From: Clostridiales bacterium | GTDB taxonomy: Bacteria > Bacillota > Clostridia > HGM11327 | Assembly: GCA_015056385.1 (NCBI GenBank) | Contig: SVGI01000007.1 | Span: 1 to 43,073, forward strand | Direction of reading: 5' to 3' | Length of the DNA: 43,073 bases | Shown: in pieces, positions 1-43,073 of the stretch | How positions within the stretch are numbered: the first letter of the stretch is position 1 | How the letters are laid out: each line of letters opens with the position of its first letter | The notes under the pieces: generated by a model | What the model saw: only the letters and a program-made list of their open reading frames with translations | The model's database searches: none | Told to the model about the DNA's origin: nothing | Program-made: the position numbers and the translations under genes

Positions 1-1
1 T

Positions 2-187
2 CGCAAGATAAAAAACATGACACAGGAAAAACTTGCATTAGAATGTGAAATAAGTCCTTCTTATCTCAGACTTATTGAACACGGAATTGCAAATCCAACA
101 ATTAACGAACTTTTGAAAATTGCTCAGGTTTTGGGCGTTAATCTTCAAAACCCATTCCCGTTGCCTGTTTTGGTAGATGTCGTATGA
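2..187 (+). CDS. XRE-family helix-turn-helix regulator, 3' part only
   Basis: The reading frame is open from the first bases of the window and ends at TGA 185-187, so only the C-terminal 61 residues are present. They form most of a Cro/C1-type (XRE) helix-turn-helix: MTQEKLALECEISPSYL, then RLIEHGIANPTINELLKIA, then LGV, matching the usual 'tQeeLA...gis...is.iE.G...Ps...L.kiA..l.v' pattern. The remaining tail is about ten residues, so the protein was probably little more than a DNA-binding domain. Its targets cannot be told. It points toward addA and shares the terminator at 233-270 with it. Confidence 0.75.
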   Translation, partial: RKIKNMTQEKLALECEISPSYLRLIEHGIANPTINELLKIAQVLGVNLQNPFPLPVLVDVV

Positions 188-226
188 AGAATAACTCAAA
201 ATACGTTCTTTCCAAACTTTTCTGTC

Positions 227-270
227 ATAAAAATAATGATGGTAGACTTTTTTGTGTCTACCATCATTAT
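227..270 (-). terminator. Terminator of addBA (also faces the XRE gene)
   Basis: A perfect 15-bp inverted repeat lies at 233-247 and 256-270 with an 8-base loop. Read on the minus strand, the stem is followed by TTTTAT, so it fits an intrinsic terminator for addBA. On the plus strand the T-tract is weak, but the hairpin may also stop the XRE transcript. Confidence 0.8.
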
Positions 271-300
271 ATCATTTCAACGTTATGTATCGGCTTTTGC

Positions 301-3300
301 TTATACTTTAATGTATTTTGCGATATTGAAGGAGTATATATATGATTCCTTTACGGTTATATCACTTATTTTATGTATGGCGTCTGTATACAGTGATATC
401 TGCCCCCTGTATCTGTCAAGGAGAGTGTCTGCATCGTTTATTACGTCTGTTTTATAGTCTATAAGCACAGCCTTGCCGTCATCATCGATAAACATACAGT
501 CTATAATACCTTGAACAAGTATATCCTCGTTGCTTGATGAGGAGGGTATCACCTTACAGGCAGGGAACAGGCAGGAAAATGCCTTTTCTCTGTATATTTT
601 TTTGGATTTACAAAGCCTTTGCCCAATTTCACTTGAGAAGAATGAAATTATTTTTTGAGGCTTTATGTAAGCCGCTTCCTCACAGGTTATAAGCCTTGCG
701 TCAAGAAGCCGTTGCATATCGCTGTCAAACAGAGCCTTGTCGTAGCTTTGTGATATGGTTGCGTGCTGCATAAAGAAATGATAAAGTGAGCCTATCTGCG
801 CACCAGTAGCCTTGTTATCCCTTGACCGGTATATGCTCTGTACGGAATATTTATCCGCTACGGCGAAAATTTGTGGTACGTAATCCTCCCCGATATTTTG
901 GGTGTATGCCTCGGAGGCAGATGTTGCCGCAAGCTTTGAGGGAATGCCTATGGCATCACTGTACCTGTATTTATCCTTTATCCGTAAAAGCAGAGCATCT
1001 ATATCCTTTGGCAACGTAATTTTCTCGGGTTTACCGTTAGTATCACCGTCATTATCATCGGCGTTACATTCAATGCTTATGCTGAACAGATCAATGGAGT
1101 CGTCTAAATCAATAGGCTCCTCATAATTGGTTGTTTTCCACAGTGAGGGGTATTCAATACCAAATAAACGCTCTCCGCTTATAGCAGACAGCCTATCGGA
1201 TATAACCTCTCCCGGGGGACATATTACATCAAGTATTACGGAGAAAAACGAGTTTTTTAGGAATCTTGATGCAAGCAGAACAGGCAACTTGCGCTTTTTT
1301 CTTTCTAAGGCGCTTAAGCCCGCGCAAATATAAAGCTTTGCCTGTGCGCGTGTAAGGGCTACGTAAAGCAAGCGAAGCTTTTCTGCGGTTTGCTCCAGCC
1401 TCTCCTGAAAAAGCATACAGTTGTAATGCAGTGAGGGGTAAAGCTTTCGCCCCTTAATTATTTTTGATACTACTCCGTATTTTGCGTGTGGTATAAAGCT
1501 TGTTCTTTTATCCTCTCTGTGATATGCATCCTGAGTGTCAATCAGGAAAACTATGGGGTATTCACGGCCCTTACTCTGGTGTACGGTACTTATAAGCACT
1601 GTATCCTGCCCGGAGGACCTTTGCGCAAATTTTATTTCGTTGTCCAGAATATCGCGTATTGTATTTGCACATTCAAAAAGTCCGCCGTCCGTTTTTTCAA
1701 GGGAGCCCTTAATTGACGTTCTTATTGCCTGTATTCTGTCCAGGCTTAAAGAAATGCCGCTTTTTTCACAGCACATGGTAATATAATCTACAAGGCGTAC
1801 CTCGTCTGTAATAAGCCAGGAGATAAAATCCCCTGCCTGCATATACCTTTCCTTTTCACGCCAGGAATTGAACTTCTCAAGGAATGCGTTTACCCTCTCA
1901 ACGTACTCGGGTATAGGCTCTGCCGTGAAATGAAATTCTGGCGCCTCGGGGGGTGTTTGTCCAACGTAAATCAATAGAGAGGTGTATATATCCCTGGGTG
2001 TAGGAGCTGTAATACTCCTTATATGTGCCAGCATCTGCGGTGTGAAATCAAAAATATATGATGATAAAAGCGCAAACAGAGAAACGTTATCGTAAGGATT
2101 ATCAATAGACAAAATAAGCCCGCGCAGAATATTGTATTCCACGCTTTTGGATATATCCCCCTCGCGGCCTATTATGTAGGGAATATTTGCTGATGAAAAT
2201 ACAGAGCTCAGCCTGTCAACCTTGCTTTTTAATGATTGGGATAGCACTGCAATATCACTGTACTTTATTTTTCGCACACGCTTTTCCTTGGGGAAATACA
2301 TTTGAGTATCAACAATATCCTGTATTGTCTGTGCAACAAGGTTGTACTGTGAAAGGTCTGTAATTGATTTTCCGCCGGTGGTTACAAGAAGCTCCGTAGG
2401 TGGGAAATATATATTCTGCCTATCAAGAGGGTACTCCTCAACGGTATTTCCGCACACAAGAGCGTTATCCCTGTTGTAATCAAATCCGCACAATTCCTTT
2501 TTCATTGCAACGGCACATATCGTATTGGCGGTGTTAAGTACGTTTATATTGCTTCTGAAGTTTGTGTTAAGGTCTATTCTATATCTGTCAGAGCCCGGAT
2601 CTGTACTGAAGGTGTTGTATTTATGCAGAATTATTTCAGGGTCTGCGCGGCGGAAGCGGTAAATGCATTGCTTGATATCGCCGACCATAAATAAACACGT
2701 ATTTTTTTTTATAAGGGAGATAAGCTCGTTTTGTATAGGGCTGCAGTCCTGATATTCATCAAAGAATATATGCTTGAATTTGGATGTAATTTCGTTGTGT
2801 ATACTTTCGTTGTTCTTAATAAGCTCTATTGTAAGATGCTCCATATCGTTGAAATCTATGGAGTTTTTTGCCTTTTTAAGGCGGTTAAATTCGTTTAAGT
2901 AATCTCTTGCGGCTTCAATCAGAGCAAGCACGGGGTTGCTTTGAGATTCTTCGCCGGTATCTCCGTTATACCCCTTAAACGTGGGGATAAGTGTTTCGTT
3001 TACGAATTTTGTACAGAAATCCTGAAGAGTACGTGCCTGTGTTTGCTGGGGATTACTGTACCTTATGCCCTTTACGTTGGGAGCGGTTACGTTTTCACTG
3101 CAATTTCCTACTGCAGAAATAAATTCATCTATGTTGCCCTTATGCATAAGAAGGGAATCAAAATAAACCAAAAGATAATGCAGCGCTTCAAGCAGGTTGT
3201 TTGAAACATTGTATTTTTTGCTTTTGGAGTTGTTCCTTTTTGCTGCCATATCATCACAGTAATCTATTATTATGTTAGGCGAATCCTTAAGCAAGGGCTC

Positions 3301-4020
3301 TATTTGTAATAGCATAGAATAGATGCTTTCCCTTAATTCGGATACCATTTCAATTACAGTGTGAAACGTCTTCATTACGTATTCCGGGTATTTTACGGGG
3401 TGTAAAACGTTTGAAATGCTTTTGTCAAACCATGCTTCGGGGCTTGAATTGTCAAGCGCAAGGTCAGCCAGCCTGATAATGGCGTTTCTTACGTCCTCAT
3501 CGCTTTTGAAAGAGGAGTACTCGTTCAAAAGCATAGAAAATCTGTCTGTAAAATTACTTTCCGCCGCTTTTTTATAAAGCCTTTGCATAACGTTGTCTAT
3601 GGCCCTTTGCTTTATCAGGTTTACGTCAACGTCGTCAAGCACGTGGAATCTGTGTGAAAGCCCTACGTATGAATAATATTTGGTAAGTATTTTTCGGCAA
3701 AAGGAATGCAGAGTACATATATTTGCATACTCGGTAAGCATAAGCTCCTCTTCATAAAATGAGATGAGAGGGCTTGAATTCTCTCTTGCCTCGTCTAAAA
3801 TATGGCTTATAGCGCGGGATATTCTGTCCTTCATTTCCGCCGCCGCCTGGTTGGTAAACGTAACTATAAGCATCTCGCTTACGGATGCCTCGCGGTTTTG
3901 TATAATATCGGCTATTCTTTGGGTAAGAACCATTGTTTTTCCGCTTCCCGCCGATGCGGAGATGAGTATTTCCTCACTGCGGCTTTTTATTGCGGCAGAT
4001 TGCTGTTGCGTATATTGCAT
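301..4020 (-). CDS. addA: AddA, helicase-nuclease subunit A
   Basis: Subunit of the AddAB enzyme, the Gram-positive counterpart of RecBCD. It unwinds and resects double-strand breaks so that RecA can load. The 1239-residue length is typical (B. subtilis AddA is about 1230). Visible features are Walker A SAGSGKT at residues 23-29, the Walker B/motif II block FFDEYQD, further UvrD-type helicase motifs such as LLYVALTRAQ, and a C-terminal RecB-family nuclease core with LIDYKTD. The start follows the addB stop by one base, with AAAGGAG about 12 bases upstream. The pair is therefore one operon and probably translationally coupled. A hairpin terminator follows. The nuclease motif is intact, so both subunits should be active. 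Confidence 0.97.
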   Translation of the reverse strand: MQYTQQQSAAIKSRSEEILISASAGSGKTMVLTQRIADIIQNREASVSEMLIVTFTNQAAAEMKDRISRAISHILDEARENSSPLISFYEEELMLTEYANICTLHSFCRKILTKYYSYVGLSHRFHVLDDVDVNLIKQRAIDNVMQRLYKKAAESNFTDRFSMLLNEYSSFKSDEDVRNAIIRLADLALDNSSPEAWFDKSISNVLHPVKYPEYVMKTFHTVIEMVSELRESIYSMLLQIEPLLKDSPNIIIDYCDDMAAKRNNSKSKKYNVSNNLLEALHYLLVYFDSLLMHKGNIDEFISAVGNCSENVTAPNVKGIRYSNPQQTQARTLQDFCTKFVNETLIPTFKGYNGDTGEESQSNPVLALIEAARDYLNEFNRLKKAKNSIDFNDMEHLTIELIKNNESIHNEITSKFKHIFFDEYQDCSPIQNELISLIKKNTCLFMVGDIKQCIYRFRRADPEIILHKYNTFSTDPGSDRYRIDLNTNFRSNINVLNTANTICAVAMKKELCGFDYNRDNALVCGNTVEEYPLDRQNIYFPPTELLVTTGGKSITDLSQYNLVAQTIQDIVDTQMYFPKEKRVRKIKYSDIAVLSQSLKSKVDRLSSVFSSANIPYIIGREGDISKSVEYNILRGLILSIDNPYDNVSLFALLSSYIFDFTPQMLAHIRSITAPTPRDIYTSLLIYVGQTPPEAPEFHFTAEPIPEYVERVNAFLEKFNSWREKERYMQAGDFISWLITDEVRLVDYITMCCEKSGISLSLDRIQAIRTSIKGSLEKTDGGLFECANTIRDILDNEIKFAQRSSGQDTVLISTVHQSKGREYPIVFLIDTQDAYHREDKRTSFIPHAKYGVVSKIIKGRKLYPSLHYNCMLFQERLEQTAEKLRLLYVALTRAQAKLYICAGLSALERKKRKLPVLLASRFLKNSFFSVILDVICPPGEVISDRLSAISGERLFGIEYPSLWKTTNYEEPIDLDDSIDLFSISIECNADDNDGDTNGKPEKITLPKDIDALLLRIKDKYRYSDAIGIPSKLAATSASEAYTQNIGEDYVPQIFAVADKYSVQSIYRSRDNKATGAQIGSLYHFFMQHATISQSYDKALFDSDMQRLLDARLITCEEAAYIKPQKIISFFSSEIGQRLCKSKKIYREKAFSCLFPACKVIPSSSSNEDILVQGIIDCMFIDDDGKAVLIDYKTDVINDADTLLDRYRGQISLYTDAIHKISDITVKESYIYSFNIAKYIKV

Positions 4021-4021
4021 G

Positions 4022-7000
4022 TTACTCTTTTATCTCCTTTCCGTTGGGTTTTATCTGGTTGTAGCACAAATGGTAATAGGGGCAGCTATCACACTCTGCT
4101 TTTTTGGCGCTCTTTGTTATTCTTCCTCTGTATAACCCCGATGCGGCGCTTTGCAGGGCGTATTCCTCCTGGGCAAAAAGCTCTTCTATTTCATCCTCAT
4201 CGTGAACTGCAAGCTTTGCTTCAATGGGTGAAAGCAGCTTTGCCTCGTCTGCATGGGCTGTTATTATGCCGTTCAGGCTTAATGCAGGCGCATCCTCGTT
4301 TTCGTTTACGGAATCCACAATACTGCAATAATACGCTCCTGCAAACTCGCTGTCTGTAAGCGCGTTCTGCAGGGCCCTTGAATAGGTGATAAGCTGTATG
4401 TCTGTTCCGTTTTTTAAGGCGGCAGGCTCAAATTTATGCCCTGATGTCTTGTAATCTACTACGGTAAAATACTTTTTGGAATCGTTAAGTATAATGTCGA
4501 ACCTGTCTATTTTGCCGTTTATGCTTAAATATTTGTCTGTTTCCGGTATGGGAACCTTCTCCAGCACAACGCTTTTCTGTGTACCGAATCTGCTTTCACT
4601 GTGAAATTCGATAGGGTTAAAGGAGTATAAATGCTTGCAGATTTCACTTAATACGGATTCCATAAGCGTACGTATTCTTGTAAGAGTGTATTTGTTGGCG
4701 TCCGTATCAAGAAAGCGCTGCTTTGAATACTGTGAGGAAAGGCCCTCGTAGTTTTTTTCAAGCCACTCATCGGTTATTTTGCGGCAGTATTCAATATCAG
4801 CCTCATTACTCAATGAGTCTGTTATGCTATTATCCACCTTAGATAAGGGCGTACTGTGCATTGTGGCGAGATGCTGGGTGAAGCTGTCTATAACAGAGTG
4901 AACGAATGACCCTATTTCTCCCGCAGATACGTTATCCTTGATATCTCTGTCGTAAAGATGTATGCCATACCTTATGAAGTATGAAAACGGGCATTTGTTG
5001 TACTTTTCAACTCTGGATATATCCAGTGAAAACGTATTACTGTCGGTATAATTCATAAGGGGTGTTGACGTAGGAAAGTCAACGTCCTGAAGGCTTGAAA
5101 AGCTTAGCCTTTGCATGGAATTATAAAGGCTGACGTCCTTACTGTATTGAGGGTCGTTTTCAAAATCTCGTCTTATTTTTTTAACAACATTACGGGGCAG
5201 AGTGCTTGAATAGTCGCTGAATACAAGGTTAAACAGGGAAGCCTCGTTTTCTTCAACGTAGCCCCTCTTCAAAAAAACATTTTCTCTTAAAAGGGTAATA
5301 AGACTCCTTTTTTCATCAGGGTAAGCATAGGAATACATTCTGCTAAGCTGGGATATTAACGGATCCGGGTTGTCGGAAAAGGGGCATTGGCTGTTTGTGC
5401 TTACCGCAAGGGCGCATGTGGGCTTTGAAAGCAGGCAGTATGCGTTGTATTTTGTACGGGCTGTAATCTGACGGGTGTCTGCGCCTATGGAAAGGCTTGC
5501 ATCCCTCATAAGCGTACACTCGTCAGGGTCGAAAAGTGATTGCGGAGACGTGGGTAAATATTTATCACTTCCCGTGCCCATAATGAAAAGAGCTTTAACA
5601 GGCTGCGCCATAAGCCTCATTGCATCGCAAATCAGTACCTCGTCTGTGGAGGGGGGTATAAGTGAAACCTGGGCATTGTCGAAGGATGTGTTAATAAGCT
5701 CTGAGTATTGGGATATTGTAAATTCTATATCCCCTTCAAAATCCGATATCTGTTCAAGTGTATCCTTAATCACAGTAAGAACGTGAGTGTTTTCACTGTG
5801 ATAATATATTTCCTTTGCATCAAGAATACTTTTAAGCCACAGGTCTATATTGCTTAAAAGACTGTCTGTAAAAACGTGTCTGAATATAAGCTCCGTATAT
5901 TCCTTTGCCGTTGCCTTTTTTGGAAATACGGAAATAACAGGATCAAAAAAGGCATAGATAGCCTCTCTTAAGCTGTTTATCAGCTCAAGATTATTAAAGG
6001 AGGCTCCTATAAAAAATGGCTTGCTCCACATTTCGTCTGTGATTTTGTATGAGGCACAGTATTTTTGCAGAAACGATATTTCATTATCGCCTATGGTATG
6101 CTCTGTATCAGGGGAGGAAGGCAATGTGTATTTTATGCTTGTAAGCCCCGTTTTCAGTATGCCGAATACGTTGGAATACGTCATTCCGTGAGCAAAAACC
6201 GATATCATATATTTCAAATATCTTACTATAACATTTGAGCTTACAGAACGCTTACTGTCTATAAAATACGGAATTCTTCGTTTCGAAAAGGTACGGCGCA
6301 GCGGGTCCTTATACGCGCCTATATCAGGACATACCACAACGATATCACGGTAACGCCAATCGTTGCTCTTAACGTATCTGTATATGGTGTCTGCAACCCT
6401 TTCTGCCTCGCTTATAACGTCTGGAGTACTGAATATCTCAAAAGAGGGAAGACCGGTAATATCATCCTCTGAAGCGTGCCGGGTGTTATCGGAGAAAATA
6501 ATGTGCTCAAAAGCGGTAAGGTCCTTGCTTTTATAGCTTTTTAATTCAACTGCCTTTACTGTTGCAGGAGAGGTATCATGGGCACCCTCCGGTATAAGCC
6601 GATATTCTGTGAAACAAAGACCTGCCTCGTTAAGCGCATCCCTCAGGCTGTTATCCATATTTATCTGCTCGTAAAAAAGGCTTTTGCGCAACGGCACAGA
6701 AAATCTGTCGTAGGGCATCACAATATGGGTTTCCTGTGATATTTTACACAGGGACGTTATGATTTCTATTTCTTTTTTGCTGAAGGTATCAAAGCCGTCA
6801 AAGAAAAAATATGCGTTTTTGAACTGTGAATCCGGTGCTAAAATGCTGTATTCAAGTAATGACGTTTCGTCCTCAGGGTCTATATATATACCGTCAAGTA
6901 CGTTTCTGTGGGATGATCCGGAATTAAATATGAACTCGTTATACAAGGAATAAATAATGGATATATCCGAAAGCTTGTCCCTTATGTATTCGGGAAGCCC

Positions 7001-7432
7001 CTTTGAAAGGCTCGTTATATCCTCGGGGGATATGCCGTTACGCTTGAATTGAGCGATAAGCCTTGCTATATCCGTGTACGCATTAAGACACGCTGAAACG
7101 GAAAATGCCTTAAGACTGTCTTCAATATCGCAGGTGTTTATTATTCTGTTTACTATAAGCTCTCGGCCCTGGTCTGTTAATACGGGTAATGTTCTGCCGG
7201 CTACGTTCTGGCGCACAAGGTGGCAAAGCCTCTTAAAGCTTGTAACTGTTATATCGAAGAGACCCTTTGAATTAAGCTCGTTTATAAGTGATAATTCGGT
7301 GATATGTGTATATTGCTCAGGCACAACAACAAATATTGCGTTTTCTGTTTTGCGGTCTGTTTTTGATATTACGGAGTGGATATAATGGCTTTTACCCACG
7401 CCGGAGGCACCGTAATAAATGTTGATATTCAT
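4022..7432 (-). CDS. addB: AddB, helicase-nuclease subunit B
   Basis: Partner of AddA; this subunit carries the second nuclease domain and an iron-sulfur cluster, and in the family its degenerate helicase domain recognises Chi. The sequence shows Walker A GASGVGKS at residues 8-15, a nuclease core VVDYKTSGHKF, an upstream cysteine in EKYNKCPFSYF, and a C-terminal CDSCPYYHLC. Together these supply the four cysteines of the Fe-S cluster. Length 1136 is normal. A GTG at 7442-7444 would add four residues, but AAGGTGG sits eight bases before the ATG at 7430-7432. Transcription from the promoter at 7462-7491 should begin near 7455, so the ATG is the better start. It is first in the addBA operon. 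Confidence 0.96.
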   Translation of the reverse strand: MNINIYYGASGVGKSHYIHSVISKTDRKTENAIFVVVPEQYTHITELSLINELNSKGLFDITVTSFKRLCHLVRQNVAGRTLPVLTDQGRELIVNRIINTCDIEDSLKAFSVSACLNAYTDIARLIAQFKRNGISPEDITSLSKGLPEYIRDKLSDISIIYSLYNEFIFNSGSSHRNVLDGIYIDPEDETSLLEYSILAPDSQFKNAYFFFDGFDTFSKKEIEIITSLCKISQETHIVMPYDRFSVPLRKSLFYEQINMDNSLRDALNEAGLCFTEYRLIPEGAHDTSPATVKAVELKSYKSKDLTAFEHIIFSDNTRHASEDDITGLPSFEIFSTPDVISEAERVADTIYRYVKSNDWRYRDIVVVCPDIGAYKDPLRRTFSKRRIPYFIDSKRSVSSNVIVRYLKYMISVFAHGMTYSNVFGILKTGLTSIKYTLPSSPDTEHTIGDNEISFLQKYCASYKITDEMWSKPFFIGASFNNLELINSLREAIYAFFDPVISVFPKKATAKEYTELIFRHVFTDSLLSNIDLWLKSILDAKEIYYHSENTHVLTVIKDTLEQISDFEGDIEFTISQYSELINTSFDNAQVSLIPPSTDEVLICDAMRLMAQPVKALFIMGTGSDKYLPTSPQSLFDPDECTLMRDASLSIGADTRQITARTKYNAYCLLSKPTCALAVSTNSQCPFSDNPDPLISQLSRMYSYAYPDEKRSLITLLRENVFLKRGYVEENEASLFNLVFSDYSSTLPRNVVKKIRRDFENDPQYSKDVSLYNSMQRLSFSSLQDVDFPTSTPLMNYTDSNTFSLDISRVEKYNKCPFSYFIRYGIHLYDRDIKDNVSAGEIGSFVHSVIDSFTQHLATMHSTPLSKVDNSITDSLSNEADIEYCRKITDEWLEKNYEGLSSQYSKQRFLDTDANKYTLTRIRTLMESVLSEICKHLYSFNPIEFHSESRFGTQKSVVLEKVPIPETDKYLSINGKIDRFDIILNDSKKYFTVVDYKTSGHKFEPAALKNGTDIQLITYSRALQNALTDSEFAGAYYCSIVDSVNENEDAPALSLNGIITAHADEAKLLSPIEAKLAVHDEDEIEELFAQEEYALQSAASGLYRGRITKSAKKAECDSCPYYHLCYNQIKPNGKEIKE

Positions 7433-7461
7433 CTGAAATTCCACCTTGCTATATTATAATA

Positions 7462-7491
7462 ATTATATAATAATACGCCTTGCTATGTCAA
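7462..7491 (-). promoter_or_regulatory. Sigma-A promoter of addBA
   Basis: On the minus strand, TTGACA (7486-7491) and TATAAT (7462-7467) are separated by 18 bases. Both hexamers are perfect consensus. The predicted transcript start is near 7455, giving a leader of about 23 bases that holds the AAGGTGG ribosome binding site. Confidence 0.85.
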
Positions 7492-7554
7492 CAAACCCTT
7501 GTCTGTAAAATATGACAGATAAGCCTCTGGCATTGTCGGATAAAGTAAAAAATA

Positions 7555-7583
7555 TTGACAAAACACAAAAAAGCAAATATAAT
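7555..7583 (+). promoter_or_regulatory. Consensus sigma-A promoter upstream of a terminator (P1)
   Basis: TTGACA at 7555-7560 and TATAAT at 7578-7583, exactly 17 bases apart, are both perfect consensus. Transcription would start near 7590. It would meet the hairpin at 7631-7661 after about 70 bases, before any coding sequence. Confidence 0.85.
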
Positions 7584-7589
7584 TGTGGC

Positions 7590-7661
7590 GTAAATTGGTT
7601 TTGCCCCCTTATTTAATTTTTTTATATTTGCCCTGTACAAATTTTGTGCAGGGTTCTTTTT
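7590..7661 (+). ncRNA. Possible small RNA (or attenuated leader) between addB and the dehydrogenase gene
   Basis: The stretch is bounded by a perfect consensus promoter and an intrinsic terminator and holds no convincing ORF. The predicted RNA is about 70 bases, with a T/U-rich first half containing GCCCCCTTA (7603-7611) and a 3' terminator hairpin. C-rich single-stranded stretches of this kind in Gram-positive small RNAs (RsaE/RoxS, FsrA) pair with ribosome binding sites. Whether this one does is inference. It could instead be the leader of the downstream dehydrogenase gene, with partial read-through, although that gene has its own promoter. Confidence 0.45.
7631..7661 (+). terminator. Intrinsic terminator of the P1 transcript
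   Basis: CCCTGTACAA (7631-7640) pairs with TTGTGCAGGG (7644-7653) with one T-G wobble and a tiny loop, followed by TTCTTTTT. It lies between two promoters and upstream of the dehydrogenase gene. Confidence 0.75.
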
Positions 7662-7665
7662 ATCC

Positions 7666-7694
7666 TTGAAAAAGGCGTTGCAAAATGATATAAT
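7666..7694 (+). promoter_or_regulatory. Sigma-A promoter of the dehydrogenase gene (P2)
   Basis: TTGAAA (7666-7671), a 17-base spacer, then TATAAT (7689-7694). The predicted transcript start near 7701 lies after an upstream in-frame ATG at 7698, so translation must start later, at 7755. Confidence 0.8.
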
Positions 7695-7754
7695 TATATG
7701 GAATTTTATCTAAAATCAGCCTACGCGTTAGGTATGGCATTGAAAGGGTACAAA

Positions 7755-8951
7755 ATGTATAAGGATCAGATTGAAAAAGCAAAGGAACATTTTGGAGCAT
7801 TGCTTGAAAAGCAGCTTAAAAGGGTTGAGAATATAAAGGCGGAGGCAGATTTCGTTGATTATGCTTCTCTTGATAAAATAGTTATAGGTGTTGTTGGCGG
7901 AGACGGCATTGGCCCATTTATCACAGCTCACGCTGCACATGTTCTTGAATTTCTTCTTGCAGACGAAATAAAGAGCAACAAAATCGAGCTTAAAACCATA
8001 GACGGCCTTACAATCGAAAACAGAGCGCGTCTTAATAAGGCTATCCCGGATGATGTTCTTGCAGAGCTTAAGCAGTGTAACGTTATTCTTAAAGGACCTA
8101 CAACTACTCCTCAGGCAGGGGATGGCTGGCCTAACGTTGAAAGTGCAAACGTTGCAATGCGTAAGGAGCTGGATCTTTTTGCAAACGTACGCCCCGTATC
8201 CGTTCCTGCAGAGGGAATAGATTGGACGTTCTACAGAGAAAATACAGAGGGTGCTTATGCTGTTGGCAGCCAGGGCGTAAACGTTACTGACGACCTTGCT
8301 ATTGACTTCACAGTTACTACGGAGCAGGGCTCGTACAGAATAATAAAGGCGGCCTTCGATTATGCTGCAAAAACAGGTAAAAACAAGGTTACAGTTGTAA
8401 CAAAGGCAAACGTAATAAAGACTACGGACGGCAAATTCCTTTCAGTTGCAAAGGAGGTTGCAAAGGATTATCCCCAGGTAGAATGGGACGAATGGTATAT
8501 TGATATCATGACGGCCAAGCTTATCGACCCCAAGAGAAGGACAGATTTCAAGGTTGTTGTGCTTCCCAATCTCTATGGCGATATTATTACAGACGAGGCT
8601 GCTGAATTCCAGGGCGGTGTAGGTACTGCAGGCAGTGCAAACATCGGTAAGAAGTATGCAATGTTTGAGGCTATTCACGGCTCAGGCGTACGTATGGTTA
8701 AGGAGGGCAGAGCCCAGTATGCAGATCCCTGCAGTATAATCCGTGCCGCAGGTATGCTTTTGGATCATATCGGCTACAACGACAAGGCAAAGAAGCTTGC
8801 TATGGCTCTTGATATCTGCTCACAGTTTGAGCGCAAGCTTACTATCACAGGCAGAGATACAGGCTGCACAGGCGAGGAATTTGCAAAATACGTTATGGAA
8901 ACCTTGTCAGATCCCGAGCTTGAAGCAAAATACAATTCTTATTGCAAGTAA
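7755..8951 (+). CDS. Isocitrate/isopropylmalate dehydrogenase family enzyme, probably NAD-type isocitrate dehydrogenase
   Basis: Member of the metal- and NAD(P)-dependent beta-decarboxylating dehydrogenases. Expected reaction: isocitrate to 2-oxoglutarate, an early step toward glutamate. Visible are the N-terminal VVGGDGIGP, the substrate loop TTTPQAGDGWPNVESANVAM followed by RKELDLFANVRP, FYRENTEGAY, the catalytic-lysine region VTVVTKANV, and the metal-site block LYGDIITDEAAE. The serine of ESANV matches the isocitrate-binding serine of ICDH. The usual HGSAPDIAG block reads HGSGVRMVKEG, typical of an atypical subgroup, so the substrate is not certain. The start at 7755 is chosen because AAAGGG (7743-7748) is six bases upstream and the P2 promoter overlaps the longer alternative start. 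Length 398. No citrate synthase or aconitase is adjacent. Confidence 0.85.
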   Translation: MYKDQIEKAKEHFGALLEKQLKRVENIKAEADFVDYASLDKIVIGVVGGDGIGPFITAHAAHVLEFLLADEIKSNKIELKTIDGLTIENRARLNKAIPDDVLAELKQCNVILKGPTTTPQAGDGWPNVESANVAMRKELDLFANVRPVSVPAEGIDWTFYRENTEGAYAVGSQGVNVTDDLAIDFTVTTEQGSYRIIKAAFDYAAKTGKNKVTVVTKANVIKTTDGKFLSVAKEVAKDYPQVEWDEWYIDIMTAKLIDPKRRTDFKVVVLPNLYGDIITDEAAEFQGGVGTAGSANIGKKYAMFEAIHGSGVRMVKEGRAQYADPCSIIRAAGMLLDHIGYNDKAKKLAMALDICSQFERKLTITGRDTGCTGEEFAKYVMETLSDPELEAKYNSYCK

Positions 8952-8976
8952 TTGTTAATAATACAATTTAATTCTA

Positions 8977-9010
8977 AACCCTTTATCATTACGATAGAGG
9001 GTTTTATTTA
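8977..9010 (+). terminator. Terminator of the dehydrogenase gene
   Basis: AACCCTTTATC (8977-8987) pairs with GATAGAGGGTT (8993-9003) with one wobble, followed by TTATTTATT. Confidence 0.8.
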
Positions 9011-9016
9011 TTATTG

Positions 9017-9045
9017 TTGACATTTGTTTTTTGGCAGAATATAAT
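9017..9045 (+). promoter_or_regulatory. Sigma-A promoter of the propeller/UroD cassette
   Basis: TTGACA (9017-9022), 17 bases, TATAAT (9040-9045): both hexamers are perfect. The leader of about 60 bases holds an 8-bp AT-rich hairpin (9053-9060 with 9067-9074) before the ribosome binding site. Confidence 0.85.
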
Positions 9046-9110
9046 TACGAAAAAGATAATATATAAATTATCTTGAAAGCGATAAACCGTAACAGGGGAA
9101 AGGGTGCTTT

Positions 9111-11153
9111 ATGACAAGACAGGATGTGCTGAACTCAATGTTTCAGCAGCCGGCGAAGAACGAGGATTTCTTTTATCTTGTTCAGCAATCAGCCGTAAAA
9201 CATAAAGAGCTTGTACAGGATCCGATTTATAATGCAATATGGGATTTTGCAATAAGTCCCGAGGGAAGAATTTTCTTTTCTGCATGCGGTGAATGTCAAA
9301 ATGCCATATATGTAAAATTGTACGAGTATTTACCTGAAAGTGAGGAATTTCTTTGCCATTTTGCGTTGAATGATAAGGTTATACAGCACGACAGGGCAAT
9401 TCGCCCCAGTAAATTCCATACCGGTATTACCTTTATGCCGGACGGAAAAATGATTATGATTACCCATACCACAGCCAAATCTCACCTTCATCCCGATTGG
9501 CTTCCCAGGGTATATGCGGACCATCAGTTTGAGGCTTATCAGGGCTCAAACCTTCTCATTTACGACCCCAATACAGGCGAATTCAATGATTGCGGCATAA
9601 TGTCCCAATACGAAACCCTTTACGGTGGCGTGTATAATCATCATAATAATACCTATTATGCCTGCGGAATGCTTAAGGGCCATTTGTACGCATGTAATCT
9701 TACGGATATGTCCGTAAGGGATTACGGTCAGGTATCAGACGGACCCACCTGGAAATTTTACGTAGGTATAGACGGTAACGTTTATAGCGCAACCTATTCA
9801 GGCATACTCTTTATGATAGATAAGGATACAGGTGAGGTAACCTTCCTTCACGGCCTGCGTGTACCCACAAACCGCCCCTGCCAGCATATAACAGAGTATA
9901 AGAAGGACGGCACGCTGTTCTTCACACCCTCATATACAGTACCGCTTATGTGCAGCTATAATCCTGCAACAAAGGAATATAAAACGTATCCCAATGCAAT
10001 GCCTAAAAACCTTCCGGATGACTGCGCTTCTATACAGGGTATGGCGTTTGACTCAAAGGGACGTCTGTGGTATTCCTTGATGCAAAAGGCAAACGGCTGC
10101 AGACTTGCGATGTGGGATATATTTAACGGCGGTGAACCAATAGATTACGGCCAGGTAGGTACTCTTGCTACAAAGGGTATAGTATGCTCAACGGAGCTTT
10201 TGATTTACGACGATATAATTTATATTGCAGACTCAAACCATAATGACGACCCTGTTGGCGTTGTTGTTGTAGATATAAATAAGCTTGACGACGACTTTCT
10301 TAAGGACCCCTCTGGCAGAGAGAAGATCGTGGACTTCATTTGCTATAATACAGTAGAAAACGGCCGTGAAATGTGGCCCTACGGTAATATGGATGCTGTT
10401 ATCGAACGATGGATAGATAAGGTGCTTAAGGATGCCAATGATCCCCGCATCCGTACGGATGATAATGATGCATATTGCCCGTACCCGCCTGTTGCCGCAA
10501 ATGTTTTTTGGCATAAAATCGGAGAAAACAATACTCGTGTAAGACATATCGAATGGGCGGATAACGAAACTGTTACGGGTATAATAGGTAACGATAAGTT
10601 ATATAGCTTTACTATAAAAAATAACAAAATTGAACAGTTGATAGAAAACACCGGTGATAACGATATCCCGTCCTTACTGAAGACGTCTATACCTGAGGAA
10701 TTAAAGCTTCCCACTCATCCCGGCAGAAGATATCTTTCCAAGGCGGAATGTAGCGTAAAAATGGCAGACGGTACTGTTATTGTTGGCACCCACGACGGTA
10801 TGCTTGCAAGAATAAAGGACGGCAAGGTGTATTCTCTCGGTATGGTGGTTACCTGCGGAGGAGTACACTGCCTTTGCACAGATTCAACGGGTACAACGGT
10901 TTACGGCGTTGCAGGCTACGAGCTTGGCCTTGGATGTGTGTTTAAGTATGACGGTGAAAACGGGCTCAAGCTGCTTGGTATGTGCAAGGTTGCCCCTGCA
11001 TTCAGCGGCGATGGTGATGATGTTTATTGGTTCTATGTAACACAGCCTGTGGTTTGTGCGGTAAGCCCCGATAATACCAGGCTTGCCATCGGCACTGCGG
11101 ACAGAATGGGTGGAGTAGGTATATACTCACTTATTCCTCCGGAAGCAAAATAA
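9111..11153 (+). CDS. Beta-propeller-like protein of unknown function, copy 1
   Basis: I do not recognise a named family. The 680-residue protein has no signal peptide or membrane segment, so it should be cytoplasmic. It contains repeated blade-like strands of the type 'pDGk.yf.../D..tGe', for example SPEGRIFFSA, MPDGKMIMIT, DSKGRLWYSL and SPDNTRLAIGT, pointing to one or two beta-propellers. A histidine-rich central block is nearly identical in the second copy: KVIQHDRAIRPSKFHT (about residue 95), HTTA, DHQFEAYQGSN, GQVSDGP and VPTNRP. Such fixed histidines suggest a metal or active site and an enzyme rather than a scaffold; carbohydrate lyases and lactonases use this fold, but nothing here proves either. 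AAAGGGTG precedes the ATG. It is the first gene of a unit with the UroD-like gene and copy 2. Confidence 0.8.
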   Translation: MTRQDVLNSMFQQPAKNEDFFYLVQQSAVKHKELVQDPIYNAIWDFAISPEGRIFFSACGECQNAIYVKLYEYLPESEEFLCHFALNDKVIQHDRAIRPSKFHTGITFMPDGKMIMITHTTAKSHLHPDWLPRVYADHQFEAYQGSNLLIYDPNTGEFNDCGIMSQYETLYGGVYNHHNNTYYACGMLKGHLYACNLTDMSVRDYGQVSDGPTWKFYVGIDGNVYSATYSGILFMIDKDTGEVTFLHGLRVPTNRPCQHITEYKKDGTLFFTPSYTVPLMCSYNPATKEYKTYPNAMPKNLPDDCASIQGMAFDSKGRLWYSLMQKANGCRLAMWDIFNGGEPIDYGQVGTLATKGIVCSTELLIYDDIIYIADSNHNDDPVGVVVVDINKLDDDFLKDPSGREKIVDFICYNTVENGREMWPYGNMDAVIERWIDKVLKDANDPRIRTDDNDAYCPYPPVAANVFWHKIGENNTRVRHIEWADNETVTGIIGNDKLYSFTIKNNKIEQLIENTGDNDIPSLLKTSIPEELKLPTHPGRRYLSKAECSVKMADGTVIVGTHDGMLARIKDGKVYSLGMVVTCGGVHCLCTDSTGTTVYGVAGYELGLGCVFKYDGENGLKLLGMCKVAPAFSGDGDDVYWFYVTQPVVCAVSPDNTRLAIGTADRMGGVGIYSLIPPEAK

Positions 11154-11160
11154 GTAGACG

Positions 11161-11255
11161 GGTTTTGTGGCTTTCGCCACGGTCGCTGCGGCGATTTGCC
11201 ACGCAAAACCAACCCCAATTCCCCAAGAAAGGAAGGCTTTCCACAAACGAAAGCC
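11161..11255 (+). other. Folded intergenic element before the UroD-like gene
   Basis: The gap between the first two cassette genes is packed with inverted repeats and is more GC-rich than its surroundings. GGTTTTG (11161-11167) pairs with CAAAACC (11204-11210) and encloses GTGGC-TTTC-GCCAC (11167-11180) and TCGC-TGCG-GCGA (11183-11194). A second GCCAC (11198-11202) can compete for GTGGC. Farther on, GGCTTTC (11235-11241) and GAAAGCC (11249-11255) form a hairpin lying exactly between an AAAGGA ribosome binding site (11228-11233) and an ATG at 11256. It may be a regulatory RNA, a REP-like palindrome or an mRNA processing site. Confidence 0.55.
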
Positions 11256-11267
11256 ATGGTTATTATT

Positions 11268-12221
11268 ATGACTCACCGTGAAAAAATGATACGCGCTCTT
11301 GAGCGCAAGCCTATAACAGGTCTTGTGCCTCATATCGAGCTGGTTTTCTTTCTTACAATGGAGGCCTTTGGTTCCCCTCACATATCTCACCGTAGCTTTA
11401 ACCAGTGGGATCAGATGAGTGAAACAGAAAGAAATCTTTACAGAAACGATCATGCTGATCAGTACATAAAAATCTGTGAAAAATACGATCAGTCTGCGGC
11501 CTTCTTTCATCCGAATCCCTGGACCAATGATGAGATTATACGGTTGATGGAAATTTTTAGGGAAAAAACAGGGGACGAGTATTTTACAATGCTCCACGGA
11601 GATGCCACCTATTCCATACCGGACGGCAACAGCATGTATGATTTTTCGTATGCCCTGATAGATACACCTGAAAAGGTAAAGGACGATGCTCAAAAAATGG
11701 TGGACAGCGCTCTTGAGCAGGCATTGTGGCTCAAACAATACGGCCTTCTCGACGGATTTGCCCTTTGCTCCGACTATTGTCTTAATACAGGCCCTTTTTT
11801 AAGCCCTGATCAGTTTGGTGAATTTGTATATCCTTATCTTAAGGAGCTTATTGCAGGATACAGAGAAATGGGATATTACACCATAAAGCATACAGACGGC
11901 AACATAATGCCTATACTCGATTACCTTGTTGACGCCAATCCTCATGCTCTTCACTCAATCGACCCTCAGGCAGGTGTAGATATTAAGGAGGTAAAGGCTC
12001 TTGTCGGTGATAGAGTTTGTCTTATCGGTAACGTCAACTGTGGCTTGTTGCAGACAGGTACAGACGAAGAGGTTATTGAAAACTGTAAATACGCACTTAA
12101 GCACGGTATGCCCGGATACGGATATATATATTCAACATCCAACTGCATATATACAGGTATGGATCTTAAGCGTTATGAATTGATGCTTGAGGTACGTAAG
12201 CAGTACGGTATTTACGAATAA
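11268..12221 (+). CDS. Uroporphyrinogen decarboxylase (URO-D) family protein, not a haem enzyme by context
   Basis: The N-terminus THREKMIRALERK and the later blocks KHTDGNIMPILDYL, SIDPQAG, IGNVNCGLLQTGT and STSNCIYTGMDLKRYELM place this 317-residue protein in the URO-D/MtaA/CmuA superfamily of TIM-barrel proteins. MtaA-type methyltransferases bind zinc through His-X-Cys and a later Cys. Here the first site is His208-Thr-Asp210, with Cys258 and Cys293 farther on, so the classical zinc site is altered. No corrinoid protein or haem genes are nearby, so methyl transfer and haem synthesis are both unsupported. It lies between two paralogous propeller genes and probably acts with them. ATG 11268 matches the family start; ATG 11256 is possible and directly follows a hairpin. 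Confidence 0.85.
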   Translation: MTHREKMIRALERKPITGLVPHIELVFFLTMEAFGSPHISHRSFNQWDQMSETERNLYRNDHADQYIKICEKYDQSAAFFHPNPWTNDEIIRLMEIFREKTGDEYFTMLHGDATYSIPDGNSMYDFSYALIDTPEKVKDDAQKMVDSALEQALWLKQYGLLDGFALCSDYCLNTGPFLSPDQFGEFVYPYLKELIAGYREMGYYTIKHTDGNIMPILDYLVDANPHALHSIDPQAGVDIKEVKALVGDRVCLIGNVNCGLLQTGTDEEVIENCKYALKHGMPGYGYIYSTSNCIYTGMDLKRYELMLEVRKQYGIYE

Positions 12222-12235
12222 ATGAGGATAAAACT

Positions 12236-14338
12236 ATGAGTAATATTTTCACCAAAGAAGAAATTGTCAAAAGAATTTGCAATAAAATGGAGGCGCAGCC
12301 ACCTGAATTCTTTTATACTGTCCCTAAGGAAGCGCAGACTCACAGCATACTCACAGCCGAACCTATGCACAATGCAATTTGGGATATGAACGTCAGGGAA
12401 GACGGACGTGTTTTTATTGCTGTTTGCGGAGAGGTAATGTTTGACGTATACGTTAAGCTTTACGAATATGTTTATGAAAAAAATGAATTCAGGCATATTT
12501 TTGATTTTAACCACAAGGTAATACAGCACGATAGAGCCATACGTCCAAGTAAATTTCACACCTCAATTTCATTTCTTCCGGACGGAAAGCTTATAATGTC
12601 AACTCATACCACTGCACGTGCCTCGGGCCACCCTGCTTGGTTGCCCCGTTCCTTTGCAAACCACCAGTTTGAGGGGTACCAGGGCTCAAACGTTGTAATA
12701 TGCGACCCCGATACGGGCTTTTTCCGTAATCTCGGTATTCTTGCTCAGGCAGAAACAATATACGGCGGTGTATATAATCCTCATAATAACCATTTTTACG
12801 GTGTAGGTATGTTCAAGGGGAATCTTTACGACTGCGACCTGGATACTTTAGGGGTTGTAAACAGGGGCCAGGTATCAGACGGACCTATATGGAAGCTTGT
12901 CGTAGGTAAGGATACAAACGTATATTCAGCCACGTTCTCAGGCGTATTATTCAGAATACTTTCCGAAACGGGTGAGGTTGAATATTTCGAGGATTACAGA
13001 GTTCCCACAAACAGGCCTAATCAGCATATTCCTCAACTTGAGGACGGAACAATGCTGTTTACCCCCTCATATTCAACAGCTGAATTTTGTACGTTTAACC
13101 CCTTAACAGGTGAATATAAGAGATACCCTTCAGGAATGCCTAAAACCCTTCCGTGGGATTGCGGCGGTGTTCTCGGTGCTGATTTTGACAGCAAGGGTTG
13201 CCTTTGGTATGCAATAAAGCAGAGGTATACTCCCGGCAGCAGGCTTGTAAAATGGGATATCTTCAACGGTGGAGAGCCTGTGGATATAGGTGTAATCGGT
13301 CATCCGGACGTCAGAACGGATTACTGTACGTCAGAGCTTATAATCCATGACGATATAATCTATATTGCAGACTCAAATCACGGTGAGGATCCGGTAGGTA
13401 TAGTTGCAGTTGATATCAGAAAGATTACTCAAAAGGCACTTTCCTCAAAAAGAGATCTTACAAAGGATTTCGATTTCTACACAGGCGTAGCAAACGGAGG
13501 GGATATGTGGCCTCACGGGGACTATGCAAAGCGCCTGGAAGAATATATAGATGCTGCTTACAACGGCCAGGATTTTAACGTGGCAGAGCACGACGAATTT
13601 GAAATTGTCGCTCCCTATGAATTTGAAAGCGCAGTTATACTGTGGCCGAGAATTGGCGTTGAAAATACCAAAGTTATAGATATGGCTTGGATAGATAACG
13701 AAACGATAGAGGCTGTATGTACAGGTGAAAAAACCTTTATCGTACGTATAAAGAACGGTAAGCTTGAAAAAATCACCCAATCTAACAGAGATGGCGCAAT
13801 GCGAAGCGCTCTTCACGCCAAGATTCCTGAGGGTCTTGTATTCCCATGCCATCCCGGAAGGCAGTATTTGTCCCATCCCGAATCAAGCGTAAAAATGGCA
13901 GACGGCAGTATTATTGCCGGCTCTTACGACGGTATGCTTTCCCGTATAAAGGACGGTAAGGTATATTCACTCGGTATGGTTGTTACCTGCGGCGGAATAC
14001 ACAGTATGTGTGTCGATAGCACAGGCACGAAGGTATACGGCGTTGCAGGCTACAGCGAGGCGTTGGGTACTGTATTTACCTACGATGATGAAAACGGAAT
14101 TGTTATACAGGGAATGTGCGGTATAGGCGGCGAGGAGGATCCGGACAGGGAGGCTGCAGCTGTTTACGAGCAGATAGACGTTGAAAACGTTGGATATACA
14201 GATAATCCCAACAAAAACAGATACTTCGTTTTCTACGCAACACAGCCCATATCCTGCGCAATAAGCCCTGATGATAAATACCTTGCCATAGGCACTGCAG
14301 ATAAGCTTGGCGGTGTAGGCATTTACAAGCTTAAATAA
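12236..14338 (+). CDS. Beta-propeller-like protein of unknown function, copy 2
   Basis: Paralogue of the protein at 9111-11153 over nearly its whole 700 residues, again without signal peptide or membrane segment. The same blocks recur in the same order: NAIWD near residue 48, KVIQHDRAIRPSKFHT, THTTAR, NHQFEGYQGSN, ETIYGGVYN, GQVSDGP, VPTNRP, WDIFNGGEP, IIYIADSNH.EDPVG, HPGR.YLS, SSVKMADG, YDGMLSRIKDGKVYSLGM and VVTCGG. Copy 2 carries an insertion of about 20 residues before the last blade (after GIGGEEDPDREAA). Nucleotide divergence is considerable, so the duplication is old and both copies are kept under selection. This suggests two related but non-identical substrates or a heteromer. GAGGA is eight bases before the ATG, and the gap after the UroD-like gene is 14 bases. 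Confidence 0.8.
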   Translation: MSNIFTKEEIVKRICNKMEAQPPEFFYTVPKEAQTHSILTAEPMHNAIWDMNVREDGRVFIAVCGEVMFDVYVKLYEYVYEKNEFRHIFDFNHKVIQHDRAIRPSKFHTSISFLPDGKLIMSTHTTARASGHPAWLPRSFANHQFEGYQGSNVVICDPDTGFFRNLGILAQAETIYGGVYNPHNNHFYGVGMFKGNLYDCDLDTLGVVNRGQVSDGPIWKLVVGKDTNVYSATFSGVLFRILSETGEVEYFEDYRVPTNRPNQHIPQLEDGTMLFTPSYSTAEFCTFNPLTGEYKRYPSGMPKTLPWDCGGVLGADFDSKGCLWYAIKQRYTPGSRLVKWDIFNGGEPVDIGVIGHPDVRTDYCTSELIIHDDIIYIADSNHGEDPVGIVAVDIRKITQKALSSKRDLTKDFDFYTGVANGGDMWPHGDYAKRLEEYIDAAYNGQDFNVAEHDEFEIVAPYEFESAVILWPRIGVENTKVIDMAWIDNETIEAVCTGEKTFIVRIKNGKLEKITQSNRDGAMRSALHAKIPEGLVFPCHPGRQYLSHPESSVKMADGSIIAGSYDGMLSRIKDGKVYSLGMVVTCGGIHSMCVDSTGTKVYGVAGYSEALGTVFTYDDENGIVIQGMCGIGGEEDPDREAAAVYEQIDVENVGYTDNPNKNRYFVFYATQPISCAISPDDKYLAIGTADKLGGVGIYKLK

Positions 14339-14385
14339 GTAAAAACGAAAACTCAGCCTTATTGCTGTGTGTCTGTAAAATATTT

Positions 14386-14422
14386 AACGGAGCGCATCTG
14401 AACAGATACGCTCCGTTTTTTA
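14386..14422 (+). terminator. Terminator of the propeller/UroD cassette
   Basis: ACGGAGCG and CGCTCCGT (ending near 14416) form an 8-bp stem extended past one mismatch by ATCTG/CAGAT, followed by TTTTTT. This closes the unit that starts at the 9017-9045 promoter. Confidence 0.88.
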
Positions 14423-14441
14423 TGTTAAAGTATTCGATAGG

Positions 14442-14567
14442 GGAGTCTTGGCTCTCTCTTTGGGAGAACTGTTACCGCAGGTGGCTGAGAAGGTCTTACA
14501 ACCGGTTTTGGAGTGTGTCATACGTCCATATCCTGAGGCTCAAAATGCTGAAAACAGTCTGCTTTGA
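14442..14567 (+). pseudogene. Possible gene remnant in a 325-base gap
   Basis: The stretch 14339-14663 has no convincing complete gene. After the terminator, the frame starting at 14442 stays open to TGA 14565-14567 and reads like ordinary protein: LSLGELLPQVAEKVLQ, then PVLECVIRPYPEAQ. It lacks a start codon and ribosome binding site, so it may be the tail of a deleted gene. I do not recognise the family. A second frame is also open across this region (from 14362), but it begins upstream of the terminator and is rich in Trp, Arg and Cys, so it is unlikely to be coding. Confidence 0.25.
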
Positions 14568-14663
14568 TAATTTGTTTTACAAAAAGTACAACATCATATG
14601 TGATATTATGAACGGTGTATAGAGGTATGCTCATAATCAGTTTGGTAAATCGGGATTAACTTG

Positions 14664-15170
14664 TTAAAAGATTTCTATACGCATTCTTGTATAATATATC
14701 TCATTGATGGCTGATGCTGTTGCCACGGAACATACTATCGCAGAGCTATATATTGGGTCAATAAAACTGAATGTCAAAGGAAAAAGAAACAGTAAGAAAC
14801 CCGTAACTTTGTTCAAGGAGGTATGTAGGGACATCCATTTCTTGTTACAAATCAATCCCCAAACAACATTCCCTGTTTTGATTATTGCTATAACAGCAAC
14901 CCAAACCCACAACCAAGTAGGAAGTTGTATCAACGGTAGAATTTTCACCGAACACACTGCTACAAATACAATATCAGCAACGGTATCTAATCTTGCCCCC
15001 AATTTGCTAATGGTCTTTGTCTTTCTTGCGATTGTTCCATCTACCATATCTGTAATTCCACAAAGCAGGTATATACTATAAAAAGTGATGGAAAACACAG
15101 GGCATGGTAACAGACAAATGCTACATAAAATTCTGCTGATGGTTATTGTGTTTGCGATGTGTTTTCTCAT
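14664..15170 (-). CDS. CDP-alcohol phosphatidyltransferase family membrane enzyme
   Basis: Integral membrane enzyme that transfers a phosphatidyl group from CDP-diacylglycerol to an alcohol such as glycerol-3-phosphate, serine or inositol. The complete family motif D-x2-D-G-x2-A-R-x8-G-x3-D-x3-D begins at DMVDGTIAR near residue 41. Around it are about five hydrophobic segments, for example TFYSIYLLCGI, WLWVWVAVIAII and VTGFLLFLFPLTF. At 168 residues it is slightly shorter than PgsA. The start has only a weak GGCAGG site upstream. The alcohol acceptor cannot be told. The gene stands alone and differs in base composition from its neighbours: the tetranucleotide ACGT, very common elsewhere here, is absent from it, so recent transfer is possible. 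Confidence 0.85.
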   Translation of the reverse strand: MRKHIANTITISRILCSICLLPCPVFSITFYSIYLLCGITDMVDGTIARKTKTISKLGARLDTVADIVFVAVCSVKILPLIQLPTWLWVWVAVIAIIKTGNVVWGLICNKKWMSLHTSLNKVTGFLLFLFPLTFSFIDPIYSSAIVCSVATASAINEIYYTRMRIEIF

Positions 15171-15243
15171 CTATTTACCTGCCAATTTCGGTTTATCGAT
15201 TTATTTATTTTATTTATTCTATCATATAGCTATAATTACAGAT

Positions 15244-15283
15244 AGTAAAAGACCCGGCAGTGTGCTCTGTCGGGACTTTTACT
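15244..15283 (-). terminator. Terminator after the Spo0A-like gene
   Basis: AGTAAAAG-A-CCCGGCAG and CTGTCGGG-A-CTTTTACT form a near-perfect stem with a 6-base loop. The T-run needed for termination lies inside the 3' arm (CTTTTACT). It follows the minus-strand gene ending at 15300 and shields the phosphatidyltransferase gene from read-through. Confidence 0.7.
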
Positions 15284-15299
15284 GTTTCTATACGTTATG

Positions 15300-16064
15300 T
15301 TATTTCCCTTTTGATTTTTCCTTTATTTTTGCAGAAATCATTGCTTCAGATATGCGGTATATAAACTGTAGGTTAGATGGCTTGCCCTTTTCCTCGCTTA
15401 CTGTAAATCCAAACATCTCCTCAAGCTTGTCCAGATTACCCTCTGTCCAGGTTTTTTCAATAGCGGTTCTGATTGAGCGCTCCACAGCCGCAGGTGTTGT
15501 TGCGTACCTTGACGATATGGTGGTGTAAAGCTCAATGGCAGATTTCTGTGTATTGCTTGCAGATACAATTCTAACAGCCTCGGCAATATACGCCGTACCC
15601 TTGTGATTGCTTACAAACCCCATAGAAACAAGAACCTCTGTAATATCATGGAGGGGCTTTGTAAGCAAAAGCCTGTCTTCAGAATCGTTATTGGGAGAAA
15701 ATTTATTAACAGAGGAAAGTACGTTTATAAACTCACCGATTTTGAAGGGCTTCTGGAAGAAATAATCCGCACCCTGTGAAGAAAGAGAGTCCATAAATGA
15801 AGAATCGCTGATGGGTATAAGCACAACGGTAATGATTTTATCCGATATATCCTTAAAGGCCTTTATTATTTCAACAGTTTTTGTGTAATCCGTTGAATGG
15901 TCTATTACGGCTATGTCCGGTATAAAAAACGAGCAAACCTCACCTATTTCTGCAACAGAATTTATCCTTGCAGAAATAGAAATATCACTTTTGTTAAAGG
16001 ATATAAAGTTTGATATCGTGTTGAAAACATTGTCGTTTTGTATTACAAAAAATACGTCGGTCAT
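15300..16064 (-). CDS. Spo0A-like response regulator with a degenerate receiver domain
   Basis: Residues about 137-250 match the Spo0A DNA-binding domain closely: ITEVLVSMGFVSNHKGTAYI, AEAVRIV, TTPAAVERSIRTAIEKTW, TEGNLD, MFGFTVSEEKGKPSN. That domain binds 0A boxes. The first 120 residues are receiver-like, ending in GADYFFQKPFKIGEF with the conserved Lys105, and Asp55 in AVIDHS is the likely phosphoacceptor. The usual N-terminal acidic pair reads QND, with one acid left, and the switch Thr/Ser is replaced by Ile83. Control by ordinary phosphorelay is therefore doubtful. It may be a divergent Spo0A or a second, phosphorylation-independent paralogue; spoIVB, the usual spo0A neighbour, is absent. 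It is the second gene after the phosphatase, with an 18-base gap and AGGA before the ATG. Confidence 0.82.
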   Translation of the reverse strand: MTDVFFVIQNDNVFNTISNFISFNKSDISISARINSVAEIGEVCSFFIPDIAVIDHSTDYTKTVEIIKAFKDISDKIITVVLIPISDSSFMDSLSSQGADYFFQKPFKIGEFINVLSSVNKFSPNNDSEDRLLLTKPLHDITEVLVSMGFVSNHKGTAYIAEAVRIVSASNTQKSAIELYTTISSRYATTPAAVERSIRTAIEKTWTEGNLDKLEEMFGFTVSEEKGKPSNLQFIYRISEAMISAKIKEKSKGK

Positions 16065-16082
16065 ATATCTGTCCTGTATTCG

Positions 16083-16883
16083 TTATCTTATAATATCCGA
16101 TATATCGGCTTTTCTTAATCCTATGGTGTTAATAAGGGTGTCTACTTCATTAAAACAGCACAAAAGATTTTGCGGAGAATGGGCATCTGCACCGAATAAT
16201 ACGGGGATATCCATATCCCTTACCATACCGAGAAGATGGCGTGGCGGGTATAAAACATCTCTACCTCTGCTCATGGCACCGGTATTTATTTCCAGAAAAA
16301 TACCAAGCCTTTTTACCTCCTTAAGGGCATTGTAAAGTTCGTCTGTAAAAACCTTATCAGACTCATCGTAATATTTGAAGTCTACGTTACGCCTTGATAT
16401 AAGGTCTATATGTGCCGCGATTTGGGGCCTTAACGAATTAAGCATATTACGGTATTTTTCAAAATACGTACGTACAAATTTGTGTGAATCTCCCTTGAAT
16501 TCACTTTCAAAAAGGATATCCACCTCACTCTGGCTTGCATCCACAGTAGCCTTATCAGGGGCAAGGTAATGTACTGCGCCTATTACGTAATCAAATGCGG
16601 ATAAATCGTATCCGCAGGCAGAGGGTGCGTACAACTCATCGAAATAATCAAGCTCCAGCCCCATACGGATATTAAGGGAGCTGTATTCATTTTTAAGCTG
16701 TGAAATTGCGCAAATATACCCATCCAATTTACTCATAGGCATATTCCAGGATGAATCAAAGGGTACAGGGGCATGGTCTGAAAAGCCCAGGGTACTCATA
16801 CCGTTGGATATGGCGTATTTAACATATTCAACAGGCGCTGCAATACCGTCAGAAAAGGCTGTATGAGTATGAAAATTGTACAT
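16083..16883 (-). CDS. hisJ: Histidinol-phosphatase, HisJ/HisK (PHP) family
   Basis: PHP-domain metallophosphatase; the family removes phosphate from histidinol phosphate in histidine synthesis. Metal-binding motifs are seen in order: FHTHTAFSDG at residues 4-13, GFSDHAPVPFD, GLELDYF, VIGAVHYL, AAHIDLI, EINTGAMSRG and FGADAHSP. The ATG at 16881-16883 is chosen because AAAGGA lies six bases upstream and the promoter -10 at 16917-16922 rules out a longer start. Length 266 is normal. No other his genes are present, and it is cotranscribed with a Spo0A-like regulator. Its real substrate could therefore be another phosphate ester. Confidence 0.88.
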   Translation of the reverse strand: MYNFHTHTAFSDGIAAPVEYVKYAISNGMSTLGFSDHAPVPFDSSWNMPMSKLDGYICAISQLKNEYSSLNIRMGLELDYFDELYAPSACGYDLSAFDYVIGAVHYLAPDKATVDASQSEVDILFESEFKGDSHKFVRTYFEKYRNMLNSLRPQIAAHIDLISRRNVDFKYYDESDKVFTDELYNALKEVKRLGIFLEINTGAMSRGRDVLYPPRHLLGMVRDMDIPVLFGADAHSPQNLLCCFNEVDTLINTIGLRKADISDIIR

Positions 16884-16916
16884 ATTTATTCCTTTGAAAG
16901 CGCATATATTTAGACA

Positions 16917-16945
16917 ATTATAGTTCAAAGATATGAAAAAGGCAA
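16917..16945 (-). promoter_or_regulatory. Promoter of the hisJ/Spo0A-like operon
   Basis: On the minus strand, TTGCCT lies 17 bases before TATAAT (16917-16922). The -35 is a weak match and the -10 perfect. The predicted start near 16910 gives a leader of about 27 bases. Confidence 0.6.
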
Positions 16946-17009
16946 GGAAAAATTTGGTAATTACCTTTACTATTATAAATTATTAACGTGCTACAAACTA
17001 TGAAAATTA

Positions 17010-17018
17010 TGGTATAAT
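17010..17018 (+). promoter_or_regulatory. Extended -10 promoter of the esterase operon
   Basis: TGGTATAAT (17010-17018) is a perfect extended -10 (TGnTATAAT). No good -35 is seen, as is normal for this class. It lies 35 bases before the first start codon. Confidence 0.65.
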
Positions 17019-17052
17019 CACAGTAAAGATACACCTTAAGGAGAAATGGAAA

Positions 17053-17955
17053 GTGCCGGGGCTTACTGCATTGTGGATAAAGTTTCATATAAGGCTTTTG
17101 AAGCCTATTATAACCAATTCAAATATAGAAGCCGAAAAATCACTTCAAAATAAGCTTGGTGAGCTGGCAAAAAGGATATTCAAATCCGACGTAAGCTTTC
17201 AAACAGAAAATATGGGGTGTATAGACGCTGTATGGGTGCGTCCCAGGGTAAAGCGGTTAGATAAGGTGATCCTGTATCTTCACGGTGGCGGATACGTTTC
17301 GGGTGATATTATTTATACGAGCACATTTGGCGGTGTTCTTGCAGACTGTACGGGTATTGATGCGTTTTGCCCTGTGTACAGGCTGGCGCCTGAGCATAGG
17401 TTTCCTGCCGCCCTTGATGATGCATATTCCGCATACAGGCAGCTTATTGATAAATACGGTTATAAAAGCAACGATATATATGTAATGGGTGAATCTGCCG
17501 GTGGAGGGCTTGCCGCTGCCTTGGTTCATTACCTTAAATCAAGGGGAGAGGGCTTGCCGAGGGGATGCGTACTTGTATCTCCGTGGTCGGACCTTGCATT
17601 AACAGGCAAAAGCCATGATTATAATGCAAAAAAGGAGGTTTCCCTTTCTACAAAGCAGCTTAAATCCTTTGCACTTATGTATGCAGACGAGGAAAATCTT
17701 AAAAATGAGCTTGTTTCGCCATTGTTTGGGGATTTTACATCCTTTCCGCCTATGCTTATTATTGCGGGCGGGGATGAGATTCTTCTTGATGATGCCGTTT
17801 CTGTTTATGAAAAGGCGTTGGCGGCAGGGGCAAAAGCAACGCTGCTGGTAGAAAAGGGTATGTGGCATGCATACCCGATGTATAGGCTTAAGGAATCGAG
17901 AAAGGCGTTGTACAAAATAGTGGATTTTGTATTCGGGGAAGAAAATAATGAATAA
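17053..17955 (+). CDS. Alpha/beta-hydrolase, hormone-sensitive-lipase-type esterase
   Basis: Cytoplasmic serine esterase of the HSL family. The oxyanion motif LHGGGY is near residue 76, the nucleophile lies in GESAGGG near residue 146, the acid in GGDEILLDD and the catalytic histidine in GMWHAYP. The triad is therefore complete. Length 300 is typical. Translation starts at GTG 17053, with AAGGAG nine bases upstream. Its stop overlaps the next start by eight bases, so it is coupled to the acyltransferase downstream. The pairing of an esterase with an acyltransferase suggests making and removing an ester on the same small alcohol or lipid, but the substrate is unknown. Confidence 0.88.
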   Translation: MPGLTALWIKFHIRLLKPIITNSNIEAEKSLQNKLGELAKRIFKSDVSFQTENMGCIDAVWVRPRVKRLDKVILYLHGGGYVSGDIIYTSTFGGVLADCTGIDAFCPVYRLAPEHRFPAALDDAYSAYRQLIDKYGYKSNDIYVMGESAGGGLAAALVHYLKSRGEGLPRGCVLVSPWSDLALTGKSHDYNAKKEVSLSTKQLKSFALMYADEENLKNELVSPLFGDFTSFPPMLIIAGGDEILLDDAVSVYEKALAAGAKATLLVEKGMWHAYPMYRLKESRKALYKIVDFVFGEENNE

Positions 17956-19225
17956 CAAAAAAACTTGGATGAAGCTGGACAATGCCGCAAAAATATATCC
18001 TGCCGTAATGACAAGAAGCTGGACAGCCCTCTTTAGAGTATCTGCAACCCTGAAGGAGGATATAGACCCGCAGATACTGCAGATAGCCGCAGAAGATGCG
18101 GTAAAAAGATTTCCGGCATTTGCCAAAAAGCTTAAAAAGGGGCTGTTCTGGTATTATCTGGAGCATATTGACGAGCCTATTTCTATCCAAAAGGACGTAG
18201 GCAATCCCTGTATGCGTATGAATCTGCGTGAAAATAACGGCTATATGCTTCGTATAAGATACTACGGCAAAAGAATTGCAGTAGAGTTTTTCCACGTTCT
18301 TACAGACGGTACGGGGGGTATGACGTTTCTTAAGACGCTTGTAGCTCGATACATAATGCTTAAGTATAGCGTTCAAATGGAATACACCCACGGCGTTTTA
18401 TGCTGTGACGAGGAACCCTGCGAGGGGGAAAGCGAGGATAGCTTTTTACGCTATGCCAGGGATAATTCCAGAAGCCGAAAGGAAGGCTCGTCATATAATA
18501 TTCCCGGAACAAACGAAAATAATTTTATGAACATCGTTACGGGTATGGCAGAAAGCAAAAGGGTTTTGGAGGAGGCAAAAAGATATAATGCCACACTTAC
18601 CGAATATCTTACCTCAGAGCTTATTCTTGCCGTTGACAGCATACAAAGGGAAAGCGTAGCCAACAGAAAAAAATTTAAGCCAATAAAAATATGTGTTCCC
18701 ATAAATTTAAGGCGGTTTTACAACACGAAAACCGTAAGGAATTTTGCATCCTACACCAACCCGGGAATAGAGCCTAAATACGGGCAGTACACCCTGGATG
18801 AAACCGTAAAAATAGTCAAGGGACATTTTGGTATGGAAATGGATGAAAAGCTTTTGAATGCAAAGTTTTCAACCAATGTTCAAAGTGAAAACAACAGGCT
18901 TCTTTCTCTTGCGCCGCTTTTTATAAAAAGGTGGGCGTTAAAGTTTGTATATTCCTTTAAGGGAGACAGGCAAACCTCAACCGTATTATCTAACCTCGGC
19001 GTAATTACGTTACCCCCGTGTATGGATGAATACGTGGAGCGTGTGGATTTTATGCTGGGTCCATTAAAGAGAAACAGGGTAACCTGCGCCTGTGTCAGCT
19101 ATAAGGGTGTGTTGTATATCAATTTTACAAGAACAATAAAGGAAGCCTACGTGGAACGTAATTTTTTTACATCCCTTGTAAAAAAGGGTATTCATATTAA
19201 GGTAGAAAGTAATCAAAGGTGGTAA
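17948..19225 (+). CDS. Condensation-domain-like alcohol acetyltransferase family protein
   Basis: A 425-residue acyltransferase of the CoA-dependent/condensation-domain fold. The key motif HxxxDG is present as FFHVLTDGTGG near residue 120. Supporting blocks are KICVPINLRRFY and LSNLGVITLP, which resemble the second half of the condensation fold. The family is annotated in Clostridia as alcohol acetyltransferase-like, with unknown acceptor. No signal peptide. The start at ATG 17948 overlaps the upstream stop by eight bases, with GGGGAAG before it. The next gene follows after four bases. Confidence 0.8.
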   Translation: MNNKKTWMKLDNAAKIYPAVMTRSWTALFRVSATLKEDIDPQILQIAAEDAVKRFPAFAKKLKKGLFWYYLEHIDEPISIQKDVGNPCMRMNLRENNGYMLRIRYYGKRIAVEFFHVLTDGTGGMTFLKTLVARYIMLKYSVQMEYTHGVLCCDEEPCEGESEDSFLRYARDNSRSRKEGSSYNIPGTNENNFMNIVTGMAESKRVLEEAKRYNATLTEYLTSELILAVDSIQRESVANRKKFKPIKICVPINLRRFYNTKTVRNFASYTNPGIEPKYGQYTLDETVKIVKGHFGMEMDEKLLNAKFSTNVQSENNRLLSLAPLFIKRWALKFVYSFKGDRQTSTVLSNLGVITLPPCMDEYVERVDFMLGPLKRNRVTCACVSYKGVLYINFTRTIKEAYVERNFFTSLVKKGIHIKVESNQRW

Positions 19226-19229
19226 ATAT

Positions 19230-19946
19230 ATGTCTTACTGTGTTAATTGCGGGGTAGAGCTTGCCCAATCCGAAAAAAGATGCCCCCTGTGTAAAACTCC
19301 GGTAATAAACCCGTCAAATCCCTGGAAGGAGCCTGAAAGCCGTCCCTATCCAAGAAGGCTGGAGGTAATAATACAGAACATAAATAAAAGGTTTTTTGCG
19401 GTGCTTGCATCTATACTTTTGCTTATCCCTGTGTTTATATGCTCTCTTACGGATATAATGACAACACACGAGTTTACCTGGTCCGGCTACGTTGTGGGAG
19501 CGTTGTGCGTATTCTTCGTTATGGTGCTTTTGCCTATGTTTTTTTCAAGAAAGAGAGCGTTTCTGTTTCTTGCTCTGGATATAGGTGTTATATTGCTGTA
19601 TCTGTTTTTTGTAGAGCTTAAAACATCACCTCAAAAGGCGTGGTTTTTACCCCTTGCATTACCTCTTACTGTTATATTTGGGGGTATTGTGTTTATATTT
19701 ATTGTTTATGCAAAGTACAAAAGGGTTCACCCTGTTATGGAGATTTTGGCGCTGGTGTTTGCTTCAATAGGTGTATATACCGTGTGTATGGAGCTTATAA
19801 TCAATGCGTATATATCGGTTATAGTTCCTGTAAGGTGGTCCTTTTATTCCTGTATACCGTGTATGGTAATAGCAGCGGCATTTATAATATTGAACAGACG
19901 AAAAAAGCTTTTGGAAAGCCTGGAAAAGCGCTTGTTTTTCAAATAA
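19230..19946 (+). CDS. Zinc-ribbon membrane protein, DUF6320-like
   Basis: An N-terminal zinc ribbon, CVNCG then CPLCKTP (residues 4-25), is followed by about six hydrophobic membrane segments, including FAVLASILLLIPVFICSL, YVVGALCVFFVMVLLPMFF, FLFLALDIGVILLYLFF, ALPLTVIFGGIVFIFIVY and the last near residue 210. No catalytic motif is seen. It follows the acyltransferase by four bases and shares its transcript. From memory, this combination with an esterase and an acetyltransferase recurs in Clostridia, so it may anchor them to the membrane or move their substrate. The function is not known. Confidence 0.78.
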   Translation: MSYCVNCGVELAQSEKRCPLCKTPVINPSNPWKEPESRPYPRRLEVIIQNINKRFFAVLASILLLIPVFICSLTDIMTTHEFTWSGYVVGALCVFFVMVLLPMFFSRKRAFLFLALDIGVILLYLFFVELKTSPQKAWFLPLALPLTVIFGGIVFIFIVYAKYKRVHPVMEILALVFASIGVYTVCMELIINAYISVIVPVRWSFYSCIPCMVIAAAFIILNRRKKLLESLEKRLFFK

Positions 19947-19971
19947 CATAAATAAATTAAATGAGTTTTAT

Positions 19972-20004
19972 AAAGGAAATGCGTTATGCATTTCCTTTTT
20001 TCTT
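19972..20004 (+). terminator. Terminator of the esterase operon
   Basis: AAAGGAAATGC (19972-19982) and GCATTTCCTTT (19988-19998) form a perfect 11-bp stem with a 5-base loop, followed by a T-rich tract. Confidence 0.9.
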
Positions 20005-20020
20005 TATTCGGGAATAATAT

Positions 20021-20061
20021 TTCCACATCGGACAAAAATAAGTATAAAAACAATATTTGTC
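20021..20061 (+). promoter_or_regulatory. Weak promoter with flanking inverted repeat
   Basis: Between the upstream terminator and the next start, TTCCAC (20021-20026) lies 16 bases before TATAAA (20043-20048). An inverted repeat, GACAAAAAT (20031-20039) and ATATTTGTC (20053-20061), matching at 8 of 9 positions, brackets the -10. That arrangement is typical of a repressor operator. The promoter call is weak. Confidence 0.4.
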
Positions 20062-20071
20062 TGGAGAAAAA

Positions 20072-22444
20072 ATGAAAGCAGTTATAATGGCGGGCGGAAA
20101 TGGTCAGCGCCTGCGCCCCATAACGTGTACTCTTCCCAAGCCTATGGTAAGGGTATGCGGACGTCCGATTTTGGATTATGTTCTCAGGAATTTGAAAAAA
20201 CATTCTGTATATGAGGCTACGATTACGGCGCGATATCTTAACGACGTAATAATTTCTCATTATGCCAACGGGCACAGTATGTCTATGAATATAAGTTACA
20301 GCATTGAGGATGCCCCTCTTGGTACTGCAGGCAGTGTAAAAAAGGCGGTTGGAAATATAGATGAAGACGTATTGGTTATAAGCGGAGACGGTCTTTCATC
20401 TGTGGATATAAGCGGAGCATACAGGCTTCACAAGGAAAAAGGGGCGGACGTTACAATGGTATTACATCGCGTAGAGGAGCCTCTTCAATACGGAGTTGTT
20501 ATAACTGATAATAATGGACGTGTAACTAAATTCTGTGAAAAGCCCTCCTGGTGTCAGGTGTTTTCGGATACGGTTAATACAGGCACGTACATTCTTTCTC
20601 CCAACGTAATCAAAATGATACCCGAAAAATGCCAGTACGATTTTTCATCAGACCTTTTTCCCGAGATTTTGAAGAATACAGGTAAAATTTACGGATATAT
20701 GGATGAGTCCTATTGGTGCGACATAGGCAACAAGGAAATGTATCTTCAGGCAAATAAGGATGTTTTAATGGGTAAAATGGAGTATTGCGGAGGCTGTACT
20801 CTGATGAAAAACGGCATATACTACGGAAAAAACGTAACAGTGCGCCCCGGTGCAGTAATAGAGGACAGAGTTATGCTGTGCGATGGCTGTACTGTATCCC
20901 GTAATGCCCGTATTTCAAGTGGTAGCGTAATAGGGCACGGTGCTTTTATAGGTGAGGGTGCCTCAATAAAGGGCTCTGTTATAGGTGATAACGTATATAT
21001 CGGGGAATGCTGTGAGATTCGCGGCGGGGTAATATGTGACGGGGTACACCTTGGTTCTAACGTAAGGGTGTTTGAAAACGCGGTGATAGGTGATGAAAGC
21101 CGCGTAGGCGCTTCGGCTACGGTGAATAAGGGTGTAAATGTCTGGCCGCGTAAAACAATAGATTCGGGATGCTCTATTGATAATGACGTTGTATGGGATA
21201 ACACCGCAAAGAAGGACCTTTTAACGGGAGGACGTATAAGGGTAAAGGACAATGAAGATATCCACCTGTGGGACGTTATGAAGTATGCTGCCGCATTTTC
21301 ATCACTGTTCAACGGCGAGGGCAGTATATGCGTGGGAATGGGTGAGGCAGAGAATAACTGTGAAAATACAAGAGAAAACACACGTACAGCACAAAGCGCA
21401 TACCACAGTATTTGTGCAGGAGTTATATCCCAGGGCGGTACGTGTATAAAGATGCCGCATACAACCCTGCCTGTTTTCAGGAGGTTTGTAAGGGAATACA
21501 GCGCCAACGGCGGAATATTCATAGGGCAGAGAGAAGGGGGATGTACAGTTACCTTTACAGACGGAAACGGTGCGACAATACCTGTTGCAGTACAAAAAAG
21601 GATATGGTCCAAGGCGGGCCTGCTTTCATCTCTGCCGTATCATCCCGGAAAATGCAGAATAGTTGAGGCCACGGGAATTATGGATATATACGAAAATATT
21701 ATATCTAACGAATTTTCAGGCATTAAGGATATGGGCGGATGTGTAAGAATTTTTAACAACTGCTCGCTAACGGAGCAGCTGCTGAAAAGAGTTCTTGAAA
21801 GGCTTGGATTTACCGCGTGTGATACGGATAATCCGTTATTTACAGTATCCGTAGATAAGCTCGGTGAAATGGTAGTGCTTTACGGTGAGGACACGAAGGC
21901 GATTTCCAGGGAACGCCTTGGAGTGCTTATAAGCGTTTTGAAAAAGAACCGTGCAAGGGGTGAGGGTATCCCTGATACAGAAGGTGTAACACAGGATTAT
22001 TTAAGGAGTATAAGCCTTGAGGTAGCCCGTGGCTTATCTGTTGAGGGAACAGATGAGGAAAGGGATATTAACGGTATGATGTACTCCTACTGCGGAGACA
22101 GCATATATTTTATTCTTTCACTTTTAAGCTATATGAAGGATACAAAAAAGACGTTCAAGGAAATGATTGAAGGTCTTCCCAACGTTTATATATCAGAAAA
22201 AACAGTAAAATGTCCGTGGAATAAAAAGGGACATGTTATGCATGAATTTTACACGAGGCATAACTGCAGCGAGGAAAGTGATATGGGTATAAAAATAAAT
22301 CACGATTACGGTTGGTCTATGATAATCCCCGGTGAGGAGCAGCCCACCTTTAAGGTAATAAGCGAGGGCTTTTCCCAGGAATATGCAGATGAGCTGTGCG
22401 GTATCTATACCAAAAAAATAAATCAGCTGCTTCTTGAAAATTAA
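20072..22444 (+). CDS. Nucleotidyltransferase / hexapeptide repeat / degenerate phosphomannomutase-like fusion
   Basis: Residues 1-230 are a sugar-1-phosphate nucleotidyltransferase, with AVIMAGGNGQRLRP and LPKPMV at the N-terminus, ISGDGLSS and FCEKPSW. Residues about 245-370 are left-handed beta-helix hexapeptide repeats of the V-I-G-x-G type. The rest resembles the phosphohexomutase superfamily, but two catalytic elements are missing. After GGIFI (about residue 480), the phosphoserine loop TASHNP is replaced by GQREGG. The metal loop DGDGDR reads VDKLGE near residue 595. Only the C-terminal substrate-phosphate region (EEQPTFKVISEGFSQE) resembles the family. It is probably a GDP-mannose or NDP-sugar pyrophosphorylase with a pseudo-mutase domain. 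ATG 20072 is preferred over an upstream TTG because GGAG is five bases before it. Confidence 0.87.
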   Translation: MKAVIMAGGNGQRLRPITCTLPKPMVRVCGRPILDYVLRNLKKHSVYEATITARYLNDVIISHYANGHSMSMNISYSIEDAPLGTAGSVKKAVGNIDEDVLVISGDGLSSVDISGAYRLHKEKGADVTMVLHRVEEPLQYGVVITDNNGRVTKFCEKPSWCQVFSDTVNTGTYILSPNVIKMIPEKCQYDFSSDLFPEILKNTGKIYGYMDESYWCDIGNKEMYLQANKDVLMGKMEYCGGCTLMKNGIYYGKNVTVRPGAVIEDRVMLCDGCTVSRNARISSGSVIGHGAFIGEGASIKGSVIGDNVYIGECCEIRGGVICDGVHLGSNVRVFENAVIGDESRVGASATVNKGVNVWPRKTIDSGCSIDNDVVWDNTAKKDLLTGGRIRVKDNEDIHLWDVMKYAAAFSSLFNGEGSICVGMGEAENNCENTRENTRTAQSAYHSICAGVISQGGTCIKMPHTTLPVFRRFVREYSANGGIFIGQREGGCTVTFTDGNGATIPVAVQKRIWSKAGLLSSLPYHPGKCRIVEATGIMDIYENIISNEFSGIKDMGGCVRIFNNCSLTEQLLKRVLERLGFTACDTDNPLFTVSVDKLGEMVVLYGEDTKAISRERLGVLISVLKKNRARGEGIPDTEGVTQDYLRSISLEVARGLSVEGTDEERDINGMMYSYCGDSIYFILSLLSYMKDTKKTFKEMIEGLPNVYISEKTVKCPWNKKGHVMHEFYTRHNCSEESDMGIKINHDYGWSMIIPGEEQPTFKVISEGFSQEYADELCGIYTKKINQLLLEN

Positions 22445-22452
22445 TTTTTCAT

Positions 22453-22505
22453 TCGTCAAAAACGTATAAATTTCATCAAAGGGAAGTAGTACAGCCCCGG
22501 TGAAT
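22453..22505 (+). promoter_or_regulatory. Possible sigma-H promoter and 0A-like box of the spoIIA operon
   Basis: AAAGGGAAG (22478-22486) and GGTGAAT (22499-22505), 12 bases apart, resemble the sigma-H pattern RnAGGAwWW-n11-12-RnnGAAT, with two mismatches in the -35. TCGTCAAA (22453-22460) is one change from the 0A-box form TTGTCRAA. In B. subtilis this operon is driven by sigma-H and Spo0A, which makes the matches more credible. Confidence 0.45.
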
Positions 22506-22550
22506 ATATTATTCACGACAAAGAAAAATGCCTGTAAGGGGGTAGAGATT

Positions 22551-22910
22551 TTGAAGGTAACAGGAAAAATAAAGGACGATATACTTGTTCTTTATCTCGA
22601 GGGAGAATTGGATCATCACAGCGCAGATGCAACCAGAGAAGCAATAGACAATATAATGTCAAGACGAAAGCTGAAAAAAGTAATTTTTGATTTAAGTGAG
22701 CTTACGTTTATGGATAGTTCCGGTATAAGTGTTTTTTACGGACGTTACAAAAATATAATGTCCTTAAACGGCAGAGCTATACTCGTTGGGATAAACGACA
22801 AGGTAAGAAGATTTGCCGAGGTGGCAGGGTTATACAGAATATTTGAGGTATATCAAGGTGAGGAGGAGGCCATACGTGCAATGGAAAAAGGAGTACCCGT
22901 ATCCCGTTAA
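22551..22910 (+). CDS. spoIIAA: SpoIIAA, anti-anti-sigma-F factor
   Basis: STAS-domain protein that, when unphosphorylated, binds SpoIIAB and frees sigma-F in the forespore. The phosphorylated serine lies in the conserved FMDSSGISVFYGR block (about residue 57). The remaining length and pattern (LYLEGELDHHSA, IFDLSEL, INDKVRRFAEVAGL) match the family. The start is set at TTG 22551, giving 119 residues. AAGGGGGT (22536-22543) lies seven bases upstream, and the longer GTG start at 22500 falls inside the proposed -10. First gene of the spoIIA operon. The kinase SpoIIAB and sigma-F follow. Confidence 0.95.
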   Translation: MKVTGKIKDDILVLYLEGELDHHSADATREAIDNIMSRRKLKKVIFDLSELTFMDSSGISVFYGRYKNIMSLNGRAILVGINDKVRRFAEVAGLYRIFEVYQGEEEAIRAMEKGVPVSR

Positions 22911-22936
22911 GGAGTACGCTGTAAAGAGGTATAAAT

Positions 22937-22975
22937 TTGAAAGGTATGGTTTTGAATAATGAAAAAAATAAATGA
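22937..22975 (+). CDS. Possible 12-codon leader ORF overlapping the spoIIAB start
   Basis: A TTG at 22937 has a strong ribosome binding site, AAAGAGGT (22923-22930), six bases upstream. It opens a 12-codon frame ending at TGA 22973-22975. The spoIIAB ATG (22959) lies within it in another frame and has no well-spaced site of its own. The leader ORF may feed ribosomes to spoIIAB by coupling. It is too short to claim a peptide function. Confidence 0.35.
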
Positions 22976-23390
22976 AATGAAGCTTGAGTTTATAAGCAAT
23001 TCTGTAAATGAATCCTTTGCGAGAATGGCTGTTGCGGCATTTGCTTCGCAGCTTGATCCTACCGTAGAGGAAATAACAGATATAAAAACAGCAGTTTCCG
23101 AGGCGGTTACCAATGCTATTATCCACGGGTACGACGGGGTAAAGGGTATCGTAACCGTAATATGCGAGCTGTACATAGACAAGATAGTAATCGAGGTTAT
23201 AGATACAGGGCGCGGTATTGCCGATATAGATACGGCAAGGCAGCCTCTTTATACCACAAAGCCAAACGACGGCAGAAGCGGAATGGGCTTTACCGTAATG
23301 GAAACGTTTATGTCCGGCTGTGAGGTATATTCCTTGGTAGGGAGCGGAACAAGGGTAAGAATGACAAAAAATATTACAGGTGGGTGCTGA
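22959..23390 (+). CDS. spoIIAB: SpoIIAB, anti-sigma-F factor and SpoIIAA kinase
   Basis: GHKL-fold serine kinase that holds sigma-F inactive and phosphorylates SpoIIAA. The ATP-binding boxes are clear: N box [11 protein letters not shown] near residue 48, G1 box DTGRGI near 85 and G2 box GRSGMGF near 107. The 143-residue length matches the family. An in-frame stop just upstream fixes the start at ATG 22959. The nearest Shine-Dalgarno-like site, AAAGG, is about 14 bases away, so translation may depend on coupling. Its 3' end overlaps the region of the sigF start. Confidence 0.96.
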
Positions 23391-23394
23391 TACT

Positions 23395-24153
23395 GTGTTT
23401 GGTGTTGATGGGTCGCTTGAGTTGTTCGACCATGAACGTACACTTGCACTTATATCAAAGGCACAAAGGGGAGATGACGAGGCATTAAATACCCTTGTTA
23501 CCTGTAATATGCCTCTTGTCAAATCTATAGTCCGCCGTTTTCTTAACAGAGGCTACGAATACGATGATTTGGAGCAGCTTGGCGCAATAGGCCTTGTAAA
23601 GGCGATAAAAAACTACGATTTCAATTATGACGTACGCTTTTCCACATACGCCGTTCCCCTTATTACAGGGGAAATAAAGCGGTTTTTGCGTGATGACGGA
23701 GCAATCAAAATATCCAGATCAATAAAGGAAAACGTTAAAAAAATAAACGAGATACGCTGTGAGCTGGAAAGAAAAAACGAAAAGGAGCCTACGCTTTCCG
23801 AAATATCCTCTATAAGCGGATTAAGCGTTGAGGATATTATACTTGCAATGGAATCTCAATCCTGCCTTGTTTCCTTAAGCGCCCCTGCCTACGAGGATTC
23901 CTCATCAAGCGTTACTGTTCTTGATACCGTAACTCAGATGAGCGATAGGGATGAGGTGGGTGAAATATCATTAAGGATATTGCTTAAGGAAATGCTTTCC
24001 ACCCTTGATACAGTAGAAAGACAGATAATCGTTTTAAGGTATTTTAAGGATATGACTCAAAGCGATGTTGCCCAAAGACTGTCAATCTCTCAGGTACAGG
24101 TATCCAGAATGGAAAAAAGGATACTTACCAAGATGAGGGAAATGGCAGGGTAA
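23395..24153 (+). CDS. sigF: RNA polymerase sigma-F factor (SpoIIAC)
   Basis: Forespore-specific sigma factor, held inactive by SpoIIAB until septation. Region 2 is seen as YEYDDLEQLGAIGLVKAI and FSTYAVPLITGEIKRFLRDD, region 3 in SRSIKENVKKI and LSEISSISGLSVEDI, and region 4 as IIVLRYFKDMTQSDVAQRL followed by SISQVQVSRMEKRIL. The start is placed at GTG 23395 (252 residues; family about 255) because AGGTGGG lies ten bases before it. GTG 23380, inside the end of spoIIAB, is the alternative. No clear terminator follows before the rpsT promoter. Confidence 0.95.
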   Translation: MFGVDGSLELFDHERTLALISKAQRGDDEALNTLVTCNMPLVKSIVRRFLNRGYEYDDLEQLGAIGLVKAIKNYDFNYDVRFSTYAVPLITGEIKRFLRDDGAIKISRSIKENVKKINEIRCELERKNEKEPTLSEISSISGLSVEDIILAMESQSCLVSLSAPAYEDSSSSVTVLDTVTQMSDRDEVGEISLRILLKEMLSTLDTVERQIIVLRYFKDMTQSDVAQRLSISQVQVSRMEKRILTKMREMAG

Positions 24154-24204
24154 GTATAAAAAACAAAAAAGTGCAAATATAAGTGTAAAAAATAAAAAAA
24201 AACC

Positions 24205-24233
24205 TTGCATTTCTTTTGCCGATATGGTATAAT
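24205..24233 (+). promoter_or_regulatory. Promoter of rpsT
   Basis: TTGCAT (24205-24210), 17 bases, TATAAT (24228-24233), with TGG before the -10 forming an extended element. The leader to the TTG start is about 24 bases. Confidence 0.8.
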
Positions 24234-24263
24234 CCCATCGTTTATCGACAGGAGGTGACTACA

Positions 24264-24530
24264 TTGGCAAACATCAAGTCCGCTAAGAAGAGAGCAATTC
24301 AGCAGGAAAAGCGTAATCTTCGCAACAGAATGATAATGTCTGAAGTCAAGACCGTTACCAAAAATTATCTCAAGGCTATTGAGGCGGGTGACGTTGAGGC
24401 TGCAAAAGAACTTTATCCTACAGTTGCAAAGAAATGGGATATGGCTGCGCAGAAAGGCGTCGTTCACAAAAATGCTGCTAACAGAAAAAAATCTTTGTTC
24501 AATGCAAAGCTTAATTCTATAGCAAAGTAA
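24264..24530 (+). CDS. rpsT: Small ribosomal subunit protein bS20
   Basis: The 88-residue protein begins (M)ANIKSAKKRAIQQEKRNL and is lysine- and arginine-rich throughout, with the conserved KNAANRKKSLFNAKL block near the C-terminus. It binds 16S rRNA early in 30S assembly. It starts at TTG 24264, five bases after a near-perfect AGGAGGTGA (24250-24258). Longer readings of the frame begin before the transcript start. In many bacteria S20 uses a poor start codon and is autoregulated, and the TTG fits that. Monocistronic. Confidence 0.97.
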   Translation: MANIKSAKKRAIQQEKRNLRNRMIMSEVKTVTKNYLKAIEAGDVEAAKELYPTVAKKWDMAAQKGVVHKNAANRKKSLFNAKLNSIAK

Positions 24531-24547
24531 TTAGATTAAAAGTAATA

Positions 24548-24587
24548 TGACCGTGAGTATTTATTGCTCACGGTCATTTTATTTATA
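24548..24587 (+). terminator. Terminator of rpsT
   Basis: TGACCGTGAG (24548-24557) and CTCACGGTCA (24567-24576) form a perfect 10-bp stem with a 9-base loop, followed by TTTTATTT. Confidence 0.92.
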
Positions 24588-24701
24588 TATAAATAAAATT
24601 TTCCTAAAAAATACTTTTTCAAGTAGGATTTTAGAATTTTGTGTTGAATAATAGATTAATGGCTTTATGCATTATCTTAATAAGGTGTGGTGATTAATAT
24701 T

Positions 24702-25721
24702 TTGAACGAAGGTATCAGATTATTTAACGAGGAAACCGAAAAAGAAAGGCTTTCACCAAGGGCGTGTCTGTCAAGTGAGAGTAAAGGCCGCTTGCGTGAT
24801 GAGGCTGAATGCCCCATACGTACCGTATTTCAGCGGGATAGGGACAGGATTATTCACAGCAAGTCCTTCAGAAGGTTAAAGCATAAAACACAGGTGTTTT
24901 TATCCCCGGAGGAGGACCATTACCGTACGCGCCTTACACACACTCTTGAGGTTGCCCAGATTGCAAGGACTATTGCAAGGGCGTTAAGGCTTAATGAGGA
25001 CCTTACTGAATCTATCGCTTTAGGGCATGATTTAGGCCATACCCCTTTCGGCCACGCCTGCGAACGTTCGTTAAATAAGATAATGAAGGGCTTTGGCGGC
25101 TTTAAGCATAACGAGCAATCATTAAGAGTGGTGGATTATCTTGAGCATTCAATGAAAGGCCTTAACCTTACCTTTGAGGTAAGGGACGGTATAGTAAATC
25201 ACCGTACCTCCTGCCGACCCTCTACGTTAGAGGGTCAGGTGGTTCGTCTGTCGGATAAAATTGCGTATATTAACCACGATATAGACGATGCCACACGCGC
25301 GGGTATTATTTCTACTGATTCAATACCCTCATCCTGCGTAAAAGTTTTGGGTAAAACCCAGAGTGAGCGTATAAATACTATGGTGTATGACGTTGTAACC
25401 AACAGCTTTGATAAGGATGTGGTATCTATGAGCGATGAAATATCGGGGATTACAGGAGAGCTGCGGTCCTTTTTATTCGAAACAGTATATATAGACAGCG
25501 TTGCGAAAAAGCAGGAAAGCAAAGCTGAACGAATGATAGAAATGCTTTTTGAATATTATCTGTCAGATTTAAGCAGGCTTCCCGAGGAATACAGATCCCT
25601 TGCAGAAAGGTTTTCTCCTCAGGTTGCAATATGCGATTATGTTTCCGGAATGACAGATTCCTACGCTGTAAAGGTATTTTCAGACGTGTTTGTTGCAAAA
25701 TCATGGGGATGGGGAGGCTGA
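24702..25721 (+). CDS. dgt: Deoxyguanosinetriphosphate triphosphohydrolase (HD domain)
   Basis: HD-superfamily enzyme that cleaves dGTP, or other dNTPs in related proteins, to nucleoside and triphosphate. The metal ligands are seen in TRLTHTLEVAQ, ALGHDLGHTPFGHACE and AYINHDIDDA. The N-terminal FRRLKHKTQVFL is also characteristic. TTG 24702 is chosen because GGTGAT (24689-24694), complementary to the end of 16S rRNA, is seven bases upstream. Two GTG codons at 24687 and 24690 are too close to any such site. Length 339. It precedes dnaG by three bases. This dgt-dnaG-rpoD order is common in Clostridia and links nucleotide control with replication. Confidence 0.93.
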   Translation: MNEGIRLFNEETEKERLSPRACLSSESKGRLRDEAECPIRTVFQRDRDRIIHSKSFRRLKHKTQVFLSPEEDHYRTRLTHTLEVAQIARTIARALRLNEDLTESIALGHDLGHTPFGHACERSLNKIMKGFGGFKHNEQSLRVVDYLEHSMKGLNLTFEVRDGIVNHRTSCRPSTLEGQVVRLSDKIAYINHDIDDATRAGIISTDSIPSSCVKVLGKTQSERINTMVYDVVTNSFDKDVVSMSDEISGITGELRSFLFETVYIDSVAKKQESKAERMIEMLFEYYLSDLSRLPEEYRSLAERFSPQVAICDYVSGMTDSYAVKVFSDVFVAKSWGWGG

Positions 25722-25724
25722 TTA

Positions 25725-27527
25725 ATGGCTGATAGCAGAGATTACAGCAGCTTTATATCGGAATTAAAGGAAAGAAACGATATAGCTTCTGTTGTAGGTG
25801 AATACGTAAAGCTGACAAGAAAGGGCCGTCAGCTTTGGGGTCTGTGCCCGTTTCATTCCGAAAAAACCCCTTCATTTTCCGTAAATACCGATATGCAGAT
25901 ATATAAATGCTTCGGCTGCGGCAAAGGCGGAGATGTTATTACCTTTATACGCGAGGTAGAGCATCTTGAGTTTAATGAAGCCGTGGAATTTCTTGCAAAG
26001 CGCGTAGGCATGAAGGTCGAGACGTTTAAGGGCAGGCAGGAAACTCAAACAGACGTTAAAAGAAGAATGATAACCCAGGTAATGGCAGAGGCGGCAAGGT
26101 TTTATATAGAAAAGCTTTCCACACCTGAGGCAAAAATAGCAAGGGATTATCTTAATTCAAGAGGTGTTCCTGCTGATATATCAAAGAAATTTATGATAGG
26201 CTTTGCGCCTGCAGGCTGGAATAACTTAAGGGATCACCTTTTATCAAAAAATTTCAGCGAGGCTGTAATGCTTGAGGCAGGCCTCGTATCAAAGGGAAAT
26301 AAGGGCGTGTATGACCGCTTCAGAAACAGGCTTATGTTTCCTATTTGTGATGACGACGGTACTGTGCTTGCCTTCGGTGGACGCCGGCTTAACGAGGCTG
26401 ATGAACAGAAGTATATAAACTCACCTCAAACGCTTATTTATAACAAAAGCAACACCCTGTACGGCCTTAACGTATCAAAGAATTTCGGCAGAGAGGCAGG
26501 CCTTATAGTTGTTGAGGGGTATTTTGACGTTATAACGATGCATCAGTTCGGCTTTAATACAGCGGTTGCATCCTGCGGAACCTCCCTTACCACGTATCAG
26601 GCAAGAAAGCTGAAAAGATACACTAATAAGGTTCTTATTGGCTACGATGGAGACGGTGCAGGTCAGGCGGCTACTGTAAGAGGGCTTGAAATATTAAAAT
26701 CCGTTGGTTTAGACGTGCGTGTGCTTAATTTTCCCGACGGGTGTGACCCGGACGATACACTAAGGCGCTACGGCGGTGATTATATGAAGGGTGTTGTGGA
26801 TAAGGCCCAAGAGCTTAACACATTCCTTCTGGGTAACACAATAAAGAAATTTGATTTATCCAATGAGCAGGGCCGTTCAAGGGCTGCAGCTGCCGCAGTG
26901 GAAATCATCGTAGGTATGGATTCCCAGATCGAAAGGGAAAGGTACATAAGGGCGGTTGCCAAGAAAACAGGCTTTTCCGAAAATGCAATAGCCCACGATG
27001 TAAACCGAATATTAGCGTCAAAAAATGAGCCGCAGCTTAAAAAGCCCGTCAGGACCCTTACCCCGTCAGACGGTGAAAGGGCAGCATCGGTGCCGCCTAA
27101 GGACGATTTGGAGATAAAGCTTATTAACCACATGGTGATAAACGAGGAGGCCGCAAGGAAGGTTCTCAAGGTAGTAAACGAGGATTGCTTCTATAATCAG
27201 GACTGTAAAAAAATTATTTTGGGAATTCAAAGGGTTTTTAAGCTTAATGAAGAATTTAATACCGACAGCATAATGTACGGAATAAGCGATGAGGAGCGTG
27301 CTTCACTATATTCCTTGTTCTTTACAGAGGTTGTTTCATCGGATATTGTAAACGATTCAGTGCTTCTTGCGTCAAAGCTTCTTGCGCGTCATTACGATAT
27401 TATAGCCGCAGAGATGCAGGTAAAGGCCAACGAGCTGATAAAGCACGGTGGGTACAACAGTGAAGAATGTCAATCTCTCTTGAAGGAGATTGTAAAATAT
27501 AAAAAATTATCAAAAATGCAAAAGTAA
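25725..27527 (+). CDS. dnaG: DNA primase DnaG
   Basis: Makes RNA primers for DNA replication. The CHC2 zinc-binding domain has Cys41, His44, Cys62 and Cys65 (CPFHSEKTPSF and YKCFGCGKGGD). The Toprim domain includes VVEGYFDVI, ASCGTSLT and the metal-binding YDGDGAG. A C-terminal helical helicase-interaction domain starts after about residue 440. The length of 600 is normal. The stop of dgt is three bases upstream, and the purine-rich GGGGAGG at its end is the likely ribosome binding site. Confidence 0.98.
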   Translation: MADSRDYSSFISELKERNDIASVVGEYVKLTRKGRQLWGLCPFHSEKTPSFSVNTDMQIYKCFGCGKGGDVITFIREVEHLEFNEAVEFLAKRVGMKVETFKGRQETQTDVKRRMITQVMAEAARFYIEKLSTPEAKIARDYLNSRGVPADISKKFMIGFAPAGWNNLRDHLLSKNFSEAVMLEAGLVSKGNKGVYDRFRNRLMFPICDDDGTVLAFGGRRLNEADEQKYINSPQTLIYNKSNTLYGLNVSKNFGREAGLIVVEGYFDVITMHQFGFNTAVASCGTSLTTYQARKLKRYTNKVLIGYDGDGAGQAATVRGLEILKSVGLDVRVLNFPDGCDPDDTLRRYGGDYMKGVVDKAQELNTFLLGNTIKKFDLSNEQGRSRAAAAAVEIIVGMDSQIERERYIRAVAKKTGFSENAIAHDVNRILASKNEPQLKKPVRTLTPSDGERAASVPPKDDLEIKLINHMVINEEAARKVLKVVNEDCFYNQDCKKIILGIQRVFKLNEEFNTDSIMYGISDEERASLYSLFFTEVVSSDIVNDSVLLASKLLARHYDIIAAEMQVKANELIKHGGYNSEECQSLLKEIVKYKKLSKMQK

Positions 27528-27542
27528 AAAGGAAGGATATAT

Positions 27543-28721
27543 ATGTCAGAGTATAATAACGAGGATGTTGTAAATCTCGACGGTCAGCTTGATGCAGATA
27601 TGATCGAGTTGGATGATTTAATGGAGCTGGATGAAACCTTTTCCGGTATTGACGAGGTTGAAACTGTTCCAAAGAGCAAGGATGAGCGTTGCAAGGAGCT
27701 TATAGAAAGAGGCTCTGAAAAGGGCTTTCTCACTTATGCAGAAATCATTGATGCATTTGAAAATGTTGATGTAGACGCAGAGGAAATAGAGGAGTTTCTC
27801 GATAGCCTCCGTACGTACAATATCACATTGGATGACGAGTACGAGGAAAAGCAGCAGATAGACGAAAGCGTTCTTGAATTGCCCGATAGCATCCGTATAG
27901 ACGACCCTGTAAGAATGTACCTTAAGGAAATAGGTAAGGTGCCCCTCCTTCAGGCAGACGAGGAAATCGAGCTTGCAAAGAGAATGGAATTGGGTGACCA
28001 AACTGCAAAGGACAGGCTTATCGAATCCAACCTCCGTCTTGTTGTAAGTATAGCAAAAAAATATCTCAACAGAGGCATGTTCTTCCTTGACCTTATTCAG
28101 GAAGGTAATATGGGTCTTATCAAGGCTGTTGAAAAGTTCGATTACAGAAAGGGCTACAAGTTTTCAACATACGCAACGTGGTGGATAAGGCAGGCTATTA
28201 CACGTTCTATTGCAGACCAGGCAAGAACAATCCGTATCCCTGTACATATGGTAGAAACAATCTCCAGAATGACACGTATGCAGAGAACAATGCTTCAGAC
28301 TCTTGGCCGTCAGCCTACCTCTGACGAGCTTGCAGAGGCAATGCATATGTCCCCTGATAAGGTAAGAGATATACTTAAGGTTGCACAGGAGCCCTCATCA
28401 CTTGAAATGCCTATCGGTGAGGAGGAGGATAGCCACTTGGGCGACTTTATCCCTGACGAGGAGGTTATGTCCCCATCTGAGGCTGCATCATACAACCTTC
28501 TCAGAGAACAGATAATGGACGTTCTTGAAACTCTTACAGACAGGGAAAAGAAGGTGCTTATGCTTAGATTCGGCCTTATAGACGGACGCCCCAGAACTTT
28601 GGAGGAGGTTGGTAAAACCTTCGACGTTACACGTGAGCGTATAAGGCAGATAGAGGCAAAGGCACTCAGAAAATTAAGACATCCAAGCAGAAGCAAAAAG
28701 CTTCGCGATTTTCTTGATTAA
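27543..28721 (+). CDS. rpoD: Primary sigma factor (sigma-A/RpoD)
   Basis: Housekeeping sigma factor. An acidic N-terminus (region 1.1) of about 115 residues is followed by [11 protein letters not shown] (1.2), [17 protein letters not shown] and [19 protein letters not shown] (2.1-2.2), [17 protein letters not shown] (2.3-2.4), [10 protein letters not shown] (3), and [15 protein letters not shown] plus [20 protein letters not shown] (4). The 392 residues compare with about 371 in B. subtilis. AAGGAAGG lies upstream of the ATG. The conserved region 2.4/4.2 residues agree with the TTGACA/TATAAT promoters found in this window. Confidence 0.98.
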
Positions 28722-28737
28722 TTAGACGGTATTAGGT

Positions 28738-29916
28738 ATGACTGTAGAGGAAAAAGCATATTGGCTGTGGTTTGCCATGGTTAAGGGCGTGTCCTACGCG
28801 GAAAAGATGGATATTATCCGGGTGGTGAAGTCCCCGTCTTGCTTTTTTCATTACAGCGCCTCTGCCATATCAAAAATATTCCCCAACAACAAGGCTGTTT
28901 CCCTGCTCTGCAAAAGTGCCGGGCAGGGTATAGCTGCTTATTTGGATGCAGCAGGTAAATATAAAACGGTAAGCATTCTTGAGGATAGTTATCCCTTTAT
29001 GCTCAGGGAAACGGATTCTCCGCCGATAGTCCTGTTTTACGAGGGTAACCTTTCTGTGCTCAATAAAAGGTGTATAGGCGTTGTAGGTATGAGAGCGGCC
29101 TCAAAGCGCGGAATGTTCACAGCGGAGAGCTATGCGCAAAAGCTTGTGTCAAGTGGCTTTACCGTGGTTACAGGCGGCGCAAGAGGCATTGATACCTGTG
29201 CTATAAACGGAGCCCTTGCTTCAGGCGGAAACGTTTGCGTGGTGTTGGGCTGCGGTATAGATAAATGCTACCCATCTGAAAACAAGGAGCTTTTTGAAGA
29301 GGTAAAAAGGCACGGAGTTGTAATTTCGGAGCTTATGCCCAATACGCCGCCGTTAAAGCATAATTTTCCTGTGAGAAACAGGATTATAAGCGGTTTGTGC
29401 GAGGGTGTTCTCGTTGTTGAGGCAGGGGAGAAAAGCGGTGCGCTTAATACAGCTACACATGCGGCAACACAAAACCGAGACGTTTACGTTACGTTAGGTG
29501 TAGGAGATGAGTATTATTCGGGCTGTAAAAAATTATTGGACGACGGTGCTATTTTAGCATCAAGCCCCTATGACATTATTGATAAGGAAGGATTTTCCGC
29601 ATACGACGGTGTCATAATAAAGCAGAAGTATTATGTTTCAAAGGCATCCGAGGAGGCTGTTATAACCGAGGATGTAAATTCTGATGCCCATATAAAAAAT
29701 GAGGTGTCGGATATAAATGGGGAAAGGGAAGCCCTGCTGGCGCCCGACAGGCAGATATTAGAGTATTTGTCATTGGGCACGTCTATCCATGCAGACGAGC
29801 TTATGAGGCTTACGGGCATGGTGCCGGCGCAGTTTAATTCAAGGCTTGCCGTTCTTGAAATGAACGGATACGTTGAGGTTCTTCCGGGAAAGCTCGTAAG
29901 GCTTTTCCGCGGATAA
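28738..29916 (+). CDS. dprA: DNA-processing protein DprA
   Basis: Binds incoming single-stranded DNA during natural transformation and loads RecA. The Rossmann-like core shows CIGVVGMRAAS, VTGGARGIDT, VVLGCGIDKCYP, FPVRNRIISGL and EKSGALNTATHAA. The C-terminal 70 residues form a winged-helix (DML1-like) domain ending in NGYVEVLPGKLVRL. In front of the core is an N-terminal SAM-like region. The ribosome binding site (TTAGGT) is weak and close, so expression may depend on the upstream gene. Followed by topA, as in many Firmicutes. Confidence 0.95.
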   Translation: MTVEEKAYWLWFAMVKGVSYAEKMDIIRVVKSPSCFFHYSASAISKIFPNNKAVSLLCKSAGQGIAAYLDAAGKYKTVSILEDSYPFMLRETDSPPIVLFYEGNLSVLNKRCIGVVGMRAASKRGMFTAESYAQKLVSSGFTVVTGGARGIDTCAINGALASGGNVCVVLGCGIDKCYPSENKELFEEVKRHGVVISELMPNTPPLKHNFPVRNRIISGLCEGVLVVEAGEKSGALNTATHAATQNRDVYVTLGVGDEYYSGCKKLLDDGAILASSPYDIIDKEGFSAYDGVIIKQKYYVSKASEEAVITEDVNSDAHIKNEVSDINGEREALLAPDRQILEYLSLGTSIHADELMRLTGMVPAQFNSRLAVLEMNGYVEVLPGKLVRLFRG

Positions 29917-29981
29917 AACTTTTAATATTGAAAGGAAGCCGCTCTTTTTCGGGGCGCTTGCGTTTAACGCATAAAGATAAT

Positions 29982-32054
29982 ATGGGAAAAAAACTTATAA
30001 TAGTTGAATCACCTTCAAAAATCCAGACAATAAAGTCGTTTTTGAGCAACGATTACGTTTTAATGGCATCAAACGGCCACGTAAGAGACTTGCCTAAAAC
30101 AACCCTGGGAATTACCGTTGAGGACGGATTTGAGCCCAGGTACAAGGTAATGAAGGAAAAGAAAGAGGTAGTGGAAAAGCTTAAGGCCGCGGCAAAAAAT
30201 GCGGACTGTGTTTATCTTGCTACTGACCCTGACAGGGAAGGAGAGGCTATTGCCTGGCATCTCTCACAGCTCTTAAAGCTTGATGAAAGCAGTAAGTGCA
30301 GAATTTCGTTTAATGAAATCACAAAGCCTGCAGTTCTTGCCGCGATCAAGAACAAGCGAAGGCTGGACGGCGGACTTATTGATGCGCAGCAGGCAAGGCG
30401 CGTGCTTGATAGGCTTGTAGGCTATCAGATAAGCCCTATTTTGTGGCACAAGGTTAAATCACATTTAAGCGCAGGCAGAGTCCAGTCTGTTGTTGTAAGG
30501 CTTATATGCGACAGGGAAGATGAAATAGCCGAATTTATTCCCAGCGAGTATTGGTCCCTGGATGCAAAGGTTAGGGGCCAAAGCAGTAAAAAGAATTTCG
30601 TTATAAGCTATCACGGCAACGACCAAAGGAAAATAAAGCTCGAAAATGCAGACGCTGTTGAGGCAGTTGTAAAGGATTGTGAAAATGGCGTATTTTCAGT
30701 AAAGGACGTAAAGAAGACAAAGAGGGAAAAGCATCCCCTTCCGCCCTTTGAAACAAGCTCCTTACAGCAGGATGCCTTCAGAAAGCTGGGCTTTTCAACC
30801 TCAAGAACAATGAGCATAGCCCAGCAGCTTTACGAGGGTGTAAGTGTTGCGGGAAAGGGTACGGTAGGTCTTATTACCTACATGAGAACAGACTCTGTAA
30901 GAATATCTGCCACAGCCCTTGAATCTGTACGCAAGCTTATTTCCAAAAAATACGGAGAGGATTATCTCCCTGAAAGCGCAAACAGCTATTCAAACACCAA
31001 GGCAAACGTACAGGATGCCCATGAAGCAATACGTCCCGCTTATATAGACCTGGACCCCGAAAAAATACGTGAATCACTTACTGCGGAGCAGTACAAGCTG
31101 TATAAGATTATATACGAGAGATTTGTTGCATCCCAGATGAAGAGCGCTGTTTACGATACTACAAACGTAGACGTTAAAAATGGCGAGCATATATTCAAGG
31201 TTACGGGAAGCATACTTGTATTTGACGGATATAAGCGTATTTATGAGGATGAGGATAAGCAGGAAAGCAAGAACAAGCTGCTTCCGGAGCTTAACGTAGG
31301 TGATACACTTACGCTTATTGAATGGTCGCGGGAGCAGCATTTTACACAGCCTCCGTCAAGATATACAGAGGGCTCACTTGTAAAGAAAATGAAGGAAATA
31401 GGTATAGGCAGACCAAGCACCTATGCGCCTACGATTGCTACTATATATAAGCGAAACTACGTCAAAAAGGAAAAGGGAAGCCTTTATCCCACGGACCTTG
31501 GTGTGCTTATAAACAACATCCTTATTCAGTACTTCGATTCAGTTATAGATTATTCATTTACAGCAAAGATGGAGGATAACCTGGACGAAATCGAGGAGCG
31601 TAAATGCTCGTGGAAGGACGTTATCGGCGACTTTTATAAGGATTTCGAGCCTATGGTAAAAAAGGCTGACGAGGATATTGAAAAAATAAAAATCGAGGAT
31701 AGGGTAACAGACGAAAAGTGTGAGATTTGCGGAGCAAATATGGTTATAAAAATGGGTCGCTTCGGGGAATTCCTAGCTTGCTCTGCATACCCGGACTGTA
31801 AGTTTACAAAGCCTATTCTGGTGGAATCCGAATATAAATGCCCCGTATGCTCAAGCACGCTGTTAATCAAGCAGAGTAAAAAGGGCTCAAAATTCTACGG
31901 GTGCTCAAAGTATCCGGAATGTAATTTTGCCTCCACGTATCCACCTGCAGGCAGAAAATGCCCTGAATGCGGGGATTGGCTCGTAATACGCCCTACAAAG
32001 AACGGTGATACGGTTATATGCCGCAACTTCAAGTGTAAATATAAGGAAAAATAA
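29982..32054 (+). CDS. topA: DNA topoisomerase I
   Basis: Type IA topoisomerase that relaxes negative supercoils. The Toprim domain has LIIVESPSK at the N-terminus and LATDPDREGEAIAWHL near residue 80. The catalytic tyrosine is Tyr300 in GLITYMRTDS. The C-terminus has three four-cysteine zinc ribbons (CEICG...CSAYPDC, CPVCS...CSKYPEC, CPECG...CRNFKC). Length 690, as in B. subtilis. The ATG at 29982 matches the family start but has only a weak site. A strong AAAGGA (29931-29936) lies 46 bases upstream and is followed by a GC-rich hairpin, so the longer TTG frame from 29928 cannot be excluded. Confidence 0.96.
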   Translation: MGKKLIIVESPSKIQTIKSFLSNDYVLMASNGHVRDLPKTTLGITVEDGFEPRYKVMKEKKEVVEKLKAAAKNADCVYLATDPDREGEAIAWHLSQLLKLDESSKCRISFNEITKPAVLAAIKNKRRLDGGLIDAQQARRVLDRLVGYQISPILWHKVKSHLSAGRVQSVVVRLICDREDEIAEFIPSEYWSLDAKVRGQSSKKNFVISYHGNDQRKIKLENADAVEAVVKDCENGVFSVKDVKKTKREKHPLPPFETSSLQQDAFRKLGFSTSRTMSIAQQLYEGVSVAGKGTVGLITYMRTDSVRISATALESVRKLISKKYGEDYLPESANSYSNTKANVQDAHEAIRPAYIDLDPEKIRESLTAEQYKLYKIIYERFVASQMKSAVYDTTNVDVKNGEHIFKVTGSILVFDGYKRIYEDEDKQESKNKLLPELNVGDTLTLIEWSREQHFTQPPSRYTEGSLVKKMKEIGIGRPSTYAPTIATIYKRNYVKKEKGSLYPTDLGVLINNILIQYFDSVIDYSFTAKMEDNLDEIEERKCSWKDVIGDFYKDFEPMVKKADEDIEKIKIEDRVTDEKCEICGANMVIKMGRFGEFLACSAYPDCKFTKPILVESEYKCPVCSSTLLIKQSKKGSKFYGCSKYPECNFASTYPPAGRKCPECGDWLVIRPTKNGDTVICRNFKCKYKEK

Positions 32055-32065
32055 AGGGTGCGTCT

Positions 32066-33406
32066 ATGCTTGATAAATGCGAAAAAAAAGCAGTGGTTAT
32101 AGGTGCGGGCCTTGCGGGAAGCGAGGCAGCCTGGCAGCTTGCAAGGCGCGGTATAAAGGTTACTCTGTATGAAATGAGGCCCAATAAAAGTACACCTGCT
32201 CATACAACAGGCCTTTTCGGCGAGCTTGTATGCAGTAATTCCTTAAAGGCTATGGACGTATGCAATGCTCACGGGCTTCTTAAGGAGGAGCTTCGTACCT
32301 TGGGCTCCCTTATTATCGAGGCGGCGGATGCTACGTCTGTTCCTGCAGGCGGCGCCTTAGCAGTAGACAGAGATAAATTTGCCTCCTACATAACAAATAA
32401 AATTCTCGAAAATGAAAATATCACCGTAGTATATGATGAATATACAGCAGAGGATTTTCCCGAAAATACAATAATAGCCGCAGGTCCCTTGGCGTCAGAG
32501 GGTCTTATGAACGGCCTTAAGAAAATCTGTTCACAGGAATCCCTGTTTTATTTTGATGCCGAGGCTCCTATTATAGACGGTGAAAGTATCAATATGGATA
32601 TTGCCTTTTCGGCATCCCGTTACGGCAAGGGTGACGGCGAGTATATCAACTGTCCTATGGATAAGGATGAATATGAGGCGTTTTATACTGCCCTTGTAAC
32701 GGCCGAAACAGCCCATGTACACGGCTTTGAGAAAAATCTTGTATTCGAGGGATGTATGCCTGTTGAAATTATGGCGGCAAGGGGAATAGATACCTTGAGA
32801 TTCGGTCCGTTGAAGCCCGTTGGCCTTTGGGATCCCAGAAGTGATAAGCGCCCCTACGCCGTAGTTCAGCTTCGTCCTGAGGATAAGGATGGCAGAATGT
32901 ATAATATCGTAGGCTTTCAGACACACCTTACATTTTCCGAGCAAAAAAGGGTGTTTTCTATGATACCCGGCCTTGAGAATGCGCAGTTTTTAAGGTATGG
33001 CGTTATGCACAGAAATACCTACGTAAATTCCCCCACCCTCTTAAACAGTGATTACTCCGTAAGGGAACGCAGAGACCTTTATATTGCAGGCCAGATGTCA
33101 GGTGTTGAGGGGTACGTGGAGTCTGTGTCATCAGGAATGGTGGCGGCACTTTCATTAAGCAGCCGTATGCTTGGATATGAAGGCGGGTTTGAGGTTCCCA
33201 AATATACAATGATGCGGGCGCTGGCAGATTACATATCAAACCCTGCAACATCATCCTTCCAGCCCATGAATTCCAATTTCGGGTTAATGCCGGCTTTAGA
33301 TGAAGAGGGTAAAATGAATAAAAAGCAAAGGGCGGAAAAATATTCAGTACGTTCCCTGTCGGCCTTAAAAGAGGCTGTTGAAAGCAATAAGGATATGTTT
33401 TTATAA
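32066..33406 (+). CDS. trmFO: TrmFO, folate/FAD-dependent tRNA uracil-54 methyltransferase
   Basis: Forms ribothymidine at position 54 of tRNA using methylenetetrahydrofolate and FAD. The FAD-binding GAGLAGSEAAWQLARRG is at residues 12-28, followed by FGELVCSNSLKAMD, PAGGALAVDRDKFA, CPMDKDEYEAFY, GCMPVEIMAARG, LRFGPLKPVGL and GQMSGVEGYVES. The 446-residue length is typical. AAAGGGTG precedes the ATG by seven bases, and topA ends 11 bases upstream. This topA-trmFO order is conserved in Firmicutes. Confidence 0.97.
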   Translation: MLDKCEKKAVVIGAGLAGSEAAWQLARRGIKVTLYEMRPNKSTPAHTTGLFGELVCSNSLKAMDVCNAHGLLKEELRTLGSLIIEAADATSVPAGGALAVDRDKFASYITNKILENENITVVYDEYTAEDFPENTIIAAGPLASEGLMNGLKKICSQESLFYFDAEAPIIDGESINMDIAFSASRYGKGDGEYINCPMDKDEYEAFYTALVTAETAHVHGFEKNLVFEGCMPVEIMAARGIDTLRFGPLKPVGLWDPRSDKRPYAVVQLRPEDKDGRMYNIVGFQTHLTFSEQKRVFSMIPGLENAQFLRYGVMHRNTYVNSPTLLNSDYSVRERRDLYIAGQMSGVEGYVESVSSGMVAALSLSSRMLGYEGGFEVPKYTMMRALADYISNPATSSFQPMNSNFGLMPALDEEGKMNKKQRAEKYSVRSLSALKEAVESNKDMFL

Positions 33407-33436
33407 TTTTTTAATGAATACGCATTAAAAAAGGAG
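33407..33436 (+). promoter_or_regulatory. Hairpin overlapping the ribosome binding site of the kinase-like gene
   Basis: TTTTTTAATG (33407-33416) and CATTAAAAAA (33423-33432) form a perfect 10-bp stem with a 6-base loop. The last two A's of the stem are the first two bases of AAGGAG (33431-33436). There is no T-tract after it, so it is more likely to affect translation than to terminate transcription. Confidence 0.45.
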
Positions 33437-33443
33437 AATCGGT

Positions 33444-34055
33444 ATGAAGGTTATAACATTAAGAAGAGAATTCGGAAGCGGCGGACGCGAGCTGGGAAAG
33501 AGAATAGCTGAATCTATGGGTATTGCCTATTACGATAAGGAAATACTTGAGGAAATAGCAAGAAGCAGTGGTCTGGCAGAGGAATACGTAAGAAGTATTG
33601 TGGATCATTCCCCCATAAGCTATTATCCCATAACATTTGGTCATACGTTTTCATTCATAAACACGTATAACGAAAACTATGTAAGGCTTCTTCGTATTCA
33701 GGAGAACGTTTTGAAGGAACTTGCATCAAAAAGTGATTGTGTTATAGTAGGCAGATGTGCCGAGCTTATGTTAGGTGATATTCCTTCATTTAATCTTTTC
33801 GTCTATGCGGATATGGAATCCAAGCTGCATAGGTGTCGCGTAAAGGCGCCCGAGGGTGAAAATCTTACGGATAATGAGCTCATAAAAAATATAAAGGCTA
33901 TTGAAAAAAACAGAAAGAGAAACTATGTGTCCCTTGCAGGAGGTGACGTAGGTATGGAAAACTACCACCTGTGCGTAAATACCTCAGGCAAGGAAATAAA
34001 GAGCCTTGTAGCCCCTGTTGTAAGCTACATCAACGCATGGTACTCTGATAAATAA
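33444..34055 (+). CDS. Cytidylate kinase-like family protein
   Basis: A 203-residue P-loop protein of the cytidylate-kinase-like group. The N-terminus reads VITLRREFGSGGRELGKRIA, with the phosphate-binding loop at about residues 9-16, followed by the typical YYDKEILEEIA, CVIVGRCAELML, and a lid/adenine region with NRKRNY. Members are widespread in Clostridia, and few have a tested substrate. The gene sits between trmFO and hslV, where B. subtilis has the recombinase gene codV (xerC). A hairpin overlaps its ribosome binding site. Confidence 0.85.
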   Translation: MKVITLRREFGSGGRELGKRIAESMGIAYYDKEILEEIARSSGLAEEYVRSIVDHSPISYYPITFGHTFSFINTYNENYVRLLRIQENVLKELASKSDCVIVGRCAELMLGDIPSFNLFVYADMESKLHRCRVKAPEGENLTDNELIKNIKAIEKNRKRNYVSLAGGDVGMENYHLCVNTSGKEIKSLVAPVVSYINAWYSDK

Positions 34056-34096
34056 AACAGGTAATATTTAAGGGCTTAATTAAACGCCGTTTTAGG

Positions 34097-34119
34097 CTTT
34101 TTGCTTAGCGGTGTATAAT
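34097..34119 (+). promoter_or_regulatory. Possible promoter of hslVU
   Basis: TATAAT at 34114-34119 is perfect. The -35 (TTTAGG-like, 17 bases upstream) is poor. A small GCCTTT/AAAGGC hairpin follows at about 34122-34135 in the leader. The 120-base gap before hslV is otherwise empty. Confidence 0.45.
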
Positions 34120-34175
34120 ACGCCTTTGAAAAGGCTGTATAAGCTCATATTAGCTGTAATCTGAAAGGAAATATA

Positions 34176-34709
34176 ATGGATATAAAAGGTACAACAATAT
34201 TAGCCGTAAGGAAAAACGGTGTAGGTGCAATCGGCGGAGACGGCCAGGTAACAATGGGCCAAAGCGTTGTAATGAAGCACGGCGCACGCAAGGTCAGAAG
34301 AATATTCAACGATAAGGTCCTTGTAGGCTTTGCAGGCTCTGTTGCCGATGCATTTGCTCTTACTGAAAAATTTGAAGCAAAGCTTCAGCAGTTTTCCGGA
34401 AATTTACAGAGGGCCGCTGTTGAATTGGCCCGTGAATGGCGTATGGATAAGGCTATGAGGCAGCTTGAGGCTATGCTTATAGCTCTTGACGATAATAATC
34501 TTCTTATAATATCGGGTACAGGCGAGGTTATAGAGCCTGACGATAATATTGCGGCAATAGGCTCCGGCGGTAACTATGCTATGGCGGCTGCAAGAGCATT
34601 ACTTAACAACACAGATCTTTCCGCAGAGGAAATTGTCAGAAAATCGTTGGAGATAGCAGCATCTATCTGCGTATTTACAAACGATAATATTTACGTTGAA
34701 AGGATATGA
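34176..34709 (+). CDS. hslV: ATP-dependent protease peptidase subunit HslV (ClpQ)
   Basis: Threonine peptidase that forms a two-ring dodecamer with the HslU ATPase. The N-terminus [11 protein letters not shown] indicates a short five-residue propeptide before the catalytic threonine. The sequence continues with [39 protein letters not shown] and [16 protein letters not shown]. Length 177 is typical. GAAAGGA precedes the ATG. The stop overlaps the hslU ATG (ATGA), so the two subunits are translationally coupled. Confidence 0.97.
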
Positions 34710-36076
34710 TCCAGGTGATTGATTCAATACAGGCAACGCCCAGGCAAATAGTTGAAGCGTTGGACAAATATATAATAGGACAGGATGACGCAAAGCGTGC
34801 CGTAGCCGTTGCTTTGAGAAACAGATACAGGCGAAGTATGCTTTCCGAGGATATGCGTGAGGAGGTTACTCCAAAAAATATTATAATGATGGGCCCTACC
34901 GGCGTAGGTAAAACCGAAATTGCCCGCCGTCTTTCAAAGTTTGTAAATGCGCCCTTTGTAAAGGTAGAGGCAACAAAATATACAGAGGTAGGCTACGTAG
35001 GCCGCGACGTTGAATCTATGATACGCGACCTTGTTGAAAATGCTATCCGTCTTGTTACAAAACAAAAAATGGAGGCAGTTTCGGATATTGCCCGTACTGC
35101 GGCGGAGGAAAGGGTGCTGGACCTTATACTTCCGAATATAAACAGAAACATCGAAACAGTATCTGCTGACCCTAATGCAACAGGCGCTCTTACTGTTACC
35201 ACCCGTGAAAAGTACAGAAATAAGCTTCGCGAGGGTAAAATAGATTCTCTTCCCATTGAAATAGACGTAGAGGAGCACGGCGGTACACCTATCGGTATGA
35301 TATCCGGTATGGGTGGGGACGAAATGATGATGCAGATTCAGGACGTTCTGGATTCAATGATGCCCAAGAAAACAAAAAAGAAAAAAACAACCGTAGGAAA
35401 CGCCTTCAAGCTTTTCGAGCAGGAGGAGGCCCAGAAGCTTATAGACAAGGATGATATAAATGCTCTTGCTCTTGAGGCTGCTCAGTATAAGGGTATTATT
35501 TTCATTGATGAAATAGATAAAATTGCAGGCAGAGGCGGCTACTCAAACGGTCCCGACGTTTCAAGAGAGGGTGTTCAGAGGGACATACTTCCCATTGTAG
35601 AGGGTACTACGGTAAATACCAAATACGGCCCTGTAAAAACAGACCATATATTGTTTATTGCCGCAGGTGCATTCCATATGTCTAAAATAAGCGACCTTAT
35701 CCCGGAGCTTCAGGGCAGGTTTCCCATAAGGGTAGAGCTTAAAAGCCTTACAGAGGAGGATTTTGTAAAGATTCTCACAGCCCCGGAAAATGCTTTGATA
35801 AAGCAGCAGAAGGCGCTCTTAAGCGTGGAGGGAATAGACCTTGTTTTTACTGATGACGGCATAAGGGAAATTGCAAAAATATCAGTTCAGCTTAATGAAA
35901 CTCTTGAGGATATCGGCGCAAGGCGTCTGCATACGGTTATGGAATCTATTGTTGAGGATGTTTCCTTTAACTGTGAGGAGTATACAGGAAAAACAGTAGT
36001 AGCAGATAGCGAATACGTAAGAAAAATACTTGCAAGTGAATACAAGAGTAATAATCTCGAAAAATATATACTTTAA
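34706..36076 (+). CDS. hslU: ATP-dependent protease ATPase subunit HslU (ClpY)
   Basis: AAA+ unfoldase that feeds substrates to HslV. Seen are [20 protein letters not shown] at the N-terminus, Walker [10 protein letters not shown] near residue 60, the pore loop GYVGRDVE, a long inserted I domain with a lysine-rich turn (KKTKKKKT), Walker [13 protein letters not shown], and the sensor region [14 protein letters not shown]. The C-terminus EKYIL is the conserved tail that inserts into HslV. Length 456 is typical. It starts by a 4-base overlap with hslV. B. subtilis has codY next; here a membrane protein follows. Confidence 0.97.
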
Positions 36077-36093
36077 CTTAATGGAGGTTGAAG

Positions 36094-36915
36094 GTGGGAA
36101 AGCTTTTCAACAAAATGTATATCGGTAATCCGAAAAAAAGCGATCTTACAAAGGAGCAGGTAGATAATATAGACCCTTTGAAGCTTTTTATAACCGTTTT
36201 TCAGGTAAGAGGCTTAAAGCTTATATTACTTAACCTTATGTACTGCTTCTTTTTAATACCAATGGCAGTAAACGTTTATCTTGCTCTTTTGGGATATCTG
36301 GATGAGCCTCAGTTTGCAACGCTTATCCCGTACATATATGCGGCGTTGCCCTGTATGCTTATTGCTACACCCGGTAAGCTTGGCTTTACAAACGTCCTTA
36401 TGCGTTGGGCTGCAGACGAGCATGCCTGGCTGTGGAGTGATTTCTGGGAGGGAATAAAGAAAAACTGGAAGCAGGGTCTTTTACTTACCGTTACAAATTA
36501 TCTCATATTCCTTTTTCTTATATTCGTTGCATGGTTTTACGTGGCAATGGCAAATGCTGAGGATCCCAATATGATATCTGCCTTTGCACCCTACGTATAT
36601 TACCTTATACTCGGTGTAATATTGGTATTTATGATGATAAGTATTTATACGTTCCCCTTATCTCAGAAATATAAGTTTAAGTTCAAATACATATACAAGT
36701 ATTCGTTTATGCTTTGCGTAAGAAAATTCTTACCTACGTTCCTTGCGGTTGTGTTAAGCGGTCTGGCAATATACGGCCTTGTGTACGTTGCGGCAATGTA
36801 CTTTATATGGCTGCTTCTTGTTGTACCTGTAATAGGCTTTTCGCTGTATTATCTTGTAATGTATATTATCGTAGGAAGATCCTTCAAAAACTTTGTTTTC
36901 CTTCCTGAAAGGTGA
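36094..36915 (+). CDS. DUF624-like (YesL-type) membrane protein
   Basis: A 273-residue protein with about six hydrophobic segments: LILLNLMYCFFLIPMAVNVY, TLIPYIYAALPCMLIA, LLTVTNYLIFLFLIFVAWFY, YYLILGVILVFMMISIYTF, FLAVVLSGLAIYGLVYVAAM and FIWLLLVVPVIGFSLYYL. The central HAWLWSDFWEGIKKNWKQ, a tryptophan-rich loop before a membrane helix, is typical of DUF624/YesL. The function is unknown; relatives often accompany sugar transporters, but none is near. The GTG at 36094 is preferred: GGAGG (36083-36087) lies six bases before it and directly touches the alternative TTG at 36088. Confidence 0.75.
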   Translation: MGKLFNKMYIGNPKKSDLTKEQVDNIDPLKLFITVFQVRGLKLILLNLMYCFFLIPMAVNVYLALLGYLDEPQFATLIPYIYAALPCMLIATPGKLGFTNVLMRWAADEHAWLWSDFWEGIKKNWKQGLLLTVTNYLIFLFLIFVAWFYVAMANAEDPNMISAFAPYVYYLILGVILVFMMISIYTFPLSQKYKFKFKYIYKYSFMLCVRKFLPTFLAVVLSGLAIYGLVYVAAMYFIWLLLVVPVIGFSLYYLVMYIIVGRSFKNFVFLPER

Positions 36916-36921
36916 TAAATA

Positions 36922-37653
36922 ATGGCTATGTTTGAGCGTTTTGCATCTGTTTATGACGAGCTGAACGTTAATCAGCCCCCGGAGGAGGCTGCAGGGTTTG
37001 TGCTGTCCCATATGGGAACACAAAAGGGTCAGCTTGTGGACCTTGCTTGCGGAACCGGAAAAATATCTGCAATACTTGCCAAAAAAGGGTATAGCGTTGT
37101 GGGTATGGATATTTCAGAGGATATGCTGAATCAGGCGTATTCAAACTGTGCGGCGGCAGGTGCAAGGGTAACCTTCATAAAGGGTGATTTGCGTAGGTTC
37201 AGGCTCCCTCATAAGATGGACTGCGCCGTTTGTATTTGCGACGGCTTTAATTACCTTTTATCCGTAAAGGAGCTTAATGAGGGTATAGAAAACGTACGTA
37301 ATAATCTTAAAAGCGGTGCAAAATTTATATTTGATTTAAGCACCTGCGCAAAGTACGAAAGATTTTTAACCAAAAGCACTTATACATTGGATAGCGATGA
37401 TAGCTTTCTTGCATGGAACAGTGATTACAATACTAAAACACGTCTGTGTGTAATGTCCTTAACCTGCTTTGAAAGGGTAGGTAATGCATACGAAAGGTTT
37501 GATGAAATTCATAGCCAGCGCGCCCATACCTATAATGAGGTTAAAGAGGCTTGTGAGGGGAAATTCAGAATAACAGGCGTATACGACGGATACACAGATA
37601 AACCTGCAGACAGCGAATCTCTGCGCTGTGTTTACGTAACGGAGGCAATATGA
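36922..37653 (+). CDS. Class I SAM-dependent methyltransferase
   Basis: A 243-residue Rossmann-fold methyltransferase. Motif I is VDLACGTGKISAILAKKG near residue 40, followed by VVGMDISEDMLNQA, FIKGDLRRF and CAVCICDGFNYLL. The second half (FIFDLSTCAKYE and onward) fits the YqeM-like group of small-molecule or protein methyltransferases; the substrate is unknown. AAAGGTGA lies before the ATG. Its stop overlaps the hslO start (ATGA), and the upstream membrane-protein gene ends six bases before it. Confidence 0.87.
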   Translation: MAMFERFASVYDELNVNQPPEEAAGFVLSHMGTQKGQLVDLACGTGKISAILAKKGYSVVGMDISEDMLNQAYSNCAAAGARVTFIKGDLRRFRLPHKMDCAVCICDGFNYLLSVKELNEGIENVRNNLKSGAKFIFDLSTCAKYERFLTKSTYTLDSDDSFLAWNSDYNTKTRLCVMSLTCFERVGNAYERFDEIHSQRAHTYNEVKEACEGKFRITGVYDGYTDKPADSESLRCVYVTEAI

Positions 37654-38435
37654 TAAAAAAATATCTTTCAGCAGATAACAGGCTTATGCTGTGTATTGTT
37701 GATATATCAAAGGACACTCACGAAATAATGAGGACCCATGAAATAAGGGGCGGAGAATTCAACCTTCTTACGAAGCTCATGCTTACTGCGGCAATAATGG
37801 GTAAGGATGCAAAGGGTGAGGATGTTACTACGGTATCCTTAGATTCCAATATAGGCAGAGGTATGGTTGCAGTTCACACGTACAAAAGTGCTTCTGTAAA
37901 GGGATATTCCCAGCTTGGCGATCTTCACGAAAACGATTATTACGGTATATTAAAGAAAAAAACGTGGCTTACCGTAATAAGGGATATGGGCCTTCAGTTC
38001 CCTTATTCAGCCGCCATAGAGCTTTCAGAGGATACCTTTGAGGAAAGTCTGGAGAAATATTTTAAGATATCACAGCAGCAGCCCTGCCTTATAAATATGC
38101 TTGTAGGTGAGGGCAGAGCGTGTGCCGCTATACTCCAGCCCGTATTAAATGATGATTTTTATCTTATCGAGGATGAACGGGAAAAATACGAAAGAATAAT
38201 AGGCAAGCTTCTTTTGGGCGAGGAATCTCCCGTATTCGAATTAAGAGGCGAATTTCCCCTTGATTTCAAGTGCGACTGTAACGAGGAAAAAATAGAAAAC
38301 GCCATCTCCACGTTGAGTGAGGATGACGTAAAGGAAATTTTGGCAGAGCTTGGCAAAATAGAATTAGTATGCCCATACTGCCATAAAAAATACGTTTACA
38401 GGGAAGAGGATATTGCCCGTATAAACCGTTACTGA
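37650..38435 (+). CDS. hslO: Hsp33, redox-regulated chaperone
   Basis: Chaperone switched on by oxidation of a zinc-binding cysteine cluster. The C-terminal C-x-C...C-x2-C is intact: FKCDCNEEK near residue 210 and LVCPYCHKKY near 243. The body shows the family pattern (THEIRGGEFNLLTKLMLTAA, VHTYKSASVKGY, YFKISQQQP). At 261 residues it is somewhat shorter than the usual 290. It overlaps the methyltransferase stop by four bases. It ends three bases from the end of the convergent RNA methyltransferase gene, with no terminator between. Confidence 0.95.
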   Translation: MIKKYLSADNRLMLCIVDISKDTHEIMRTHEIRGGEFNLLTKLMLTAAIMGKDAKGEDVTTVSLDSNIGRGMVAVHTYKSASVKGYSQLGDLHENDYYGILKKKTWLTVIRDMGLQFPYSAAIELSEDTFEESLEKYFKISQQQPCLINMLVGEGRACAAILQPVLNDDFYLIEDEREKYERIIGKLLLGEESPVFELRGEFPLDFKCDCNEEKIENAISTLSEDDVKEILAELGKIELVCPYCHKKYVYREEDIARINRY

Positions 38436-38438
38436 TTT

Positions 38439-39524
38439 TTACTTAAAAAGTAAGGAAGCAAGAATTCCCGCGGCAACAGCAATATTTAATGATGATTGCC
38501 CCGGAGCCATAGGAATAGATACATAGCCGTTGCACATATCTGCTACGGCTTTTCTCATACCGTAGGATTCACTTCCTACAATAAAAGCAATTTTATCCTT
38601 GTCCCCAATATCATATACGCTGCCTTCTGCGTGGGCGCTTGTACCGTAAACCTTAAACCCGTTATCCTTTAGGAAATCAATAGGGGAAAGGTCGTTTTCA
38701 AATTCTATAACAGGTAATCTGCCTATGGCGCCTCTTGCAGCGCGTATGCAGTTTTTGTGAAAAATACTTGCCTGTGAATCAAGAAGAATAACTCCGTCTG
38801 CGCCAAAGCAGTCCACAGTACGTATAAGCATTCCCAGGTTATCCGGATTTTCAATGGAATCGCATATAACAACCCGCCTCATATCCTTAAATACGGAAAT
38901 ATCTGGTATAAAAATATCACACAGGGCAACCTCACTGGGAGTAGGCACAGATGAGGTAACGGTCTGCATTATCTGTGGAGTTGTCTGGGTACATTTTATT
39001 GATGAGGAAAGCATCTTCTGAATAGTTCCGTCTAAAAGAAGGGGAGATTTCTGGGTGAAGAGCACAGATTTTATTCTGTAATTATCATTAAACGCGCGGT
39101 TTATGTTCAGTATGCCCTCAATGATAACCCGTGAATCCCTGCGCCTTTTTGAAAAGGTATCGTATTGCTTTACTTCATCTATTTCACTGTCCTTTTTATG
39201 GGTTGCGTAAAATGGCGCGGAATATGCTTTTTTTATGGGCACGTACACCCTTGCAAAATCATCGTCGGCGGATGTAACGTTGCTGGTTTCAAAATGAAGA
39301 AGCTGCCTGTATTTTTGTGGAAGATACAAAGTATAGCCACCCTTTTTAGGTAAAAAACGCTTAAGATACGTAAACGAACGAAGGCTTGTGGCCTCCAAAA
39401 GATATGTGCTGCCCTCTGCATCGGATTTTAACGTACCGTAATCGTTATCCGCCCAGGTGTACTCTGCTACAAGGCGTTCAAACGGCAATTTGAAATCTGT
39501 GGATAAAAATAAGCTGTTTTCCAT
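38439..39524 (-). CDS. SpoU/TrmH-family RNA 2'-O-methyltransferase with N-terminal extension
   Basis: The C-terminal half is a SPOUT (trefoil-knot) methyltransferase with all three motifs: IENPDNLGMLIRTVDCFGAD, FIVGSESYGM and PMAPGQSSLNIAVAAGI. Before it lies a TrmH-type substrate-recognition domain starting at SRVIIEGILN (residue 131). The first 130 residues are an extension I do not recognise, rich in aromatic and charged residues, without membrane segments. The target nucleotide in rRNA or tRNA cannot be told. The start has only a weak purine-rich site. It follows pfkA on the same strand, separated by a terminator. Confidence 0.88.
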   Translation of the reverse strand: MENSLFLSTDFKLPFERLVAEYTWADNDYGTLKSDAEGSTYLLEATSLRSFTYLKRFLPKKGGYTLYLPQKYRQLLHFETSNVTSADDDFARVYVPIKKAYSAPFYATHKKDSEIDEVKQYDTFSKRRRDSRVIIEGILNINRAFNDNYRIKSVLFTQKSPLLLDGTIQKMLSSSIKCTQTTPQIMQTVTSSVPTPSEVALCDIFIPDISVFKDMRRVVICDSIENPDNLGMLIRTVDCFGADGVILLDSQASIFHKNCIRAARGAIGRLPVIEFENDLSPIDFLKDNGFKVYGTSAHAEGSVYDIGDKDKIAFIVGSESYGMRKAVADMCNGYVSIPMAPGQSSLNIAVAAGILASLLFK

Positions 39525-39539
39525 TTTATCTTTTCTTTA

Positions 39540-39577
39540 ATTATAAAAACGGCGGACACATATAGAGTACGCCGTTT
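39540..39577 (-). terminator. Terminator of pfkA
   Basis: AAACGGCG (39547-39554) and CGCCGTTT (39570-39577) pair with a 15-base loop. On the minus strand the stem is followed by TTATAA, and T's also end the 3' arm. Confidence 0.75.
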
Positions 39578-39593
39578 GGTGTGTTTTTTATGA

Positions 39594-40583
39594 TTATAAT
39601 GCAAGCTTCTTGGCAAGGTCGATAAGGCTCGGGTCTATATTGCGTGTTTTTGCCAGGGCTGTATCTATATCCTCATAAGAGAGCTTGTTGTTTTCTGTAA
39701 TGATAACCTTATTGGAAATATCTTTATCCAAAAGCTCTACTGCAAGTGCGCCCATTCTTGTTGCAAGCATACGGTCTGAAGCAGAGGGTGCGCCGCCGCG
39801 CTGGATATGTCCGAGGATGCTTGCGCGTGTTACCATGCCTGTACGTGATTCAAGCTCTGCGGCAAGTGCTGAAACGTCAACCATTTTTTCGGCAATAACG
39901 ATGATATGAGATCTCTTCTTGCGCTCAATACCTCTCTGTATGCTTTTGCAAAGGGCATCAACGCTGTAATCATCCCTGCTTTCAGGGATAATTATATTTT
40001 CTGCGCCGTCGCATATACCGGAGTAAAGCGTAAGATATCCGCAGTTGTTGCCCATTATTTCTACAACACAGCATCTGTCATGTGAGGACATAGTATCTCT
40101 GATTTTGTCAATAGCATCAATAGCAGTATTAAGCGCTGTATCAAAGCCGATGGTGAAATCTGTGCAACGAATATCGTTATCTATTGTTGCGGGAATACCT
40201 ATAACGTTGCATTTATATGCATGCTCGGGTATCTGGCAACGGTGGCTAAGCTTCTGTGCACCTGTAAAGGAACCGTCTCCGCCTATAACGATTACACCGC
40301 TGATGTCTCTCTTCTTTAAGTTTTCAACGGCTATATCCTGATATTTTGTATCGGCAAACTGGGGGAAGCGTGCAGAACCGAGAATTGTGCCGCCGCGCTG
40401 TATTATGTCGCTTACGTTTTCAAACTTAAGCTCAATAATATCATCCTCAACAAGGCCCCTAAAGCCGTTGTTTATACCGTATACCTGAAGATTAAGATAA
40501 GAACCTATTTTAACTACGGATCTGATACAGGCATTCATGCCCGGAGCGTCTCCGCCACTTGTCATTACGGCAATTTTTTTCAT
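39594..40583 (-). CDS. pfkA: ATP-dependent 6-phosphofructokinase
   Basis: Glycolytic enzyme that phosphorylates fructose 6-phosphate. Motifs: VMTSGGDAPGMNACIR at residues 6-21, GGTILGSARFP, VIGGDGSFTGAQKL (Gly after GGD marks the ATP-using type rather than the pyrophosphate type), the catalytic region GIPATIDNDI, EIMGNNCGYL and LGHIQRGGAPSASDRMLATR. Length 329 is close to the family's 320. The ATG at 40581-40583 is chosen because AAGGGAG lies upstream and the conserved start MKKIAVMTSGG follows. Usual activation by ADP or PEP control is family knowledge. Divergent from the DUF4364 gene. Confidence 0.96.
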   Translation of the reverse strand: MKKIAVMTSGGDAPGMNACIRSVVKIGSYLNLQVYGINNGFRGLVEDDIIELKFENVSDIIQRGGTILGSARFPQFADTKYQDIAVENLKKRDISGVIVIGGDGSFTGAQKLSHRCQIPEHAYKCNVIGIPATIDNDIRCTDFTIGFDTALNTAIDAIDKIRDTMSSHDRCCVVEIMGNNCGYLTLYSGICDGAENIIIPESRDDYSVDALCKSIQRGIERKKRSHIIVIAEKMVDVSALAAELESRTGMVTRASILGHIQRGGAPSASDRMLATRMGALAVELLDKDISNKVIITENNKLSYEDIDTALAKTRNIDPSLIDLAKKLAL

Positions 40584-40632
40584 AATATACTCCCTTAAGT
40601 GTTTCAAAGCTGTTCTAAAATATTTTCGGTTT

Positions 40633-40661
40633 ATTATACGACATTATACCGAAAAAATCAA
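40633..40661 (-). promoter_or_regulatory. Promoter of pfkA
   Basis: On the minus strand, TTGATT (complement of 40656-40661), 17 bases, TATAAT (40633-40638). The leader of about 45 bases carries AAGGGAG. Confidence 0.75.
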
Positions 40662-40712
40662 CAGTATTTAGAATATAACGTTCAAATAAAAGTAATGAAA
40701 AAAGAGTGTTTG

Positions 40713-40741
40713 TTGAATTTTATATGTGATAGTGATATAAT
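40713..40741 (+). promoter_or_regulatory. Promoter of the DUF4364/lipoprotein unit
   Basis: TTGAAT (40713-40718), 17 bases, TATAAT (40736-40741), with TGA before the -10 giving an extended -10. It lies back to back with the pfkA promoter. Confidence 0.75.
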
Positions 40742-40769
40742 AAACAAGATGTACGGAAAGGAGTCTGTT

Positions 40770-41312
40770 ATGGGTAATTTGAAGAACGAAATGGCCGGTA
40801 AGCTTAGTGTATTACACTTTATTTCTGCAATGAATGCGCCTATAATGGGTTATCAGATAGAGGATTATTTTATCGAGAAAAACCTTATGGATGTATTTGA
40901 TATACACGATATACTCAGCGATCTTATTGATATCCAGTTTATTAAAACCTCCAACGTGTTTGATCGGATATACTACTTCTGTACAGAAAACGGTAAGGCG
41001 GCCCTTGAAAATCTTGGGGAAGAGCTTTCTGCAGAAAAAAGAGCTGATATAGATGAATATTGCCGTGAAAACAGATTCAGAATCATAAACGAAAACAATA
41101 TTGTTACAAGCGTAAAGGATGCTCCAAACAATCAGTATCAGGTTTCGATGCTTATATTGGATAATGCGCAGCCCTTAATCGAGGTTTCTCTTTTTCTCGA
41201 TAGGGAGCAGTACGTAAGAAAGGCTATTTCCTCGTGGAAGGTTAGCGCCAGCGAAATATATTCAAGCATTACGGAAACTCTGTTCAGGGATGACGATACG
41301 GAGCAGAACTAA
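40770..41312 (+). CDS. DUF4364 family protein
   Basis: A 180-residue soluble protein of the DUF4364 type found in Clostridia. The N-terminal part (KLSVLHFISAMNAPIMGYQI, then LSDLIDIQFIKT and YYFCTENGKAALE) has the spacing of a winged-helix DNA-binding domain, so a regulatory role is plausible. The second half is a mixed alpha/beta domain without known motifs. The ATG at 40770 has AAAGGAG (40757-40763) six bases upstream; the longer frame starts before the promoter. A lipoprotein gene follows after 37 bases. Confidence 0.82.
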   Translation: MGNLKNEMAGKLSVLHFISAMNAPIMGYQIEDYFIEKNLMDVFDIHDILSDLIDIQFIKTSNVFDRIYYFCTENGKAALENLGEELSAEKRADIDEYCRENRFRIINENNIVTSVKDAPNNQYQVSMLILDNAQPLIEVSLFLDREQYVRKAISSWKVSASEIYSSITETLFRDDDTEQN

Positions 41313-41349
41313 AGTCATTTTGATTGAAACTAGAATTACGGAGAATTAA

Positions 41350-42801
41350 ATGAATAAACGTTTATGGGGGGTTATCTCCTTTTTATTGATAGCGGTAGTT
41401 TTTATAAGCGGGTGCAGTATTTTTCCTGAGGTAACACCGGAGCCTCAGCTTTCCCTGGAGGATTGTATTACAAACTTCAACGCGCTCAAAGACGATTACG
41501 ATATGATGGAGCTTAAATTCGGCACATCAACCCAGCCGGAGGAGTTTGAGGTTATATTCGAAAACAGCATGATGGTTGTTATCGTAACACAGGAAAAAAA
41601 CGGCGAGGAATTTATTAATATATTCAACCGCGATACAGGCAACGTTGTTTTCAGAGCTTCCTTCACATGGGATTCAGCCCGCAAGCATATCCCTCTTAAA
41701 GAACGCATAAGCATTATGACCTGCGGAGAAAACCCCTTCGTTGTAGTTCAGTATATAGCAGCGCCCCGTGTTCATAACGTTACTGAAAAGCACGAAAATA
41801 TGTGCTATGTTGTGAACACTAACGACGGAAGCACGGTATCTCTTGAGGGGATAGAGCGTATATTCGATATTACTGCAGACGGTACAACAATGCTTGCCCT
41901 CTACAACAATAAAACAGATTCTGTTGAGGAGCAGGGCTTTTACAAGGATGACAAGGTGAGCATATTCGCAGTTACCTACTCCGAGGAGGGTGTTGCCGTT
42001 AAAAAGAAATACGATATATGTAATGCGTATTCAACTGTTACAGATGCCGAGGGCGGGGAAACAGGATATTACTTAAACGTTCATTACGCTACACATAACA
42101 AGAATTCGTTTGTTATTCTTACGGCACAGTACGTTGTTACAGATGTAAGCTATTACGATTGCTACGGCTACGAATACGATATGTCCACGGGAAAGAAAAA
42201 ATCAGAAAGCAAGCTGATGATAAATTTCCTTGTACATCCCAAGGGTGAGAAATTTAATTCCTATGCCGTTGTATATAATGGCAGATATATTTTTTCATCT
42301 GTATATAACGTAAGGTCTATTTATCTTACGCAAATGTGGGACGTTGAAAATAATACTGTTTACCGCTCAAAAATGGTATTCAACTATGCAGGCAGTGATA
42401 AATTTGCATCTGCCGCTGTATATAAGGTAAATAACGAAAAAACAAGGGTTTTGTGTTACGAATCGTCGTTGGAGCATTATGAGGGTGAAGAGGTTCAGGC
42501 ATATTATTTCAAATTCTACAATTCAAGTGAATTCGGTATAAGCTCACGCCTGGATTATACAATAACCCCCGGTACAAATACTCCCGTATTTGAGGACGAA
42601 TCCTTGGAAACGTACTTTACTCTTCAGCGTGTGGAAACTGCCGTATCCGGTATAGATAAGCTTGTTACGGATTTGCTTGAGCTTAGTGAAACAGTAAACG
42701 GCATTTCCGATAACTATATGAATCTTCCCAACGATACACTGGATGGCGGCGCTGTTCCCGTGCTCTTTGGTTCAAGGCTTTATATAATCAAGGTTCGTTA
42801 A
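41350..42801 (+). CDS. Hypothetical lipoprotein
   Basis: The N-terminus MNKRLWGVISFLLIAVVFI followed by SGC is a signal peptide with a lipobox (VFISGC, lipidated Cys22), so the protein should be anchored on the outer face of the membrane. The remaining 460 residues are rich in beta-strand-like segments and aromatic residues (for example HKNSFVILTAQYVV, NGRYIFSSVYNV), perhaps a propeller-like fold. I recognise no family. GGAG precedes the ATG by seven bases. It probably shares the DUF4364 transcript and ends at a strong terminator. Confidence 0.8.
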   Translation: MNKRLWGVISFLLIAVVFISGCSIFPEVTPEPQLSLEDCITNFNALKDDYDMMELKFGTSTQPEEFEVIFENSMMVVIVTQEKNGEEFINIFNRDTGNVVFRASFTWDSARKHIPLKERISIMTCGENPFVVVQYIAAPRVHNVTEKHENMCYVVNTNDGSTVSLEGIERIFDITADGTTMLALYNNKTDSVEEQGFYKDDKVSIFAVTYSEEGVAVKKKYDICNAYSTVTDAEGGETGYYLNVHYATHNKNSFVILTAQYVVTDVSYYDCYGYEYDMSTGKKKSESKLMINFLVHPKGEKFNSYAVVYNGRYIFSSVYNVRSIYLTQMWDVENNTVYRSKMVFNYAGSDKFASAAVYKVNNEKTRVLCYESSLEHYEGEEVQAYYFKFYNSSEFGISSRLDYTITPGTNTPVFEDESLETYFTLQRVETAVSGIDKLVTDLLELSETVNGISDNYMNLPNDTLDGGAVPVLFGSRLYIIKVR

Positions 42802-42825
42802 TATAAAAATAGTATAAAAAACACG

Positions 42826-42855
42826 AAAAGGCTGATAAAATCAGCCTTTTTCTTA
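42826..42855 (+). terminator. Terminator of the lipoprotein gene
   Basis: AAAAGGCTGA (42826-42835) and TCAGCCTTTT (42841-42850) form a perfect 10-bp stem with a 5-base loop and a T-run. Confidence 0.9.
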
Positions 42856-42877
42856 TTATATCAATAAAATACAGCAT

Positions 42878-42912
42878 AAGACTGCGGATATAAATACTCT
42901 GCAGTCTTTTTT
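42878..42912 (+). terminator. Second tandem terminator
   Basis: AAGACTGC (42878-42885) and GCAGTCTT (42901-42908) form an 8-bp stem with a 15-base loop, followed by TTTT. It comes 28 bases after the first terminator with no gene between, so it acts as a back-up insulating the next gene. Confidence 0.65.
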
Positions 42913-42972
42913 ACGGTATAAAAGAATAAAAAGGGACAATAATAAAAAAACTACAAAAAAAGGTGGATAAGC

Positions 42973-43073
42973 GTGATTGATCTGGGTAATGATTTGATGT
43001 TTTTCGAAGATTTGTTTTGTAATAACGCCTCTCTTTCGGTAAGAAAAATAAAAATCAATCAAAAAACGTCGGC
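42973..43073 (+). CDS. N-terminus of a truncated gene, possibly a spore germination (GerA-type) protein
   Basis: GTG 42973 has AAGGTGG (42960-42966) six bases upstream and opens a frame that runs off the window after 33 codons. The stretch FFEDLFCNNASLSVRKIKIN resembles the start of GerA/SpoVAF-family germinant receptor subunits, which often begin with 'lke.f.nssDfv.Re'. The match is short and may be chance. GGTATAA (42915-42921) and CAATAATA (42937-42944), 15 bases apart, loosely resemble a forespore (sigma-F/G) promoter, which would fit. The reading frame itself is well supported; the family is a guess. Confidence 0.5.
   Translation, partial: MIDLGNDLMFFEDLFCNNASLSVRKIKINQKTS

Follow-up and report, generated by a model that had tools for sequence, protein, structure and literature searches.

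Virginiamycin B lyase (Vgb) is a C–O lyase built on a seven-bladed propeller, whose activity depends on histidine and glutamate residues. The propeller lyases of families PL24, PL25 and PL42 act on polysaccharides and are usually extracellular. They rely on a neighbouring pair of histidines, followed by a tyrosine and an arginine (PMC8377490). Tandem propellers are also found in BT4663, BT4673 and BT3049, where they form the periplasmic parts of membrane sensors. Another fold relevant to the locus described below is that of UroD, which is found in MtaA, CmuA and CdmB. The last of these, from Acetobacterium, is a zinc-free corrinoid methyltransferase of the UroD superfamily (PMC13222342).

The stretch of DNA analyzed here (the window, 43,073 nt) comes from a Clostridiales bacterium (assembly GCA_015056385.1, contig SVGI01000007.1, positions 1–43,073 of the forward strand). 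It encodes two propeller proteins, PropA and PropB, on either side of a UroD-like protein, a grouping in which an earlier note, made from the bare sequence, had seen a possible three-component catabolic route. PropA and PropB are diverged copies of a rare, undescribed two-domain beta-propeller family, and the three-gene grouping is not a conserved pathway.

Organization of the Locus

The three genes all lie on the forward strand with open reading frames: PropA (9111–11153, 680 amino acids), the UroD-like gene (11268–12221) and PropB (12236–14338, 700 amino acids), the last two being separated by 14 nt. A second in-frame ATG of the UroD-like ORF is found at 11256, the conserved start being the one at 11268. 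The unit is limited upstream by the forward-strand terminator of an isocitrate/isopropylmalate-dehydrogenase-like gene (8976–9004, −15.2 kcal/mol, z −6.3). Straight after this hairpin comes a promoter-like site on the same strand (9017–9045), TTGACA-N17-TATAAT, which agrees with the sigma-70 consensus at 12 of 12 positions and is a consensus match only. The unit ends with a hairpin followed by a T run (14386–14417, −18.2 kcal/mol, z −5.6), the stem of which is predicted to be functional on the reverse strand too. The layout, the coordinates, the quoted motifs, the unit's own promoter and its strong terminator were thus all recovered as first described. The UroD-like gene is probably co-transcribed with PropA and PropB. 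Beyond the unit, the reverse strand at 15300–16064 encodes a Spo0A C-terminal domain with only a weak receiver-domain match, possibly a divergent Spo0A.

The spacer between PropA and the UroD-like gene (11159–11265, forward strand), which contains the SD-like AAGAAAGGAAGG and hairpins and abuts the UroD start, is one copy of a dispersed leader repeat of about 107 nt. The host genome holds about 28 matches to this repeat, about 27 of them beyond the window (L118–L147). One match was found in the sister genus (G001), and none in 39 other relatives searched at the same threshold. Of 22 copies checked, including the one from the sister genus, 21 are in sense orientation to an ORF of 60 or more amino acids and reach to within a few bases of its start; the downstream genes are unrelated to each other. 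The best-conserved stretch is the SD-like GAAAGGAAG, after which comes a hairpin; most copies also have an upstream palindrome, CGTGAAAAA-TTTTTCACG, which the window copy lacks. The copies show weak covariation in RNAalifold, and an Rfam search with the repeat gave nothing above the gathering score.

A Rare Family of Two-Domain Propellers

PropA and PropB are 51–53% identical (51% across 694 amino acids, E = 0). The paralogy proposed for them is confirmed by a maximum-likelihood tree, in which they are sisters (support 100/100) and the pair joins the relatives at L011, L012, L013 and L016 (100/99). A third propeller paralogue of the host, more distant at 33% identity, is encoded on another contig (C62, 558–2435; L003), upstream of ORFs reading as a HAD-type phosphatase and an adenylate kinase. 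Full-length members occur in 7 of 391 genomes of the class, host counted in, with weak partial matches in 10 further ones. A scan of GTDB contigs with two peptide patterns, one spanning residues 145–153, retrieved 33 propeller loci. They are mostly from Clostridia MAGs, many of them recovered from the gut of goats, deer, sheep and buffalo; Paenibacillus, two Verrucomicrobia and one planctomycete are also represented. Side-by-side pairs are also present in L015, L029 and L030, so that duplication is recurrent in the family. Mobility on plasmids or phages was rejected, since no propeller match was found on the plasmids and viral contigs searched.

Neither protein reaches the threshold of any Pfam or NCBIfam family, and the WD40 repeat model PF00400 stays at 16–20 bits, below its cut-off of 27. 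Sequence searches of the PDB returned chance matches or generic repeat proteins and no informative entry; profile matches such as the designed “Cake” propellers were dismissed as generic repeat matches. Pfam, NCBIfam and PDB sequence searches thus gave no close match of the propellers to a characterized family. The literature consulted on lyase-like propellers and on UroD-like genes in sugar loci contained nothing specific to this family.

The beta-propeller-like fold suggested for both copies is borne out by an AlphaFold2 model of PropB built with 36 family members, which is a confidently predicted tandem propeller (pLDDT 86.2, pTM 0.87); a separate model of domain 1 (residues 1–402) has a pLDDT of 89. 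With blades counted from the strands of the secondary structure, domain 1 looks like a seven-bladed propeller; a helical linker connects it to another set of blades, which is smaller. No strong N-terminal hydrophobic stretch or signal peptide was seen in PropA or PropB, which suggests that both are cytosolic.

A whole-chain Foldseek search of the PDB returned tandem WD40 proteins and double-propeller sensors, with BT4663, BT4673 and BT3049 among the best full-length fold matches. The best single-propeller match, and the nearest to domain 1, is Vgb (2z2n/2z2o/2z2p; E 2e-11, TM 0.74–0.77 by target length). Vgb differs from the window proteins in being a single domain of about 295 amino acids, with about 12% identity to them, and no sequence match to it was obtained in Pfam, NCBIfam or the PDB sequence search (2z2n). 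About 1,400 PDB chains match the propeller fold at E < 0.001, so the fold alone is uninformative about the chemistry.

Conserved Residues and Possible Function of the Propellers

More is provided by the residues themselves. In an alignment of 36 diverse family sequences, with a mean column identity of 37%, fourteen positions never change (PropB numbering): W49, D50, E66, S105, K106, H108, H124, T126, H132, W135, E146, S151, Y176 and Y180. H143 is kept in 34 of the 36, and 35 have a basic residue, Arg or Lys, at position 194. The invariant ionizable residues are concentrated between residues 49 and 180 of domain 1, and all of them are retained in both PropA and PropB. A putative active-site segment can be delineated at residues 106–152 of PropB (12551–12691, forward strand), with K106, H108, H124, T126, H132, W135 and E146 invariant and H143 nearly so. 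These same seven residues are kept in L065, a relative retrieved by an independent profile search, which has Asn in place of H143 and Gly in place of S151. Conservation at residues 145–153 is partly a matter of ascertainment, because one of the GTDB search patterns covered them. The histidine-rich core had been proposed as an active or metal site: its histidines H108, H124 and H132 have the invariance expected of an active site, whereas the arginine of the quoted motif (R100) is present in just 24 of 36 sequences. Invariance of such a set across 36 diverse sequences points to domain 1 as the part that probably holds the active site.

Comparison with the propeller lyases brings a further clue. 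The order of the PL24, PL25 and PL42 residues recurs in the family as H108, H124, Y176/Y180 and R/K194, but the spacing differs, being 16/52–56/14–18 as against 20/45/16 in PL42. These lyases gave no sequence match in Pfam or among PDB chains and are absent from the top 50 fold matches. Because of this shared His-His-Tyr-Arg/Lys order, a histidine-based C–O lyase is the most concrete guess that can be made. In the mechanism that we propose, H108, H124, H132, K106, E66, E146, Y176, Y180 and R/K194 would form a catalytic site that works by histidine acid-base chemistry, whether or not it binds a metal. The reaction may be the cleavage of a C–O bond in a small sugar, sugar-acid or lactone-type substrate, on the model of Vgb and the propeller polysaccharide lyases. 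Domain 2 would have a structural or substrate-binding role, and the specificities of PropA and PropB have probably diverged.

These proposals do not all deserve the same credit. We lean towards regarding the propellers as enzymes. That they act as C–O lyases or hydrolases on a sugar-acid-like compound is a tentative suggestion, and a strict lyase is distinctly unlikely; a hydrolase or a metal-dependent mechanism is just as conceivable.

The genes found around the propeller loci point to carbohydrate or small-molecule catabolism, as a tendency in a heterogeneous set and not as an enrichment. They encode ribose-type and other sugar ABC transporters, amidohydrolases, GntR and AraC regulators and M20 peptidases, as well as GH123-like, GH2, DUF4838 and melibiase proteins. 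Within the family to which the host belongs, uncharacterized PFL-like glycyl-radical enzymes and a PHP protein adjoin the propellers. PFL-like enzymes are next to or near propellers in L030, L008, L040, L042 and L073; L030 has four of them in a row, followed by two propellers and a PHP-domain gene, and in L073 (genome G082) a single-propeller relative has a PFL-like ORF on one side and an activase-like ORF on the other. The PHP-domain gene of the window (16083–16928) was considered as a possible link and dropped, as it is only 24–25% identical to the PHP genes that stand beside the tandem propellers of G002 and G003. An AraC regulator and NamZ, an exo-N-acetylmuramidase, are encoded beside those propellers that are most closely related to PropA and PropB (L011, L012, L016). 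Muramic-acid metabolism was rejected as a general function, since NamZ is present in the sister clade and had no match in the host.

The alternative that survives best, while still unlikely, is that the propellers bind or sense a ligand and are not enzymes, being cytosolic cousins of the Bacteroides double-propeller sensors. Two of these periplasmic sensors, BT4663 and BT4673, do figure among the top PDB fold matches, in a list dominated by WD40-like proteins, and a sensor or scaffold with a conserved binding site would show a comparable residue pattern. An invariant lysine, three histidines, two glutamates and two tyrosines within one segment would nevertheless be unusual for a scaffold. Moreover, the window proteins show no signal peptide and no sensor or kinase part, in contrast with the membrane sensors, and the AraC and GntR regulators are separate genes. 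The enzymatic reading is the one retained here.

The UroD-Like Protein

The protein encoded between the two propellers has the UroD fold, as first proposed: it matches URO-D (PF01208) with 72.9 bits against a gathering cut-off of 23.9 (E = 3e-20). It is far below the more specific models, with 21.5 bits against 303 for the HemE equivalog and 46–51 bits against thresholds of 235–244 for the MtaA-type NCBIfam families. The reported loss of the His-X-Cys zinc pattern also holds, since H-X-D (KHTDGN) replaces the H-X-C of MtaA and CmuA in this protein and in nine orthologues (10 of 10 aligned). Its best PDB match is CdmB, which shares both the fold and the lack of zinc. Because CdmB works without zinc, the loss of the motif says little about methyl transfer.

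About 26 of the 391 genomes searched from the class contain orthologues with 44–64% identity. Some of these orthologues stand beside a corrinoid activator of RACo or AcsV/RamA-like type (L106, L108, L109), in L109 directly downstream of an AcsV/RamA-like gene, or beside a DUF2284 gene (L105, L106, L108, L114); others adjoin GH38 mannosidases or a 3-keto-disaccharide hydrolase. In the host, the genome of which is 84.6% complete, a RACo search gave no match, and the sole PF02607 corrinoid-binding helical domain found lies inside a MetH-like ORF, the only candidate corrinoid partner found. The 1.45-Mb host genome, with no detected corrinoid activator, has nine URO-D family matches, eight besides that of the window, spread over contigs C12, C14, C18, C36, C40, C71 and others.

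Another reading is that the UroD-like protein works as a corrinoid-linked methyltransferase without zinc, of the CdmB or MtaA-like type, and that its demethylated product is processed by the propellers. The MtaA-type matches, the dispensability of zinc in CdmB (PMC13222342) and the orthologues close to corrinoid activators or DUF2284 genes speak for it. The host shows none of this context: no corrinoid gene is adjacent to the unit, as had been reported, the single corrinoid-binding domain belongs to a MetH-like ORF and RACo was not matched, a result to which the genome's incompleteness leaves some room. This reading is quite improbable, and corrinoid demethylation in the host was rejected since no activator was found in the 84.6%-complete genome.

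Association of the Three Genes

The idea of a dedicated catabolic route, in which the propellers would open or cleave a substrate and the UroD-like protein would strip it of a carboxyl or methyl group, draws on the single promoter and terminator enclosing the three genes and on the short gap between UroD and PropB. Gene co-occurrence had been named beforehand as its test. When a UroD profile was run on all genes of the propeller loci, this UroD was found beside a propeller in the window only. A different subfamily, with an HCC motif, stands 370 bp from a propeller in a Verrucomicrobia locus (L027), which can be counted in favor of the route; in L039 and L040, a UroD gene lies 6 and 7.5 kb away. 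No URO-D match was found in 9 of 33 genomes searched, including all four with the nearest, sister-clade propellers, so propeller function can do without UroD. Conversely, close UroD orthologues occur in genomes without full-length propellers. The dispersed repeat between PropA and UroD, the missing RACo match and the MetH location of the one corrinoid-binding domain also argue against a dedicated route. The three genes being rarely together, the proposed three-component pathway is not supported; a conserved propeller–UroD pathway was rejected on neighborhood and distribution data, and a dedicated three-gene route is only a slight possibility.

That PropA and UroD were joined by an assembly accident at the repeat in this draft genome is highly improbable: two of the ~28 matches do lie at contig ends, but the repeat, with a length of just about 107 nt, is shorter than usual read pairs, and the adjacency of PropA and PropB is expected for sister paralogues in a family with recurrent side-by-side pairs (L015, L029, L030).

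The reading that we prefer is that the UroD-like gene belongs to a separate HxD subfamily and became lodged between the propeller copies in the host lineage, its product being a locally recruited passenger and not an obligate partner of the propeller function. The model as a whole, with cytosolic propeller enzymes acting as C–O lyases or hydrolases, duplicated and diverged, and UroD as a passenger, is put forward tentatively. A bolder version, which we find rather doubtful, would see here cytosolic double-propeller enzymes of a new class, with an active site made up of Lys/His/His/His/Glu and an undescribed reaction, sparsely spread among gut Clostridia, Verrucomicrobia and Planctomycetes, and recruited beside glycyl-radical enzymes in certain lineages and, in that of the window, beside a UroD-fold enzyme.

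Implications

The three-gene “pathway” should no longer be regarded as a conserved system. An unnamed propeller family that keeps strict, catalytic-looking residues across a large divergence is well worth considering as a new family of enzymes, found in bacteria of the animal gut and with conserved residues available for mutation.

Follow-up and report, generated by a model that had tools for sequence, protein, structure and literature searches.

A Spo0A-family protein with a predicted pseudo-receiver in a Clostridiales genome

In all spore formers, sporulation is taken to be gated by phosphorylation of Spo0A, and the Spo0A_C domain is taken as the feature that sets Spo0A apart from other regulators (PMC6136694). 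We asked whether a Spo0A_C domain that sits on a degenerate receiver could still be governed by phosphorylation and, if not, what else might set its activity. The protein in question is encoded in a 43,073-nucleotide stretch of Clostridiales DNA (the window), on contig C14 of a 1.45-Mb genome that is 84.6% complete (G000). The window is chromosomal, with addAB, dnaG, rpoD, topA, hslVU, and spoIIA-sigF present; we also record the hslV-hslU protease genes, at 34176-36076, in this clostridial genome. The features discussed below are:

15300..16064, minus strand: Spo0A-family paralogue gene, 254 aa, stop codon included, with an ATG start and a full-length open frame
15702..16064, minus strand: receiver-fold domain (putative pseudo-receiver), residues 1-121, from AlphaFold and Foldseek; Pfam Response_reg below cut-off
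15309..15647, minus strand: Spo0A_C DNA-binding output domain, residues 140-252, from Pfam PF08769 and Foldseek
16038..16043, minus strand: Ile8-Gln9, the probable acidic-pair positions (Spo0A D10-D11), from profile alignments, Pfam offset, and AlphaFold
15900..15902, minus strand: Asp55 (Spo0A Asp56), kept, from alignment
15816..15818, minus strand: Ile83, where Spo0A has the switch residue Thr86 (Thr/Ser), from alignment
15750..15752, minus strand: Lys105 (Spo0A Lys108), kept, from alignment
15441..15494, minus strand: recognition helix, residues 191-208, around AAVERSIRTAIE, from the AlphaFold model and alignment
16083..16928, minus strand: HisJ-like PHP-domain phosphatase gene, 18 bases upstream of the paralogue gene
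15240..15290, no strand given: strong hairpin with A and T runs on either side, immediately past the paralogue stop codon

The C-terminal domain matched Spo0A_C (PF08769) over residues 141-240 at 94.1 bits (E 6.2e-27), above the curated cut-off of 25. Against Pfam Response_reg (PF00072), the protein scored 14.7 bits (E 0.036; cut-off 30.2), so that it is the fold match that supports a receiver, and on the Spo0A equivalog model TIGR02875 it reached 95.4 bits, under the cut-off of 200. These shortfalls bear out the earlier note, which had called the receiver degenerate. Using AlphaFold2 with 47 sequences, we obtained a confident model (pLDDT 88.5; mostly 88-95 in the receiver part) that combines a beta-alpha receiver fold with the helical domain of Spo0A, and Foldseek paired it with two Spo0A structures, the receiver 5wq0 (TMt 0.86, rmsd 2.2) and the trans-activation domain 1fc3 (TMt 0.76, 35% identity). 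Describing the output domain as close to Spo0A, as the note had done, proved generous: the Spo0A_C match of 94 bits stands, but the domain shares 35-42 identities over ~113 columns (~30-37%) and carries two recognition-helix changes. As only 18 bases separate the gene from the HisJ-like phosphatase gene on the same strand, the two are probably co-transcribed, an arrangement that was not conserved in the family relatives. The hairpin past the stop codon (folding z -5.6 on the minus strand, -6.2 on the plus strand) is likely a terminator, possibly acting in both directions.

At the five receiver positions that carry catalysis and switching, the window protein reads I-Q-D-I-K where Spo0A has D-D-D-T/S-K, both by MAFFT and by a receiver HMM. 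Asp55, Ile83, and Lys105 lie where they had been placed before and align with Asp56, Thr86, and Lys108 of Spo0A. The claim that one of two acidic residues was lost (QND) fared less well, as its N10-D11 register is probably two residues off. MAFFT and the HMM both align I8-Q9 with Spo0A D10-D11; the HMM seed probably contained the window protein and is not fully independent, whereas the Pfam offset (residue 17 at profile position 14) is independent and gives the same pair, and the AlphaFold secondary structure, with strand 1 spanning residues 2-7 and helix 1 beginning at residue 11, fits I8-Q9 and not N10-D11. Because all four place the pair at I8-Q9, it is most probable that neither acid has survived. 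The protein would then lack three or more of the five catalytic and switch residues, or two if the N10-D11 register were right. The D+4 Pro and the D+8 Gly are replaced as well, by Asp59 and Thr63 respectively, and an aromatic residue, Phe102, stands at K-3. By the published definition, under which a single loss among the five suffices (Bourret et al. 2025, PMC12632262), we predict that the window protein is a pseudo-receiver protein: AlphaFold and Foldseek give it the receiver fold, the loss at Ile83 is beyond doubt, and that of the acidic pair is very likely. With catalytic and switch residues lost, a working Asp-phosphorylation switch is very unlikely, in agreement with the initial suggestion that such receivers are usually not controlled by phosphorylation; as Asp55 and Lys105 are kept, residual phosphorylation by a kinase or a small phosphodonor would be possible.

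Window-type paralogues were present in all four genomes of the family (G000-G003; assemblies 78-94% complete). G001, G002, and G003 each encode one short Spo0A_C protein of 204-213 aa, in which the N-terminal domain has shrunk to ~90 residues. A Pfam receiver match was absent from the two short paralogues tested, those of G001 and G003, and the model of the G001 protein yielded no significant receiver-like structural match, its N-terminal part being a low-confidence remnant and its significant Foldseek hits going to Spo0A_C alone. Since the receivers of the relatives have eroded further while Spo0A_C stays well above its cut-off in all four paralogues, despite ~30-40% mutual identity, it seems to be the output domain, rather than the receiver, that is maintained by selection. 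The gut relatives would carry more decayed copies of the window-type paralogue. In a tree of about 110 alignment columns with long branches, the window protein grouped with the short paralogues at moderate support (92/82, UFBoot/SH-aLRT; 86 SH-aLRT in another tree), and an AU test did not reject an origin by in-family duplication of the main Spo0A (p 0.25 for a clade of the window protein with the main Spo0A; p 0.052 for one with the short proteins). We found no synteny among the four paralogues, and GTDB contigs contained no close named relative of the window protein, the best match showing 38% identity over the output domain. A phage origin was considered and rejected, as viral contigs and phage records yielded only distant Spo0A_C and the window is chromosomal.

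The recognition helix has changed in the same way in all four paralogues (B. subtilis numbering): R/K211 is replaced by Ala or Ser and H218 by Thr, with Ala and Thr in the window protein, while E213, R214, and R217 are kept. The window protein thus departs from the canonical helix (R/K211, E213, R214, R217, H218), and as these changes are common to the paralogues, ordinary 0A-box binding cannot be assumed. Counts of 0A-like sites were at chance level within the window (9, where 6.9 would be expected) and showed no enrichment genome-wide (10, compared to 11 in the reversed control), and neither a binding site nor a target gene emerged from these scans. One such site, TTTGACGAATGA, with 2 mismatches (22449-22460, minus strand), lies upstream of spoIIAA in the spoIIAA-spoIIAB-sigF operon (22500-24153), 6 kb from the paralogue gene.

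The window gene is not the only Spo0A gene of its genome, so that the situation which the earlier note had named as refuting its reading, a sole and normally phosphorylated Spo0A, does not apply: a second Spo0A_C gene (132 bits) lies on contig C4. A second, canonical spo0A beside spoIVB, which the note had suggested looking for, was found in part only, as the C4 gene is not beside spoIVB and belongs to another lineage, in which receiver residues are also being lost in this family; its own receiver reads D-S-D-S-K, lacking one acid but retaining Asp, Ser, and Lys. The classical spo0A of two other Clostridia, G006 and G044, lies directly 3' of spoIVB (L157, L158), and both genomes encode a second Spo0A at another locus (L053, L054). 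The main Spo0As of G000 (C4), G001, and G002 group with L053, L054, and the G008 copy (support 100/100), and the gene upstream of the C4 Spo0A, weakly DUF7922-like but below cut-off, is common to L053 and L054 (blastp 2e-14 and 1e-13). We take the C4 Spo0A to be the orthologue of the second lineage carried by G006 and G044. All four family genomes contain spoIVB (on contig C11 in G000), and tblastn detected no Spo0A_C gene around it in any of them, the same test being positive in G006 and G044. Hence, in assemblies that are 78-94% complete, the classical spoIVB-linked spo0A appears to have been lost from the family.

The main Spo0As of two relatives have gone further. In G001 (L039:5145-5930) and G002 (L040:1076-1864), Asp56 is replaced by Asn, within the motifs ILNMILP and LINMFLP respectively, and Lys108 by Met or Leu; the recognition helix is canonical in the receiver-defective main Spo0As, including these two. 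A main copy was not seen in G003, the assembly that is 78% complete. Spore genes were kept, namely sigF-spoIIAA-spoIIAB (in the window), spoIVA (G000-G002), spoIVB (all four genomes), and SASP (G001-G003), and each family genome has 4 to 10 HisKA kinase matches, five of them in G000.

In our view, the product of the window gene is probably a lineage-specific paralogue of Spo0A, an atypical response regulator with a pseudo-receiver and an activity independent of Asp phosphorylation. The DNA-binding domain would be its constrained, working part. As isolated Spo0A DNA-binding domains bind their targets without phosphorylation (PMC3485338), the simplest mechanism would be that of a DNA-binding regulator whose activity is set by protein abundance. 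The receiver remnant may contribute constitutive or partner-dependent association, possibly dimerisation; in GlnR and RamR, the Asp that remains is used for dimer formation and not for phosphorylation (PMC12632262). Because two recognition-helix positions are changed in all four paralogues, the protein would regulate either some of the 0A-type sites or other sites altogether, and not act as a simple copy of Spo0A.

Two other readings also dispense with phosphorylation. A Spo0A_C protein acting constitutively on 0A boxes could antagonise or bypass the main Spo0A, as the fold with its conserved E213, R214, and R217, the 0A-like site upstream of spoIIAA, and the proposed influence of phage-carried receiver-less Spo0A homologues on sporulation (PMC10294663) would allow; we regard this as unlikely, given that the shared changes at 211 and 218 and the chance-level occurrence of 0A-like sites both speak against 0A-box binding or antagonism of Spo0A. 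Control by a small molecule or protein that binds the receiver remnant would fit the well-formed receiver fold kept in G000 despite its lost chemistry, but as three family members have almost lost the domain, any input through the receiver is not conserved, and we think such control quite improbable.

There is little to recommend a receiver that is still phosphorylated, with Asp55 modified, Mg held by substitute residues, and Ile83 merely altering the switch. Asp55, Lys105, and the aromatic Phe102 are present, the genome encodes five HisKA kinases, and under an ungapped N10-D11 register Asp11 would remain a metal ligand; against this stand I8-Q9 at the acidic pair, Ile83, the replacement of the D+4 Pro by Asp59, and the further erosion of the receiver in relatives, which together leave this reading very doubtful. 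Finally, we find it highly improbable that the gene is functionless, with a receiver in free decay toward a pseudogene. Its divergence and long branch, the progressive N-terminal loss in relatives, and the lack of a conserved neighbourhood would be expected of a decaying gene, but the frame is open at full length, the fold is confident, and four genomes at ~30-40% identity retain Spo0A_C well over its cut-off together with a conserved helix motif.

Compared to Spo0A of B. subtilis and Clostridia (TIGR02875), the window protein has the same domain order and folds, a Spo0A_C match above cut-off, and the equivalents of Asp56 and Lys108, while it differs in its score (95 of the required 200 bits), the probable loss of the acidic pair, the loss of the switch residue, and the helix changes at 211 and 218. 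The gene also lacks the spoIVB linkage of the classical copies in G006 and G044, and shares its genome with a second Spo0A. The second-lineage proteins (L053, L054) and the main Spo0As of G000-G002 are of the same architecture and family but keep the canonical helix, and the window paralogue groups apart from them, although the AU test allows joining. Like the atypical response regulators GlnR, RamR, ChxR, and HP1043, it joins a residue-deficient receiver fold to a DNA-binding domain; their output domains are different, and the main text of the review that treats them does not mention Spo0A (PMC12632262). In the open-licence literature, we found no description of chromosomal degenerate-receiver Spo0A paralogues. 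The nearest published case is the receiver-less, truncated Spo0A of phages (PMC10294663), in which Spo0A_C is likewise freed from phosphorylation control; the window copy, by contrast, is chromosomal and has a receiver fold, and it is the short paralogues of G001-G003 that come nearer to the phage state.

Carrying several Spo0A_C genes is not unusual: at least two were present in 18 of the 52 sampled Clostridia genomes with a Spo0A_C match. Many of these lack a working receiver, some having a receiver with an incomplete residue set and others having no receiver at all. Several individual proteins deserve mention. G001 carries a third, different Spo0A paralogue (contig C23, L035:5687-6445; receiver G-K-D-S-T), with a histidine kinase gene on the other strand ~300 bases away. 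L133, L146, and L149 are tandem proteins with two Spo0A_C output domains per polypeptide and no receiver. In G052 and G018, the main Spo0A (L028:1386-2183, L030:1477-2274) reads D-H-E-S-K, with Glu at the phosphosite, His where the second acid would be, and a canonical helix. G008 and G046 are genomes of 0.8-0.9 Mb, 100% complete, in which a HisKA match is absent; the main Spo0A of G008 (L056:4590-5351) has Glu at the phosphosite (D-K-E-T-K), possibly a natural phosphomimetic in a genome without HisKA kinases. Macrococcus sp. DPC7161, of a genus that is not known to form spores, encodes a Spo0A-like protein (L139:5740-6420) whose receiver, E-D-D-S-K, is nearly complete.

For the family as a whole, we tentatively suggest that the spoIVB-linked spo0A was lost, that the second lineage took over its role while losing its phosphosite in two genomes, and that the pseudo-receiver paralogue works beside it. 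At least some family members would then enter sporulation independently of Spo0A phosphorylation, while keeping the downstream spore genes. This family pattern, with no classical spo0A and a phosphosite lost from the main copy, is of more interest than the single paralogue and is directly testable. It calls for caution when annotating 'Spo0A' in metagenomes, and such genomes provide naturally occurring cases in which control of spore formation independent of phosphorylation could be tested. Overall, the family's control of spore formation may be unusual.
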